Positions 1 to 64,000 of a DNA stretch of 64,000 bases are shown one piece after another. How positions within the stretch are numbered: the first letter of the stretch is position 1; the number at the start of each line of letters is the position of its first letter. The notes under the pieces are model-generated. The model saw only the letters and a list, made by a program, of their open reading frames with translations, had not been told where the DNA came from and did not search any database. The DNA is from Dehalococcoidia bacterium (GTDB lineage: Bacteria > Chloroflexota > Dehalococcoidia > SM23-28-2), in contig CP070630.1 of NCBI GenBank assembly GCA_020356025.1, positions 389,024 through 453,023 on the forward strand, in the 5' to 3' direction. Position numbers and translations under genes: made by a program.

Positions 1-28
1 TGCGCCGCTTCTTAACGACAGAGCCCAT
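1..28 (-). CDS. bS22/AURKAIP1-COX24-type small ribosomal protein, N-terminal stub (cut by window edge)
   Basis: Only the first nine codons lie in the window and read MGSVVKKRR on the minus strand. The start ATG at 28-26 is preceded by a good Shine-Dalgarno sequence (CAGGAG, complement of about 34-39) at normal spacing. MGSV(V/I)KKRR is the hallmark opening of the roughly 33-residue, Arg/Lys-rich bS22-like proteins with an AURKAIP1/COX24 domain that bind the small ribosomal subunit in actinobacteria and relatives. It lies 43 bases downstream of proB on the same strand and may be cotranscribed with it. The remaining residues cannot be seen, so the family call rests on the N-terminus and the ribosome binding site alone. 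Confidence 0.65.
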
Positions 29-71
29 ACCTACTCCTGGCGATGGCCTGCCCCCTTTCCAAGGGATTCTC

Positions 72-1235
72 TCACAGAAGCACTAGATTGTCGCGGTGGA
101 CTACCTCCGCTCCGTACTGGTAGCCCAGCATTTCCTCGATGCGCTCGGAGCGGAGGCCGTGAATGGTTTCGATGTCGCTGGAGTTGTAGCTGGTGATGCC
201 GCAGGCGATGCGCTGTCCCTCGCTGTCGCAAATGGCTATGGCATCGCCCCGCTCGAAGGGGCCCTCCACTCGGCGTATCCCCGCTGGCAGAAGGCTCCGC
301 TTCTCCTGGCGCAGGGCTCTGGCTGCTCCCGCATCCACCATTATGCTCCCCTTCAGCGAGAGGCCGGTCAGCATCCAGCGCTTGCGACTCTCCAGGCGAT
401 CCACAGTCGCCGGGAAGAGGGTGCCCAGCGCCTTGCCCTCGGTCAGGCCCACCAGGACGTCCTTCTCCCGGCCGTCGGCGATGACCACGTGGGTTCCGCC
501 GGCGGTGGCCAGTCTGGCAGCCTGGATCTTGGTGGTCATGCCGCCAACACCCCGTTCGCCGCGCTCGCCCGCAAGCTGCTCGATCTCCTCGTCAATCCGA
601 TCCACCCGCTGTATGAGGCGAGCGTCGGGATGGAGACGGGGATCGTCGGTGAAGAGGCCGCCCTGGTCGGTGAGCAGCACCAGCAGGTCGGCATCCACCA
701 GGTTGGTCACCAGGGCCGAGAGATTATCGTTGTCGCCGATCTTGACTCCCTCGATCTCCTCCACCGCTACCACATCGTTCTCGTTCACGATGGGCACGGC
801 TCTCGCTTCGAGGAGGGCCAGGAGGGTGTTGCGGGCGTTCAGGTAGCCCTGGCGATCGGCCAGGTCGCGCTTGGTGAGGAGAGTCTGGGCTACCACGATG
901 TCGTGCCAGGCGAAGAGCTCGTCGTAAGCCTGCATGAGATAGGTCTGGCCCACCGACGCCAGCACCTGGCGGAAGGGTATGTCTTTGCGCTCCTTGGTGG
1001 TGCCCAAGCGATGCCGCCCGCAGGCGATGGCCCCCGAGCTCACGATGAGCACGTCCTTCCCCTGGCGATGAAGGCGGGCCACCTGCCCCACCAGCGACGA
1101 CATCACCTCTAGGTCCAGACGGTCGGTGCCCGCAGTAAGAACGTTGGTGCCGATCTTGACTACGATGCGTTGGTAGCGCACATCCGACGCGCTCACAGCC
1201 TGTGCTTCCATCAACGGTTTCTGGATCTTAGCCAT
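72..1235 (-). CDS. proB: glutamate 5-kinase (ProB) with PUA domain
   Basis: Phosphorylates L-glutamate to gamma-glutamyl phosphate, the first step of proline synthesis in the cytoplasm. The 387-residue protein has the amino-acid-kinase fold: KIGTN at residues 27-31, SSGAI at 66-70, the substrate region around GDNDNLSA, and TDQGGLF in the ATP-binding half. A C-terminal PUA domain covers about the last 100 residues, as in the long form of the enzyme. The ATG at 1235 has no clear Shine-Dalgarno sequence; an in-frame ATG eight codons later is an alternative. A sigma70-like promoter lies just upstream. proA is not in the window. Confidence 0.95.
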   Translation of the reverse strand: MAKIQKPLMEAQAVSASDVRYQRIVVKIGTNVLTAGTDRLDLEVMSSLVGQVARLHRQGKDVLIVSSGAIACGRHRLGTTKERKDIPFRQVLASVGQTYLMQAYDELFAWHDIVVAQTLLTKRDLADRQGYLNARNTLLALLEARAVPIVNENDVVAVEEIEGVKIGDNDNLSALVTNLVDADLLVLLTDQGGLFTDDPRLHPDARLIQRVDRIDEEIEQLAGERGERGVGGMTTKIQAARLATAGGTHVVIADGREKDVLVGLTEGKALGTLFPATVDRLESRKRWMLTGLSLKGSIMVDAGAARALRQEKRSLLPAGIRRVEGPFERGDAIAICDSEGQRIACGITSYNSSDIETIHGLRSERIEEMLGYQYGAEVVHRDNLVLL

Positions 1236-1270
1236 GTCTAATCTGAAGGTTTGCCAGGATTTGCTACCGC

Positions 1271-1300
1271 ATTATAGCAGGGGGCTTCGCCAGCGAACAA
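1271..1300 (-). promoter_or_regulatory. sigma70-type promoter for proB
   Basis: On the minus strand a perfect TATAAT (1276-1271) is preceded by TTGTTC (1300-1295) with an 18-base spacer. Transcription would begin near 1264, about 30 bases before the proB start. The -35 match is only partial. Confidence 0.55.
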
Positions 1301-1369
1301 CAAAAGCCCTGACCTTCAGCCAGAGCCCTCGCATTCTTCCTGTTGGCGCTCTACGTTGGGGCCATGCAA

Positions 1370-2158
1370 TCACTCGGGTGGGGACTCCTCCTCCTCTTCT
1401 TCTTCTTCGACCTGAGGGGTCAGCTCTCGCCCAAGAGGCAACACTACGTCCGGCCTTTCCTCGCGCCGCCGCGCCTTGGTCGGTAGCCCATCGATCGCTT
1501 GGCGCAAGTCGCCCAGTTGCTGCCAGGCGCCGGCCTCCATCCCGTTCACGGCAACGGCCACCACGCCGGCATCCCGCAGGCACTCCAGCTCGGCGGGGCC
1601 GATGTCGGGTCGAACGGGAGCAAACAAGAGCTTGCGGGAAAGAAGATGCACGCGACGGAGTTCCATCTGGCGATGCACCGTCAGCGGCTCCCGCCAATCA
1701 CCGACCCAGAGGCCCTCCAGGCGAAAGGCGTCCATCGTCCTCAGGAGCGAATCGGTCGGTTGGCCGGAGAGGGCGAGGACGTAGCCCATCTCTGTCTCTA
1801 GGAGGGCTTCGGCGTTAGTGGTCTCGGCATCGAAAACCAGGAAGTCGGCTCCCGCCTCCTTCAGAGCGGCTACAATTTTGCCGCTGGCGGCCATCACCTG
1901 GGCGCCGCAGGGCACATCGCTCGCCTTCTTGGCCCATTTGGCCAACTGACTCATGTCCGCCTGGGGATTGGAGAAGGACAGGAGAACAGCGTCCACGCCC
2001 CGGCCTGCCAGATCGTCGGGGGGCCGCATGCTAGAGGCTGGCCCGTGCACTATCAGGAGCATCGATGGAGTGCCGGGGCGAGTAGCCACCGCCCCAAAGC
2101 CGATGGCCCCCGACTCCAGACGCGTCGCCTTGCGGATCTTGTCGCCTAGCTTGCTCAT
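1370..2158 (-). CDS. uncharacterised protein, probable TIM-barrel fold, poly-Glu tail
   Basis: This 262-residue protein is not one I recognise by name. It alternates short hydrophobic strands with helices in the manner of an (alpha/beta)8 barrel, for example VDAVLLSF, GADFLVFDAE, GLWVGDW, LLFAPVRP and VVAVAVNG. No signal peptide or membrane segment is visible, so it should be cytoplasmic. The C-terminus ends in a run of eight glutamates followed by SPPE, which looks disordered. It lies 134 bases upstream of proB on the same strand, but proB has its own promoter. The fold is inferred from the pattern; no catalytic residues can be assigned. Confidence 0.7.
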   Translation of the reverse strand: MSKLGDKIRKATRLESGAIGFGAVATRPGTPSMLLIVHGPASSMRPPDDLAGRGVDAVLLSFSNPQADMSQLAKWAKKASDVPCGAQVMAASGKIVAALKEAGADFLVFDAETTNAEALLETEMGYVLALSGQPTDSLLRTMDAFRLEGLWVGDWREPLTVHRQMELRRVHLLSRKLLFAPVRPDIGPAELECLRDAGVVAVAVNGMEAGAWQQLGDLRQAIDGLPTKARRREERPDVVLPLGRELTPQVEEEEEEEESPPE

Positions 2159-2410
2159 CTCCTCGCCTGAAAACAGCTATTCTCTCACCCAAGACATTAT
2201 GCCTTGCTTGCTATCGAGCGACAAGGACTTTGGCCGGCTCAGCGGCTGATCCACTTGCCTCCTCGCGGGGCTAGATATCCGGCGGCCGTCAATGGGTCGC
2301 GGGGTTTGCCCTATGGTCGTGGATGCCCTTCTGCTGGGCTCGTCCAGACAGAGCCATGCCGGCCAGTCGGGATCAGACCGAGGTCGCGGATCACTGGTTG
2401 GAGGATCTGT

Positions 2411-3982
2411 CTACCCAGAATTGGCACGGGATCCAACAGGTTCGGGGTGGGGGAGGTGCTGGCGCTCGGCTCTCAATGAATCGTCGACTGCCGATGACCA
2501 GCGCCTACGCCCGTTATCTGCGCCGACAGTGCCTCCGGCGACCAGGCAATCGTCCTCGTGCTGCCTTGCACTAGCGCCCATGGCCTCTACAAACGCCTTC
2601 ACCACTCCCTGGTCGAACTGTGTTCCGGCGTTGCGTAGCAGTTCCTCAAGGGCTTGGTCTCGCGATAGTGGGTCCCTGTAGGGACGGCGCGAGGTCATGG
2701 CGTCGTAAGCGTCGATGACGGCGAAGATGCGGGCCGCGAATGGGATTTCGTCGCCAACCAGTCCTCTTGGATAGCCTGCTCCATCGTACCTCTCGTGATG
2801 AGCGACGACGATCTCTGCCGCCTCTTTGAGGAAATCGAACCCTCTCAGCAGTTCGTAGCCCAGCTCTGGGTGGCGGCGTATCTCTTTCCATTCGCTCTCG
2901 TCCAGGCCGGCAGGCTTGGACAGAACGCTGTCGGCCACGCCTATCTTGCCGATGTCGTGCAGGACGGCGGCGTTTGCCAGCTGAGTAAGGCATGGTTCGT
3001 TCAGTTCCAACCATCGACCCATGGCTACGGCCATTCTGGCCACACGCTGCGAGTGCCGGTGGGTGAGCTTATCTCGTATGTCGAGGGCTGCACATAGGAC
3101 GCCAACCACTCCCGAAGCGAACTGTGAACCGTCTCGTCCGAAGAAGCCTCTTGCTATCCCCTTGCGAGCAAGCTTGTTCGCGTACAGGTCGGCGTCTGCC
3201 CAGTGCACCAGTGCCTGCGGATCATCACCGTTCAAGGGGAAGCTCGAGACGCCGATCGACACTCCGAGGTAGATATCGGCGTCGGGTGTCCGGTGGATGG
3301 GGTTGCTGTCGAGTTCCTGCCAGAGGCGACTCGCCAGGGCGCTGGCTCCGCGAGGATCCGTGTTCGGCATGATAATCGCGAACTCGTCGCCACCCAGGCG
3401 GGCGACGGTATCCCTTGGTCTAGCGCACCTGGCCATAAGGTTGGCGAAATCAACTAATGCAGCGTCTCCCAGATGGTGTCCAAACTCATCGTTTATCGCC
3501 TTGAGAGCGTCGACATCGATCATCAGAATGGTCATGGGGTGTTTGGTTTCAGCGGACGTTTGTAGCTCTTCTTGCAGCCGAGCATAGAAGAAGCGTCGGT
3601 TCCCCAACCCGGTGAGGTCGTCGCGGTTGGCGATCTTGTTAAGTTCGGCTTCCCGCTTCGACAGGTCTGTCGCCAGCCTCTGCGCTAATCGACCCAGCGC
3701 TCTTCGGTCCAGGTAAACAAGACCAGAGGCAACGAGAGCGAGACCCAGAAGGAGCAGCCCCTGGGCCACGTATCCAACTGGGGCTTGGAGGGTGAGCTGT
3801 ACGGCAAAGGTCGCAGCGATGGTGCAGAGAAACGCCAGTCCTCCTGCCAGGTGCATCACGGCGAGACGCGCTCCGGCAGTCGCGCCTGCCTGCAAGGGAG
3901 AGCCGCCGTCTTGCCGGCTGGGCAGGGTAGAGCTTGGTGCGACGACTACGTCTTGACGGCTATTGCCCAACTGGTCCTCCAA
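2411..3982 (-). CDS. membrane-bound GGDEF plus HD-GYP cyclic-di-GMP signalling protein
   Basis: A 523-residue protein with both arms of c-di-GMP turnover. Two hydrophobic segments (about residues 41-62 and 68-90) anchor it in the membrane. A diguanylate cyclase domain (about 115-275) follows, with an intact GGDEF at 197-201 and an RxxD inhibitory-site motif at 188-191, five residues upstream. An HD-GYP phosphodiesterase domain (about 290-470) follows, with HDIGK from 342 and HHERYDGAGYP from 395. Both catalytic motifs look complete, so it could make and degrade c-di-GMP. The last 45 residues look non-conserved. No sensor domain is obvious. GC content appears lower than in the neighbours (one counted line is 53%). 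Confidence 0.92.
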   Translation of the reverse strand: MEDQLGNSRQDVVVAPSSTLPSRQDGGSPLQAGATAGARLAVMHLAGGLAFLCTIAATFAVQLTLQAPVGYVAQGLLLLGLALVASGLVYLDRRALGRLAQRLATDLSKREAELNKIANRDDLTGLGNRRFFYARLQEELQTSAETKHPMTILMIDVDALKAINDEFGHHLGDAALVDFANLMARCARPRDTVARLGGDEFAIIMPNTDPRGASALASRLWQELDSNPIHRTPDADIYLGVSIGVSSFPLNGDDPQALVHWADADLYANKLARKGIARGFFGRDGSQFASGVVGVLCAALDIRDKLTHRHSQRVARMAVAMGRWLELNEPCLTQLANAAVLHDIGKIGVADSVLSKPAGLDESEWKEIRRHPELGYELLRGFDFLKEAAEIVVAHHERYDGAGYPRGLVGDEIPFAARIFAVIDAYDAMTSRRPYRDPLSRDQALEELLRNAGTQFDQGVVKAFVEAMGASARQHEDDCLVAGGTVGADNGRRRWSSAVDDSLRAERQHLPHPEPVGSRANSG

Positions 3983-4223
3983 GATCGCACTGCTGCCTCC
4001 TTGTCATAACGAACGCCCTACCTTAGTGAAGACATCGGGATAGCCCACCCGCTACAAGCTGCGTTAGCACGATTTTGGTGAAGAATCGGTGAATAGCTCG
4101 CAAGTGGGAGTCTGCGGAAACACTTGGGGATACGTGCGCTGCACCTGCCCAGGATTGAGTTATCGAGGCGGTCCGCTAGATGCGTGGTAAGATCGCATGT
4201 GTGACCTAACGGAAGGCTTGCCC

Positions 4224-5264
4224 ATGTCAGAAAGACGGATCGCCAGAAGGCGCGGCCAGCGTGTTGGGCTCACTGACCTCGTATTGCTCGTGGTCCTGGT
4301 GGCGCTCCTATCCGCCTGCGGCGGCGAAAAGGGGATAGCGCGATCAGATGGGACGGTCACTCCGGTCGCCTCGTCTGCTCTCGCCCTGCCCGCCTCCCTG
4401 GGCGTCGATGCCGGCAGCAATCGCATCTACGTAGCCAGCGAGTCACCTGACGCCATATCCGTCATAGACGGCGGCAGCAACTCCGTCGTCGGCACCCTGC
4501 CCGCTGGCCTCTTCCCCCGGGCCATCGCCGTTGACGAGAGCAGCAATCGAATCTACGTGGCCAGCCGTCGCTCTGAGCTCTGGGTGATCGACGGCACGAC
4601 CAACAGCGTTGATGCCTCCATTGCCCTGGACCATAGCCCCATGGTTCTGGCCGTCAACCCCGACGCCGGCCGCATCTACGTGGCCGACTTCGAGGGCACG
4701 CTCTCAGTCATCGATGCCGAGACCAGCGCTGTGGTCGCCACCCTGCTCGTCGGCCGGAACCCGGTCGCAATGGTGGTCAACCTCACCACCGGTCGCATCT
4801 ACGTGGCTACCTATGGCAGCCCCAAAATCTCGGTGGTCGACGGGGAGAGTAACACCGTTGTCGCCAAAGTAGGCGTGGGCGATCTGCCAATCGCTCTGGC
4901 GCTGAATCCGGAGACGAACCGCATCTACGTAGCCGACGGGGCGGCCGGCAATGTCGCCGTCATCGACGGCTCAACGGACGCCCTCATCGCCAGCGTCAAG
5001 CTCAGCGGCATACCGAGCAGTCTGGTCCTGAACCCGGTCACCGAACGCATCTACGTGGCGGAGGCCGACGTCATTTCCGTCCTCGATGGCGACAGTAATG
5101 TTTTGACTGCAACCGTTGCTGTGGGCAACTCTCCCCGGGGTCTGGCGGTCAATGCCGTCACCAACCGCATCTACGTTGCCCTTTCGCTAACCGCTGATGT
5201 GCTGGTGATCGATGGCGCGACTAACGCCGTCATCGCTACCGTAGCGGTGGCTGGTACCCAGTAG
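4224..5264 (+). CDS. YVTN-type beta-propeller lipoprotein
   Basis: A 346-residue surface protein. The ATG at 4224 is preferred because GGAAGG lies seven bases upstream; an earlier in-frame ATG at 4197 has no ribosome binding site. A basic N-region is followed by a hydrophobic core and the lipobox LSAC (Cys32), so it is exported and lipid-anchored. The rest is a string of about 41-42-residue repeats of the type NRIYVA...SVIDG...VVATV, seven or eight in number, giving a closed propeller. Such proteins are usually extracellular binding scaffolds; the ligand cannot be told. It is divergent from the GGDEF/HD-GYP gene and monocistronic. Confidence 0.85.
   Translation: MSERRIARRRGQRVGLTDLVLLVVLVALLSACGGEKGIARSDGTVTPVASSALALPASLGVDAGSNRIYVASESPDAISVIDGGSNSVVGTLPAGLFPRAIAVDESSNRIYVASRRSELWVIDGTTNSVDASIALDHSPMVLAVNPDAGRIYVADFEGTLSVIDAETSAVVATLLVGRNPVAMVVNLTTGRIYVATYGSPKISVVDGESNTVVAKVGVGDLPIALALNPETNRIYVADGAAGNVAVIDGSTDALIASVKLSGIPSSLVLNPVTERIYVAEADVISVLDGDSNVLTATVAVGNSPRGLAVNAVTNRIYVALSLTADVLVIDGATNAVIATVAVAGTQ
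4421..5180 (+). repeat. in-gene tandem repeats of the YVTN propeller
   Basis: The DNA string cgcatctacgt(a/g)gc recurs about every 120-127 bases, near 4422, 4549, 4671, 4795, 4920, 5047 and 5168. The near-identity at DNA level suggests the propeller blades grew by recent tandem duplication or are kept alike by gene conversion. Confidence 0.8.
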
Positions 5265-5531
5265 GGCCCCTGGGCAGCTGATCCCGATCGCGTTGTCAGT
5301 CAGACAATACGTAGGCCCATCAGGCGGCTCGCATCCGCATCTATCGGGCATTCGTAGCATCATTGGCGCGGGCTATCGACTCCAAGGACAGACAGGTATT
5401 GGCCATGCAGATCGCTGCAAAGGCCAATCTGTCCTGTAAGGTGTTCTTACGCTATCATGAATATGTGAAGGCATTTTCCTTCAATCTTGACAAGGCCGGC
5501 GTTTGCCTGCGCCCTACGAGGAGGTCTGGAC

Positions 5532-6542
5532 ATGGTCGCTGCCCTGCCGAAAAACCTGGATGAGGACGGGTTCTACGGCATTCGCCTGGAGTCCATAGGC
5601 GGGCTCGGTGCTCACCTGGCCGGCCAGATCCTGGCCGAGGCCGGGGTTCTGCGCCTGGGCCTCAATGGCTCGCACTTCTCCTCTTACGGCTCCGAGAAGA
5701 AGGGGACACCCGTGAAGTCTTTCATCCGTTTCTGCAGGCCCGACCAGACAGTGCGCACCAACAGCCCCGTCGAGCGGCCCCACGTAGTAGCGGTCTTTCA
5801 CGAGGCGCTCATCGGCCGCGAGAAGGTGGCCGTGGGGCTGCGACCGGATGGAATCATCATCGTGAACAGTGTTGCCTCGCCCGGGGAGATGAAGGAGCGC
5901 CTCGGGCTGCCGGGCGGCACCGTCGGCGTGGTGGACGCTCTCGGCATCGCCGTGGCTGAGAACAGCCGTCCAAACATGGCGATGCTCGGGGCGGTGACCC
6001 GTGCTGCCGACTTCATCGACCCCGAGGCGGTGAAAGCCTCCATTCGCGAGACCTTCGGGCGTCACTACCCTCAGATGCTGGAAGGTAACATGCAAGCCTT
6101 CCAGCGGGGCTACGATGAGCTCCGCCTGGAGACATTCCCGGTGAAAGGGGAGTGGGCGGACGCTGTTGCGCGGCCCCAACCGGCTTATGGCTATCTCAAC
6201 GCTCCCTGGGGTGGCATGGTGACCAACCCGGGCAACAGCGCCACCAAGGACCTATCGGCTTCCCGCCAGGGCTTTCTGCCTGCTCTGGATCTGGAGAAAT
6301 GCGTCCACTGCGGCCTCTGCGACATCGTCTGCCCAGACTACTGCTTCGTCTGGGAGACCTATACTAAAGACGATGGCAAGGTTGCGGCGCGCCTCGTTGG
6401 CATCGACTACCGTTACTGCAAGGGTTGTCTGAAGTGCGTTGAGGCTTGCCCCACGGATGCCCTTGTGGAGATGCGAGAGACGGAGGGCTACGCCGAGGCT
6501 CATAGCGTGGCTCTGTTTCCCAACCCCGAACAGGACAAGTAG
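5532..6542 (+). CDS. 2-oxoacid:ferredoxin oxidoreductase, gamma subunit fused to ferredoxin (delta) domain
   Basis: Partner of the next gene in CoA-dependent oxidative decarboxylation of a 2-oxoacid with reduction of ferredoxin. The start at 5532 is chosen for the GAGGAGG seven to eight bases upstream; an ATG at 5487 lacks one. The N-terminal half (336 residues in total) is the gamma domain (IGGLGAHLAGQILAEAG). The C-terminus carries two [4Fe-4S] motifs: C257, C260, C263, C267 and C296, C299, C302, C306. Gamma and delta are separate polypeptides in many four-subunit enzymes, so this is a fusion. The substrate (pyruvate, 2-oxoglutarate or a branched 2-oxoacid) cannot be fixed from sequence. 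Confidence 0.88.
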   Translation: MVAALPKNLDEDGFYGIRLESIGGLGAHLAGQILAEAGVLRLGLNGSHFSSYGSEKKGTPVKSFIRFCRPDQTVRTNSPVERPHVVAVFHEALIGREKVAVGLRPDGIIIVNSVASPGEMKERLGLPGGTVGVVDALGIAVAENSRPNMAMLGAVTRAADFIDPEAVKASIRETFGRHYPQMLEGNMQAFQRGYDELRLETFPVKGEWADAVARPQPAYGYLNAPWGGMVTNPGNSATKDLSASRQGFLPALDLEKCVHCGLCDIVCPDYCFVWETYTKDDGKVAARLVGIDYRYCKGCLKCVEACPTDALVEMRETEGYAEAHSVALFPNPEQDK

Positions 6543-6585
6543 CCGCACCAGGTGACTCTGGGTTGATTGGGCAAGGAGGGAAATC

Positions 6586-8871
6586 ATGGCTCAGTTAGTC
6601 GGCGAAGAAAAGGCGAAGCTCGCCCAGAAGGTGGACTTCCGCACCGGCAACGAGATGGCCGCGCGCGCGGCCAAGCAGATCAACTTTCACCTGATGGGCT
6701 ACTACCCCATCACGCCCTCCACCGAGGTTGCTGAGTTCTTGGACGAAATGAGGGCGGAGGGGGAGCACGAGATTCGCATGATCCCCGCCGACGGCGAGCA
6801 TGGGGCCGCTGGCATCTGCTACGGTGCCACCAGCGGCGGCGGGCGCGTATTCAATTGCACCGCCTCTCAGGGCTTCCTCTACTCTCTGGAGCAGCTCCCC
6901 GTTCAGGCGGGCAGCCGCTTCCCCATGCTCCTGCAGCTCGTGAATCGCTCGGTCAGCGGCCCCTTGGACATCCGCTGCGACCACTCCGACCTTTACTTTG
7001 CCCTGACCACCGGCTGGATCATCCTCCTGGCCCGCGAACCACAGGCTGTCTACGACATGAACATCGTGGCCGTGCGCATTGGTGAGCACCCCAAGGTTCG
7101 CCTGCCGGTCATCGTGGCCTACGACGGCTTCTTCACCAGCCACCAGAAGCGACGGGTGCAGTACTTCGAGAACGATGAGGCAGTGACGGACTTCGTCGGG
7201 CGGCCGCCCGAGTTTCCCCACACCTTGGACCCTCGTCAGCCCGTGACCGTCGGCGCCTACATGAATGACCCCGACCTCATCAACAACAAGTACCAGCTGA
7301 AGCTGGCGATGGACGCCGCCCGCGAAGTGATCCCTCAGATCCTGGAGGAATATGGCCGGATCAGTGGACGGAGCTACTCCTTCCTCGACCTCTACAAAAT
7401 GGACGACGCCGAGGCGGCCGTTCTCCTCATCAACTCAGCCGCCGAAACGGCCAAGGACGTTGCTGACCGCTTGCGCGAGCAAGGCCAACGCGTGGGCGTC
7501 GTCAGTCTCAATGTGCTGCGTCCCTTCCCAGCCGAGGAACTAAGACAGGCCCTCAGAGGTGTCAAGGCCCTCACCATCGGCGAGCGAGCGGACGCGTATG
7601 GTGCTCAGGGCGGCCCCCTTTCCCACGAGGTGAAGGCAGCCATCCAGGAGGACCCCAAGAATCGTACTCTCTGCCTCACCCGCGTCTACGGCTTGGGGGG
7701 CAAGGACTTCTACGCCGAGGATGCCGAGGAGTTCTTCAACCTCGCCCTGAAGGCAGCCGAAACGGGGCAGGTCGACACGCGCTTCGATTACCACGGCGTC
7801 ACCCCTGGCGATCCGGATAAGCCGCCGATGCAGGTGCTGCCGCCCCTTACCAAGGAGGAGGTCTCGCCTGGCCTGGTGCAGGTCAGCCGCAACGAGGAGA
7901 CGGGGGAGCTCAAGGTGAAGCCCATTGCGCGCTGGCAGCTACCGGTGCAGGCCAAGCGTATCGCCGCTGGCCACGGCGCCTGCCCCGGCTGCGGTATCCT
8001 GCCCGCTCTCAACCTGTTCTTTAGGGGCATTGAGGGCGATGTCGTCATCGTCAACCAGACCGGTTGCGCCGAGATCGTCACCAGCGGCTACCCCTTCAGC
8101 AACCATCGCGTGACCTATATTCACAACCTCTTTCAGAACGGAGCGGCTACGCTGGCTGGCCTGGTGGAGATGTTTCAGGAGCGCCAGCGTCGGGGTGATC
8201 TGCCCGCCGATGAAGACGTCACCTTCGTCATGATCAGCGGCGACGGCGGCATGGACATCGGCATAGGTGCTGCCTTGGGCGCTGCCATCCGCAACCACAA
8301 GATGATCATCCTGGAGTACGACAATCAGGGCTATATGAACACTGGCAGCCAGCTCAGCTACTCCACGCCCCTAGGCCACATGACCACCACCAGCCACGTC
8401 GGCCCGGCTCAGGCCGGCAAGGCGTTTCACCATCGCGACACGCCCCAGATCCTGGCCTCCTGCCACATCCCCTACGTGTTCACTGGCACGGAGGCCTTCC
8501 CCGATGACCTGGTTAAGAAGGCGGCCAAGGCTCAGTGGTATGCCAAGAACGAAGGGCTGGTCTACGGCAAAGTCCTGATCGCCTGCCCTCTCAACTGGCG
8601 CAGCGAGGACCGCCTGGGCGCGAAGATCCTGGAGACCGCTGTCAATTGCCGTTTCTTCCCCCTGTATGAGGTGGAGCAGGGCATCACCAAGCTCACCTAC
8701 GACCCCGACAGGACACGCCATCACGTTGATGTACCCGACTGGCTGGGCTTGATGGGCAAGACCAGACATCTGCTGCAGCCCCAGTATGCCCCCCAGCTTG
8801 AAGCCTTGGAGGCGGAGATCGAGCGGCGCTGGCAGCGCCTCAAGGCCATGCACGACCACCCCCAGCTCTAG
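6586..8871 (+). CDS. 2-oxoacid:ferredoxin oxidoreductase, fused alpha-beta subunit
   Basis: The 761-residue catalytic subunit. Residues 1 to about 390 are the alpha part, opening with GNEMAARAA and YYPITPSTE, typical of the pyrimidine-binding domain; residues from about 455 are the beta part, with GHGACPGCG, a cluster-ligand region, and the thiamine diphosphate motif GDGGMDIGIG near residue 550 followed by NQGYMNTG. The start follows a strong GGAGGG. It lies 43 bases after the gamma-delta gene and is clearly co-operonic. The pair forms a complete enzyme from two polypeptides. Pyruvate is the default guess, but a 2-oxoglutarate or generic 2-oxoacid role is equally open. Confidence 0.88.
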   Translation: MAQLVGEEKAKLAQKVDFRTGNEMAARAAKQINFHLMGYYPITPSTEVAEFLDEMRAEGEHEIRMIPADGEHGAAGICYGATSGGGRVFNCTASQGFLYSLEQLPVQAGSRFPMLLQLVNRSVSGPLDIRCDHSDLYFALTTGWIILLAREPQAVYDMNIVAVRIGEHPKVRLPVIVAYDGFFTSHQKRRVQYFENDEAVTDFVGRPPEFPHTLDPRQPVTVGAYMNDPDLINNKYQLKLAMDAAREVIPQILEEYGRISGRSYSFLDLYKMDDAEAAVLLINSAAETAKDVADRLREQGQRVGVVSLNVLRPFPAEELRQALRGVKALTIGERADAYGAQGGPLSHEVKAAIQEDPKNRTLCLTRVYGLGGKDFYAEDAEEFFNLALKAAETGQVDTRFDYHGVTPGDPDKPPMQVLPPLTKEEVSPGLVQVSRNEETGELKVKPIARWQLPVQAKRIAAGHGACPGCGILPALNLFFRGIEGDVVIVNQTGCAEIVTSGYPFSNHRVTYIHNLFQNGAATLAGLVEMFQERQRRGDLPADEDVTFVMISGDGGMDIGIGAALGAAIRNHKMIILEYDNQGYMNTGSQLSYSTPLGHMTTTSHVGPAQAGKAFHHRDTPQILASCHIPYVFTGTEAFPDDLVKKAAKAQWYAKNEGLVYGKVLIACPLNWRSEDRLGAKILETAVNCRFFPLYEVEQGITKLTYDPDRTRHHVDVPDWLGLMGKTRHLLQPQYAPQLEALEAEIERRWQRLKAMHDHPQL

Positions 8872-8899
8872 GAAGCGACGTCGACCGTTCGGTCAGTCA

Positions 8900-8928
8900 T
8901 TGCCCATGCACGGCGGAGCGAGTATAAT
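8900..8928 (+). promoter_or_regulatory. sigma70-type promoter for the first lipoprotein gene
   Basis: TTGCCC (8900-8905), a 17-base spacer and a perfect TATAAT (8923-8928). Transcription would start near 8935, about 34 bases before the TTG start codon. Confidence 0.7.
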
Positions 8929-8968
8929 TCGCTCGATTTGCATAACTAGTGCTCTGAGGAGGTACACT

Positions 8969-9529
8969 TTGAAGTTCTCGCTGAGGTTTGTTCTAATTCT
9001 GACGGCTCTCGTCGCCGCTGCCGTCCTCGTGCTGGCGGTCGCCTGCGGAGGGGATGATGACGAAGAGGGGCCAGCCGCTGGCGATACGCCGGCCGCTGCC
9101 GAGGAGGGCCCGGAGGGCCCCCCGCCGAGTGATGGCGGGCCCCCGGAAGGGCCGCCGCCCGGCGAAGTGGGCGAGTTGCCAGACATCTCTGCCTACCCAG
9201 GTGCCGAGGAGGTTTTCACCGGGACGTTCACCGGGGGAGGGGGATTTCCCATTCCCATGATCGGTGAAGGGGACCTCGATCCCGAGGACTACGGCGCTGT
9301 CCAGTACACCGTGTACGAGACCAGCGACTCGGCTGATAAGGTCATCGACTTCTACAAGGATGAGTTCAAGGACTGGAAAGAGGAATGGACGTTCAGCATG
9401 GAGGAAGGGGGGCAGCAGGGCGAGATAGTGATCTGGAGCAAAGATGACGCGAAGCTCGCCGCTTGGCTGTCGGCCTTCGAGGATGATGGAACGACCAACG
9501 TGATCGTTGCCACGGGAACTAGTGAGTAG
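8969..9529 (+). CDS. small secreted lipoprotein, paralogue 1
   Basis: A 186-residue lipoprotein of unknown function. The start is a TTG at 8969, five bases after GAGGAGGT; no ATG fits the signal peptide. Residues 1-25 form a signal with lipobox LAVAC (Cys26), followed by an acidic, Pro/Gly-rich linker (about 27-65) and a small globular domain. That domain contains YETSDSADKVIDFYKDEF and later IVIWSKDDAKLAAWL. The next gene encodes the same domain with the same signature, so the two are tandem duplicates. Its own promoter lies immediately upstream and a terminator downstream. Confidence 0.82.
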   Translation: MKFSLRFVLILTALVAAAVLVLAVACGGDDDEEGPAAGDTPAAAEEGPEGPPPSDGGPPEGPPPGEVGELPDISAYPGAEEVFTGTFTGGGGFPIPMIGEGDLDPEDYGAVQYTVYETSDSADKVIDFYKDEFKDWKEEWTFSMEEGGQQGEIVIWSKDDAKLAAWLSAFEDDGTTNVIVATGTSE

Positions 9530-9592
9530 CAGAAGCCAAGAGCAACATAGCGCTGCAAGCTGCCTGTGACGGATGAGCGATAGGAGATGGAG

Positions 9593-9621
9593 AGGCCCCT
9601 GGCGACATAGCCCAGGGGCCT
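9593..9621 (+). terminator. hairpin terminator after first lipoprotein gene
   Basis: A perfect 10-base stem, AGGCCCCTGG (9593-9602) with CCAGGGGCCT (9612-9621), and a nine-base loop, followed by TTCCTGTTT. It separates the two lipoprotein transcription units. Confidence 0.75.
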
Positions 9622-9706
9622 TTCCTGTTTCGGATGGGAAGATCGCCGTAGGCTACGATTGCTCCACAATCGTCAGGGGGATGATGGGCGTTGGCCAGTG
9701 TGACGC

Positions 9707-9735
9707 TTGTTGGCGCTCGCGGCAGGGGTTATAAT
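9707..9735 (+). promoter_or_regulatory. sigma70-type promoter for the second lipoprotein gene
   Basis: TTGTTG (9707-9712), 17 bases, then TATAAT (9730-9735). The leader to the ATG at 9777 would be about 35 bases, the same layout as for the upstream paralogue. Confidence 0.65.
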
Positions 9736-9776
9736 CCCTCTGACCGTTCCGCGGCATTATCTTCAGGGGGTGTCAC

Positions 9777-10205
9777 ATGAGACTCCGAACTTGGCTTCTG
9801 CCACTGGTAACGCTGGTCGCTGCCGCCTTTCTCCTGCTGGCCGTCGGCTGCGAGGAGGAAGCGCCGTCGATCGATAAGTACCCGGACGCCGAAAACGCCG
9901 AGAGTGGCAACCGTGGTACCTTCCCCATAGCGTTGCTTGGCGAGGAGCCCCTCGAACCGCACAAGTTCAGAGGGAACATGCGCTATAGGACCTTCGAGAC
10001 CGAGGATTCGGCCGATCAGGTCTTCGATTTCTACAACGGCAAGTTCCAGGGGTGGACCACAGAACTCACCTTTGATGTGGATGAGGCGGGGATGAAAGTC
10101 CGCGTGGCGGTCTGGAGCAAGGACAACCGCAAGTCCGCTGCCTGGATGGCGGCCACGGAGGCTGGGGGAACTACAGAGGTCATCGTGATGACAGGGACTC
10201 GCTAG
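9777..10205 (+). CDS. small secreted lipoprotein, paralogue 2
   Basis: A 142-residue lipoprotein with signal peptide and lipobox LAVGC (Cys25), without the Pro/Gly linker of the upstream paralogue. The domain matches it position by position: FETEDSADQVFDFYNGKF against YETSDSADKVIDFYKDEF, and VAVWSKDNRKSAAWM against IVIWSKDDAKLAAWL, and both end in a V(I)V(A/M)TGT strand. The function is not known to me. Having separate promoters, the pair may be expressed under different conditions. Confidence 0.82.
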   Translation: MRLRTWLLPLVTLVAAAFLLLAVGCEEEAPSIDKYPDAENAESGNRGTFPIALLGEEPLEPHKFRGNMRYRTFETEDSADQVFDFYNGKFQGWTTELTFDVDEAGMKVRVAVWSKDNRKSAAWMAATEAGGTTEVIVMTGTR

Positions 10206-10226
10206 CTTGCTCGCCAAGAGATCAAC

Positions 10227-10416
10227 TCTGTCGTGAGACCAACAATTTCTCCAGCGAAAGGATCCACGAAATCCTTCGTGAGACAGGAATCAAGACTGAG
10301 TTCTGGCACGCAAGCAGTGGTCACCCGCTGGTCAGGGAGGGCGGCCTGAAGTACAGGCGAGCGCTGGGCGAGTACTTGCGGGAAAGGCTGCCGACCCTGG
10401 TGCTACCGCGCTTGTA
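10227..10416 (+). pseudogene. coding fragment without a start (gene remnant)
   Basis: One frame is open from about 10209 to a TAG at 10414-10416. It reads plausibly (DQLCRETNNF, then TEFWHASSGHPLVREGGLKY, then YLRERLPTLV) but has no start codon or ribosome binding site. It lies directly outside the tRNA-derived repeat at 10438. I do not recognise the family. It may be the 3' stump of a gene disrupted when the adjacent island came or went. Confidence 0.35.
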
Positions 10417-10437
10417 GGAAGCTCGCGCACACAACGT

Positions 10438-10483
10438 TGGAGCCGGGGAAGGGATTCGAACCCCCGACCCGCGCTTTTCGAAA
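10438..10483 (-). repeat. duplicated 3' end of tRNA-Thr (attL-like site)
   Basis: The first 40 bases (10438-10477) are identical to 12086-12125, the 3' part of the intact tRNA-Thr gene including encoded CCA and T arm. After one mismatch five more bases match. The 5' half of the tRNA is absent here. Same orientation as the intact gene. This is the usual footprint of an element that integrated into a tRNA 3' end. Confidence 0.8.
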
Positions 10484-10607
10484 TTGCTGACCACGTACTC
10501 TCGTTGGACTCACCGTCATTGACCGAGTCGCTTCGCTTCACCACCCAGGTGAATGCAGCTTGTCTCCCGATCAACGACTAATAAGGGGTGACAGGCAATC
10601 CGGTCAT

Positions 10608-11765
10608 CTAGCCCGCGCCTGAGTTGACAATTCTGTCGGCGAACTTCACCCAGCGCCCGTCGACGTCCGCCAACTGCAGAATCAGAGGCACAAGAATCAC
10701 CGCGTTGTTGAATGCGAAAAATCGTCTGATCCGGACTGACATCGGCCACGTACGCATTTGCTCGACCTCGCGATACGACCTGACCAGCGCATCAAGATCG
10801 TCTTGCGTGCTTTTCCTAGTGGCGCTGTCAAGTTCTTTCGCGAGCTCCCGCTTAAGCGCGCTAATCCGGGGGCTTAGCTTGTCAACGCCCTCAAGGGCAT
10901 CAGCTTTCGCGTCCTTCATTATGAGGTGAAACCGCCACATCGGGACCACGAACGCCAGCACCTCGAACCCGAATGCGATGGCGAGCAGAACCTGATACAA
11001 AGTCCGCCAGTGGTCGTAGTCCAGACCTTCGTCCCAGAAGGGGATCAGCAACGACCAGGTCAAGAGATACGCAGCCGGGATGGCCAGGAGGAGCGCATGA
11101 GTGAAGTAGTAGTCGCCCACCGGCTCCAGACCGCCAACTCCGTCAATATGGCGAGGCTGGACATTGATCTTACCTCCGTCGGTGAAGCGCCAGAAGAACG
11201 CGTACCACACCAGGCGTCCAATCGCTCGGCCCACCAGGTATCCGGCTGCCACACCGCCAATGGTGGCCACACCGCCAATGGTGAGGCTCACGATGTCAGG
11301 CGTGTCACGAAGGACGATCGCAATCGGGAACATGATGAGCATCAGCAACGAGATGAGGACGCCGCCGCGATGCGACCAGCGACATGCCACCTCCTCGGAT
11401 CGGTCAAAGAGGCGCTCGCGGTTCGTCTCTCGCAATTTTAGGACTCGTCGGTCGGCGAGTCGGTTGACCATGCCCTCCATGCGTCGGCGCTGCCCACGAA
11501 CCAGCCACAACCCGGTAACCACCGCGGTGTAGCCGGAGATGGCCATAAAGTCCCACTTCAGAACGTTTCCCCCATGCCGAACCGCCTCGATCAGGATCAG
11601 CACCGCTGGGAGCGCCGAGAGCAGGATCGCCACCCAGAACAGGATCGGCGGTTTGCTCGGCTGCTTGCCGAACCATTCGGGGAGCGAGCTACGGGGATCC
11701 AGCAAGTCGACGATGCCCACTGGTTTGGCTGCCCACGTTTTCCATCTCATCATGGTCACCCCCAC
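10608..11765 (-). CDS. multi-spanning membrane protein of unknown function (cargo of relic island)
   Basis: A 385-residue integral membrane protein I do not recognise. Hydrophobic segments lie at about residues 41-60, 70-88, 137-155, 161-185, 222-246, 258-278 and 355-372. A charged, probably coiled-coil stretch (about 285-345) precedes the last one. No enzyme motif is visible. It is the only gene between the two tRNA-Thr-derived repeats, so it is likely cargo acquired with that island. A sampled line counts 55% GC, somewhat below the flanking genes. No integrase accompanies it. Confidence 0.75.
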   Translation of the reverse strand: MGVTMMRWKTWAAKPVGIVDLLDPRSSLPEWFGKQPSKPPILFWVAILLSALPAVLILIEAVRHGGNVLKWDFMAISGYTAVVTGLWLVRGQRRRMEGMVNRLADRRVLKLRETNRERLFDRSEEVACRWSHRGGVLISLLMLIMFPIAIVLRDTPDIVSLTIGGVATIGGVAAGYLVGRAIGRLVWYAFFWRFTDGGKINVQPRHIDGVGGLEPVGDYYFTHALLLAIPAAYLLTWSLLIPFWDEGLDYDHWRTLYQVLLAIAFGFEVLAFVVPMWRFHLIMKDAKADALEGVDKLSPRISALKRELAKELDSATRKSTQDDLDALVRSYREVEQMRTWPMSVRIRRFFAFNNAVILVPLILQLADVDGRWVKFADRIVNSGAG

Positions 11766-12085
11766 GACGGTGTCGCTCCGCCTATGCTCATCTCATCGTG
11801 ATGCACCTTTGTTCAGGCCGGCGTATCGCGAAGGGACGCTACGAACCCGTGTAGAACTCCGCCATCATATCTGGCGGTGACACGTTGGTCAACGGCCGGT
11901 GATGCCGCAGGGGCTCAAGCGTGCTTCAGACGCGAGGGTTGGCGAGGGAGGAAGCCGCGCGGCCACGAACCAGGCGAGGGCGCTGGCTGGCAGGTGAAGG
12001 GTAGGCAACCCTGGGCCGGGTTGCTGTCAACCGCGGCGAAATCTGCCACTCATGCCCGAGATGGTAGGTTTTCAGATACGAGATC
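11766..12085. other. 320-base non-coding stretch inside the relic island
   Basis: No supported gene. A small dyad CCGCCA/TGGCGG lies near 11861-11878. The only long open frame on the plus strand is the antisense reading of the tRNA and is not a gene. This side may hold what is left of the integration module, but nothing is recognisable. Confidence 0.5.
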
Positions 12086-12160
12086 TGGAGCCGGGGAAGG
12101 GATTCGAACCCCCGACCCGCGCTTTACGAAAGCGCTGCTCTACCCCTGAGCTACCCCGGC
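12086..12160 (-). tRNA. tRNA-Thr (anticodon CGU)
   Basis: A complete cloverleaf on the minus strand: acceptor GCCGGGG (12160-12154) pairs with CCCCGGC; D arm GCTCAGGGGTAGAGC; anticodon stem GCGCT/AGCGC with loop TTCGTAA, so the anticodon is CGT, reading ACG; T arm with GGTTCGAATCC; discriminator T and encoded CCA (12088-12086). It has served as an integration target, as its 3' end is duplicated at 10438. Confidence 0.92.
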
Positions 12161-12239
12161 CCCCTCGATCCTTATCTTAACACCTTGCAGGCGGCGGGAG
12201 AAAACCCCACACATTGTTGCCGCCTGCTGGGCGCGCCAG

Positions 12240-13034
12240 CTATATCATCGTGAAGCCGCCGCCAACACTGAGGCTCTGGCCGGTGATGAAGCTGGCGACG
12301 TCGGAGGCCAGAAAGAGAGCGGCGTTCGCCGTGTCCTCCGCTGTTCCCAGGCGCCGCAAGGGATAGAGCCGCTTGGCCTTCTCCTGCACCTCGGGTGTGA
12401 ACACCTGGAGGCCAACCTTCCACAGGCTGTGCTCGCCTATCTCCTCCTCGCTGCGGGGCACGGTGACGGCGGGACAGACCGCATTGAGGGTGATCCCGTA
12501 GCGGCCCACCTCGCGGGCCAACGACTTCGTGAGGCCTATGACTCCCGCTTTGCAGGCCCCATACACCGCCTCGCGGTACTCCCCCACGCGCCCAGCCTCG
12601 GAGCTTATGCTGACGATGTGGCCGTAGCCGTTTTCCACCATTTGGGGCAGGACAGCCCGCATGCAGTAGATGACGCTCCACAGGTTGACGCTGACTGTCT
12701 TTTCCCAGTCCTCGTGGGGCTGCTCCAGGAAGAGGCGGTCGAGGACCCAGCCCACATTGTTGACCAAGACATGGATGGAGCCGAACTCATCGCTGGCCCG
12801 GCCCACCATAGCCTCCACCTCCTGATACTCAGTCACATCGGTCCTGACAACGATAGTCCTGCCTCCGCCCCCCAGCTTGTTGGCCTCAGACGCCACCTTG
12901 TCGGCCTGACCTTCGTCGATGTCAGCGATGACTACATTGGCCCCCTCGCGGGCGAAGCCTAAGGCGATAGCTCGGCCAATGTTGGATGCGGCGCCGGTGA
13001 CGATAACGGTCTTGCCTGCTAGCTTCAGATCCAT
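12240..13034 (-). CDS. short-chain dehydrogenase/reductase (SDR)
   Basis: A 264-residue classical SDR, probably NAD(P)-dependent oxidation or reduction of a hydroxy/oxo group on an acyl thioester or alcohol. Visible are the cofactor motif TGAASNIG (13-20), NNVG (92-95) and the catalytic triad S145, Y158, K162. The ATG at 13034 is preferred to a GTG three codons earlier because AAGAAGG lies nine bases before it. It is most like 3-oxoacyl-ACP reductase (FabG)-type members, but specificity cannot be read. It is the last gene of the minus-strand catabolic cluster, separated from the next SDR by a strong hairpin. Confidence 0.88.
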   Translation of the reverse strand: MDLKLAGKTVIVTGAASNIGRAIALGFAREGANVVIADIDEGQADKVASEANKLGGGGRTIVVRTDVTEYQEVEAMVGRASDEFGSIHVLVNNVGWVLDRLFLEQPHEDWEKTVSVNLWSVIYCMRAVLPQMVENGYGHIVSISSEAGRVGEYREAVYGACKAGVIGLTKSLAREVGRYGITLNAVCPAVTVPRSEEEIGEHSLWKVGLQVFTPEVQEKAKRLYPLRRLGTAEDTANAALFLASDVASFITGQSLSVGGGFTMI

Positions 13035-13076
13035 GGTATTCACCCTTCTTTACAGCGCTGCGGCCAGCCAAATAGC

Positions 13077-13109
13077 GAGCAGCGGTCTCCGGCCACGAGA
13101 CCGCTGCTC
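13077..13109 (-). terminator. strong hairpin between the two SDR genes
   Basis: A perfect 13-base inverted repeat, GAGCAGCGGTCTC (13077-13089) and its complement (13097-13109), with a seven-base loop. It lies downstream of the SDR at 13256-14161 on the minus strand. The tail after the hairpin is only weakly T-rich. Confidence 0.7.
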
Positions 13110-13255
13110 TGCATCTCAGTTCGTTAGCCCCGCCGGCGGATCGAAATCAGACCCGCAAGGCTCAGGCGTCTTCCGCATTGCCACCGCACTGCCAAGCCTA
13201 ACGGCTAAAGGCCGGGCTCCCTGAGCGCCGGCAGACTCTATTGCTACAACGCTCG

Positions 13256-14161
13256 CTAGCCCAGGGCGGCCACGAGGCGGGCGATCTCTTCGTTGGACTG
13301 GTTGAAGGGCTGTGCCCCCTCCAGCTTCTTGATATCTGCCAGCCGGTCTCGGATGTCCTCGATAGTGACACCCTCAGTGGCTTTCAGGGAGATACCCGGG
13401 CCCTCTACCATGACAGCCCGCGAGAAGTAGCCGGCGCCTGCCACGAAGACGATGCCGCTATCGGTGCATTCCTCTGAGCAGGCGTAGGCCACGATGGGCG
13501 ATACGTAATCCGGCTTCAGCTTCTCCACCAGATCTGGCGGCATCACGCCGGCCGTCATCCGCGTGCCGGCTATGGGGGCGATGGTGTTGACCAGGATGTT
13601 GTATCGGGCGCCTTCCAGCTTGAGGGTGTTCATGAACCCCACCAGGCCCATCTTGGCTGCGGCGTAGTTGGTCTGGCCGAAGTTTCCGTACAGCCCGGAG
13701 GCCGAGGTGGTCATGACGATGCGACCATAGCTGTTCTCCCTCATCACGGGGAAGGCTGCCTTGGTCACGTTGAAGGCACCCTTTAGGTGCACTGCGAACA
13801 CCTTATCGATGTCCTCCTCCTCCATCTTCATGAAGGACTTATCGCGGAGGATACCAGCGTTGTTGATAAGGATGTCCACCTTCCCGAAGGCGTCCATGGC
13901 GGTCTTCACGATGCCCTGGCCGCCCGCCCAGGTGTCCACACCGTCGTAGTTTGGCACCGCCTCGCCTCCAGCAGAGCGGATCTCCTCCACTACCTTGTCC
14001 GCCATTGCGCTGCCGGCGCCGGTGCCATCGAAGGCGCCTCCCAGGTCGTTGACCACCACCTTAGCGCCGCGGGATGCAAGCAGAAGGGCATGCGCGCGCC
14101 CCAGACCGCCGCCGGCACCGGTGACGATGGCCACCCTTCCGTCGAATCGAACATCAGCCAT
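13256..14161 (-). CDS. SDR resembling the (3R)-hydroxyacyl-CoA dehydrogenase part of MFE-2
   Basis: A 301-residue SDR. The start at 14161 follows GAGGAGG with ideal spacing; a longer reading from 14224 has no ribosome binding site. It has TGAGGGLG at 14-21, NNAG at 100-103 and the triad S153, Y166, K170. The VNDLGG after beta-2 and the stretch [25 protein letters not shown] are typical of the HSD17B4/MFE-2 hydroxyacyl-CoA dehydrogenase branch. Its place beside a thiolase and an HMG-CoA-synthase-like protein fits a role in beta-oxidation of an unusual acyl-CoA. The substrate is inferred only. Confidence 0.85.
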
Positions 14162-14333
14162 GTTTGCCTCCTCTCTGAGACTGGCTACAACAATTACGCA
14201 CCTTGGACAGATACCGCCGTGCATCGCCGACCGCGACGCTTCAGCGGCTATTCGATTGTTCCGCCGAGCACAATCTTACCACCAGCAGCGCCTAGCGCAA
14301 TCCCCCCCGGAATGTTGCCCAGTTGTGCTCCCG

Positions 14334-15239
14334 CTAGAGCACCAGGTAGGTGGCTAGGCTTTCTCTGAGGGGCGTGAGCCGCAGGCCGAGCGTCTCCACC
14401 AGCTCCGAGTTGTCGGCCAAGGCATCCATGGTTATGAAGTCGACAGCATCGGGCGTCAAGGGAGGCCTCGGCAGGAACTGCAGCAGCGCGGACTGGGCCT
14501 TCATCAGCACCTTGGGGATGGGCAGGATGAAGCGCCGCCTGTTCAGCACCTCCAAGCCCGTGCGGACGATTTCCTTCATGGTCAGCACCTCCGGGCCGCC
14601 TATTTCGAGCACTCTGTTGTCTGCTGCCCGGTTGTCCACCGCCTCTGCCACGGCCCAGCCCAGGTCGTCGATGAACACCGGCTGAAGCCGTTGCCTGCTG
14701 CCAACGCCGATGATGGGCACAAAGGGGAGAAAGCGGCTCATCGTCAGGAAACGGTTGAGACTGTGGTCCTCCGGCCCGTAGACCCAGGACGGTCGAAAGA
14801 TAACGTAAGTGATGCCGCTGTCCCTGACGGCTGTTTCCGCCCGCCACTTGGCCCGAAACCAGTGGTACTTGGCGTCGGCCGCGGCGCCGGCGCCACTCAC
14901 GTAGATATAGCGCTGGACGCCCGCTGCCTTGGACGCCTCCACCAGGCGCTCGGTGCCGGCGGCGTCGGTCTCCTCGAAGGTATGGCCTCGCCGCTGATTC
15001 TCGATGGGCGAGTTGGGGAACTGGACGCAGCCGATGACCACTTCCGCTCCCTGAACGGCAGCGGCCAAGCTCGCTGGGTCTCTCACATCCCCCTCACGAT
15101 ACTCGACCTCGATGTCGGGGAAGCGAGTTGTCGCCTTGGCCGCGCTACGGGTCAGCACGGCGACCGGCTTGCCGCGGCGGGCCAGTTCGCGCACGATGCC
15201 GCCGCCCACGAATCCGGTGCCACCTGCTACCAAGATCAT
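14334..15239 (-). CDS. NAD(P)-binding atypical SDR, NDUFA9-like
   Basis: A 301-residue extended/atypical SDR with GGTGFVG at residues 6-12 and a YxxxK-like region degraded to YHWFRAK, as in the NDUFA9 (complex I 39 kDa) and isoflavone-reductase-like families. These bind NADPH and often lack classical SDR activity. A FRPSWVYGPEDHSLNRF stretch is typical. It sits between an SDR and an F420-type oxidoreductase on the same strand, about 60 bases from the latter. It could act on a quinone or a prenyl/sugar substrate; the exact role is open. Confidence 0.82.
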   Translation of the reverse strand: MILVAGGTGFVGGGIVRELARRGKPVAVLTRSAAKATTRFPDIEVEYREGDVRDPASLAAAVQGAEVVIGCVQFPNSPIENQRRGHTFEETDAAGTERLVEASKAAGVQRYIYVSGAGAAADAKYHWFRAKWRAETAVRDSGITYVIFRPSWVYGPEDHSLNRFLTMSRFLPFVPIIGVGSRQRLQPVFIDDLGWAVAEAVDNRAADNRVLEIGGPEVLTMKEIVRTGLEVLNRRRFILPIPKVLMKAQSALLQFLPRPPLTPDAVDFITMDALADNSELVETLGLRLTPLRESLATYLVL

Positions 15240-15299
15240 CTCATCCTCCCTTCGGCCCCCAAGCAGCAGGTCGAGGATGCAGTTGAGTTCGGCCTGTAT

Positions 15300-16322
15300 C
15301 TAGATCGCCTGAAGCTCGCGGATCAGCGCCTTCAACCGCTCTTTATCCCCCTGGTTACGGATGGGGACGGCGAAGGCGATGCGATTCACTATGCCGCTCC
15401 ATCGCTCCTTGATCCTGGCCGCGATCTCGTCATAGGTGCCAATGACGGCGAACTGGTCCAGCATCTCGTCGCTGATCTCCTGCCCCATCTCGGCCCACTT
15501 GCCCGCTGCCGCCAGCCGATGCAGCCTGAGGCAGGTATCACCCCAGCCGTGGATGTCCAGCACGCCCTTGTAGGTTCGGGTGGAGCCGTAGAAGGCGATC
15601 TGAGCGCGGATGGCCTGCCTCTGCCTCTCGACATCCTCTTCCGTCTCGCCGGTGATGATGAAGCCGCCACCGGAGATGTCGATATCCTTGAGGGAGCGGC
15701 CGGCCTTCTTGGCCGCTGCCTCCATGTTGGGCAGGATGACCTCCCGTAGGTACTTGGGCGTGCAGAAGCTGTGCAGGCGGGCGCCGTCGCACAGCTCGCC
15801 CACCAAGCGGCACATATAGGGATTGACCGCCGAGATGTGGATGGCGATGTGAGGATGCTCGATTGGCCCGGGGTTGAAGAAGGGAGTCATCAGGGTGTAG
15901 GTGTAGTGCTTGCCGCGGAAGTTGGGACGGCTCTTGTTCTGCCAGGAGGCCCAGATCGCCCTCAGCACCAGGATGTACTCCCGCAGGCGCGGCCCAGGCG
16001 GCGACGGCCAGGGGGTGCTGTAGCGCCGCTCGTTGTGGCCTTTCACCTGGGTGCCCAGTCCTAGGAGGAGACGCCCCCGCGATAGCGCCTGGATGTCCCA
16101 GGCCATCTGAGCCACCGTCAGGGGGCTGCGCGGGAAGGCGATGGCTACGGCCGAGCCAAGGGTGACCCGCTCGGTGTGCTCGGCGGCGATGGCCAGGGGC
16201 AGGAAGGGATCGTGGCCAACCTCGAACGACAGGACGCCGTCGTAGCCCATCTCCTCGGCCTCCCTGGCGGCGGCCGCGACCTGGTCTAGGCCACCTATCG
16301 GTAGAGCGGTCTCCACTTTCAT
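15300..16322 (-). CDS. LLM-class F420-dependent oxidoreductase (TIGR03617-like)
   Basis: A 340-residue luciferase-like (bacterial luciferase TIM barrel) flavin or F420 enzyme. The sequence opens MKVETALPIGGL, followed by EEMGYDGVLSFEVGHDPFLPLAIAAEHTERV and then GSAVAIAFPRSPLTVAQMAWD, and GRLLLGLGTQVKGHNERRY. These are the hallmarks of the TIGR03617 subgroup assigned to F420. Such enzymes carry out hydride transfer to or from small carbonyls or activated rings. It is at the centre of the minus-strand cluster with SDRs and a thiolase. F420 use is from family knowledge; the substrate is unknown. Confidence 0.87.
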   Translation of the reverse strand: MKVETALPIGGLDQVAAAAREAEEMGYDGVLSFEVGHDPFLPLAIAAEHTERVTLGSAVAIAFPRSPLTVAQMAWDIQALSRGRLLLGLGTQVKGHNERRYSTPWPSPPGPRLREYILVLRAIWASWQNKSRPNFRGKHYTYTLMTPFFNPGPIEHPHIAIHISAVNPYMCRLVGELCDGARLHSFCTPKYLREVILPNMEAAAKKAGRSLKDIDISGGGFIITGETEEDVERQRQAIRAQIAFYGSTRTYKGVLDIHGWGDTCLRLHRLAAAGKWAEMGQEISDEMLDQFAVIGTYDEIAARIKERWSGIVNRIAFAVPIRNQGDKERLKALIRELQAI

Positions 16323-16418
16323 CGAATCTTCCCCTATACCGAGCAGCTACAGCGCCCCGATTCTATTGGCCCCCGCCGAGAGCGTCAAGCCTACGGTCGG
16401 TGGCCAGATGGAGAGAAG

Positions 16419-16448
16419 CGGGGTTCCCGGCACTAGCCGAGAACCCCG
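16419..16448 (-). terminator. hairpin terminator after thiolase gene
   Basis: An inverted repeat CGGGGTTC (16419-16426) / GAACCCCG (16441-16448) with an inner CGGC/GCCG extension, lying between the thiolase stop (16483) and the next gene's start. On the minus strand it is followed by CTTCTCTCC. Confidence 0.6.
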
Positions 16449-16482
16449 TCTGGATGACTAGAGTAGGGTGCTTTCCTCGTCG

Positions 16483-17646
16483 TTAGTCGTGTCGGCCCAG
16501 GATAGTGATCGAGCAGACGGAGGCCGGCCCGCCCAGGTTGTGGGCCATGCCCAGGACGGGGTCTTTCACCTGCATGCCGTCGGCCCGCCCCTGCAACTGC
16601 TTGGTGACCTCGTACAGCATGCGGCAGCCGGTGGCGCCGATGGGGTGGCCGAAGCACTTGAGGCCGCCGCTGGGGTTAACGGGGATGTCACCTTCCACCT
16701 CCGTCAGGCCGTCTCGGACAGCCTCTCCGGCCTTCGGCGGGTCGACGAAGCCCAGGTCGCCCATGTTGAACAGCTCGGTGCTGGTGAAGCAGTCATGCAC
16801 CTCGGCGAAGCCGATCTCCTTAACGGGGTCCTTGACGCCCGCCTCCTCGTAGGCCATGGCGGCCGCCTTCTTTGTGGCCGGGAAGCCCAGCCAGTCGTAG
16901 CCTGGCCGGTACATGGGGAAAGTGGAGTCAACAGCGAGGGCGTTAGCCTTCACCACCACATAGTCGTCCTTATGCTTCATTGTCTTGGCGATCTCCGGTC
17001 GGGTCACCACCAGGGCGGCGGAGCCATCGGACATGGCGCAGCAGTCGAAGCGGCCCAAAGGCCAGGCGATCATCGGGGCCTTCAGGGCATCGTCGATAGT
17101 GATTGCCCGACGGAAGTGGGCCTTAGGGTGGGCGGCGCCATTCTTGTGGTTCTTGACGGCCACGCTCGCCAGGTCCTCCCTGGTCCAGCCCCAGTCGTTG
17201 AAGGCACGAGTCGCAGCCAGAGCGAACAAGGCCGGTGCGCTGGTTCCGCTCATCACTGGGTGGCCTCCCTCCATGGGCAGGCCGCTGGAGCCCGTGTCCA
17301 TAAGCTTCTCCACCCCGCAGGCGACCACGATGTCGTAGGCGCCGGCGGCCACGGCGAAGCAGGCGTTGCGGAAAGCATCCATGCCGGAGGCGCAGAAGTT
17401 CTCCAGTCGGCTAACGGGCTTGCCGAAGAGCTTCATCGGCTCGGCAAAGGTACCTCCCGACATCCCGGTGAAGCTGTACATCACCCCCACCCAGGCTGCC
17501 TCGATGTCCTGGGGGGTGATGCCGGCGTCGTCCAGAGCCTCGTACACCGCCTCTACCAGCAGGTCCTCTTGATCCTTCTCCCAGATCTCACCGAACTTGG
17601 TGCAACCGACGCCGGCGATAGCAACTCGGTCCTTAATCCCTGGCAT
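16483..17646 (-). CDS. SCPx-type thiolase (acetyl-CoA acetyltransferase family)
   Basis: A 387-residue thiolase-fold protein of the sterol-carrier-protein-x/lipid-transfer branch, opening VAIAGVGCTKFG. The nucleophile Cys85 is present in ENFCASGMD, and the C-terminal half has the catalytic His in FGHPIGATG and a Cys in GGPASVCSI, so thiolytic cleavage or condensation should be possible, unlike the aldolase relatives that lost these cysteines. It lies 36 bases downstream of the HMG-CoA-synthase-like/DUF35 gene and is surely cotranscribed. In archaea, thiolase, HMG-CoA synthase and DUF35 form one complex that passes acetoacetyl-CoA internally; a similar assembly is possible here. Confidence 0.88.
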   Translation of the reverse strand: MPGIKDRVAIAGVGCTKFGEIWEKDQEDLLVEAVYEALDDAGITPQDIEAAWVGVMYSFTGMSGGTFAEPMKLFGKPVSRLENFCASGMDAFRNACFAVAAGAYDIVVACGVEKLMDTGSSGLPMEGGHPVMSGTSAPALFALAATRAFNDWGWTREDLASVAVKNHKNGAAHPKAHFRRAITIDDALKAPMIAWPLGRFDCCAMSDGSAALVVTRPEIAKTMKHKDDYVVVKANALAVDSTFPMYRPGYDWLGFPATKKAAAMAYEEAGVKDPVKEIGFAEVHDCFTSTELFNMGDLGFVDPPKAGEAVRDGLTEVEGDIPVNPSGGLKCFGHPIGATGCRMLYEVTKQLQGRADGMQVKDPVLGMAHNLGGPASVCSITILGRHD

Positions 17647-17682
17647 GTCTCCTCCTTTTCACCGCAGCGTTAGCGAGAAGGC

Positions 17683-19092
17683 TTAGCCTCCCCTCACCGG
17701 CTGGCACTTCCAGTAGTAGTTGTGGAATCCCGCCCCCTCGTGGAGGCGGCGCAAGGTGAGCTCCACCGGCATGCCGATGCTCACCTCCTTGGGGTCGCAG
17801 TCGGTCATCTGCAGGAAGACGCGGCCCCCTCCGTCCAAGTCAGCGATAACCCTGGGGACGGGGGTGTTCAGGTATTCGCCACCCACCAGATGGTCGAGAG
17901 TGAAGGTGAACACCGTCCCCTTGCGGGCGAGTTGTATCTCGTCCAGTTCATCCTTTGTCCCGCATTCCACGCACACCCGCGGCGGCGGGTACTGCACCGT
18001 GCTGCACTTGCGGCAGCGGGAGCCGTAGAGAGCCAGTTCCATCTTGGTGTCCCGCCAGTAGGTAACAGGCGACGAGGGGGGAACATACCTATTCCTCTCC
18101 ATCAGCTTGCGGAAGGACGCGTAGGCGTTGTAGTTGGGAAGCATCCGCTTGTTCATGAGGTAGGTCTGAAGCGGCCTCTTGCCGGCGACAGTGGGGAAGG
18201 CGTCGTTGACCTCCACCAGGAAGGCATCAGCGCCGTCACCGTAGTTGGCCACCAGGAGTTTGTCGCCAGCCTTGGACCCGTCCAGGGCCGCCGCCAGCAT
18301 CATCAGCACCTGGGGCGTGCCTGTGTTGCCCAGCAAGAGGAAACCGGAGTCCTGGAGCTGAGGCATCTCCAGGCCTAGCTGACGGCCGAGGACGGCGTGG
18401 GCGCGGGGGTCGCCAGCGGAAAAGACCCCCTTGCTTATGTCCTTGGGGCCAACGCCTTCCTTCTCCGCCAGCGCCTTCGCCGCGGTCACCATGCTGGCCA
18501 TGTAGCCGTACTTGGTGTCCAACTTCGGCTCGAAGGCGCGCACATAGCGGTCGTCGGAGCGCCGCCAGGGGCCGATAACCTCGCTGGTGACGGACTGGAA
18601 GCCGCGAACAGTCGCCGGGCCTTCCTTGGATAGGAGGAAGGCAGCGCCGCCGTCGCCCAGCAGTTGCTCCCACATCGTCTCTGGCTCGGCCGGACGATTG
18701 TCCGCCGTCACCACCAGCACGCTGTTGGCCGAGCCGCTCTCGATGGCGTCGTAGGCTGCTCTCATGGCCACGGTGGCCGCGCGGACGGAATCAGTGAAAT
18801 CGGCCGTAAAGATGTCCTGGCGCAGGTCCAGGGCGCCGGCAACCACGGAAGCGCACTGCTTCTCAGTATAGGGCGGAGTGGTGCTGGCGAAGTAAACACC
18901 GTCGATACTGGCCGGATCGATGCCTGCCACGCACTCGAAGGCGGCGGCGATCGCCATGGTGATGCTGTCCTCGTCGGCGTTGGCCACTGAGCGTTCCCCG
19001 GGTACCCCGGGAATGCCCCAAGCTTGGGCCATTTCCTGGCGTCCCAAGCGGTATATGGGTATGTAAGCTCCGTAGGATGCTATTGCTACCAT
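17683..19092 (-). CDS. HMG-CoA-synthase-like protein fused to C-terminal DUF35 zinc-ribbon/OB domain
   Basis: 469 residues. Residues 1 to about 330 follow the ketoacyl-synthase-like fold of archaeal-type HMG-CoA synthase (opening VAIASYGAYIPIYRL). Compared with the archaeal enzyme, the expected catalytic Glu in the SESxPY region reads STTPPY (from about residue 70), and the expected nucleophile Cys aligns with Val103 in DSVRAAT. If my alignment is right, both are missing. Residues about 345-469 form a DUF35 module with zinc ligands in CRKC and CVEC. DUF35 is separate in archaea. It precedes the thiolase gene. MEP-pathway genes (ispD, ispF) occur in the same window, so a mevalonate role is unlikely. 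Confidence 0.82.
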   Translation of the reverse strand: MVAIASYGAYIPIYRLGRQEMAQAWGIPGVPGERSVANADEDSITMAIAAAFECVAGIDPASIDGVYFASTTPPYTEKQCASVVAGALDLRQDIFTADFTDSVRAATVAMRAAYDAIESGSANSVLVVTADNRPAEPETMWEQLLGDGGAAFLLSKEGPATVRGFQSVTSEVIGPWRRSDDRYVRAFEPKLDTKYGYMASMVTAAKALAEKEGVGPKDISKGVFSAGDPRAHAVLGRQLGLEMPQLQDSGFLLLGNTGTPQVLMMLAAALDGSKAGDKLLVANYGDGADAFLVEVNDAFPTVAGKRPLQTYLMNKRMLPNYNAYASFRKLMERNRYVPPSSPVTYWRDTKMELALYGSRCRKCSTVQYPPPRVCVECGTKDELDEIQLARKGTVFTFTLDHLVGGEYLNTPVPRVIADLDGGGRVFLQMTDCDPKEVSIGMPVELTLRRLHEGAGFHNYYWKCQPVRGG

Positions 19093-19138
19093 TCGGCCCT
19101 CCTCGATTCACAACCGGTATGGTGATACCGCATCTTGG

Positions 19139-19348
19139 CTATCTGCCACAACAGGTGCGCAGGGTGGGGTCGTAGTAAGAGCAGAAGACGTCGTCCCAGT
19201 AGGGATCCTCAAAAAGAAAACCCCGCTCAGCCTGGCCGTCGCCACTCTTGGCAACCTCCTCGCCCTCGACCTGGCGCTCCTTGGTCTGCGCTCGGGACGC
19301 TCGTGCTTTCTTTGCCTTTGCTCTGCGGGGCTTCTTGACGTTTCTCAT
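19139..19348 (-). CDS. small basic protein with Cys-containing C-terminus, unknown
   Basis: A possible 69-residue protein: a Lys/Arg/Ala-rich first third (MRNVKKPRRAKAKKARASR), an acidic middle and an aromatic, cysteine-bearing end (FEDPYWDDVFCSYYDPTLR followed by TCCGR). Codon choice is like that of the real neighbours, and it fits neatly between lipA and the HMG-CoA-synthase-like gene on the same strand, 22 bases after lipA. The ribosome binding site is weak (AGGA, 14 bases upstream). I do not recognise it. The three cysteines could bind a metal. Confidence 0.5.
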   Translation of the reverse strand: MRNVKKPRRAKAKKARASRAQTKERQVEGEEVAKSGDGQAERGFLFEDPYWDDVFCSYYDPTLRTCCGR

Positions 19349-19370
19349 CGAAAGTGAATCCTGTCACATT

Positions 19371-20306
19371 CTACTCCAGGGGTTGTCTTACAACAAGGCC
19401 AGAAATATTCTGGATTTGCCTTTCGGCATGGTAGGAACTGCGCACCAGCGGTCCTGCCTCCACGTGACGAAATCCAAGGCGCTGGCTCTCCTCGGCCAGT
19501 TCCCGGAATTCCGGAGGCCGGTAGTAGCGAGCCACCGGCAGCTGCTTGGGCGTGGGCTGCAGGTACTGGCCGACGGTCAGAATGTCACAGCCGACCGCTG
19601 CCAGGTCAGCCACGGCCTGCAACAGTTCTTCGCGCGTCTCCCCCAGGCCCACCATCAGGCCGCTCTTGGTGGGGATGGTGGGATCGAGGGTCTTGGCCTT
19701 GGCCAGAAGCTCCAGCGAGCGCTCGTACATCGCGTTGGGGCGCACCCGCGGATAAAGGCGATGCACCGTCTCCAGGTTGTGATTGAGGATGTCTGGCCGC
19801 GCTGCTACGAGCGTGACCAGCGCCTGTTGCGAGCCCTGGAAATCGGGCACGAGCACCTCCACGCTGGTACTCGGCGACAGGTGGCGAATGTGCTGGACAA
19901 CGTTGGCGAAGACGGCCACGCCGCCGTCGGGAAGGTCGTCGCGGGTGACAGAGGTGATGACGGCGTGCCTCAGGCCCAGACGCTGGACCACCTCGGCCAC
20001 GCGCAAGGGCTCCTCGCTGTCCAGACTGACGGGCCACCCGCTCTTGACGGCGCAGAAGCGGCAGGCGCGGCTACACACGTCGCCCAGGATCATGAACGTG
20101 GCGGTGCCGGCCTGGAAGCACTCGCCGATGTTGGGGCAGCGGGCCTCCTCGCACACGGTGTGCAGGCCTGAGGCTCGCAACATGGCTTTCAGGCGCAAGT
20201 AGCGCGGCTCGCCAGGGAAGGGTACCTTCAGCCACGCTGGCTTGCGCGCTCGCTGCTGGCTCGTCAGTCGCTCGCTGGCCATTGGTGCCCACAATGATAG
20301 CACCAT
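19371..20306 (-). CDS. lipA: lipoyl synthase
   Basis: A radical SAM enzyme that inserts two sulphur atoms into protein-bound octanoyl groups to make lipoate. The auxiliary cluster motif CEEARCPNIGEC (C-x4-C-x5-C) and the radical SAM motif CSRACRFC (C-x3-C-x2-C) are both intact. The length of 311 residues is normal. Two starts are possible: ATG at 20306 or ATG at 20282, which begins MASERLTSQ; neither has a decisive ribosome binding site. No lipB or lipoate-dependent dehydrogenase subunit is in the window. It is followed by a small unknown gene. Confidence 0.95.
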   Translation of the reverse strand: MVLSLWAPMASERLTSQQRARKPAWLKVPFPGEPRYLRLKAMLRASGLHTVCEEARCPNIGECFQAGTATFMILGDVCSRACRFCAVKSGWPVSLDSEEPLRVAEVVQRLGLRHAVITSVTRDDLPDGGVAVFANVVQHIRHLSPSTSVEVLVPDFQGSQQALVTLVAARPDILNHNLETVHRLYPRVRPNAMYERSLELLAKAKTLDPTIPTKSGLMVGLGETREELLQAVADLAAVGCDILTVGQYLQPTPKQLPVARYYRPPEFRELAEESQRLGFRHVEAGPLVRSSYHAERQIQNISGLVVRQPLE

Positions 20307-20339
20307 GGAGCCCTTTCAGCGCGCTCAGGAAGAGATAGC

Positions 20340-20540
20340 CCTCAGCGCGATGCACAATCCCCACAGGCGGCTCTGGCCTCTATCGACGGCAGCTACGACA
20401 TCGTCTACGGCTGGAACCCCTCGACCGGCTCATGGCTGTCCTACGATCCGGGCCTGGGCCACGGTACACTGAAGGAGATGGAGCCTGGCCAGGGCTTCTG
20501 GCTGTACGTCAGCCGCGACTCCGTCCTGACGATTGGGTAG
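20340..20540 (+). pseudogene. remnant of a secreted/surface protein C-terminus
   Basis: A frame with no start reads QAALASIDGSYDIVYGW, then WLSYDPGLGHGTL, then EMEPGQGFWLYVSRD and LTIG before a TAG at 20538-20540. This is the C-terminal module, roughly 55-60 residues, that closes many large secreted proteins of Chloroflexota (pattern SI-G-YD-VY--- - W--YDP - L--M-PG-G-W). The rest of the gene is gone; the frame runs into the opposite-strand lipA start region. I interpret it as a decayed gene 3' end. Confidence 0.6.
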
Positions 20541-20638
20541 CCTTCGCCGACGGCAGCAGAAAGCTCGCAGGCCTGGCGCCTAGCCTCCCAAGGCCATCTT
20601 GCGCTAAGATGATGCCACCAGAGGGGGAGGTTGACGCC

Positions 20639-21970
20639 ATGAACACCGACGAAAGCAAGGAATACGTGCTCCGGATGGCCAAAGAGCAGGACGTGAAGTT
20701 CATCCGCTTGTGGTTCACTGACATCCTGGGCAACCTCAAGAGCGTGGCCATCACCGTCGAGGAACTGGAAGGAGCTCTGGAGGAAGGCGTCGGCTTTGAT
20801 GGCTCCTCCATCGAGGGCTTTGCCCGCATCGACGAGAGCGATATGGTGGCCATGCCCGACCCCAATACCTTCGTCATCCTCCCCTGGCGTCCCGCTGCCA
20901 ACCGGGTGGCCCGCGTCTTCTGCGATGTCCTCCAGCCCGGCGGCCAGCCCTTCGAGGGAGACCCCCGCTATATCCTCAAGCGCAACCTCAAGCGTGCCTC
21001 CGATTTGGGCTATACGTTCTACGTCGCCCCCGAGCTAGAGTACTTTTACTTCGCCAGCCCCGAGGGCACGGCTGTTCTGGATAAGGGCGGCTATTTTGAC
21101 CTCACGCCCCTGGACGCCGCCACCGACCTGCGGCGGGAGACCGTCCTGGCCCTCGAGGAGGTGGGCATCGGTGTGGAGGCCAGTCACCACGAGGTGGCCC
21201 CCAGCCAGCACGAGATCGACCTGCGCTACACCGACGCTCTCACTATGGCCGATAGCACCATGACTTATCGCCTGATTGTCAAGGAGGTCGCCATGAGGCA
21301 CGGGGTCTACGCCACCTTCATGCCCAAGCCCCTGGCCGACCAGAACGGCAGCGGCATGCACGTTCATCAGTCCCTGTTCCGAGATGAGCGCAATGCCTTC
21401 TTCGACGCCAAGGATGAGTATCACGTATCGCCTCTCGCCAAGAGTTACATCGCTGGCCTGCTCCGCCACGCCCGCGAGATAACTATCGTCACCAACCAGT
21501 GGGTGAACTCCTACAAGCGACTGGTGGCGGGCTATGAGGCGCCGGTCTATCTCTCCTGGGCCATGCGCAATCGCTCCGACCTCATCCGCGTGCCCGAATA
21601 CAAACCGGGTAAGGAGAATGACGTGCGCATCGAGTACCGCTCCCCCGATCCAGCCTGCAACCCTTACCTGGTCTTCGCCGTGATGCTGGCGGCTGGCTTG
21701 GAGGGCATCGAGAAGGAGTACCCTTGCCCTGAGCCAGTAGAGGAGAACGTCTTTGAGATGCCGGTTGAGGAGCGGGAGCGACGGGGCATCGCCCATCTGC
21801 CGGGCAGCCTCTTCGAGGCCATCCAGTTGGCCGAGCAGAGCGAGCTACTGCGGCGCTGCCTGGGCGACCACCTTTACGAAATCCTTATCAGGAACAAGCT
21901 CATCGAGTGGAGGGATTACCGCCACTACGTCACGGACTACGAGATCAAGCGCTACCTGTCCGTCCTGTAG
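20639..21970 (+). CDS. glnA: glutamine synthetase type I
   Basis: Makes glutamine from glutamate, ammonia and ATP. The ATG at 20639 follows GAGGGGGAGG; the open frame upstream is not part of the gene. The protein is 443 residues, the length of the GSI-alpha form. Landmarks are VGFDGSSIEGFARIDESDM near the N-terminus, the ammonia and ATP region NGSGMHVHQSL, and NRSDLIRVP. The Tyr adenylylation loop of GSI-beta enzymes is not apparent. It forms a single-gene unit with a clear terminator and is the likely housekeeping enzyme, in contrast to the divergent homologue at 22193. Confidence 0.95.
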   Translation: MNTDESKEYVLRMAKEQDVKFIRLWFTDILGNLKSVAITVEELEGALEEGVGFDGSSIEGFARIDESDMVAMPDPNTFVILPWRPAANRVARVFCDVLQPGGQPFEGDPRYILKRNLKRASDLGYTFYVAPELEYFYFASPEGTAVLDKGGYFDLTPLDAATDLRRETVLALEEVGIGVEASHHEVAPSQHEIDLRYTDALTMADSTMTYRLIVKEVAMRHGVYATFMPKPLADQNGSGMHVHQSLFRDERNAFFDAKDEYHVSPLAKSYIAGLLRHAREITIVTNQWVNSYKRLVAGYEAPVYLSWAMRNRSDLIRVPEYKPGKENDVRIEYRSPDPACNPYLVFAVMLAAGLEGIEKEYPCPEPVEENVFEMPVEERERRGIAHLPGSLFEAIQLAEQSELLRRCLGDHLYEILIRNKLIEWRDYRHYVTDYEIKRYLSVL

Positions 21971-21991
21971 AGGCGCTCGTCGGCTAGAAAA

Positions 21992-22022
21992 AAGGGCCTG
22001 GGCATAATCTACTCAGGCCCTT
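21992..22022 (+). terminator. terminator of glnA
   Basis: A nine-base stem AAGGGCCTG (21992-22000) with CAGGCCCTT (22014-22022), a 13-base loop, preceded by a run of six A and followed by CCTTAT. The A run on one side and T on the other could also serve the opposite strand. Confidence 0.75.
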
Positions 22023-22068
22023 CCTTATCCGTGCGGCTATGGGCCCAAGCTGCCCTGTTGCAGAAAGC

Positions 22069-22120
22069 CTACGTCAGTTCCTTCAGCCGGGTCTGCAAGC
22101 CCTCCAGGAGGGCGCGGGCT
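22069..22120 (-). pseudogene. duplicated 3' end of valS (remnant)
   Basis: On the minus strand this reads ARALLEGLQTRLKELT and stop, matching the real valS C-terminus RARLEGLQARLKELT at 23746 with only a few changes. The DNA match covers about 50 bases. The two copies are in the same orientation and flank the second glutamine synthetase gene. Confidence 0.75.
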
Positions 22121-22192
22121 GGCCCGAAGCAGCTATTTCAGGCCACTATACTTCTTGGTTAGAGGCGTGTCGAATGGTGACAACCTTCAATG

Positions 22193-23698
22193 TTACCAGC
22201 AATGGAGATATTCATCGGCCAGCTTCCTAATCTCAGCTTCCATACCCTGCAGCTTCTTGCTCAGGCCCTTATCGCCATGACTCTTAAGATGCTTCACTAC
22301 CTCGTCAATTACCTCGGCAGGAAAGACGCCGTCCCTCTCATATATCTCACGATCTCTCAACAGAGTCTCGGCTGATTCCCAGCATGAAGCCGGCAACTGC
22401 GGCAGAGCCGCCCTGATCTTCTCGTGCTGGGGCGCAAAAATGTTTACATCCACGTAGAGTTTATCGGCCAGTTGCAGCGCGCCTTCTATCTCCAAGCCAT
22501 GTCGAGCCGCCACAGCTAGCCCGGCCAGCAGGAGATAAGTGTTGGCTGAACCATCAGGACAGCGAAATCCTACCGTCTGGCTATCCACAAGCTCTGAGGG
22601 TTCTTCCTTCTCCTGGGGGTTGGCATCTCCGACCATATTCTCAGCGTCCAGCCATGCCAAGGGAACCCTTACCAGCACAGAGCGGTTCCTATGACCCCAG
22701 CATACATTTGTCGGCGCTTCCTGGTGGGGAACCAGTCTCAAATAAGAAATAGGGACAGTATTGCCAAGGGCAGTCAAAGAAGGGGCCAAGGCGAGATAGC
22801 CGGCAATAGCCTTCTTGGCCGTATCGCTTAGCTGACCTCCTTCGATCATCATATTCTTACCATCTTTGAGTAGCCTCGTATGAACATGGAAGCCGTTGCC
22901 GGCGTGCCCGGCGCAGAGCTTGGGTACCAGGGTGATCGTTACACCATGCTTATGCCCGATCATCCTCAGCATCGATCTGGCGATAACCATCTGATCGGCC
23001 GCATCCTCCAGAGGCGCGGGGAGGAACTCGATCTCATGCTGCTCCATCTCCAGGTCCCCTCCGGAGATATTGCCTACCTCATTGTGTCCGTACTTTATCT
23101 GTCCTCCCGCCTGAGCGACAGCCCGCATGACCTCGCATCTTAGCTCCTCCCATCTAGAGAACGGGGCAGATTCGTGGTAGCCTTTCTGAGCCGCGACCGG
23201 GTAAAGGGGCTGTTTATCGTAGCAAACGTAATACTCTAGCTCGCCCATAGCTTCGAGGGTTAGCCCGGTGCTTCTTGTCAATGCCTCATGGGCTGCTCTA
23301 AGGATGTTCTCCGGAGAACTCGGCAGCCGAACCCCTTCACTTGTGTAGTAAGAGCAGAGTATGTCTACTGCAGGAATAGCAGAGAACGGATTCACATAGG
23401 CAGTTCTGTAGCGAGGGATGGCATACAAATCGCTTGAGGCTACATCGATGTGAGACAACAGGCTCGAGCCGTCCACTCTCTCTCCTACCGACAGGAGTTC
23501 ATCCAGTTGAGCCTTGCTCGTAATCACGAAGTTGAGAGTCTTCAATCTGCCGTCTCCGCCCACGTACCTGAAGTTCACCATCTCAATCTCATTACCCTCT
23601 ATGAACTTGATCAGGTCTTGCTTTGTGAATTCTTCCGCCGGCTTTTGCAGATACTGAACCAATCGGTTCGAATTCATTGCCAACCATCTATCGGTCAT
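22193..23698 (-). CDS. divergent glutamine synthetase family protein (probably acquired)
   Basis: 501 residues, longer than the housekeeping enzyme, with clear glutamine synthetase motifs: VDGSSLLSHIDVASSDLYAIP, GNGFHVHTRL (HVH as in true GS) and HRNRSVLVRVP. The start at 23698 follows GAGGTGA. It is much AT-richer than its neighbours: two counted 60-base lines are 48% GC, against 72% for a line of valS. It is flanked by the true and the duplicated valS 3' end, so it was probably inserted. It may make glutamine or gamma-glutamylate another amine; the sequence does not decide. Confidence 0.85.
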   Translation of the reverse strand: MTDRWLAMNSNRLVQYLQKPAEEFTKQDLIKFIEGNEIEMVNFRYVGGDGRLKTLNFVITSKAQLDELLSVGERVDGSSLLSHIDVASSDLYAIPRYRTAYVNPFSAIPAVDILCSYYTSEGVRLPSSPENILRAAHEALTRSTGLTLEAMGELEYYVCYDKQPLYPVAAQKGYHESAPFSRWEELRCEVMRAVAQAGGQIKYGHNEVGNISGGDLEMEQHEIEFLPAPLEDAADQMVIARSMLRMIGHKHGVTITLVPKLCAGHAGNGFHVHTRLLKDGKNMMIEGGQLSDTAKKAIAGYLALAPSLTALGNTVPISYLRLVPHQEAPTNVCWGHRNRSVLVRVPLAWLDAENMVGDANPQEKEEPSELVDSQTVGFRCPDGSANTYLLLAGLAVAARHGLEIEGALQLADKLYVDVNIFAPQHEKIRAALPQLPASCWESAETLLRDREIYERDGVFPAEVIDEVVKHLKSHGDKGLSKKLQGMEAEIRKLADEYLHCW

Positions 23699-23745
23699 AA
23701 CTCACCTCTCTTCTGTAGAGGCCAGTTCGTCGGCCAGTAGAAACT

Positions 23746-26442
23746 CTACGTCAGTTCTTTCAGCCGGGCCTGCAGGCCCTCCAGGCGGGCGCGGGCGGCC
23801 GCCAGCTTGTCCTCCTCCTTGTCTACCACCGTCGCCGGAGCCCGTGTGCGGAACTGCTCGTTGGCCAGCTTGGCCTTTAGGCGGGTCACCTCCGCCTGGG
23901 CGTCGTCCACTTGGCGGCGCAGGCGGGCCCGCTCCGCCTCCACGTCGAACAAACCAGCCAGTGGGAGCACTACCTGCACGTCTCGGAGAACGGCGGTGAT
24001 CACCCGCTCTCGCGGAGCCGCCGCGGTCCCATCGACAATGTGCAGGGGACGCACCCGAGCTAGCGTTTCAATCATGAGTCGACTGGCCTCGGCTGCCCCG
24101 CGCATGCCGTCGGCTACTAGATAGGCCTCCACGCATCGGGCCGGCTCGACTCCCCGCTCGGCGCGAATGTTGCGGATGGCCCGCACTACGTCCATCATTG
24201 CCTCGGCCTGTCTCTCCGCCTCCTCGTCCCGCCAGCGCTTGGAGGCCTTCGGCCAGGGCGCAGCGATCAGGGCCTCGACCTCCGGCCGGCGCAGGTGCGA
24301 CCTTAGATTCTGCCAGATGGCCTCCGTCACGAAGGGCACGAATGGATGGAGTAGACGCAGGCTCGTGTCCAGCACGTGGGCTAGTATGGGCAGCGGCGAA
24401 GGGTTGCCGGCATTCAGGCGCACTTTGGCCATCTCGATGTACCAGTCGCAGAACTCGCCCCAGAAGAAATCGTGGATTTGGCGACCGGCCTCGCCTACCT
24501 GAAAAGCAGGGAGCAGCTTTCCGGCATCGCCGATCAGCCTGTGCAGCCGCGACATGATCCAGCGGTCTTCCAGGGCCATGTTGTCCCGCGCGCCTGGCTT
24601 CGGCGGCTCGACCGCCTTGTCCCCGAGGCTGGTGATGACGAAGCGGGCGGCGTTCCAGACCTTGTTGGCAAAGTTGCGACCGCCCTCCAGCCTCTCGTCG
24701 GAGATACGCATATCGTTTCCGGGGGCGCCGCCGGTGGCCAGCACGAAGCGGAGCGCATCGGTGCCGTACTTGGCGGCGGCCTCCACTGGGTCAACCACGT
24801 TGCCCAGGCTCTTGGTCATCTTGCGCCCGTCGCGGTCGCGCAAGAGGCCGTGCAGGTATACATGACGGAAGGGCACGTCGCCCGTGTTATACAGCCCCAT
24901 CATGATCATGCGGGCCACCCAGAAGAAAAGGATGTCGTAGCCTGTCTCCATGACCGTGGTGGGATAGAAATAGCGCAGGTCCTCTGTGTCGTCGGGCCAG
25001 CCCAGGGTGGAGTGAGGCCAGAGGGCCGAGGAGAACCAGGTGTCCAGCACGTCCGGGTCTTGGTGGATGCTGCCCGATGCGCAGTACTCGCACTGGCTGG
25101 GGTCCTCCAGGGCCACTGTGATCTCGCCGCAGTCGTCGCAGTACCAGACGGGGATGCGGTGCCCCCACCAGAGCTGGCGGGAGATGCACCAGTCGCGGAT
25201 GTTCTCCATCCAGTGGAGGTACACCCTCGTGAACCGCCGCGGCACGATCTTGATGCGGCCGTCTTTGACCGCCGCCATGGCCGGCTCGGCCAAGGGCTTC
25301 ATACTCACGAACCACTGCTGGCTGACGACGGGCTCGATGATGGTGTCGCAGCGTTGGCAGTGGCCGATGGAGTGGCTATAGGGCTCGATCTTCTCCATCA
25401 AGCCCATGGCCTTCAGGTCATCCACGATGGCGTCGCGGCAAACGAAGCGGTCCTGGCCAGCGTAGGGCCCGGCTTCTTCGTTCATCATCCCGTCCGCCCC
25501 CACCGACACGATGGCTGAGAGGCCGTGGCGCTCGCCCACCTCGAAGTCCACCTGGTCATGGCCGGGCGTTATCTTCAGGGCGCCCGTGCCAAAGGCGGGC
25601 TCGACCGCCGCGTCACCAACCACCGGGATGTGGCGATCCATGGTGGGCAAGAGAGCCGTGCGGCCGATCATGCCCTTATTGCGGGGGTCGTCCGGATTTA
25701 CCGCTACCGCCACATCGGCGACGATGGTCTCGGGACGAGTGGTGGCGATGGTAATGTACTCGTCGCCAGGCTCGCCACTCTCGTCCAGCAGGGGATAGCG
25801 GACGTACCAGAGGTGATCAGCGTGCTCCTTGTGCTCCACCTCCAGGTCAGACAGGGCGGTTTGGCAACGGGGGCACCAGTTGATAATTCGCTCACCTCGA
25901 TAGATGAGGCCGTCGCGATAGAGGTTGACGAAGGTAGTGCGCACCGCTTTCTGAGGCCCTTCGTCCATGGTGAAGCGCTCGCGGCTCCAGTCGCAGGAAA
26001 CGCCCAGGCGCTGATGCTGTTGGCTGATGATGTGACGATACCTGCCTACCCACTCCCACACGCGCTCCAGGAAGCCCTCTCGCCCCAGGTCGTGGCGGGT
26101 GAGGTTCTCCCTGAGGAGTTCCTTCTCCACCACGTTCTGGGTGGCGATGCCGGCGTGATCCACCCCCGGTAGCCAGAGAGTAGGGTCACCCTTCATGCGA
26201 TGCCAGCGAATAAGGAGATCCTCGATGGTGGAAGTGAGGGCATGGCCCAGGTGCAGCTCGCCCGTAACGTTCGGGGGCGGCATGATGATGGTGAAGGGAT
26301 GCTTGGCGGGATCGGTGCGGGCGCTGAAGTAGTCCCCCTCCAGCCAGAGGCGGTACAGACCGTCCTCCACCTGGCCGGCGTCGTAAGCCTTGGCCATCTC
26401 CGTCTCGGGGTTGAGATTGTCTTTCTTGGCCTGGCCAGTCAT
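23746..26442 (-). CDS. valS: valyl-tRNA synthetase
   Basis: Charges tRNA-Val. Class I landmarks are GELHLGHA (HIGH) and GRKMTKSLGN (KMSKS), plus the CP1 editing domain, a zinc-like CRRC-type region and the C-terminal coiled coil that ends the protein. The frame is open to a TTG at 26565, but the extension lacks homology-like character; the ATG at 26442 (898 residues, beginning MTGQAKKDN) has GGCGGAG upstream, and an ATG at 26397 is also possible. No T-box leader is visible. A plausible promoter is at 26621-26648. Its last 50 bases are duplicated at 22069. Confidence 0.95.
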   Translation of the reverse strand: MTGQAKKDNLNPETEMAKAYDAGQVEDGLYRLWLEGDYFSARTDPAKHPFTIIMPPPNVTGELHLGHALTSTIEDLLIRWHRMKGDPTLWLPGVDHAGIATQNVVEKELLRENLTRHDLGREGFLERVWEWVGRYRHIISQQHQRLGVSCDWSRERFTMDEGPQKAVRTTFVNLYRDGLIYRGERIINWCPRCQTALSDLEVEHKEHADHLWYVRYPLLDESGEPGDEYITIATTRPETIVADVAVAVNPDDPRNKGMIGRTALLPTMDRHIPVVGDAAVEPAFGTGALKITPGHDQVDFEVGERHGLSAIVSVGADGMMNEEAGPYAGQDRFVCRDAIVDDLKAMGLMEKIEPYSHSIGHCQRCDTIIEPVVSQQWFVSMKPLAEPAMAAVKDGRIKIVPRRFTRVYLHWMENIRDWCISRQLWWGHRIPVWYCDDCGEITVALEDPSQCEYCASGSIHQDPDVLDTWFSSALWPHSTLGWPDDTEDLRYFYPTTVMETGYDILFFWVARMIMMGLYNTGDVPFRHVYLHGLLRDRDGRKMTKSLGNVVDPVEAAAKYGTDALRFVLATGGAPGNDMRISDERLEGGRNFANKVWNAARFVITSLGDKAVEPPKPGARDNMALEDRWIMSRLHRLIGDAGKLLPAFQVGEAGRQIHDFFWGEFCDWYIEMAKVRLNAGNPSPLPILAHVLDTSLRLLHPFVPFVTEAIWQNLRSHLRRPEVEALIAAPWPKASKRWRDEEAERQAEAMMDVVRAIRNIRAERGVEPARCVEAYLVADGMRGAAEASRLMIETLARVRPLHIVDGTAAAPRERVITAVLRDVQVVLPLAGLFDVEAERARLRRQVDDAQAEVTRLKAKLANEQFRTRAPATVVDKEEDKLAAARARLEGLQARLKELT

Positions 26443-26620
26443 CGTCAGCGATTCTCCGCCTGTCATCGGGTAGGACACAAAGGCGGCGGATACTGCCCCG
26501 ATCAGTCGAGGCAGGTGCGCCGCCCTGGTCGCTAGCATCTTAATATTCCTGTCTGTCTGCGTCAAACCAGTTCGGCTGCTGGCCTCTCTGGAAGATCACT
26601 TCTTGAACAAGTTTATGGCT

Positions 26621-26648
26621 ATTATCGGCGGAGGCACTTGCGTGTAAA
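26621..26648 (-). promoter_or_regulatory. sigma70-type promoter for valS
   Basis: Minus strand TTTACA (26648-26643), 16-base spacer, GATAAT (26626-26621): five of six matches in each box. The region between valS and livG is unusually AT-rich for this window. Confidence 0.6.
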
Positions 26649-26718
26649 AACAAAAGCATTTATATTCGGTGCCACAGCTTAACGTCCTGTACGGCATGCT
26701 GACATCAGCCTTTTTTGT

Positions 26719-27540
26719 ATGGTCGTGACTGGACTACAGATACGCGAAGTTACTAAGTCTTTCGGCGGGATCATCGCCCTGGACGATGTGTCATTTGAGG
26801 TGCAGCCGGGCGAGATCGCGGGTCTTATTGGCCCCAATGGCGCCGGCAAGACTACCCTCTTCAACTGCATAAGCCGCCTCTACGACACCGACCGCGGGGA
26901 CATCTTTTTCGACGGCCATGATCTGCTGAAGCTGGCCGCCGACGACGTTGTGAACGTAGGTATCGCTCGCACCTTCCAGAACGTGGAGCTGTTCAAGACC
27001 ATGACCGTCATAGAGAACCTGCTGGTGGGCCAGCATAGCCGCTTTCTCCCGCCCCTCAGGGGTAACATGCTCCGGCGGTCTGCCAGCGCCGCCACCCACA
27101 CATTTCTCGAGGTGATCGCCAGCGCCGCCCGCCTGCCGGCGGCATGGAGGGAGGAGTCGCTGGCGCGGAACACGGCGGAAGAAGTTGTCAGATTCCTCGA
27201 CCTGGAAGGCGTGAAGGACATCCGGACTGGTGACCTTTCCTTCGGCATCCAGAAGCAGGTAGAGCTGGCACGGGCCCTGGTCTCCAGGCCACGGATGATT
27301 CTTCTGGACGAGCCAGCCAGCGGCCTTAGCCATCAGGAACTGGGACAGTTGGGCCAGGTCATTAAGAGTGTCCGTGACGAATTCCGGGTGACCATCCTGG
27401 TGGTGGAGCACCACATGGAGCTTGTCATGCCCATTAGCGATCGCATGTGTGTCCTCAACTTCGGCCGGAAGATCGCCGAGGGGACACCGGCGGAGGTGCA
27501 AAAGAACCCCGCTGTGATTGAGGCCTATCTGGGGGACTAG
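26719..27540 (+). CDS. livG: branched-chain amino acid ABC transporter ATPase LivG
   Basis: A cytoplasmic ATPase of a HAAT-type importer. 273 residues with Walker A GPNGAGKTT (38-46), a signature-like LSFGIQKQ near residue 173 and Walker B ILLDEPASGL; the end KIAEGTPAEVQKNPAVIEAYLGD is diagnostic for LivG. No Shine-Dalgarno sequence precedes the ATG (CCTTTTTTGTATG), so it may be leaderless or start elsewhere. First gene of livG-livF-livH-livM-livK. The transported substrate could be Leu/Ile/Val or, as in many HAAT systems, urea, amides or aromatic acids. Confidence 0.93.
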   Translation: MVVTGLQIREVTKSFGGIIALDDVSFEVQPGEIAGLIGPNGAGKTTLFNCISRLYDTDRGDIFFDGHDLLKLAADDVVNVGIARTFQNVELFKTMTVIENLLVGQHSRFLPPLRGNMLRRSASAATHTFLEVIASAARLPAAWREESLARNTAEEVVRFLDLEGVKDIRTGDLSFGIQKQVELARALVSRPRMILLDEPASGLSHQELGQLGQVIKSVRDEFRVTILVVEHHMELVMPISDRMCVLNFGRKIAEGTPAEVQKNPAVIEAYLGD

Positions 27541-27545
27541 CGCCT

Positions 27546-28388
27546 ATGCTGAAGGTCGAAGACATTGTCGCCGCCTACGGCCCCATCGTTGCCCTCCACG
27601 GCGTGTCTCTGGAGGTGCCGGAGGGGAGCATCGTGACAGTGTTGGGGGCCAACGGCGCCGGCAAGAGCACCACCCTGCGGGCCATAACGGGCCTCCTGCG
27701 ACCCAAGAGTGGCACCATCGAGTTCGAAGGAAGCCGCATCGATCGCCTCTCGGCGGAGGAGATCGTCTCTCTGGGCATGTCCCACATCCCCGAGGGGCGG
27801 CAGCTTTTCAGCGAGTTGACGGTGCTGGAGAACCTGAGGCTGGGGGCCTACTCTAGGTTTTCTGGAACAGACGGCGGCAGTCGCCTGGCCCAGCGTGAAG
27901 ACCTATCTCCACTTGGTCGACTTCAGCACAAGCTGTTTCACGCGGCTACCGGGGGCATTCGCGATGTGGCGCGTGGTATCAGGGGATATCGGCAGCGAAG
28001 GCAGGACTTCGAAGCGGCGCTCAACCAGGTGTTTGACTACTTTCCCATCCTGGCCGAGCGCAAGAAGCAGATAGCGGGCACTCTCAGCGGAGGCGAGCAG
28101 CAGATGCTGGCCATCGGCCGCGGCCTGATGGCCAGCCCCCGCCTTCTCCTGCTGGACGAGCCCTCCATGGGCCTAGCTCCCATGGTCACGCGGGAGATCT
28201 TTGAGATTATCCGGGCCATCAACAAATCGCAGGGCGTAACTATCCTCGTGGTGGAGCAGAACGCCAATCTCGCTCTGGAAATCGCTCACTACGGCTACGT
28301 GCTAGAAACGGGCCGCATTGCCCTGGCGGATACCAGCGAGAACCTGCGAAAGAGCGAAGCGGTGCAGCGCTCCTATTTGGGCCAGTAG
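27546..28388 (+). CDS. livF: branched-chain amino acid ABC transporter ATPase LivF, with insertion
   Basis: 280 residues, against about 235 for usual LivF. Walker A GANGAGKST (34-42), signature LSGGEQ (180-185), Walker B LLLLDEPSMGL (200-210). The extra length is a basic segment, about residues 105-152, between the Q-loop/helical region and the signature motif, where normal LivF has only a short link. It contains GGIRDVARGIRGYRQRRQDF. It starts six bases after livG. The insertion lies in the helical subdomain that faces the permease or solvent. Confidence 0.93.
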   Translation: MLKVEDIVAAYGPIVALHGVSLEVPEGSIVTVLGANGAGKSTTLRAITGLLRPKSGTIEFEGSRIDRLSAEEIVSLGMSHIPEGRQLFSELTVLENLRLGAYSRFSGTDGGSRLAQREDLSPLGRLQHKLFHAATGGIRDVARGIRGYRQRRQDFEAALNQVFDYFPILAERKKQIAGTLSGGEQQMLAIGRGLMASPRLLLLDEPSMGLAPMVTREIFEIIRAINKSQGVTILVVEQNANLALEIAHYGYVLETGRIALADTSENLRKSEAVQRSYLGQ

Positions 28389-28407
28389 GAACTCGGGAGG
28401 ACCAAAG

Positions 28408-29322
28408 GTGGAAGAGTTCTGGCAGCAGGTGGTGACAGGCATCGCCACAGGCAGCGTCTACGGACTGCTGGCCCTGGCCATCGTCCTGATTTACCGCTCC
28501 ACCAGCGTCCTCAACTTCGCCCAGGGCGAGATGGCCATGTTGACCACTTTTGTCGCCTGGTCGATCCTGCAATGGGGGGAGTACTGGGTCATGTTCCCCC
28601 TCGTCCTGGTGATCGCGGCTGGGATGGGTGCTTTCATCGAGCGCGTGATCATACGGCCGGTGGAGGGAGCGCCCGTCCTGAACATCATCATCGTCACCCT
28701 GGGAATGTTCGCCATCCTTAACAACGTGGCCACCTGGCGCTGGGGTGGTATACCCAAGGGCTTCCCCGCACCGCCCGAGATCGAGGTGACGGGGATCAGG
28801 TTCATGGGCGAAGGTGCCCTCGACATCGGGCCCACGGTAGTTAGCTACCATGACCTGACCATTCTTGTTTTCGCCGTGGCCATCATGGTCGCCCTCTACG
28901 TGTTCTTCCAATATACTCCCCTGGGCCTGGCCATGCGGGCCACCGCTCAGAACCCTGTCGCCAGCCGCCTGATGGGCATTCGGGTCGGGCGCATGCTGAC
29001 CGTGGGCTGGGCTCTCTCAGCCACCGTCGGCGCGGTGGCCGGGCTGCTCATCGCTCCCCTCATTCTGCTCCAGCCCCCCATGATGATGGGCGTTCTCCTC
29101 TTTGCCTTCGCCGCCGCCGTCCTGGGTGGCCTGGACAGCCCGGTGGGAGCGGTGGTTGGCGGCCTCATTATCGGCGTAAGCGAGAACCTGGTGGGAACCT
29201 ACACTCCAAAGGAATGGCTGGGGCCCGATATGAAGCTGACGGTGACCCTGCTCATTATCGTTGTGGTATTGCTGATCAGGCCGACCGGCATCTTTGGTAG
29301 ACGAGCGATGAGGCGGGTATGA
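28408..29322 (+). CDS. livH: branched-chain amino acid ABC transporter permease LivH
   Basis: A 304-residue membrane permease. The start is the GTG at 28408, seven bases after GGGAGG, giving MEEFWQQVVTGIATGSVYGLL. It has the LivH pattern of about eight membrane spans, with LVLIYRSTSVLNFAQGEMAM near the N-terminus and the family motif region around MGIRVGRMLTVGWALSA. It follows livF by 19 bases and overlaps livM by four bases (ATGA). Confidence 0.93.
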   Translation: MEEFWQQVVTGIATGSVYGLLALAIVLIYRSTSVLNFAQGEMAMLTTFVAWSILQWGEYWVMFPLVLVIAAGMGAFIERVIIRPVEGAPVLNIIIVTLGMFAILNNVATWRWGGIPKGFPAPPEIEVTGIRFMGEGALDIGPTVVSYHDLTILVFAVAIMVALYVFFQYTPLGLAMRATAQNPVASRLMGIRVGRMLTVGWALSATVGAVAGLLIAPLILLQPPMMMGVLLFAFAAAVLGGLDSPVGAVVGGLIIGVSENLVGTYTPKEWLGPDMKLTVTLLIIVVVLLIRPTGIFGRRAMRRV

Positions 29323-30494
29323 GACGACTGAGCCCACCGCCGACATCGAAGCTCGTTATCTTTGTTGTTATCGCGTTTTTCCTGCTCTGGTGGGTTCCCT
29401 TCAGCCACGTTTTGCCCGAGGGATTTCCTCTGCGGTTCGGTACCTATCGAACCTTCCAGGGCAGCATGATCGCCATGTGGGCCATCGTGGCCCTAGGCCT
29501 CAACATTCTCACCGGCTACAACGGCCAGATCTCCCTGGGCCACAGCGCCTTCGTGGCCATAGGCGGCTACACGGCTGCCATCCTGATGGTCGATTACGGC
29601 TGGCCTTTCTGGACCACCATAATCATAGGGGGCCTCATTGCCGGCGGCATCGGCTTTCTCATCGGCGTCCCGGCCCTGCGACTGACAGGGCCCTATCTGG
29701 CTATCGCCACTCTGGGCCTGGCCCTGGCCACCCCTCAGATCCTTAAGAAATACGATGGCCTCACCCATGGCACCCAGGGCATCAACGTCAGGCCAGAAGT
29801 GCCAGCTTCGCCGGATTTCATAGAGGACTGGTTTGGCATCAAGCTAAGCAACGATGAGTGGATATACTTCTTGGCCCTGTTCATCGCCCTCCTGATGCTG
29901 GTCCTTGCCCTGAACATTGTCCGCAGCCGTGTCGGCAGGGCTTTCGTGGCCATTCGCGACAGCGAGATAGCGGCCCAAGCGATGGGCATCAGCGTGCCCC
30001 GCTACAAGATCATTGCCTTCGGCATCAGCGCCTTCTACGGCGGCATCGCTGGCGGAACCTATGCCCAGGTGGTGGGATACGTCAGCCCCGAGAGCTTCAA
30101 CTTCCTGCTCTCCATCAATTTCCTGACCACCATCGTGGTGGGCGGCCTCGCCTCCATATTGGGTTCGGTCCTGGGCGCCACTGGCCTCATTGTGGTGCCC
30201 GAGCTGCCGGGCATTGTCAGCTTCATCCCCGGCGCTGGTCTGCCCGATGAGCTTTCCTGGGCATTCTACGGCGCTGCTCTCATCTTGGTGATGATCTTTG
30301 CTCCCTATGGTTTGGCGGGCCTCTTCCATCGTCTGGTCAGGGTCGGACCTGCTAGGGTCGCGGGGGTTCTCACACCTGTCCAGGGGGCCTGGCTCTCGTG
30401 GCGTGAGCGGCGCAGGGCCCCCCCGGCATCGCCAGGACAGACGGGGGCGGGGTCAGAGGATCGGTCCTCCGGGGATCAGCCGGGCACTGAATGA
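29319..30494 (+). CDS. livM: branched-chain amino acid ABC transporter permease LivM
   Basis: A 391-residue membrane permease forming the second half of the channel. It starts on the ATGA overlapping the livH stop. Typical LivM landmarks are ALGLNILTGYNGQISLGHSAF, the GPYLAIATLGLALATPQ strand and AMGISVPRYKIIAFGISAFYGGIAG. The last 50 residues form a hydrophilic, Pro/Arg/Gly-rich cytoplasmic tail that is not conserved. Confidence 0.93.
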   Translation: MRRLSPPPTSKLVIFVVIAFFLLWWVPFSHVLPEGFPLRFGTYRTFQGSMIAMWAIVALGLNILTGYNGQISLGHSAFVAIGGYTAAILMVDYGWPFWTTIIIGGLIAGGIGFLIGVPALRLTGPYLAIATLGLALATPQILKKYDGLTHGTQGINVRPEVPASPDFIEDWFGIKLSNDEWIYFLALFIALLMLVLALNIVRSRVGRAFVAIRDSEIAAQAMGISVPRYKIIAFGISAFYGGIAGGTYAQVVGYVSPESFNFLLSINFLTTIVVGGLASILGSVLGATGLIVVPELPGIVSFIPGAGLPDELSWAFYGAALILVMIFAPYGLAGLFHRLVRVGPARVAGVLTPVQGAWLSWRERRRAPPASPGQTGAGSEDRSSGDQPGTE

Positions 30495-30552
30495 TGAAAC
30501 AGGGGTGATGGCACCCCTGGCGCGAGGCTATTCTGGCAGATTAGGATATCAT

Positions 30553-30573
30553 CCCTCCCTGGGACAGGGAGGG
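30553..30573 (+). promoter_or_regulatory. tight hairpin between livM and livK
   Basis: A perfect nine-base stem CCCTCCCTG (30553-30561) / CAGGGAGGG (30565-30573) with a three-base GGA loop, 37 bases before the livK start. No T run follows. It may protect the livK end of the message after processing, which is common ahead of highly expressed binding proteins. Confidence 0.5.
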
Positions 30574-30609
30574 CAAGTGCGACAGTCTAAGAAAGGAGGC
30601 CAAAGAGCC

Positions 30610-31908
30610 GTGTGGAAACTAGGCAAATTCTCGCTGATTTTCCTTTCCCTGGCAGCGCTGTTGCTGGTGCTGGCAGTGGCCTGCGAGGATGAGGAAGAAG
30701 GGGAGGTAACCCCCGCTGCCTCACCTGCCGCTACCGTTACCGAGACCGAAACCCCTACCGCGGGCGTGAGCACCGGCATCACCGACACAGAGATAGTCCT
30801 GGGTAGCCACTTCGCCAAGAGCGGCACCTACGGAGCAGCGTTCGCTCCCGTCCTCGCCGGCACCGAAGCCTACTTCAGGTACGTCAATGCGGAGGAAGGC
30901 GGCGTCTGCGGCCGCCAGATCGTCTTCAAGGCGGAGGATGACAACTACGACCCGGCCAGGGCCGTCGAGGTCGTCCGCAAGCTGATCGAGGAGGATGAGG
31001 TTTTCGCCATCGTCGCCGGCCTGGGGACGGCCGCCCACTCAGCCGTCTGGGATCGGCTGAACGAGGAGGGAATACCTGACCTGTGGATCATGACCGGCGC
31101 CCACAAGTGGGCCGCCGACCCCGAGGCGCACCCCTGGTCGGTTCCCCTCTTGCCGGACTACTTCGTGGCGGGCAGCATCACCGGCCAGTACATCTCGGAG
31201 AACATGCCTGGCAAGAACGTGGGCGTCATCTATCAGAACGATGACTTTGGCAAGGACCACGTGGACGGCCTGAAGGATGGTCTCGACCCCGACAAGAACG
31301 AGATCGTGGCCGAGCAGAGCTTTGAGGCCACCGCCGTCGACATCCGCTCTCAGGTCACCAACCTGAAGAATGCCGGGGCAGACATTGTCTTCGGCGCCTG
31401 CATCCCAGGTCACTGCGCTCAGGCCCTCAAGTACGCCTACCAGGCGGACTGGGATGCCCAGTTCTTCATCAGCTACGTCAATTCTGACGTTGCCATGTTT
31501 GCGTATGCCCCCCCGACCGCCGTGGAAGGGGCGATCACCCTCCAGGCGAACAAGATGTACGACTGGACTGATGACCCGGCGGTAGCGGAGCACCACCGGA
31601 TCATGAGCGAGTACGGTGACCTACCCGCCGGTAACTACACTATCGTCGGCCACAACGCGGGCGAGCTAACCGTCATGGCCCTGCGCGCGATATGTGACAA
31701 CCTGACGCGGGAAGCCCTGATGGACGCCGTCCACACAATCTTCAAGGACTACCAGGGCAACCTCAGCTTGCCGGGCGTCCTCACCGATATCAGCGAGACC
31801 GACCACTTGCCCATTGAGCAGATGAGGATGCTGCAGGCCAAGCTGGTGGATGGCAAGGGCAAGTGGGAGTACATCGGCGACATCATCTCGTTTGAGCAGG
31901 AAGAATAG
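30610..31908 (+). CDS. livK: branched-chain amino acid-type substrate-binding lipoprotein
   Basis: A 432-residue binding protein of the liv importer, starting at a GTG ten bases after AGGAGG. Signal peptide with lipobox LAVAC, a Thr/Glu/Pro-rich linker, then the type I periplasmic-binding (ANF receptor-like) fold: TDTEIVLGSHFAKSGTYG, then VNAEEGGVCGRQIVFKAEDD. The FAKSGTYG/AYFRYVNAEEGGV style is the HAAT group for amides, aromatic or branched substrates. It is last in the five-gene operon and is followed by a strong terminator. Confidence 0.92.
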   Translation: MWKLGKFSLIFLSLAALLLVLAVACEDEEEGEVTPAASPAATVTETETPTAGVSTGITDTEIVLGSHFAKSGTYGAAFAPVLAGTEAYFRYVNAEEGGVCGRQIVFKAEDDNYDPARAVEVVRKLIEEDEVFAIVAGLGTAAHSAVWDRLNEEGIPDLWIMTGAHKWAADPEAHPWSVPLLPDYFVAGSITGQYISENMPGKNVGVIYQNDDFGKDHVDGLKDGLDPDKNEIVAEQSFEATAVDIRSQVTNLKNAGADIVFGACIPGHCAQALKYAYQADWDAQFFISYVNSDVAMFAYAPPTAVEGAITLQANKMYDWTDDPAVAEHHRIMSEYGDLPAGNYTIVGHNAGELTVMALRAICDNLTREALMDAVHTIFKDYQGNLSLPGVLTDISETDHLPIEQMRMLQAKLVDGKGKWEYIGDIISFEQEE

Positions 31909-31922
31909 AGGATAATTCTTGA

Positions 31923-31964
31923 GGGCGAACAGACGTCGGCTCAGGCCGCCACGTCTGTTCGCCC
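31923..31964. terminator. bidirectional terminator between livK and the opposite-strand gene
   Basis: A perfect 14-base stem GGGCGAACAGACGT (31923-31936) / ACGTCTGTTCGCCC (31951-31964) with a 14-base loop, lying between two convergent genes. Confidence 0.8.
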
Positions 31965-31969
31965 GGCCG

Positions 31970-32725
31970 CTAGGGGACCTCGATGACGCTGGGGGGCTCC
32001 CGCAGGGTGTTACCTAGGCAGCGCGCCCGGCACGGCTCCAGGCGACGGAGCATGGTCAGGGCGCGACGGGTGTCACTGGCCACCCTGGCCGGATCGCAGT
32101 AGCGCAGACGGTACTTGAACAACCAGTAGGTGAACTCCTTGGCCTCCGTCAGGGAGATGGTCGTGTCATCGCCCATGCCTTGCTCCCCTCGGAACTGAGT
32201 CAACAGATCTTGGCGGGCGCGCCCGTAGAGGCGCTGGAAGGCATCTTCATCCACCGATAGGTGGTTCTCCCACACACGCGAGCGTTGTTCCTTGTAAACA
32301 TCCTCTTCAATCACCAGATGGAGCATCTCCTCCAGGGTGACACCGTAGAGGTAGTTCAGGTGAGCGCGATACTTGGCGTGGCCCATGAGACGGCGGAACT
32401 CCTCCTCGCTGAGATCGAGGGGTAGCTGCCCGAAGAACAGAAGTGCTTCATGCTCTTCCCGAGGGATGAGGTCGCCCAGCGCATCGCACAGGCGCTCTGC
32501 CAGTAGAAGCCAGTCGAAGGCCTCGCCGCCGACGAGGTAGCGGTAGTGCCGTTTGCCTACCGTCTCCTCGGGCAGAGGCCAGCTGGCGATGGTCTGCATG
32601 AGAGCGATGAACCAGGGCTTGCCGTCAGCTATCTCCTGATGCAGGTTGGCCAGCAGTTGCTCGGCCTCAACGGGTTCCTCCCTGGTCACAGCCCTCGCAC
32701 TCATGAGTAGAGTCGCTTCCCTCAT
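31970..32725 (-). CDS. uncharacterised protein at the end of the prs-secA operon
   Basis: A 251-residue, mainly helical soluble protein that I do not recognise. There is no signal peptide or membrane segment. It has many charged helices (EEHEALLFFGQLPLDLSEEEF and KEFTYWLFKYRLRY) and two cysteines near the C-terminus (CRARC). It starts 16 bases after secA, so it is cotranscribed with it. Two starts are possible (MREATLLM or the later MSARAV). The location suggests, but does not show, a link with secretion or nucleotide metabolism. Confidence 0.72.
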   Translation of the reverse strand: MREATLLMSARAVTREEPVEAEQLLANLHQEIADGKPWFIALMQTIASWPLPEETVGKRHYRYLVGGEAFDWLLLAERLCDALGDLIPREEHEALLFFGQLPLDLSEEEFRRLMGHAKYRAHLNYLYGVTLEEMLHLVIEEDVYKEQRSRVWENHLSVDEDAFQRLYGRARQDLLTQFRGEQGMGDDTTISLTEAKEFTYWLFKYRLRYCDPARVASDTRRALTMLRRLEPCRARCLGNTLREPPSVIEVP

Positions 32726-32741
32726 TCAGCCTGCGGTGGCC

Positions 32742-35507
<2,766 letters not shown>

Positions 35508-35516
35508 GACAAGCCC

Positions 35517-36458
35517 TTACTGGAACAGCTCCCCCACCGAATGGCCTGTATGGATGCGTTGTATGGCCTCCCCCAGCAGGGGTGCCAGAGACAAAACGGT
35601 GATCTTGGGCAAACGCTTCTCTATCGGCAGGGGGATAGTGTCGGTCACCACCAGCTCGCTGACGGGCGACTGCTCGATCCTCTCGACGGCTGGCCCCGAG
35701 AGCACGGGGTGGGTGCAGCAGGCGTAGATGTCGGTTGTGCCTTCCCGCTGCAGCAGTTCCATGGTCGCTACCAGAGTGCTGCCGGTATCCACCTCGTCGT
35801 CCACGATGAGAGCGTTCCTGCCTTTGACTTCGCCAATTATATTGACAGCCTCTGCCCGCTGTTCGTTACCGATTCGGCGCTTTTCCACGATGGCTAGGGG
35901 AACATCCAGACGGTCGGCCACATTGCGGGCGCGCTTGGCGTCGCCCACATCAGTGGCCACCACCGTCAGACTGGGTATGCTCTTGTCCTTGAAGTAGCGG
36001 CTGAGGATGTAGAGGGCGGTCAGTTCGTCCACTGGGATGTTGAAGAAGCCCTGGATCTGTCCAGCGTGGAGGTCTACCGTCAGCAGGCGGTCGGCCCCGG
36101 CCGTCTCAATGAAGTTGGCCACCAGGCGAGCGGTGATGGGAACCCTCGGCTGGTCTTTCTTATCGCTGCGCCCGTAAGCGTAGTAAGGGACGACAGCCGT
36201 GATCCGCCCCGCCGAGGCCCGCTTGGCGGCGTCGATCATGACGAACAGCTCCATTAAACGATCGCTCACTGGGGAGACGATGGGCTGAACCAGGAAAACA
36301 TCGCGGGCGCGGATGTTTTCGCAGAAGCGCACAAAAATATTCTCGTTACTAAACTTGAAAGCCTCGCACTGCCCCAGGGGCATCTCCAGGTAGTCGCAGA
36401 TGGCCTGGGCAAGCTCGGGGTGGGCGTTGCCGCTGAACACACGCAGCTCCTGATACAC
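35517..36458 (-). CDS. prs: ribose-phosphate pyrophosphokinase
   Basis: Makes PRPP from ribose 5-phosphate and ATP for nucleotide, His and Trp synthesis. 313 residues from a GTG start with GGAGAG eight bases upstream. The family landmarks are FSGNAHPELAQAIC, FVRFCENIRARDVFLVQP, the ATP-binding PYYAYGRSDKKDQPR, and the PRPP loop with ALIVDDEVDTGSTL. First gene of prs-secA-unknown; divergent from rpoB across a 405-base region. Confidence 0.95.
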   Translation of the reverse strand: MYQELRVFSGNAHPELAQAICDYLEMPLGQCEAFKFSNENIFVRFCENIRARDVFLVQPIVSPVSDRLMELFVMIDAAKRASAGRITAVVPYYAYGRSDKKDQPRVPITARLVANFIETAGADRLLTVDLHAGQIQGFFNIPVDELTALYILSRYFKDKSIPSLTVVATDVGDAKRARNVADRLDVPLAIVEKRRIGNEQRAEAVNIIGEVKGRNALIVDDEVDTGSTLVATMELLQREGTTDIYACCTHPVLSGPAVERIEQSPVSELVVTDTIPLPIEKRLPKITVLSLAPLLGEAIQRIHTGHSVGELFQ

Positions 36459-36703
36459 TGACCATCTCTCCTTGCTTCACTCTGCCAGCCAATATCAATA
36501 TAGCACAAGGCATGAGGGAAACGGTATGGAACCCTCGAGCCGACCCTTTGGGCGTGTCCAGGATTATGGAAAGCAAAAGGCCGAAAGCCAGTTGCCTCCG
36601 GCCGGTGCCGCTGGGTTAGCGTTTGCCTGGTAGACAATGCAAATATACCACGAGCGGGGATCAGGGGAAAGGGGGATTGTTCTATGTATCACCAGTCTGG
36701 GAG

Positions 36704-36732
36704 TTGACAAATATGGCAAATGGGGTTATACT
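36704..36732 (+). promoter_or_regulatory. near-consensus sigma70 promoter of rpoB-rpoC
   Basis: TTGACA (36704-36709, perfect), a 17-base spacer and TATACT (36727-36732, five of six). This is the best promoter match in the window. Transcription from about 36739 leaves a leader of about 125 bases. Confidence 0.85.
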
Positions 36733-36821
36733 ATTCTGTTGATGGCGGGACGATATTCCCCAAGTATCTATTCCTCTGTTAGCTATCCACCATAGCCGCT
36801 TGTGCATTTCTAGCCACGAGA

Positions 36822-36846
36822 GGGGCCGCGGACATTGAGTGGCCCC
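36822..36846 (+). promoter_or_regulatory. hairpin in the rpoB leader next to the ribosome binding site
   Basis: GGGGCC (36822-36827) pairs with GGCCCC (36841-36846), followed by a G run and GTTTTGT that overlaps the rpoB ribosome binding site. It could act as an attenuator or limit translation initiation. Confidence 0.45.
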
Positions 36847-36863
36847 CTGGGGGGGTTTTGTCT

Positions 36864-39800
36864 ATGACGACAGCCAGGGACTTTGCCCCGGAAACCGATA
36901 GTGTGTCCCGATTGCTCAAGTCCTACTCTCGCATACCTGAGGTCGTTGAAGTACCCAATCTAATACGCGTTCAGCTCGACTCCTACCACTGGTTCCAGGA
37001 GCAGGGCCTGCGGGAGCTGTTCGATGAGCTCTCGCCCATCCAGGACTTCACCGGCAGCCGACTGGAGATGCGCTTCGGCGGCCACGAGTTCGGCCAGCCC
37101 AAGTACTGTGAAGCTGAGTGCCGCGAGCGGGATATGACCTATGCCGCTCCCCTGCGGGTCAACGTTCAGCTCATCGTCAAGGAGAGCGGCGAGGTCAAGG
37201 AGCAGGAGATCTTCATGGGGGACTTCCCCCTCATGACGGATAAGGGCACCTTCATTGTCAACGGTGCCGAGCGGGTGGTGGTCTCCCAGTTGGTGCGCTC
37301 GCCGGGGGTTTACCTAACCCTGGAGCGCGACGCCACTAGTGGCCGCGACCTCTGCTACGCCAAGCTCATTCCCAACAGAGGGGCCTGGCTGGAGTTCGAG
37401 ACCAGCAACAAGGACATCATCTCCGTCAAGGTGGACCGCAAGCGTAAGTTCCCCATCACCACCCTCCTGCGTGCCATCGACGAGGATCCTGAGATCAAGG
37501 ACGAGCAGCAGCTGGGAACTAGCGAACGTATCCTGGCCCTGTTCAAGGGCGTGGATACCAACGCCGACCATCGCTATATCCAGGCCACCCTGGAACGGGA
37601 ACCCTCCCAGAACAAAGAGGAAGCTCTGCTGGAGTTCTATCGTCGCCTGCGTCCAGGCGACCCACCCACTTTGGAGAATGCCCGCAACCTGATCACCACC
37701 CTGTTCTTCAATCCTCGCCGTTACGACCTGGGCAAGGTAGGGCGGTACAAGCTCAACAAGAGCCTCGGCCATAAGAAGGCGCTAAACACCCACATCTTGG
37801 TGCCCCAGGACCTCATAGCCATCGTCCGTGGCATCATTCGCCTGAACAACGGCCAGGGACAGCCTGATGACATCGACCATCTGGGCAACCGCCGCGTGCG
37901 CACTGTGGGCGAGTTGATCCAGAACCAGTTCCGCATTGGCCTTTTGCGCATGGAGCGGGTGATACGAGAGCGCATGACTATCACCGACCCGGAGACCGCC
38001 ACCCCCAGCGCCCTGATCAACATTCGGCCCGTGGTTGCCGCGGTCAAGGAGTTCTTCGGCGGCTCTCAACTCTCGCAGTTCATGGATCAGACCAATCCCC
38101 TGGCCGAGCTGACCCACAAGCGCCGTCTTTCAGCCCTGGGCCCGGGCGGCCTGTCCCGCGACCGCGCTGGCTTCGATGTGCGCGACGTCCATCACAGCCA
38201 CTATGGCCGCATCTGCCCCATTGAGACACCAGAGGGCCCCAACATCGGCCTCATCGGCAGTCTGGCCACCTACGCTCGCGTCAATGAGTACGGCTTCATC
38301 GAGACGCCCTATCGCAAAGTGGTGCGTGAGCTGTCCAACAACTCGCCTGATCTGGTAGGGCGCTTCCTGCGTCAGGATGTCAGTGATAAGAAGGACAAGA
38401 TGGTGGCCACGGCGGGCTCGGAGGTGACCCCTCAGTTGGCGACCAAGCTGGCCAAGCTGCCGTCCACCACCATCCCTATCCGCCCCTTCGTGTCTGACAA
38501 GGTCGTCTACCTATTGGCGGACGAAGAAGAGCGCTACGTGGTGGCCCAGGCCAACGAGCCTCTGGACGAAAGCAACCACTTCCTGGGCAGCAAACTGGAG
38601 GCCCGTTTCGGCAGCCACTTCATTACCGCTGCGCCGGAGCAGGTGGACTTCATGGACCTCTCCCCTAAGCAGATCGTGTCCGTGGCCACCTCCCTTATCC
38701 CCTTCCTGGAACACGACGATGCCAACCGGGCCCTTATGGGCTCCAACATGCAGCGTCAGGCCGTACCTCTGGTTCGGCCGGAGGTGCCACTGGTAGCCAC
38801 CGGTATGGAGCGCCGAGCGGCCATCGATTCCGGCCAGGCCTTCTTCGCCGAGGATGATGGCCTAGTGGTGAACTGCACCGCCCGCCACATCCGCATCCAA
38901 TACGACAACGGTGAGGAGAAGACGTACGAGCTGTCCAAGTTCGTGCGTTCTAACCAGGGGACGTGTGTCAACCAGAGGTCCATCGTACACAAGGGTCAGC
39001 GGGTGAAGAAGGGCCAGGCTCTGGTCGACAGTTCCTCTACCGTCCAGGGAGAACTGGCTCTGGGCCAGACCCTCCTCTGCGCCTTCATGAGCTGGGAGGG
39101 CTACAACTTCGAGGACGCCATCGTCATCTCAGAGGCGGTCGTCCGCGATGACAAGTTCACCTCCATCCACGTCGAGAAGCACGAGGTCGAGGCCCGCGAC
39201 ACCAAGCTGGGTCCGGAGGAGATCACCCGCGACATACCCAACGTGGGCGAGGAGAGCCTGCGCAACTTGGACGAAGAAGGGATCATCCGCATTGGCGCCG
39301 AGGTGCAAGCGGGTGACATCCTGGTGGGCAAGATCACCCCTAAGGGAGAGACGGAGCTTACCGCCGAGGAAAAGCTCCTGCGGGCCATCTTCGGCGAGAA
39401 GGCCCGTGAGGTGAAGGACACATCCCTGCGGGTACCCCACGGCGAGCGGGGTAAGATCATCGACGTCAAGGTCTTCTCTCGCGACAGCCACGACGAGCTA
39501 CCGCCCGGGGTCAACAGGATGGTGCGCGTCTGCATCGGCCAACGGCGCAAGGTGGCCGAAGGGGACAAAATGGCCGGGCGCCACGGCAATAAGGGCGTCA
39601 TCGCCCGCATCCTGCCGGCGGAGGACATGCCCTACCTGGCTGACGGCACCCCGGTCGATATTCTCCTCAACCCCATCGGCGTGCCCAGCCGCATGAACGT
39701 TGGTCAGGTGCTGGAGACTCACCTGGGCTGGGCGGCTAAGCTCCTCGGTTTCCGCGCTCTATCCCCAGTGTTCGACGGCGGCAACCCCCTCACCATTGAG

Positions 39801-40599
39801 GATGCCCTCGCTCGCACCTGGATTGCTGAGCAGGCCGATGCTGTGCTGCCTCAGCCTAACGGTGACGAGAACGAAGCAGGCGAGAACTTGGACATGGAAA
39901 AGGTCTCGCAGTGGCTTGCCAAGCGGGGCTACGATAGCCAGGCGGTGTTCGACGACTTGCAGCCGGGCCAGGCCAAGCGCGCCTGCCTGGAGCTGTGGCT
40001 GGAGCAGCAAGGTAAGAGGAAGGTGCGGGGCTTGCCGGAGCAGAAGATGGAGGCCCTGGCGGAGAAAATTCTGGTAGGGGGTGGTCCTGTTGCCCCTATC
40101 TTCGGCAAGCAAATCCTCTATGACGGACGCACCGGCCAGCCCTTTGACCAGGCGGTTACGGTGGGCTACATCTACATGATGAAGCTGATCCATCTGGTGG
40201 AGGACAAGATCCATGCTCGCTCCACTGGCCCCTACTCCCTCATAACCCAGCAGCCCCTGGGCGGCAAGGCCCAGTTCGGCGGCCAGCGCTTCGGTGAGAT
40301 GGAGGTATGGGCCCTGGAGGCCTACGGCGCCGCTCACGTCCTCCAGGAGATCCTCACCGTTAAGTCCGATGATGTGGTGGGGCGGGTCAAGACCTATGAG
40401 TCCATCGTCAAGGGCGAAGACATCCCCGTGCCGGGGGTGCCGGAGTCCTTCAAGGTGCTGGTGAAGGAACTGCAGAGCCTCTGCCTGGCGGTGGAGGTGC
40501 TGAACGAGGAAGAGGAAAGAGTGACCTTGGCGGATACGTCGGCAACCGAAGTTCCAGAGTTGGGTATTAACTTGTCAGGCTTTGAGGGGGAGGATCTAC

Positions 40600-40610
<11 letters not shown>
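36864..40610 (+). CDS. rpoB: RNA polymerase beta subunit
   Basis: 1248 residues. The ATG at 36864 follows a G-rich ribosome binding site by eight bases; an in-frame TTG at 36858 is less likely. All typical regions are present, including the rifampicin region ([23 protein letters not shown] split across the cluster), the [15 protein letters not shown] and [13 protein letters not shown] blocks, and the C-terminal [20 protein letters not shown]. The gene starts a two-gene rpoB-rpoC operon under its own strong promoter; rplKAJL do not precede it, unlike the usual order. Confidence 0.97.
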
Positions 40611-45165
<4,555 letters not shown>

Positions 45166-45200
45166 CTAGACGCTCCCAGCCGGCAAGCTTGAGCCTAGCG

Positions 45201-45230
45201 GGCCTTGAGCGGAATCTTCCGCCCAAGGCC
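45201..45230. terminator. terminator between rpoC and the convergent VKOR gene
   Basis: GGCCTTGAGCGGAA (45201-45214) pairs with TTCCGCCCAAGGCC (45217-45230) with one mismatch; the innermost pairs must open to form a loop. It sits exactly between two convergent genes. Confidence 0.75.
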
Positions 45231-45721
45231 TATTCAGTGCCTGGGGCTAAGACATCGACGAGGGTGACGAGCCAGCTAGTGGTGATAATGGCGGCTAGAG
45301 TCACGCACCAGATGCAGATGGCCTCCAGGACGAACAGCTCGATGTAGGTAAGGTAGGCTGAGAAGGCAACCCCTGCCAGGGTCATGCTGAAGGCTGCCAG
45401 GGGAGTCCATTCCTCCGCCAGGGGCAGGCAGGCCAGCCGCGCCAGCACCAGCGCCAGCAGGCCAGCGCAGAAAAGTATGCCCAGCAGAGCCACCGGAATT
45501 CCGACCAGCGTTGCGTACTCGCTGTCTTGCACCGTCTGGCACTCACCGATGCCACCGCAGGCTATGGGCTGATCGGCATAGTGGCTGTAGGTTAGATAGG
45601 CCGCTACCCCCATGCCGGCTATGGCCAGCACGATCAGAGCTAGAGATCTCAAGAAGGGCCCCGTCATCAGGGGGGCCGCTGCGGGCAAGGCCTCAGCTTT
45701 GCTCTGCCTCACCCGTCTCAC
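45230..45721 (-). CDS. vitamin K epoxide reductase-like disulfide-forming membrane protein (VKOR)
   Basis: A 163-residue membrane protein with four or more spans, the bacterial VKOR fold. Loop cysteines are in ACGGIGECQ and the active-site CxxC is CIWC. It reoxidises a DsbA-like partner and passes electrons to quinone. The start is a GTG at 45721 that overlaps the upstream dsbA-like gene by 29 bases; a later ATG at 45667 is possible. The overlap and the function both indicate a dedicated oxidase pair. Confidence 0.88.
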   Translation of the reverse strand: MRRVRQSKAEALPAAAPLMTGPFLRSLALIVLAIAGMGVAAYLTYSHYADQPIACGGIGECQTVQDSEYATLVGIPVALLGILFCAGLLALVLARLACLPLAEEWTPLAAFSMTLAGVAFSAYLTYIELFVLEAICIWCVTLAAIITTSWLVTLVDVLAPGTE

Positions 45722-46460
45722 CCAGTCTGCCCAGCTCGTCCTCTATGGCCGTCTTGAATTCTGCGTAGGACTTGGCCCCGGTCAGCTGGGTCTGCCCCAC
45801 GAAGAAGGTGGGGGTGCTGTTGATGTTCCGGCGCTTGGCCTCAAGGTTGGTGGCTGCCACGTCATTGATGTACTTGCCCTCGTCCAGGCAAGCATTGAAG
45901 GAGCCTGTATCGAGGCCCAAAGTCTCGGCGAACGCCTTGAGGCGCTCTTTGCTGAAGGCTCCGTCGTTGTGTTTGCCCCCCTGGTTAGCGAAAAGGATGT
46001 CGTAGTATTCCCAGAACTTGTCTTGCTCGGCAGCGCACTCGGCGGCTTCGGCCGCCCACTGCGATTCCTCCCCCAGAAAGGCGACATGCTTGCAGACTAT
46101 CTTTGCCTTGCCGTTGGCAACGTACTCTTCCTCTACTTGGGGAAGGGTCTCCTGAGCCACGCGCGCACAAAAGGTGCACTGGAAATCAGTATACTCGACG
46201 ATGGTGACAGGAGCATCGGCGTTCCCCAGGGTGGTTCCTTCGCGAGGGATGTCGGCTGGCCTTGGGGTGGGGACAACGATTTCGGAGGGCGTGCTGTCGC
46301 CGCCGCCCTCCCAGACGGTCTGGCTCAGCACGATCAGAATGACGACGGCAACCGCCGCCGCCGCCATGCCTGTCACAACCCCCAGATAGCGAAGGCGTCT
46401 GCTGGGTCTGGTTGGTTTCTTCTGCTCCCGCCGCCCTCGAGTCCTTCTGCTCATGCACAA
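45693..46460 (-). CDS. DsbA-like thioredoxin-fold disulfide oxidoreductase, membrane-anchored
   Basis: 255 residues: a basic N-terminus, one membrane anchor (about 25-50), then a DsbA/BdbD-type thioredoxin domain with active site CTFC in YTDFQCTFCARV and the cis-Pro region STPTFFVG. It should introduce disulfides into exported proteins; the VKOR encoded by the overlapping downstream gene would reoxidise it. Paired VKOR-DsbA genes occur in Actinobacteria and Chloroflexota in place of DsbB. Confidence 0.9.
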   Translation of the reverse strand: MCMSRRTRGRREQKKPTRPSRRLRYLGVVTGMAAAAVAVVILIVLSQTVWEGGGDSTPSEIVVPTPRPADIPREGTTLGNADAPVTIVEYTDFQCTFCARVAQETLPQVEEEYVANGKAKIVCKHVAFLGEESQWAAEAAECAAEQDKFWEYYDILFANQGGKHNDGAFSKERLKAFAETLGLDTGSFNACLDEGKYINDVAATNLEAKRRNINSTPTFFVGQTQLTGAKSYAEFKTAIEDELGRLGETGEAEQS

Positions 46461-46582
46461 CCCCTCTAGCTACGACGATAGCAGCGCGCTGTCTGAGTGT
46501 CAACGTAAGGAGTCGGCGGAGGAAGGCACAGGCCCACTTGGAAGGGCGTGTCCCGGCAGCGCAGTCGCTTCCCTTTGAGGCC

Positions 46583-48481
46583 CTAGGAGACCTGCATGCG
46601 CTCGCCTGGGTCGTGGGCTCGCCGGCTTCGTCGTCGGCGGATCAGCTCATCGATCTTGGCCAGGCAGGACTCCGCCTCCAGCCGCTGCACGCCGCAGACG
46701 CTGCACAGCTCCCTGTGGCAGTCGACGGTGGCTGCCCCTTTTGCCGTCTTCAGCCACTCTCCGCGCAGGTAAGCTTCGCTGACGCCGACGTCGATGTGGG
46801 ACCACGGAAACTTCTCGAAAAGCCCCCGTTCACGGTGAGCGTAGAAGCTGGGATCGAGGTCGCATTCCTGGAAGGCCTGCTGCCAACGGCCCCAGTCCAG
46901 GTGCTCGCGCCAGGCGTCGAATTTGCAGCCCACCTCCCAGGCGCGCTGGATGGCTTGCCCCAGCCGACGGTCGCCGCGGGAGATGACCGCCTCCAGCAGG
47001 CTGTGCTCTGGTTCCTCCCAGGAGAACTCCACGCCGGCCCGCTTGCAGCCCCTGCGCAGAAGGTCGTGCTTGGGGCCCAGCTCCTCGGCGGTGCTCTGGT
47101 GAGCCCATTGGAAGGGCGAGTGCGGCTTGGCAACGAAGATGGAGGTGCTCACCCGCACACGAGCGCGACCGCGATGATAGCGGCGGCCGATCTCCTTCAC
47201 CCTGGCCGCCAGATCGACGATCTCCTGCATGTCCTCCAGAGTCTCGGTGGGCAGGCCCACCATGAAGTACAGCTTGATGCTCGTCCAGCCACGAGAGAAG
47301 GCCGCCTCCGCCGCCCGCAGGACATCCTCTTCCGTCATCGGCTTGTTGATAGCCACGCGCAGGCGCTGGCTGCCCGCCTCCGGGGCGAAGGTGATGGTGT
47401 GCTTGCCCGGCCCGGACACGGCCTCAGCCACTTCCACCGAGAAGCTGTCCACCCGCAGGCTGGGCAGGGAGATAACGACACTATCGCCGAACTCCTCCTT
47501 TAGTGCCCGCATCATTGGCACGATCTGCGAGTGGTCGGTGGTGCTGAGGGACAACAAGGAGAGCTCGCGATAGCCGGTACTGGCCAGCACCTCCCTGGCG
47601 AGGGCTACCGCCTCCTGCGCTGTACGCTCCAGACGGGGGCGATAGATCATCCCCGCTTGGCAGAAGCGACACCCCTGGGTGCAGCCGCGCTGGATCTCGA
47701 TGCCGGCGCGGTCGTGCACTATCTGAACGAAGGGAACAATGGGCCGCTTGGGCAACGCCAGCAGCTTCTGCACGAACCGCTTGCGCGGTCGAGGAGACGC
47801 GGCCACATCCACTGACCTCACCTCGGCGATAGTGCCATCGGGATGGTAGATCACCTCGCAGAAGCGGGGCACGTAGATGCCTTTGATGGCGGCTAGCTCC
47901 CGCAGGAGCCGCCTTTTCGATCGGCCTCTCCTCTCCTTGAAGCACCGAACACAGTCGACGATATCCAGGATGAGCTCCTCGCCGTCACCCAGGGCGAACG
48001 CATCGATGAAGTCGGCCAGGGGCTCGGGGTTGAGGGCGCCGCTGCCGCCGGCGATGACCAGGGGCAGGGCCCGCCGCCGGTCTGCCGCCGCCAACGGCAG
48101 GCCGGCCAGGTCGAGCATGTTCAGAACGTTGGTGTAGGTTAGCTCGTAGCCCAGCGAGAAGCCAATGACATCGAACTCGCCCAGGGGGTGGCGGGTCTCC
48201 AGGCTGAAGAGGGGGATGCCTTCCTGGCGTATGGCTTGTTCCATGTCCGTCCAGGGGGCGTACGCTCGCTCGCAGAGCACACTGTCGTCCTGGTTGAGAA
48301 GCTCATAGAGGATGGCCAGGCCCAGGTTGGACATGCCAATGTCGTAGACATCGGGATAGGCCAAGGCGACCCGCAGGGGCGTGTGGCTCCAGTCCTTGAC
48401 CACGGAGTTCCACTCGCCGCCGCTGTAGCGGGCGGGCTTGCTCACCCGCCGGAGAATCGGATCCATATCAGGAATGGCCAA
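46583..48481 (-). CDS. B12-binding-type radical SAM protein, TIGR03960 family
   Basis: 632 residues. N-terminal region with cobalamin-binding-like features (ALAYPDVYDIGMSNLGLAILYE), then the radical SAM core with CTQGCRFC, followed by conserved LPSLRVDSF and APEAGSQRLR. TIGR03960 proteins usually carry, or are encoded next to, a partner of TIGR03936 type; none is seen here. Their substrate is unknown. The likely start is TTG at 48481 with GAGG eight bases upstream; an ATG five codons on lacks one. Confidence 0.87.
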   Translation of the reverse strand: MAIPDMDPILRRVSKPARYSGGEWNSVVKDWSHTPLRVALAYPDVYDIGMSNLGLAILYELLNQDDSVLCERAYAPWTDMEQAIRQEGIPLFSLETRHPLGEFDVIGFSLGYELTYTNVLNMLDLAGLPLAAADRRRALPLVIAGGSGALNPEPLADFIDAFALGDGEELILDIVDCVRCFKERRGRSKRRLLRELAAIKGIYVPRFCEVIYHPDGTIAEVRSVDVAASPRPRKRFVQKLLALPKRPIVPFVQIVHDRAGIEIQRGCTQGCRFCQAGMIYRPRLERTAQEAVALAREVLASTGYRELSLLSLSTTDHSQIVPMMRALKEEFGDSVVISLPSLRVDSFSVEVAEAVSGPGKHTITFAPEAGSQRLRVAINKPMTEEDVLRAAEAAFSRGWTSIKLYFMVGLPTETLEDMQEIVDLAARVKEIGRRYHRGRARVRVSTSIFVAKPHSPFQWAHQSTAEELGPKHDLLRRGCKRAGVEFSWEEPEHSLLEAVISRGDRRLGQAIQRAWEVGCKFDAWREHLDWGRWQQAFQECDLDPSFYAHRERGLFEKFPWSHIDVGVSEAYLRGEWLKTAKGAATVDCHRELCSVCGVQRLEAESCLAKIDELIRRRRSRRAHDPGERMQVS

Positions 48482-48627
48482 ATTCGCTGCCTCGCTAGGA
48501 GAAAGACCTCGGAGTCCTCATCATACTGAACCGCCACCTGGGGTGGCAACCTTGTCTGGCTGGGGCTTGCTCGCAGACTCAGCAGTTGATACTATACAGC
48601 GTCAGCATTCTTGGAGTGAGCGTGGAG

Positions 48628-49545
48628 ATGTTTGAGAAGATACTCGTGCCGCTGGATGGATCGCCTCTGGCGCAAGCGGTCCTGCCCTATGTGATGGTAG
48701 TGGCCAAGGGGTTCCATAGCCGTGTCATCCTCTTGCATGTTGCCGAGACCGCCCTTGACGACGCGGCTCCCGAGCAGAAGACCTACGCCGATGAGGCCAT
48801 GGAGCGCATCCGTCCCCTGGCCGAGAACTACCTGGCGGGGGTAGCCGACGAGTTGCGTAAAGAGGGGATCGATGCCGAGGCCAAGGTGGTGAAGGGCCGG
48901 GCAGCAGCGCAGATTATGGGATACTGTGAGCAGGAGAACGTTGGTTTGATCGCCCTGTCAACCCACGGGCGCTCGGGGTTGGCTCGCTGGGTGATGGGAA
49001 GTGGCATCGACAAGATTCTGCGCGCCTGTGAGCAGCCTGTTCTCCTGGTCAGGCCACGCGATGAGGGCGCCGGCGGCGAGGCTGTCGGACGGCTGTCGAA
49101 GATTATCGTTCCCCTGGACGGCTCCGACGCTGCCGAAGCGGCCCTTCCCTTCGCCGAGGAGCTAGCTAAGACCCTGGGGCTGGAGGTCATCCTTATCCAG
49201 GTGATCGGCGTCGAGACTACTGTGCACTTCGGCCCCATGGCTCCGGATAGCTGGCCAGTGCCTAGTGACATCCTGCAACGGCTGGACGTGGTGGCCTCTG
49301 GCTACCTTACGGGCCTGGCCAAGCAACTCAAGGACAAGGGACTGACGGTGCAGTGGGAGGTGTTGCGCGGCCCGGCGGGCTTCAGAATCGTGGAGTTTGC
49401 CAAGGAGACCCCCGACAGTCTGGTGGCCATGACCACTCACGGTCGCTCCGGTTTCCGCCGCTGGGTCATGGGTAGTGTGACGGACAGCGTGGTGAGGCAC
49501 GCGGGTGAGCCGGTTCTGGTGATGCGTCCTCATCGTCCCCGCTGA
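48628..49545 (+). CDS. tandem-domain universal stress protein (UspA)
   Basis: 305 residues made of two UspA domains (about 1-150 and 155-305). Each has MFEKILVPLDGS/KIIVPLDGSDAAE at the start and the ATP loop G-x2-G-x9-G-S: HGRSGLARWVMGSG and HGRSGFRRWVMGSV. ATP-binding Usp proteins of this kind support survival under stress and energy limitation. The ATG at 48628 follows GGAGTGAG by seven bases. TTGCTC-17-TACTAT at 48567-48595 may be its promoter. Confidence 0.9.
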   Translation: MFEKILVPLDGSPLAQAVLPYVMVVAKGFHSRVILLHVAETALDDAAPEQKTYADEAMERIRPLAENYLAGVADELRKEGIDAEAKVVKGRAAAQIMGYCEQENVGLIALSTHGRSGLARWVMGSGIDKILRACEQPVLLVRPRDEGAGGEAVGRLSKIIVPLDGSDAAEAALPFAEELAKTLGLEVILIQVIGVETTVHFGPMAPDSWPVPSDILQRLDVVASGYLTGLAKQLKDKGLTVQWEVLRGPAGFRIVEFAKETPDSLVAMTTHGRSGFRRWVMGSVTDSVVRHAGEPVLVMRPHRPR

Positions 49546-49574
49546 TTGACTTTGGACGCGGCCTTTGCCAAAAT
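49546..49574 (+). promoter_or_regulatory. promoter of the riboswitch-controlled unit
   Basis: TTGACT (49546-49551), 17 bases, CAAAAT (49569-49574). Transcription from about 49581 would begin right at the 5' side of the riboswitch, so this leader has its own start and is not read only from the uspA gene. Confidence 0.6.
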
Positions 49575-49589
49575 TGGAGCAGGCGAAGC

Positions 49590-49735
49590 GAATAGGGTGC
49601 CGAAGTCGCCACAGGCGACACGGGGGAACCAACAGCCTGTGATTAGCAGGCACGGGGTGAATCTCCGACGGTGTCGGAGTAGGCTAGCTCCTTCAAGCCG
49701 AACCCGTCAGCTAACCTCGTAGGCATGCGAAGGAG
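49590..49735 (+). promoter_or_regulatory. c-di-AMP riboswitch (ydaO/yuaA type)
   Basis: The conserved core blocks occur in order: GGGGGAACCA (near 49622), CACGGGGTGAATC (near 49651), GGAGTAGGC (near 49676), CCGAACCCGTCAGCTAACC (49699-49716) and TCGTAGGC. Inner hairpins such as GTCGCCaca/GGCGAC and CAGCCTGT/AGCAGGC fit. This order and the 3' CAGCTAACCTCGTAGGC box are diagnostic for the ydaO class that binds c-di-AMP and usually switches expression off when the ligand is high. It precedes a terminator and the VTT-protein gene. Element ends are approximate. Confidence 0.87.
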
Positions 49736-49747
49736 AGGCTAGCATAG

Positions 49748-49776
49748 AGGGACGAGAGGCTAGGCCTCCCGTCCCT
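49748..49776 (+). terminator. expression-platform terminator of the c-di-AMP riboswitch
   Basis: AGGGACG-a-GAGGC (49748-49760) pairs with GCCTC-c-CGTCCCT (49764-49776), a 12-pair stem with one mismatch and a three-base loop, followed by TCGTTCGTATT. Its place just after the aptamer suggests transcription-termination control. Confidence 0.7.
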
Positions 49777-49849
49777 TCGTTCGTATTGGGCACAGGCGCC
49801 ACTCGCTGGCAGGCGGGGGAAGGCGTCAGCAGGGGGAAGCGTCCGGAGG

Positions 49850-50464
49850 ATGAGCCTCCCCAATGAGAAGAGCACAGCGGTGAAGCGCAGACGCTGGGCT
49901 GCCTGGCGCTTGGAGTACAGTCTTCTCATCTTTGTCGTCGCCTTGATGACCGTCTTCGCCTTCGCCTTCTTCTACTTCCAGGTCGAGGTGACCAGGCTCA
50001 AGGACTACGGCTACGTCGGCGTGTTCATCATCAGCTTCATCGGGGCCGCCTCGATGATTCTGCCGACGCCTGCTCTTGCCTCTGTGGTTGGCGGCGGCGC
50101 GATCCTCAACTCCTATCTGGGCATACCCACCTTCGTTTGGGTGGGTATCGTCGCTGGTCTGGGAGAGGCTCTGGGCGAATTCACTGGCTATGCGGCTGGC
50201 TACGGCGGCCGCATCGTGATCCAGCAGCGCCCGGAGTACAAACGGGTTCAGGGCTGGATGGAGCGCCACGGCGTGATCACCATGTTCGTGATGTCTGTCA
50301 TCCCCAACCCCCTGTTCGACGTGGCTGGTGCAATGGCAGGGGTTGTTCGCATGCCCCTGGGCCGCTTCTTCCTGGCCGTTTTGGCAGGCAAGGTCATCAA
50401 GGACATGTACATAGCGGCCGTGGGCGATTTCGGCATCGGGGTCCTGGGAGGACTCTTGAGCTAG
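49850..50464 (+). CDS. VTT/SNARE-associated (DedA-like) membrane protein under c-di-AMP control
   Basis: 204 residues, with a transmembrane helix near 25-45 and a VTT domain: ILPTPALASVVGGGAILN, the acidic GLGEALGEFTGYAAGYGGR, and the C-terminal KVIKDMYIAAVGDFG. Proteins of this superfamily move lipids or lipid carriers across membranes. The start is not certain: the ATG at 49850 directly abuts GGAGG, and a GTG ten codons later is an alternative. The long riboswitch leader upstream makes this the likely target of c-di-AMP control, which elsewhere governs K+, osmolytes and wall enzymes. Confidence 0.85.
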   Translation: MSLPNEKSTAVKRRRWAAWRLEYSLLIFVVALMTVFAFAFFYFQVEVTRLKDYGYVGVFIISFIGAASMILPTPALASVVGGGAILNSYLGIPTFVWVGIVAGLGEALGEFTGYAAGYGGRIVIQQRPEYKRVQGWMERHGVITMFVMSVIPNPLFDVAGAMAGVVRMPLGRFFLAVLAGKVIKDMYIAAVGDFGIGVLGGLLS

Positions 50465-50546
50465 GGCCCACGATTGTGACGCGTGTACGAGCATATGTTA
50501 TACTTGCCGTAGGTTATCTGGCCGCTATTATTTTGAGGCCTTACTG

Positions 50547-50571
50547 AGAGAGTGTTCATGGGGCACTCTCT
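50547..50571 (+). terminator. hairpin after the VTT-protein gene
   Basis: A perfect eight-base stem AGAGAGTG (50547-50554) / CACTCTCT (50564-50571) with a nine-base loop. It lies between the VTT and PIN-TRAM genes, after a possible promoter (TTGTGA-19-TATACT, 50474-50504), so it may be a leader structure of the next gene instead. Confidence 0.5.
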
Positions 50572-50622
50572 TGCAGATCCGCCTAGGGCGGAAGTCTGCG
50601 CTCGGTGGGGAGGCATTATTCG

Positions 50623-51675
50623 ATGATCATCAATATCAGCGTCGTTTTTCGCGTTGTTGGTGCTATCTTCTTTGGATATGTGGGCCTTCGTATGGGGGCC
50701 TATCTGGCCGAGGGTGACAGCGGCAGCACCGCGGTGATCTTCTGGACGGCACCGCCTGTACTGTCTACCATCTTCGGGATCATAGCGGGGCCTTTGCTCT
50801 TCCTGGCGCCCCTGCGTCGCTTCCAGCAGTGGACCAGTCAGTTCGAGCCCATTCAGCTGGTGCTGGGCACCTGTGGCCTGGTGGCCGGGCTGGCGGTGGC
50901 GGCCCTCTTGACGCCTGCCCTCCTCACTCTTCCCGGCATCGGCGGCGTGCTTGCCCCTTTCATAGTTAGCGCCATCCTGGGCGCTCTGGGCGTGGCGGCC
51001 ATGCTCGGTCGCGAGGAGCAGTTCGCCGAGTTCCTTTCGCGCTACCTGCCCCTGACAAACAAAGGGACGGGCCGCATGCCTCGCCGGATCGTTGTCGATA
51101 CCAGTGCCGTCATTGACGGCCGCATGGCCGATATCGTCGAGACAGGCTTCATCATGGGCACCCTGGTGATACCTCGCTTCGTCCTAGACGAGCTGCGCTA
51201 CATAGCTGATTCTCCCGATTCCCTCAGACGCAACCGTGGCCGACGTGGCCTCGACATCCTCGGCCGCCTTCAGAAGGAGGCGCTGGTGCCCTTGGAGGTC
51301 TCGGAGACTGATTTCGAGGATGCGCGCGATGTCGACGGCAAGCTCATCCGCTTGGCCAAGAGCATGGGCAGTTGCATCATGACCAACGACTTTAACCTTA
51401 ATCGCATCGCAGAGCTGGAGGGGGTAAAAGTTCTCAACGTCAACCACCTGGCCAACGCCGTCAAGGTGGTTGTGTTGCCCGGAGAGGAAATGCAGGTGCA
51501 CATCATCCAGGAGGGGAAGGAGAGCGGCCAGGGGGTGGGCTTCCTGGATGATGGCACCATGATCGTGGTGGAGGGCGGCCGCCGCTATCTGAACGAACAG
51601 GTGGAGGTCATCGTTACCCGCGTCCTTCAGACTGTGGCTGGTCGGATGATCTTCGCTGCGCCCAAGAATAGCTAG
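50623..51675 (+). CDS. membrane-anchored PIN and TRAM domain protein (YacL-like)
   Basis: 350 residues; the ATG at 50623 follows GGGGAGG by ten bases. Four N-terminal membrane segments (to about residue 140), then a PIN ribonuclease domain with its acidic residues in VVDTSAVIDGR, FVLDELR and MTNDFNLNR, and a C-terminal TRAM domain (about 285-350), a nucleic-acid-binding fold. This is the YacL family, whose gene often precedes ispD-ispF, as here. The gap to ispD is 24 bases, so they are cotranscribed. The RNA target is unknown. Confidence 0.9.
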   Translation: MIINISVVFRVVGAIFFGYVGLRMGAYLAEGDSGSTAVIFWTAPPVLSTIFGIIAGPLLFLAPLRRFQQWTSQFEPIQLVLGTCGLVAGLAVAALLTPALLTLPGIGGVLAPFIVSAILGALGVAAMLGREEQFAEFLSRYLPLTNKGTGRMPRRIVVDTSAVIDGRMADIVETGFIMGTLVIPRFVLDELRYIADSPDSLRRNRGRRGLDILGRLQKEALVPLEVSETDFEDARDVDGKLIRLAKSMGSCIMTNDFNLNRIAELEGVKVLNVNHLANAVKVVVLPGEEMQVHIIQEGKESGQGVGFLDDGTMIVVEGGRRYLNEQVEVIVTRVLQTVAGRMIFAAPKNS

Positions 51676-51699
51676 CTGATACGTCGATAGAGCGCGTCT

Positions 51700-52392
51700 A
51701 TGTCCGCCAGCCGTGAATCAGTGGGCGCCATCATCGCTGCTGCCGGCCGCAGTCAGCGGATGGGTGGCAGAGACAAGCTGTTCGTCGTCGTTGGCGGCAA
51801 GCCCCTTCTCGCCCACAGCCTCAGCGCCTTCGATACCTGTCGTGGCGTGGATAGGGTGGTATTGGTTCTTGCGCCAGAGAACATGGAGCGGGGAAAAGAA
51901 CTGGTGGCCGAGGCTGGCCTCAGCAAGATGGCGGCTGTCTGTCAAGGGGGCGAACGCCGCCAAGATTCGGTGCGTAACGGTCTGGAGGCGCTGGCGTCTT
52001 GTCAGTGGGTGGTGGTGCATGACGGGGCCCGCCCCCTGGTGACCACCGCGCTTATCGAGGAGGGCCTGGAGGCAGCGAAGAAGACAGGGGCAGCCGTTGC
52101 CGCCCTGCCTATTGGGGACACGGTCAAGGAAGTGGAACCACCGGATATCATCGGGCGCACGCTATCGAGGGGTCGGCTGTGGGCCGCCCAGACGCCTCAG
52201 GTCTTCCGCTACGACATCCTGCGCCAGGCTCATCAGCAGGTTCAGGATGAGGCCACCGATGATGCCGCTCTAGTGGAAATGCTGGGATATCAGGTCAGGG
52301 TGTTCGAGGGCTCGCCTCGGAACATCAAGGTGACCACCGCCGCCGACTTGGCTGTAGTGGAAGCACTGCTCGCCCAAAGCAGGGTAGGTTAG
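51700..52392 (+). CDS. ispD: 2-C-methyl-D-erythritol 4-phosphate cytidylyltransferase
   Basis: Third step of the MEP isoprenoid pathway (MEP plus CTP to CDP-ME). 230 residues with the nucleotidyltransferase opening IIAAAGRSQRMGGRDKLF, VVHDGARPLV and AAQTPQVFRYDIL. It sits two bases upstream of ispF, a standard pair. It shows that this organism makes isoprenoids by the MEP route. Confidence 0.96.
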   Translation: MSASRESVGAIIAAAGRSQRMGGRDKLFVVVGGKPLLAHSLSAFDTCRGVDRVVLVLAPENMERGKELVAEAGLSKMAAVCQGGERRQDSVRNGLEALASCQWVVVHDGARPLVTTALIEEGLEAAKKTGAAVAALPIGDTVKEVEPPDIIGRTLSRGRLWAAQTPQVFRYDILRQAHQQVQDEATDDAALVEMLGYQVRVFEGSPRNIKVTTAADLAVVEALLAQSRVG

Positions 52393-52394
52393 AC

Positions 52395-52868
52395 ATGCGT
52401 GTGGGCATCGGCTATGATATACACAGATTTGAGAAGGGGCGTCGGCTCATTCTGGGGGGCGTGGAGATAGCGGAGGAAACAGGGCTGGGCGGCCACAGCG
52501 ATGCGGATGTCCTCCTCCACGCTATCACGGACGCTCTGCTGGGGGCAGCGGGCCTGGGCGACATCGGCTGTTTCTTCCCGCCAGACGATCCGACCTACGC
52601 CGGGGCTGACAGCCGCAAACTGCTGGCTCAAACCGGTCAGATGATAGCCCAGGTGGGCTACACGGTCTGGAGCATGGATGCTACCGTCATTGCCGAGAAG
52701 CCCCGCTTGAGCCCCCACATCCGTTCGATGCGGCAGCGTATCGCTGACACCCTCGATCTGGATGAGGCGAGGATAAGCGTGAAAGCTACCACCAACGAGG
52801 GCATCGGCGACATCGGTCGGGGTAAGGCGATTGCCGCCCTGGCTGTGGTCCTGCTGCAGGAACGTTAG
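52395..52868 (+). CDS. ispF: 2-C-methyl-D-erythritol 2,4-cyclodiphosphate synthase
   Basis: Fifth step of the MEP pathway (CDP-MEP to MEcPP with release of CMP), a zinc-dependent trimer. 157 residues with RVGIGYDIHRF (metal ligands Asp, His), GGHSDADVLLHAITDALLGAAGLGDIG and the C-terminal KATTNEGIGDIGRG. Translationally coupled to ispD. Confidence 0.96.
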   Translation: MRVGIGYDIHRFEKGRRLILGGVEIAEETGLGGHSDADVLLHAITDALLGAAGLGDIGCFFPPDDPTYAGADSRKLLAQTGQMIAQVGYTVWSMDATVIAEKPRLSPHIRSMRQRIADTLDLDEARISVKATTNEGIGDIGRGKAIAALAVVLLQER

Positions 52869-52956
52869 GAAGAGAAATCGGTATGGCGTTATCTCAGGGG
52901 ATGCTTCCTTCTCTGCCCGTGGCGGCCTGCTGTCGCTTGGTCTGCATATGTATAGA

Positions 52957-52984
52957 GGGGTGCCCCGCTGGGCCGGGACACCCC
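52957..52984 (+). terminator. hairpin between ispF and cysE
   Basis: GGGGTG-c-CCCG (52957-52967) pairs with CGGG-a-CACCCC (52974-52984), loop of six. There is no clear T run, so it may be a terminator for ispF or a leader structure of cysE. Confidence 0.5.
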
Positions 52985-53024
52985 ATAAAGGGAAGAAGAC
53001 AGCCACGGACAGGAGGGATAGCCC

Positions 53025-53705
53025 GTGTCAGTCTTACAGGGCATTAAACGCGATATCGAAGCCGCGCAGGAGCGGGACCCAGCCGCTACCAGCGCACTTG
53101 AGGTCGTTCTGGCCTATCCCGGCTTTCACGCTCGCCAGCTCCACCGCCTGGCCCATTTCCTTTATCAAAAGCGCCAGCGCGTGCCGGCCAGGGTCATTTC
53201 TCACCTTAGCCGCACCCTTACCGGTATCGAGATCCACCCCGGCGCCGAGATCGGCGACGGCTTCTTCATCGACCATGGCATGGGGGTGGTCATCGGCGAG
53301 ACGACGCAGATCGGCGACAACTGTCACCTTTACCAGGGCGTGACGCTGGGGGGCACCAGCACCAAGCGGATGAAGCGCCACCCTACCCTGGGCGATAACG
53401 TGGTGGTGGGGGCTGGTGCCAAGCTTATTGGGGCGATAGACGTGGGGAATAACGTGCGCATTGGGGCCGGCTCCGTGGTGGTTTCCAACGTGCCCGACAA
53501 CGCCACTGTCGTGGGCGTACCCGGCCACGTGGTGGCCTATCATGACCCCGGCAACGACACGATCTTGAAACTGCCAGACCCCGAGTGGGATATTATTCAG
53601 CGGTTGGAAGGGCGGATCAAGAAGCTGGAGAAGCGCATCGCCGAACTGGAGAAGGCGAGGAAGAAGGAGCCAGCCGCCAGCCGGCGTCAGGAGGATGCCT
53701 CTTGA
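53025..53705 (+). CDS. cysE: serine O-acetyltransferase
   Basis: Acetylates serine to O-acetylserine, the first step of cysteine synthesis. 226 residues from a GTG start seven bases after AGGAGG. A short helical N-terminus ([21 protein letters not shown]) precedes the left-handed beta-helix of hexapeptide repeats with the active-site region [14 protein letters not shown] Lys/Glu-rich C-terminal coiled coil is extra. It overlaps cysS by four bases, joining cysteine supply to cysteinyl-tRNA formation. Confidence 0.95.
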
Positions 53706-55078
53706 AACTCTACAACACCCTCAGCGGTAAGAAGGAGGACTTCGCCCCAGCGGACGGGCCGGTGAAGATGTACGTCTGCGGCGTGACTCCCTATGACCGC
53801 AGCCACCTCGGCCACGCCATGAGCTACATCATCTTCGATGCTCTCCGTCGCTACCTGGAGTACCGTGGCCACGAGGTACGCCACGTCCAGAACTACACCG
53901 ACATCGACGACCGCATCATCGCTCGCGCCAACCAGTTGGGCATCCCGCCTCAGGAGCTGGCCGAGCAGTTGATCGCCGAGTATGCCGCCGAGATGGAGGC
54001 CCTCAACGTTCTGCCGGCCCACGTCTACCCTCGTGCTACCGAGGAGATCCCCACCATGATCGACATGATCTCCACCCTGATTGACAAGGGCTACGCCTAT
54101 GAGGCCGAGCGCGATGTCTATTTCCGGGTCAGCGCCAAGAAGGACTACGGCAAGCTTTCCGGCCGCAGCCTGGAGGCCACGGAGGCCGGCGCCCGATGTG
54201 GCGTAGGACGAGAAGTGGAGCCCGGCGAGAACAAGGAGCACCCGGGCGATTTCGCCTTGTGGAAAGCGGCCAAGCCGGGAGAGCCTTCCTGGCCCAGCCC
54301 CTGGGGGCCTGGTCGTCCTGGCTGGCACATCGAGTGTTCCGCCATGTCGGTGAAGTACCTGGGCGAAACCCTGGACATCCACGGCGGCGGCGTCGACCTC
54401 GTCTTCCCCCATCACGAGAACGAGATCGCCCAGAGCGAGGCCTACACCGGGCGCGAGCCCTTCGTTCGCTTCTGGCTGCACAATGGCTGGCTGTACCTCG
54501 ACGAAGAGAAGATGAGCAAGTCCCTGGGAAACATCATCCCCATCAGCGAGGGCCTGGAGAAATACGGTGCCGATGGCTGCCGCCTGTTCGTCCTCAATTC
54601 CCACTATCGCAGCCCCCTTACCTACAGCGAGGAAGGGCTGGAGGCGGGCAAGCGAGCCGCAGAGCGCCTTCGCCTGGCCGCCTGCCTGCCCGGCGCTGGA
54701 GAGGGGCCTCCCCTCGACCCTGAGGCCTTTCGCCGCCGCTTCATCGAGGCCATGGACGACGACCTGAACACAGCTCAGGCCTTGGCTGCTCTGTTCGACC
54801 TGGCGCGGGAGATAAACCGCGCCCGCGACGAGGGCTGGCCGGTGGAGGAGGGCCAGGCAGCCCTGCGCGAACTGGCGGGCGTCCTTGGTCTGACCCTGGC
54901 CGAGGAGGAGGTGGGGCTGGCCGCCCGCCCCTTCATCGACCTGCTGGTGGAGCTGAGAGATGAGCTGCGAGAGGCCAAGCTCTATCAGCTCTCCGACAAG
55001 GTGCGCAGCCGCCTGGCCGAGCTGGGCGTTGCTCTGGAGGACACCTCCGAAGGCACGCGCTGGCGCCGTAGGGGCTAG
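53702..55078 (+). CDS. cysS: cysteinyl-tRNA synthetase
   Basis: 458 residues. The start is the TTG at 53702, seven bases after AGGAGG and overlapping the cysE stop. It has the class I motifs SHLGHA (HIGH) and KMSKSLGN, and the zinc ligands in [16 protein letters not shown] and [10 protein letters not shown]. The C-terminal DALR-type domain is of normal length. The gene is followed by a separate promoter for the polyamine cluster. Confidence 0.96.
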
Positions 55079-55151
55079 AGAGAACAAGCTCCATTTCGTT
55101 CCCGGGGAAATTGGCCGATCGGGGTCACGCGCAATCCTGGTCTCTTGCCCA

Positions 55152-55180
55152 TTGCGTGCTCGTGGGGGTTGTGCTATCAT
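55152..55180 (+). promoter_or_regulatory. promoter of the speD-like/DHS-like/speB cluster
   Basis: TTGCGT (55152-55157), 17-base spacer, TATCAT (55175-55180). The leader (about 60 bases) holds a small hairpin, CCTGCC-gcca-GGCAGG (55211-55226). Confidence 0.62.
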
Positions 55181-55245
55181 CCGTGCTTGGCCCATCCGCT
55201 GAGTATCTTGCCTGCCGCCAGGCAGGAGCACGAAAGGGGGGATTG

Positions 55246-55638
55246 ATGCACCTGATCATTGATGGCTACGGGGGCGATCCCCGCAGACTGGCTGACCTGG
55301 AACTTGCGCGCGCGCTCTTAGACAGGGTCCCGCTCGAAATAGGGATGGCCAAGATCGCGCCGCCCTATGTCTGCCGCTATGAAGGCGCGAAGCCTGGCGA
55401 TTGGGGCATCTCCGGCTTCGTGCTCATCGCCGAAAGTCACCTCAGCGTCCATACTTTCCCCGACCGTGGCCTGCTTTGGGCCGACATCTTCTCCTGCAAA
55501 TCGTTTGACGCCGATCGGCTAGTGGAGGCAGTGCGAGAGGCCTTTTCCTTGCAGGAGGCGCGGGTTACCCTGCTGGGACGGGGCTTGGAGTACAGCGAGG
55601 AGTTGACCCCGACAGCCACCCGCAGGGCATCTCCCTAG
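55246..55638 (+). CDS. SpeD-family pyruvoyl decarboxylase (AdoMet decarboxylase or arginine decarboxylase)
   Basis: A 130-residue proenzyme of the short bacterial AdoMet-decarboxylase family. The ATG at 55246 follows AAGGGGG. Self-cleavage would occur at Glu63-Ser64 in IAESHLSVHTFP, making the pyruvoyl group; His69 and Cys84 match the processing and proton-donor residues of the family. It begins a three-gene unit with a deoxyhypusine-synthase-like gene (12 bases on) and an agmatinase. No speE is nearby. Members of this family have been shown to have changed into arginine or ornithine decarboxylases, and the context favours that here; AdoMet decarboxylase remains possible. Confidence 0.82.
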   Translation: MHLIIDGYGGDPRRLADLELARALLDRVPLEIGMAKIAPPYVCRYEGAKPGDWGISGFVLIAESHLSVHTFPDRGLLWADIFSCKSFDADRLVEAVREAFSLQEARVTLLGRGLEYSEELTPTATRRASP

Positions 55639-55650
55639 GGAGAGCGCCGG

Positions 55651-56673
55651 GTGCATGATCTGTTCGGCCCTTCCGTGACCCCTTTCCCCGTGGGCGACAA
55701 GGCCAGCGCCGCCGAACTGGTGCGTCGCATGGGCGGTACCGCTTTCCAGGCCCGCAAGCTGGCCCAAGCAGTGCACATCTGGGACGCCATGCTCCAGGGC
55801 GAGGTCACCATCTTCCTGGGCCTGGCAGGGGCTATGGTTCCGGCCGGCATGCGCTCGCTCGTTGCCTATCTCATCGAGAACCGCCTCGTCGACTGCGTGG
55901 TGAGCACGGGCGCCAATCTCTACCATGATCTCTACGAATGCCTGGGCTATCGTCACTGGCAGAGCGGCCAGGAGACCGATGATCTCCGCTTGGCCAAGGA
56001 GCAGGTCTATCGCTTCTACGACGTGCTGGCCAGCGAGCAGGACTTCTCTCAGGGCGAGCGCTTCATCACCGACTTCTCCCTGGCCCTGGACCCGTCGCGC
56101 TCCTACACCACTCGCGAGTACTTTCGTCTTCTGGGGCGGGCGCTCGTGCCGGTGGCCAAGGAGGAGGGGATCCTGACGGCTGCCGTCCGACAGGGCGTTC
56201 CAATCTACTGCCCTGCGCTGGGAGACAGCGTTTTCGGCCTGGCGATAGCGGAAGGTCGTCTGCGCAGCGGCCTTCGTCTCACCTTCGACATCATTGCCGA
56301 CGTAGTGGAGATGGCCCACATCGCCACCCAGGCCAAGACCAGCGGCGTCGTCTACATTGGCGGCGGCACCCCCAAGAACTTCGTCCAGCAGGCGGCGGTT
56401 GCCGCCTATCTCTTCGGTCGTGAGGGGTCGGGCCATAAGTACGGCATCCAGATCACCATGGACGAGCCCGATTGGGGAGGGCTATCAGGCTGCACCTTCG
56501 AGGAGGCCCAATCTTGGTGCAAGATGGCGCCTGACGCCACCTTTGTGACGGTTCGGGCCGAGGCTACCATCGTCCTGCCCGTCATCGTCAGCGCCCTGGC
56601 CGAGGGCAGTGCCCAGACCATCCGCGACCGGCAGCGGCCCGCTATCTCCTTCGAGGGTCTGGCTGAGGCTTAG
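55651..56673 (+). CDS. deoxyhypusine-synthase-like protein (possible homospermidine synthase)
   Basis: 340 residues starting at a GTG with GGGAGAG seven bases upstream. DHS-fold landmarks: GAMVPAGMRSLVAYLIENRLVDCVVSTGAN split by NAD-binding turns, then GVVYIGGGTPKNFVQQ and SGCTFEEAQSWCKM, where the Lys aligns with the catalytic Lys of eukaryotic DHS (WGK). Bacteria have no eIF5A, so deoxyhypusine formation is not expected; related bacterial and plant enzymes make homospermidine from putrescine. It sits between the SpeD-like and SpeB genes with gaps of 12 and 9 bases. Confidence 0.85.
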   Translation: MHDLFGPSVTPFPVGDKASAAELVRRMGGTAFQARKLAQAVHIWDAMLQGEVTIFLGLAGAMVPAGMRSLVAYLIENRLVDCVVSTGANLYHDLYECLGYRHWQSGQETDDLRLAKEQVYRFYDVLASEQDFSQGERFITDFSLALDPSRSYTTREYFRLLGRALVPVAKEEGILTAAVRQGVPIYCPALGDSVFGLAIAEGRLRSGLRLTFDIIADVVEMAHIATQAKTSGVVYIGGGTPKNFVQQAAVAAYLFGREGSGHKYGIQITMDEPDWGGLSGCTFEEAQSWCKMAPDATFVTVRAEATIVLPVIVSALAEGSAQTIRDRQRPAISFEGLAEA

Positions 56674-56682
56674 CGACGGCCG

Positions 56683-57576
56683 ATGGCTCACGAGAGCTTC
56701 TTTCCCCGCACTACCTTCGCTGCCATCCCCGAGGACTACGCTCGCTTCGAGAGCGCCCGCGTGGTGATCCTGCCCGTCCCCTACGAGAGCACCAGCAGCG
56801 GCCGTGCCGGCTGCCGCGAGGCGCCACGAGCGATCATCGAGGCCTCGGAGGAGATGGAGCTGTACGACTTCGACCTGGAGTGCGAGCCCTATCGAGTGGG
56901 CATCCATACGCTGGCGGAGATGATGCCTCACACGGGCGACCCACAGACCATGGTGGAGCGGGTGGAGGGGGTAGTGGGGGAGTTGCTGGACAGCGGCAAG
57001 TTCGTGGTGACCCTGGGAGGCGAGCACATGCTGGCCGTGGGGGCTGTGCGAGCGCACAAGCGGCGGATCGCCAACTTCTCCGTCCTTGCCCTTGACGCCC
57101 ACGCCGACCTGCGGCAGGAGTATCTGGGCACCCCCTACAATCACGCCAGCGTCCTCCGCCGTCTTCTGGACGACGACTGCCTCACGGTGCAGGTGGGGCT
57201 GCGCAGTGCCACTCGTGAGGAGCACGAGCTCGTCCGCGAGCGGAAGCTGCCATTCTTCTCGGTCTCGGCCTATCGTGCTCTGGCGGACGGCCCGCGAGAA
57301 GTTGTCTCCGGCCTGAGCGAGGACGTCTACGTTACCATCGACCTGGACGTCTTCGATCCCTCCCAGATGGCGGCGGTGGGCACCCCCGAGCCGGGCGGCC
57401 TCTTGTGGGACGAGGTGGTCGGTCTGCTGGCGGCTGTGGCCAGTGGAAAGCGAATCGTCGGCTTCGACGTGACGGAGCTGGCCCCCCGCCTGGGGCCTTT
57501 TGCCAACGCTCAGTTGGCGGCCAGGCTGGTCTATCGCGTCATTGGCCTGGCGCTACCTGTCCCCGAAGGGTCCTGA
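56683..57576 (+). CDS. speB: agmatinase (ureohydrolase)
   Basis: A 297-residue ureohydrolase with the two-manganese motifs TLGGEHM, ALDAHADLR and TIDLDVFDPS, and the DVTELAP end typical of agmatinase. It would convert agmatine to putrescine and urea, or act on an N-aminopropyl-agmatine. Last gene of the polyamine cluster. Its 3' end overlaps the convergent dinB-like gene by 38 bases. Confidence 0.9.
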   Translation: MAHESFFPRTTFAAIPEDYARFESARVVILPVPYESTSSGRAGCREAPRAIIEASEEMELYDFDLECEPYRVGIHTLAEMMPHTGDPQTMVERVEGVVGELLDSGKFVVTLGGEHMLAVGAVRAHKRRIANFSVLALDAHADLRQEYLGTPYNHASVLRRLLDDDCLTVQVGLRSATREEHELVRERKLPFFSVSAYRALADGPREVVSGLSEDVYVTIDLDVFDPSQMAAVGTPEPGGLLWDEVVGLLAAVASGKRIVGFDVTELAPRLGPFANAQLAARLVYRVIGLALPVPEGS

Positions 57577-58012
57577 TCTGCTCCAGGTGCTCGCTGGCGT
57601 GGTCGGCCAGGAGTTTGCCGTACTGAGCTATGCTGATCGGGCCCCGCTCCTCGTGGCGGCCCCTGCGTTGCCACTCCTCCTCGCCTAGGTTCTCCAGCAG
57701 GTAAGCGAGACCACCCGAGAAGGCCCTCAGGGCGGTCAGCACAGGGGGCATGCTCTCGCTCTGGTATTCGCGCTCACGGGCCAGGGCCTCCTGGTCGTAC
57801 GCCGGCAGGAGGGGGTCGTCCTCGCTGAGCATGTGGTGGATGCGCTCGCCATCGATCTCGAAGGAATCGCGCAGGTGGCAGCAGACCTCCTTGATCGACC
57901 ACTCGCTCGGCGACGGGCGCCAGCGGAGGGCGTCTTCGGAGAGGCCCTGCACCAGTTCCTCTATCTGGCTTGGTAGGCCTCGCAGAATGTCCACGATCTC
58001 TTGTCGGTTCAT
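57539..58012 (-). CDS. DinB-family metal-binding protein
   Basis: A 157-residue four-helix-bundle protein of the DinB/YfiT superfamily. Likely metal histidines are His46 in VCCHLRDS and the pair in ADHASEHLEQI near the C-terminus. The WSIKEVCCHL motif is typical. Members include thiol S-transferases using mycothiol or bacillithiol, but the activity cannot be named here. The start follows AGAAGGGA by seven bases. Its 3' end overlaps speB. Confidence 0.85.
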   Translation of the reverse strand: MNRQEIVDILRGLPSQIEELVQGLSEDALRWRPSPSEWSIKEVCCHLRDSFEIDGERIHHMLSEDDPLLPAYDQEALAREREYQSESMPPVLTALRAFSGGLAYLLENLGEEEWQRRGRHEERGPISIAQYGKLLADHASEHLEQIRTLRGQVAPGQ

Positions 58013-58027
58013 AGGGAGTCCCTTCTG

Positions 58028-58885
58028 CTAACTCGCGTTGGTCTCGTACGCCTGCAGCCGCTCTTCCACCTCCTGGCGGCTGGGGACGGCCGCTGTGCCT
58101 TTCGCCTCCACCGAGACACTGGCGGCGGCGGCGGCAAACAGCGCTGCCTGCCAGGCATCGTCCGTCTCGACGTAGCGGCTGAGGAAGGCGGCGGCGAAGA
58201 TGTCGCCGGCGCCTGTGGGGTCGACCTCCTCAACCGGGATCGCTGGCACCTCCCGCCAGCGGTTCTCGCTCCACAGGCGAGCACCCCTGGCTCCACGCGT
58301 AAATGCCAGGAGGGGCACCTGGGCCGCCCAGCGGGCCAGCGCTTCCTCCGCCTCCGCGGGCGGCAGATCCTCGTCGGACACAAAGAGGGCTTGGCTGCGC
58401 TTGAGGAGAATGCGCGGCCGCCAGCGGCGGGGCGACGCCTGCTCCACCCGGCCGTCGGGGCGGATGGTGCGCAGCCACCCCTGGGGGGTGATGGCGAGCA
58501 GGGAGCGGGGGAAGCAGCGCTCTACCTCTTCCTCCACCTCGCCCACCAGCGGCCCCAGCAGAACGACCTTGGCCTCCAGGAAGTCTTGGGGCACGTCGCT
58601 GGCGGCGATGGTTCGTGCTCTCGCCCAAACGTATTGAAGGCGTCGCTTGGGGCCGTAGACGTTCTCAAAGACGGTGGTTTCGTCGGAGGGGAGCAAGCGG
58701 ACGTCGATGTTGGGCAGAAGCAGCGACGGATCGAGGTCGCTGGCGGCGCTGGAGAGGACAGCCGTACGCAGGCCCAGCTTGCTGGCGGTGAGGGAAGCGT
58801 AGGCAGCCGTACCGCCCAGGCGCCAGCCTTCCGCCGCCTTATCCTTAGCCAGGTGGCCGATGACGAGGAAATCGGGCGCCCCCAT
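58028..58885 (-). CDS. PfkB-family carbohydrate/nucleoside kinase
   Basis: A 285-residue ribokinase-fold kinase with the C-terminal ATP/anion-hole motif DPTGAGDIFAAAF (catalytic Asp in GAGD) and an N-terminal GGTAAYASLTASKLG motif. The substrate could be a sugar, sugar phosphate or nucleoside. It lies nine bases after jag, at the end of the rpmH operon, and 15 bases before the dinB-like gene, so it may be transcribed with both. Confidence 0.87.
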   Translation of the reverse strand: MGAPDFLVIGHLAKDKAAEGWRLGGTAAYASLTASKLGLRTAVLSSAASDLDPSLLLPNIDVRLLPSDETTVFENVYGPKRRLQYVWARARTIAASDVPQDFLEAKVVLLGPLVGEVEEEVERCFPRSLLAITPQGWLRTIRPDGRVEQASPRRWRPRILLKRSQALFVSDEDLPPAEAEEALARWAAQVPLLAFTRGARGARLWSENRWREVPAIPVEEVDPTGAGDIFAAAFLSRYVETDDAWQAALFAAAAASVSVEAKGTAAVPSRQEVEERLQAYETNAS

Positions 58886-58893
58886 CGGCGTTT

Positions 58894-59568
58894 CTAGGGC
58901 GAGCGGCGCTTGAGGGAGATGGCCACCTTGCGACTTTCTCCGTCGCCCAGACTGAAGCTGGTGACCTGGGAGTCATCGGCTAGAGCCAGGTGGACGATGC
59001 GCCTCTCGTTGGCGGGCATGGGCTCCAGGGTCATGGTGCGACCGGTGGATTTGACCTTTTCGGCCAGGCGGAGGGTCAGTCCCTTCAGGTTTTCCTCGCG
59101 CCGGCGTCTGTAGCCCTCAACGTCCACACTCACCAGGGCTTTCGACTTGAGCTGGCGACTCACCATATGATTCACCGTGTACTGAAGGGCGGCCAGGGTG
59201 GAGCCGCGCCGCCCGATGAGGATGCCCAGGTCCTCCCCGACCACGTCTAGGACGGCGCTTGCTCTTCCCAGCCCGTCGCCGGGGGTCTCGGGCAGGCGCG
59301 ATGTCACTTCAGCGTCGATGTCCATGAACTCCAGCAGGCGCTGCAAGAACTCGATGGCCATCTTGATGGTGGGGCTCTCCAGGTCGACCTGCTCCGTGGT
59401 GATTGGCCTCACCACGACGCGAGCGTTCTCGCCGCCGAGGCCAAACAGGCCGGTCCGGCCGGCGCTGAGAATCTCCACTTCAACCTGGGCGCGATCCAGC
59501 TGCAGTTGCTCCAGGGCGGAGGCTATCGCGTCATCTACGGTCTTTCCGCTTGCCTCTACTTCTTCCAT
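58894..59568 (-). CDS. jag: Jag/KhpB RNA-binding protein
   Basis: 224 residues: an N-terminal Jag domain (EASGKTVDDAIASALEQL, then GLFGLGGENARVVV), a KH domain with GILIGRRGSTLAALQ and a C-terminal R3H domain (NERRIVHLAL). It binds RNA and links cell-wall growth with division in Gram-positive-type bacteria. It overlaps the end of yidC by 38 bases. The rpmH-rnpA-yidD-yidC-jag order is the standard origin-side arrangement. Confidence 0.94.
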   Translation of the reverse strand: MEEVEASGKTVDDAIASALEQLQLDRAQVEVEILSAGRTGLFGLGGENARVVVRPITTEQVDLESPTIKMAIEFLQRLLEFMDIDAEVTSRLPETPGDGLGRASAVLDVVGEDLGILIGRRGSTLAALQYTVNHMVSRQLKSKALVSVDVEGYRRRREENLKGLTLRLAEKVKSTGRTMTLEPMPANERRIVHLALADDSQVTSFSLGDGESRKVAISLKRRSP

Positions 59569-60439
59569 GTCTCAACCTCTTCTTCTTGCGCTTACCCCCC
59601 GTGGGCTGGTCAGCCTCGACAAGCTCCTCGGCTGGCTCCTCGGCCGCCTCTTTCTCCTTGGGCGGCGGCCCCTCTCGACGGCTGGCTTGCCGGCCGGCCG
59701 GGGCGGTGGATGGCGGCATGAGGACGGTGCGCCAGTTTATGGGCTCTGGGCCGTGGGTGAAGTAGTACATGACGACGCCGACGATATTGCTCATGGCCCA
59801 GTACACGCCCAGGCCGCTGGGAACCTGCAGGGTAAAGAAGGCGAACATGAGGGGCATCATCCACAGCATCATCTGGTTGGTCGATTGAGTGCGGGGATCG
59901 GTGGTGGTCGGCGTGGCCAGCCGCTGCTGAACGTAGGTCGAGGCGAATACTATGAAGGCCAGGATCAGGCTGGTATCCGGCTGGCCCAGGTCCATCCAGA
60001 GGAAGTTGTTCTCCAGGGGCACCGCCTGCTCGATGTAACCCCAGGGGTAGAGCCGCTGCGATAGGCCTATAATGCTCTCGGGCGTTCCCCCCACTATGAT
60101 CCTCAGGGCTTGGTAAAGGCCGATCCAGATGGGGAACTGTACAAGCATCGGCAGGAGGCAGCCCAAGGGATTCACTCCTGCCTCGCGGTAGAGCTTCATC
60201 GTCTCTTCCTGGCGGCGTTTGGGGTCCTTGTACTTCTTCTGAAGCTCCTGCATCTTGGGCTGAAGGGCAGACAGGGACCGCGACGAGCGGATCTGGCGCA
60301 AGGTGAGGGGCATGGTGAGCAGCCGCATCAAGATGGTGAAGACGATGATGGCCACCCCAAAGTTGCCCAGGAAGATGTTGTTGAGGATGACCAGGGCGTT
60401 GGTTATGGGGTTGACGAAAACGAGATCCCAGAGAAACAC
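59531..60439 (-). CDS. yidC: membrane protein insertase YidC/Oxa1
   Basis: A 302-residue insertase of the short type without a large periplasmic domain. The conserved arginine is in VFTILMRLLTMPLTLRQ; the cytoplasmic hairpin PKMQELQKKYKDPKRRQEE and the later QFPIWIGLYQAL and PSGLGVYWAMSN are typical. The C-terminus is a long Pro/Glu then Lys/Arg-rich tail that probably binds the ribosome. GTG start with GAGGTAG seven bases upstream. Preceded by the propeller lipoprotein at a gap of 12 bases. Confidence 0.95.
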   Translation of the reverse strand: MFLWDLVFVNPITNALVILNNIFLGNFGVAIIVFTILMRLLTMPLTLRQIRSSRSLSALQPKMQELQKKYKDPKRRQEETMKLYREAGVNPLGCLLPMLVQFPIWIGLYQALRIIVGGTPESIIGLSQRLYPWGYIEQAVPLENNFLWMDLGQPDTSLILAFIVFASTYVQQRLATPTTTDPRTQSTNQMMLWMMPLMFAFFTLQVPSGLGVYWAMSNIVGVVMYYFTHGPEPINWRTVLMPPSTAPAGRQASRREGPPPKEKEAAEEPAEELVEADQPTGGKRKKKRLRHGRSRGKRKDRR

Positions 60440-60451
60440 GCCCCAGCTACC

Positions 60452-61507
60452 TCACTCGGTTACGACCAGCAGAACAGCCCTGCCGTCCTTGCTCACTGTG
60501 AACAGGTCGCCGCCCTGAGCGCTGATGTAGGCCGTGGCTTCCTCGACCAAGGGGTCGGACAGGACGGTCTTGGCTAGCTCGATGGGCAGGGGCCACACGC
60601 TCCGGCCATTCTGGGGGTCCAGCCCGTACAGCTCGCCCTTCCGGTTAGCGATCAGCAGCACGTCGTCGAGGAGCACCGGCGCCGCCCGCACGGGAGCGCC
60701 GGTATCCTGCTCCCACTTGAGGTTGCCGTCGTTCACATCCAGGGCGTAGACCTTGCCATTGAGGCAGCCGGCGTAGACGCTGTCCTCCAGAACCAGCGGC
60801 TGCGTCCAGAACCAATCGTCGGCCGCGAAGTGCCACTTTTCTTCGCCGCTGGCGGCATCGAGGGCGCGGATCCTGCTGTCCAGTCCTCCCACCAAGAGGG
60901 TCCCTTCGGCTAGGACGGGCGTGGACGCGAGGCCGCTCTTGGCCTTGAAGTGCCACTTTTCTTCGCCGCTGGCGGCATCCAAGGCGTAGACTTTCTTGTC
61001 CATGGACGCCACGTAGACGACGCCATCCGCCACCAGCGGGGTCGCCCAGATGCTATCACCGCTCTTGAAGCGCCAGCGCTCCTGGCCGCTGGCAGCATCC
61101 AGGGCGTAGAGGCGGCCATCGTCTGAGCCCACATAGACCACGCCGTCCTGAACGACGGCGTTGCCGACAATGGGGCCGCCGGTCTCTAGCTGCCAGCGAA
61201 TGTCGCCGTTGGGCAGATCCAGGGCATACAGCCAGCCGTCGTAGGCGCCGAAGTAGACGATGCTGTCGGCCACCACTGGCGTGCTGTAGATGGCCTCCGG
61301 ATCGATCTTGCTGCCGTCAGGGTGCCTCTGATCCTTGAGGGGGAAGCGCCAGAGCACCCTGCCGCTCGAATCGTCGATGTCGACGGCGGCCATTTCTCCG
61401 CGGCCAATGCTGGCGACCAGTCGGTCGTCTGCCAGCGTCGGCCCTGCCCAGCCCTCGGGCTGGGCGATACCGGCGCACGCTGTGGCAAGGAAGAGGGTCG
61501 ACAGCAC
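60452..61507 (-). CDS. PQQ-type beta-propeller lipoprotein (BamB-like), start uncertain
   Basis: 351 residues as given, from an in-frame GTG at 61507. It is an eight-bladed-type propeller with repeats such as VVYVGSDDGRLYALDAASGQ and EEKWHFKA. The lipobox LATAC lies only 11 residues in. The frame stays open upstream for a full basic-plus-hydrophobic signal (VRSKKLVGSSFLLLLV), and a strong AGGAGG sits six bases before a GTT codon, but no standard start exists there. Either a non-standard start or an error is likely. Position between yidD and yidC is unusual and suggests a link with membrane insertion. Confidence 0.8.
   Translation of the reverse strand: MLSTLFLATACAGIAQPEGWAGPTLADDRLVASIGRGEMAAVDIDDSSGRVLWRFPLKDQRHPDGSKIDPEAIYSTPVVADSIVYFGAYDGWLYALDLPNGDIRWQLETGGPIVGNAVVQDGVVYVGSDDGRLYALDAASGQERWRFKSGDSIWATPLVADGVVYVASMDKKVYALDAASGEEKWHFKAKSGLASTPVLAEGTLLVGGLDSRIRALDAASGEEKWHFAADDWFWTQPLVLEDSVYAGCLNGKVYALDVNDGNLKWEQDTGAPVRAAPVLLDDVLLIANRKGELYGLDPQNGRSVWPLPIELAKTVLSDPLVEEATAYISAQGGDLFTVSKDGRAVLLVVTE
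60827..60980 (-). repeat. near-identical repeated segment in the propeller gene
   Basis: A string of about 33 bases encoding ASGEEKWHF occurs at about 60828 and again 120 bases on. It marks recent duplication of a propeller blade. Confidence 0.7.
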
Positions 61508-61612
61508 CAGCAGGAGGAGAAAAGACGACCCTACGAGTTTCTTACTTCGAACCGTATTCCTCCTGGCAGAGGCGATGTTCGAAAGCTCGCCCTGGCTGGC
61601 CTGATGGATGGG

Positions 61613-61822
61613 CTAGGGGACAGGGTCATAGCCGCCGGCGCTGAAAGGGTGGCAGCGGAGCAGGCGTCGCAGCGCGAGCCAGCCCCCCTTTGCCACACCG
61701 TAGCGCTGGACGGCTTCGTGGCCATACCGGGAGCAGCTAGGAAGGTAGCGACAGGAGGGCGGCATCGTCGGGGAGATGTGCCGCTGGTAGAAACGGATGG
61801 CTGTCAAGACTGCGCTCTTCAC
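61613..61822 (-). CDS. yidD: membrane protein insertion efficiency factor YidD
   Basis: 69 residues with the family signature: FYQRHISP, the [15 protein letters not shown] cysteine motif and the end GGYDPVP. It is a small membrane-associated amphipathic protein that aids YidC-dependent insertion. It overlaps rnpA by four bases. Confidence 0.95.
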
Positions 61823-62187
61823 CGTTCCTCCCTTGCCTGCTGCCCGACAGGGTCAGCCCCATCCAAAAGGCGAGCACGGGATAGCAGGTTGGCTATCGCC
61901 TCTCGTAATTCGTGATAGCTTGCCCTGGCAGCCGGAGGTCGTGCCAAAAGGATCAGGTCCCATCCTGGCTGGACGGGCAGGGGACGCAGCCCCTCCCTCA
62001 ATCGCCGCTTGAGCTTATTTCGTGCTACTGCCTTGCCCACACGCTTGCTGACAACGAATCCACAGCGGTGGTGAGGCAAGTCGTTTGGCAAGGCGCGCAA
62101 CACCAGGAACTGGGTGGCCCAGGCGCGACCCTTTCGATACACACTAACAAAGTCCTTGCGTGCCTTCAGCCGTTCCCTCTTCTTCAT
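61819..62187 (-). CDS. rnpA: ribonuclease P protein component
   Basis: 122 residues, with the RNR motif region [18 protein letters not shown] and the N-terminal [15 protein letters not shown]. It assists RNase P RNA in maturing tRNA 5' ends. It follows rpmH by 30 bases and precedes yidD, in the universal order. Confidence 0.95.
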
Positions 62188-62217
62188 ATGGCGGCAGCCT
62201 ATGGCGGCAAGCCGTAG

Positions 62218-62355
62218 CTAGACAGCGAGACGCGAACGTCCCCTGAGCCGTCGACGCCTGATTACGTGACGACCGCCGCGGGTATTCATGCGGGCACGGA
62301 ATCCGTGCTTCCGCTTGCGAGGGATTCGTTTCGGCTGGTAGGTACGCTTGGGCAC
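62218..62355 (-). CDS. rpmH: ribosomal protein bL34
   Basis: A 45-residue, very basic protein read from the minus strand: [19 protein letters not shown], then [18 protein letters not shown], and so on to a TAG at 62220-62218. The start is a GTG at 62355 with GAGAGGAT upstream. The KRKHGFRxRM and GRxVIxxRRxxGRxxL patterns are diagnostic. It begins the rpmH-rnpA-yidD-(propeller)-yidC-jag operon. Confidence 0.95.
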
Positions 62356-62384
62356 AATCCTCTCCGCTGCCTCAGGCTGCCGAC

Positions 62385-62414
62385 ATTATACTTTAGGGCT
62401 CGCGGCGGGGTCAA
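62385..62414 (-). promoter_or_regulatory. promoter of the rpmH operon
   Basis: Minus strand TTGACC (62414-62409), 18-base spacer, perfect TATAAT (62390-62385). The leader to the rpmH start is about 23 bases. No DnaA-box cluster is visible in this interval. Confidence 0.78.
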
Positions 62415-62444
62415 TTGAGGCTGCCCGGCGGCGGGCGCGTTCGC

Positions 62445-64000
62445 CTACGGACCTGGGCTGGCCAGGAGGGTGGGATGGTCGACGCTGCCATAGAGAAAGC
62501 GGTACATGGCGTAGTTCTCCAGCACCACTTTCACATAGGTGCGGGTCTCGGTAATGTCTATAAGCTCGACGAGCAGGTCCATCTCCGCGGCGGGAAGGCT
62601 TTCCCACCAGCGGCTAGCGTTGCCCGGGCCGGCGTTGTAGGCGGCTAGGGCGAGGAAGAGGTTGCCGTCGAAGAGATCGAGTTGGCTGCCCAGGTAGTAG
62701 GCACCGAAGGGGATGCTCACCAACGGCCGCAGCAGGTCTGAGGCGGAGAAGTCTTCGATGCTCAGTTTCTGGGCGATCTCTGAGCCGGTGAGGGGCATAA
62801 CCTGGGTGAGGCCGAGGGCGCCAGCGGGCGATCCGGCCGTAGGGTCGAAGAAGCTCTCCTGGCGGATCATGGCCAGAAGGAGGAGGGGCGACAGGCTGTT
62901 CTCGGCGGCGGCGGCATCGATCAGCGGCAGGTAGTCCAGCGGGTAAGCCAGCTCCAGAAGGGCCCGCGGAGCTTGCTCCAGAGGGGAGTCGGCGCTTTCC
63001 AGCAGGTCGGTGGCTGCATGGGCTGCCACGTGGGTGAGGCCTAGGTCATGCAAGGCGCGTGCCAGCCGGTAGAGGCTCCAGGGTTGCGAACGGCTCTGGT
63101 CGATAAGCCAGAGAAACTCGTTTGTCGCCTTTTGGGTCAGGCCCATCTGGTGCAGCTCCTGGCCCCGCTGCCAGGCTGGCAGGTCGAGGGGCGACGGGTC
63201 GGCCGCCAGGGTGTCCGGCCCCCAGAGGGAGGATAGCCATCCTTCGGCGGCATCCCAATCAGGGGCGGCCGTCGCCTCTATGGTCTCGTCGGGCCCGAGG
63301 GGGAGGGCGGCAGCGGCCTGGTCGCTAAGCCAGGCTTCGGCTCGCAGGGCATAGAAGCTGCTGCCGGCGGCTTCCAGTGCCTGCTGGAAGTGGGCGGACG
63401 CTCCCTCCGTGTCAGCGAAGAACACCAGGTCTGCCTGTCCCAGCCAGAGATAGGCCTGAGCGCGGCGCTCGGGGCTGGTGGAAGCGTCGAGCATCTCCTG
63501 CCAGGCGGCACTGGCCGCCGTCGGGTCGCCGGCTTGGTAGGGGAACAGACCGCTGAGGAAGGCTGCCCTGTCCGCCCAGGGGGAGTCAGGGTGGGCTTGC
63601 CAGAACTCTCGGTGGGCTGCGGCGGCTTCAAGCGGCCTGAACAGTTCCTCAAGAAGGAGGGCGCGGGCCCAGGCCGCATCGTCGGCTACATCTCCACCAG
63701 GGTCGAACTGGAGGTAGGCTTCGTAGTCGGCCAGGGCCTCTTGCGGCTCGTCCTGTCGCTCGCGCATAGCCCCTCGATAGTAGTGGGCCACCGCCGCTTG
63801 GGGCGCAGGCGGGTTGCCTGCCAGGAAGGAATCGAAAACAGCCAGGGCTTCATCGTAGGCCCGCTGGTGGTAGTGGACGATTCCCTGAGTCAGGAGGTCT
63901 ACTGGCACTTCCGCCGCCAGGAGCGAGTCAAGGGAGTTCGGCGCTTGGGGCGATTCAGGGTGTTGCTCTACGATGTCCAGCAACGCTTGCTGCCAGCGCT
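62445..64000 (-). CDS. soluble-lytic-transglycosylase-like protein, N-terminus outside window
   Basis: The last 517 or so residues of a larger protein; the frame is open to the window edge, so the N-terminus and any signal peptide are not seen. The first 380 residues are helical TPR-like repeats (HYYRGAMRERQDEPQEALADYEAYL). The C-terminal SLT domain has the catalytic Glu in LLAMIRQESFFDP, followed by GALGLTQVMPLTG and AYNAGPGNASRWW. It would cleave peptidoglycan outside the membrane with formation of anhydromuropeptides, like Slt70. It lies upstream of, and separate from, the rpmH promoter. Confidence 0.9.
   Translation of the reverse strand, partial: RWQQALLDIVEQHPESPQAPNSLDSLLAAEVPVDLLTQGIVHYHQRAYDEALAVFDSFLAGNPPAPQAAVAHYYRGAMRERQDEPQEALADYEAYLQFDPGGDVADDAAWARALLLEELFRPLEAAAAHREFWQAHPDSPWADRAAFLSGLFPYQAGDPTAASAAWQEMLDASTSPERRAQAYLWLGQADLVFFADTEGASAHFQQALEAAGSSFYALRAEAWLSDQAAAALPLGPDETIEATAAPDWDAAEGWLSSLWGPDTLAADPSPLDLPAWQRGQELHQMGLTQKATNEFLWLIDQSRSQPWSLYRLARALHDLGLTHVAAHAATDLLESADSPLEQAPRALLELAYPLDYLPLIDAAAAENSLSPLLLLAMIRQESFFDPTAGSPAGALGLTQVMPLTGSEIAQKLSIEDFSASDLLRPLVSIPFGAYYLGSQLDLFDGNLFLALAAYNAGPGNASRWWESLPAAEMDLLVELIDITETRTYVKVVLENYAMYRFLYGSVDHPTLLASPGP

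What the first reader, a model, noticed from the sequence alone, without database searches (positions are those of the whole stretch)
55246..57576. SpeD-like, DHS-like and SpeB genes as a compact arginine-to-homospermidine pathway
Three tightly spaced genes with their own promoter encode a short pyruvoyl decarboxylase of the SpeD family, a deoxyhypusine-synthase-like protein and an agmatinase. No spermidine synthase (speE) and no other arginine decarboxylase is nearby. AdoMet decarboxylase would make no sense without an aminopropyltransferase, but if the SpeD homologue decarboxylates arginine the three steps connect: arginine to agmatine, agmatine to putrescine, putrescine to homospermidine. 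Change of SpeD homologues into arginine/ornithine decarboxylases is known; the combination seen here looks like a minimal self-contained module. Bacteria lack eIF5A, so the DHS-like protein must have another substrate.
Basis: partly seen in the sequence, partly recalled or inferred. Interest (0 to 1): 0.75.

Follow-up and report, generated by a model that had tools for sequence, protein, structure and literature searches.

The report
Arginine-to-homospermidine gene cluster
Three adjacent genes in an uncultured Dehalococcoidia-like bacterium very probably turn arginine into agmatine, putrescine and then the polyamine homospermidine, using a repurposed SpeD enzyme; this gene set was already described in other microbes in 2023, so here it is a well-supported new example rather than a new kind of system.

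Summary
The three genes are real: SpeD-like (130 aa), deoxyhypusine-synthase-like (340 aa) and agmatinase (297 aa), spaced 12 and 9 bp apart. (1) It lacks the proline that marks true AdoMet decarboxylases and falls, with 100/100 support, apart from the canonical SpeDs. (2) Ten of ten relatives whose only SpeD is the cluster one have no SpeE; the three genomes with SpeE, this one included, each carry a second, canonical SpeD beside it. (3) Around the same DHS-like gene, 14 loci carry the SpeD-like gene, 35 carry an unrelated pyruvoyl arginine decarboxylase (PF01862), none carries both. Corrections: the genome has speD-speE elsewhere, so the module may also supply putrescine for spermidine; no promoter was detected; speDA-speY-speB clusters with tested ADC activity are already published (Li et al. 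2023). Open: the DHS-like enzyme belongs to a third subfamily (PRK00805-like), neither SpeY nor caldomycin synthase by curated cut-offs; whether it couples putrescine (favoured) or agmatine is untested. Side finding: some Chloroflexota fuse a SpeD domain to a DHS domain that lost its catalytic residues.

The parts
55246..55638 (+). speDA candidate: pyruvoyl-dependent arginine decarboxylase derived from the SpeD (AdoMet decarboxylase) family, 130 aa
   Evidence: PF02675 83 bits; below the AdoMetDC equivalog cut-off, 59.6 vs 75.65; S64/H69/C84 kept, Asp52 instead of the AdoMetDC proline; tree split 100/100 from canonical SpeDs
55651..56673 (+). deoxyhypusine-synthase-like homospermidine-forming enzyme, PRK00805-like subfamily, 340 aa, GTG start
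   Evidence: PF01916 301 bits; NF002006 369 vs cut-off 434, SpeY model 236/450, bis(guanidino)azanonane synthase model 243/500; catalytic Lys291 kept
56683..57576 (+). speB, agmatinase (agmatine ureohydrolase), 297 aa; the only arginase-family gene found in the genome
   Evidence: TIGR01230 226 vs 174.3 bits; best solved relative 3pzl agmatine ureohydrolase; single PF00491 hit in genome

Best explanation
The cluster makes homospermidine from arginine. Step 1: the SpeD homologue cleaves itself at Ser64 to form a pyruvoyl group and decarboxylates L-arginine to agmatine (inferred; functional parallels are tested enzymes elsewhere). Step 2: SpeB hydrolyses agmatine to putrescine and urea (inferred from the family). 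Step 3: the DHS-like protein, through an NAD-dependent imine on Lys291, joins two putrescines into sym-homospermidine (inferred; order and substrate not shown). Because the genome also holds a canonical SpeD-SpeE pair and no other recognised ADC or ODC, the first two steps probably also supply putrescine for spermidine.
For: The AdoMetDC-marking proline is present in 30 of 32 canonical SpeDs and 0 of 35 cluster-side SpeDs (marker from PMC10407285). Tree split 100/100. In 13 genomes with the cluster, SpeE occurs only in the 3 that have a second, canonical SpeD next to it; the other 10 have neither. Around PRK00805-like DHS genes, 14 loci have the SpeD-like gene, 35 an unrelated PvlArgDC, none both; with SpeB present 13 vs 24. 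At least 4 switches on the DHS tree. No PF02784, PF01276 or PF01862 decarboxylase in the genome. Purified SpeDA proteins from speDA-speY-speB clusters use arginine only (PMC10407285). DHS-like protein has Ala and Leu where CdmS has Ser67 and Phe204, as SpeY-type proteins lack those two residues too.
Against: No enzyme of this cluster was assayed. The DHS-like protein is above no curated cut-off, so its substrate is not set by family. The genome estimate is 83% complete, so another ADC could be missing from the record.
Confidence: 0.68

Rival explanations
1. Same three enzymes, other order: the DHS-like protein couples two agmatines (or agmatine and putrescine) into a bis-guanidino precursor (caldomycin), and SpeB then removes the guanidino groups to give homospermidine, as CdmS and SpeBap do in Thermus thermophilus.
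For: CdmS is a DHS homologue with exactly this activity (PMC10981699). Glu136, an acidic residue at 143, Leu286, Glu293 and Lys299 positions are kept in the window protein. SpeB is adjacent.
Against: Ser67 and Phe204 of CdmS are Ala and Leu here, while all five CdmS-type proteins examined keep both. The CdmS equivalog model is missed by far, 243 vs 500 bits. SpeDA-SpeB pairs occur in relatives with no DHS beside them, so SpeB probably acts on agmatine. The residue argument rests on a docking model.
Confidence: 0.22
2. The cluster SpeD is a true AdoMet decarboxylase that serves the SpeE encoded elsewhere in the genome.
For: A SpeE is present in the genome and the protein belongs to PF02675.
Against: That SpeE has its own canonical SpeD next to it. 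The cluster SpeD lacks the AdoMetDC proline, scores below the equivalog cut-off, and ten relatives keep it with no SpeE.
Confidence: 0.03
3. The SpeD homologue decarboxylates ornithine (SpeDC) and SpeB serves another purpose.
For: SpeDC enzymes derive from the same family, and a Chloroflexota example (Anaerolinea) is tested (PMC10407285). The diagnostic ODC residues could not be mapped here because the figure is not held.
Against: An agmatinase is adjacent in 13 of 14 such loci, and the exchangeable partner is an arginine decarboxylase family. The published rule is that SpeDC occurs where SpeB/AguAB are missing.
Confidence: 0.05

Closest known systems
speDA-speY-speB homospermidine clusters (Li et al. 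2023, PMC10407285; Marinimicrobia, Solirubrobacter, Capsulimonas, Woesearchaeota, marine Euryarchaeota)
   Same: Same three gene types side by side; SpeD homologue lacking the AdoMetDC proline; no PLP-dependent ADC or ODC found in the genome.
   Different: Here a canonical SpeD-SpeE pair also exists elsewhere in the genome, and the DHS-like protein is PRK00805-like, below every curated cut-off. Activity not tested.
Caldomycin synthase CdmS plus SpeBap of Thermus thermophilus (Kobayashi et al. 2024, PMC10981699)
   Same: DHS homologue with conserved catalytic Lys and an arginase-family hydrolase; end product homospermidine.
   Different: CdmS couples agmatine; the window protein lacks Ser67 and Phe204 of CdmS and scores 243 of 500 bits on the NCBIfam model of that name.
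PvlArgDC - DHS-like - SpeB clusters (PF01862) of Myxococcota/Thermodesulfobacteriota, Zixibacteria, Planctomycetota and others
   Same: Closely related DHS-like gene and SpeB in the same neighbourhood; presumably the same pathway.
   Different: The arginine decarboxylase is of an unrelated pyruvoyl family instead of SpeD-derived.
PRK00805 / NF002006 'deoxyhypusine synthase' of Methanosarcina and other archaea
   Same: Best-scoring NCBIfam model for the window DHS-like protein; archaeal relatives 41-48% identical, often beside PvlArgDC.
   Different: Window protein scores 369, below the 434-bit cut-off. The residues that bind spermidine in human DHS (Asp243, Asp316) are replaced in this whole group, so the name is doubtful.

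Membership tests
SpeDA (SpeD-derived pyruvoyl L-arginine decarboxylase) | SpeD family with self-processing Ser, His and Cys | tested here: met
   PF02675 hit; S64, H69, C84 present
SpeDA (SpeD-derived pyruvoyl L-arginine decarboxylase) | Loss of the proline fully conserved in true AdoMetDC | tested here: met
   Asp52 at that column; proline in 30/32 canonical, 0/35 cluster-side
SpeDA (SpeD-derived pyruvoyl L-arginine decarboxylase) | Occurs without SpeE, or beside a second SpeD that serves SpeE; linked to speB or aguA/aguB | tested here: met
SpeDA (SpeD-derived pyruvoyl L-arginine decarboxylase) | Decarboxylates arginine, not AdoMet, ornithine or lysine | not testable with these tools
   needs an assay
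True AdoMet decarboxylase (SpeD class 1b) | Score above TIGR03330 and conserved proline | tested here: not met
   59.6 vs 75.65 bits; Asp52
SpeDC (ornithine decarboxylase) | Four diagnostic residues Gln, Thr, Phe, Tyr | not tested
   their columns are shown only in a figure that is not held
SpeY (DHS-like homospermidine synthase, NF001980) | Score above curated cut-off | tested here: not met
   236 vs 450 bits; Chloroflexota f38 clusters do meet it
CdmS / bis(guanidino)azanonane synthase (NF002699) | Score above curated cut-off; Ser67 and Phe204 | tested here: not met
   243 vs 500 bits; Ala and Leu at those positions
PRK00805 family (NF002006) | Score above curated cut-off | tested here: not met
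   369 vs 434 bits; best of all models, and in one tree group (SH-aLRT 94) with members that meet it
Deoxyhypusine synthase (true DHS) | Spermidine-binding Asp243 and Asp316 (human numbering) | tested here: not met
   Leu at both positions by alignment; catalytic Lys kept
Agmatinase SpeB | TIGR01230 above cut-off and metal-binding motifs | tested here: met
   226 vs 174.3 bits; DAHAD and DLD motifs in the translation

The most novel reading that the evidence does not exclude
The DHS-like enzyme represents a third bacterial/archaeal homospermidine-forming subfamily (PRK00805-like), separate from SpeY and CdmS, with its own donor/acceptor choice (for example agmatine plus putrescine), so that the arginine route to homospermidine was assembled repeatedly from interchangeable, unrelated pyruvoyl decarboxylases.
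Probability: 0.25. Interest if true: 0.5.

Novelty: new member of a known kind. Interest (0 to 1): 0.33.

Why it matters
It supports, from gene context alone, a published case of an enzyme family changing substrate (AdoMet to arginine): beside the same DHS-like gene two unrelated pyruvoyl decarboxylases replace each other, at least four times on the DHS tree. It also warns that automatic names are unsafe here: the SpeD would be called AdoMet decarboxylase and the DHS-like gene 'deoxyhypusine synthase', and neither fits. The substrate of the large PRK00805-like group, shared by many archaea and bacteria, is an open question that a single assay could settle.

Tried and rejected
Rejected: the SpeD as a true AdoMetDC (genome partner, proline and tree all disagree). 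Rejected: true deoxyhypusine synthase (spermidine-binding Asp residues absent). Structure prediction was not used because it would not settle the substrate.

Full report
WHAT IS THERE. Three + strand genes lie at 55246-55638, 55651-56673 and 56683-57576, separated by 12 and 9 bases. Pfam gives AdoMet_dc, deoxyhypusine synthase and arginase family. The upstream neighbour is cysS; the next genes downstream run the other way. The window is part of a single 2.175 Mb contig, completeness estimate 83%. The nearest named relative is the MAG Dehalococcoidia bacterium SM23_28_2 (L036: SpeD 85%, DHS 88%, SpeB 82% identical). A sigma-70 scan found no promoter.

THE GENOME HAS A SECOND SpeD AND A SpeE. 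PF02675 finds two SpeDs and PF01564 one SpeE. The second SpeD scores 130 bits on the AdoMetDC equivalog model (cut-off 75.65) and lies directly before SpeE, about 288 kb from the cluster. No decarboxylase of families PF02784, PF01276 or PF01862 was found, and the cluster's SpeB is the only arginase-family gene.

THE CLUSTER SpeD DOES NOT LOOK LIKE AN AdoMet DECARBOXYLASE. It scores 59.6 against a 75.65-bit cut-off. The proline reported to separate AdoMetDC from SpeDA (PMC10407285) is present in 30 of 32 canonical SpeDs and in none of 35 cluster-side SpeDs, most of which have Asp. Ser, His and Cys of the active site are kept. In a 67-row tree the canonical SpeDs, including T. maritima, are one side of a 100/100 branch and the window SpeD is on the other (the bootstrap had not fully settled, and rows were first sorted into the two groups by similarity, so the branch support and the genome context are the independent parts of this argument). 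Across 13 genomes with the cluster, three have SpeE and all three have a second, canonical SpeD next to it; ten have only the cluster SpeD and no SpeE, three of these at 95-96% completeness.

EXCHANGE WITH AN UNRELATED ARGININE DECARBOXYLASE. Of 88 loci with a DHS gene of this kind, 14 (the window included) have the SpeD-like gene within 3 kb on the same strand and 35 have a PvlArgDC (PF01862, confirmed by Pfam for representatives); none has both. Of 38 with SpeB beside DHS, 13 have SpeD-like, 24 PvlArgDC and one neither. On the DHS tree at least four switches are needed (a quick tree). PvlArgDC is a family of known arginine decarboxylases, so the shared position is independent evidence for the same reaction. 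In other Chloroflexota, SpeDA-SpeB occurs without DHS beside it and with SpeE in the genome (G019 in one gene row with SpeD-SpeE; G082 and G130 apart from it). The ADC-agmatinase pair therefore seems to be a putrescine source that is joined either to SpeD-SpeE or to the DHS-like enzyme; the window's genome has both.

THE DHS-LIKE ENZYME. Its best NCBIfam hit is PRK00805 (369 of 434 bits); the SpeY model (236 of 450) and the bis(guanidino)azanonane synthase model (243 of 500) are missed by far. A Methanosarcina relative scores 590 on PRK00805. The paper on T. thermophilus CdmS names seven active-site residues; counted back from the catalytic Lys, their positions carried the named residues in a Chloroflexota CdmS-type protein, which supports the numbering. 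There the window protein keeps Glu136, an acidic residue at 143, Leu286, Glu293 and Lys299, but has Ala at Ser67 and Leu at Phe204. The two Asp that bind spermidine in human DHS are both Leu here. This argues against true DHS, mildly against agmatine coupling, and leaves putrescine coupling as the favoured step. The CdmS residue roles come from a docking model, so this is weak evidence.

COMPARISON WITH WHAT IS KNOWN. Li et al. 2023 (PMC10407285) described speDA-speY-speB clusters in several phyla and showed that those SpeD homologues decarboxylate arginine and not ornithine or lysine. Kobayashi et al. 2024 (PMC10981699) showed a DHS homologue that couples agmatine, followed by a ureohydrolase. 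The window is therefore a further example of a described kind, with an unassigned DHS subfamily as its one open element.

WHAT IS SHOWN AND WHAT IS INFERRED. Shown by computation: gene identities, residues, tree split, co-occurrence, exchange. Inferred, with my own estimates: arginine as substrate (about 0.9), homospermidine as final product by either order (about 0.85), putrescine rather than agmatine coupling (about 0.7 to 0.75 given that product).

SIDE FINDINGS. In Chloroflexota families f30, f52 and f55 a SpeD domain without the proline is fused to a DHS domain that has lost the catalytic Lys and the GGG-PKN motif (10 to 18 of 36 residues invariant are kept). These genomes have no second SpeD; a separate DHS gene above the SpeY cut-off was classified in two of them (G084, G032). 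Li et al. describe SpeD-SpeDC fusions; one literature search found no report of a SpeD-DHS fusion, which is not proof of absence. Solved trypanosomatid DHS includes a regulatory subunit (6dft), so an activating or scaffold role for the dead DHS domain is a fair guess. Microcystis phage MaAM05 carries SpeD, a SpeDA-like gene, SpeE and SpeB in a row, a possible complete arginine-to-spermidine route in a phage.

Noticed in passing
L168:2694-4292(-), L169:3486-5084(+), L170:3169-4644(+), L171:2955-4568(-), L181:2108-3550(-): Single genes of 480-535 aa in Chloroflexota families f30, f52, f55 that fuse a SpeD domain (no AdoMetDC proline) to a DHS domain without the catalytic Lys or the GGG-PKN motif. 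Possibly a scaffold or regulator for the separate DHS-like enzyme of the same genomes.
   Followed up: partly
L182:1977-4755 (Microcystis phage MaAM05, MW495066.1): Phage gene row of two SpeDs (one canonical, one SpeDA-like, 41% identical to the window's), SpeE and SpeB: a possible complete arginine-to-spermidine route. The 2023 virosphere survey reports only one phage agmatinase, in another phage.
   Followed up: partly
L172 (G019:C48): SpeD 3295-3636, SpeE 2338-3204, SpeDA-like 1917-2285, SpeB 1051-1902, all - strand: SpeD-SpeE-SpeDA-SpeB in one row with no DHS beside it; several other Chloroflexota have PvlArgDC-SpeD-SpeE-SpeB instead (L151, L158-L160, L162).
   Followed up: partly
L013 (G013:C44): Very divergent SpeD-like gene (long branch, Phe instead of Glu before the processing Ser) next to a PRK00805-type DHS with Ser at the CdmS Ser67 position, SpeE about 1 kb away and SpeB on the other strand; its activity is hard to guess.
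   Followed up: no
L117:3500-5969 (Sphingomonas parapaucimobilis plasmid): A DHS gene above the bis(guanidino)azanonane synthase cut-off stands next to a 'type III PLP-dependent enzyme'. If that neighbour is an ornithine decarboxylase, the NCBIfam name may be too specific.
   Followed up: no
window 49588-49740 (+): c-di-AMP riboswitch (RF00379, 88 bits), unrelated to the cluster.
   Followed up: no
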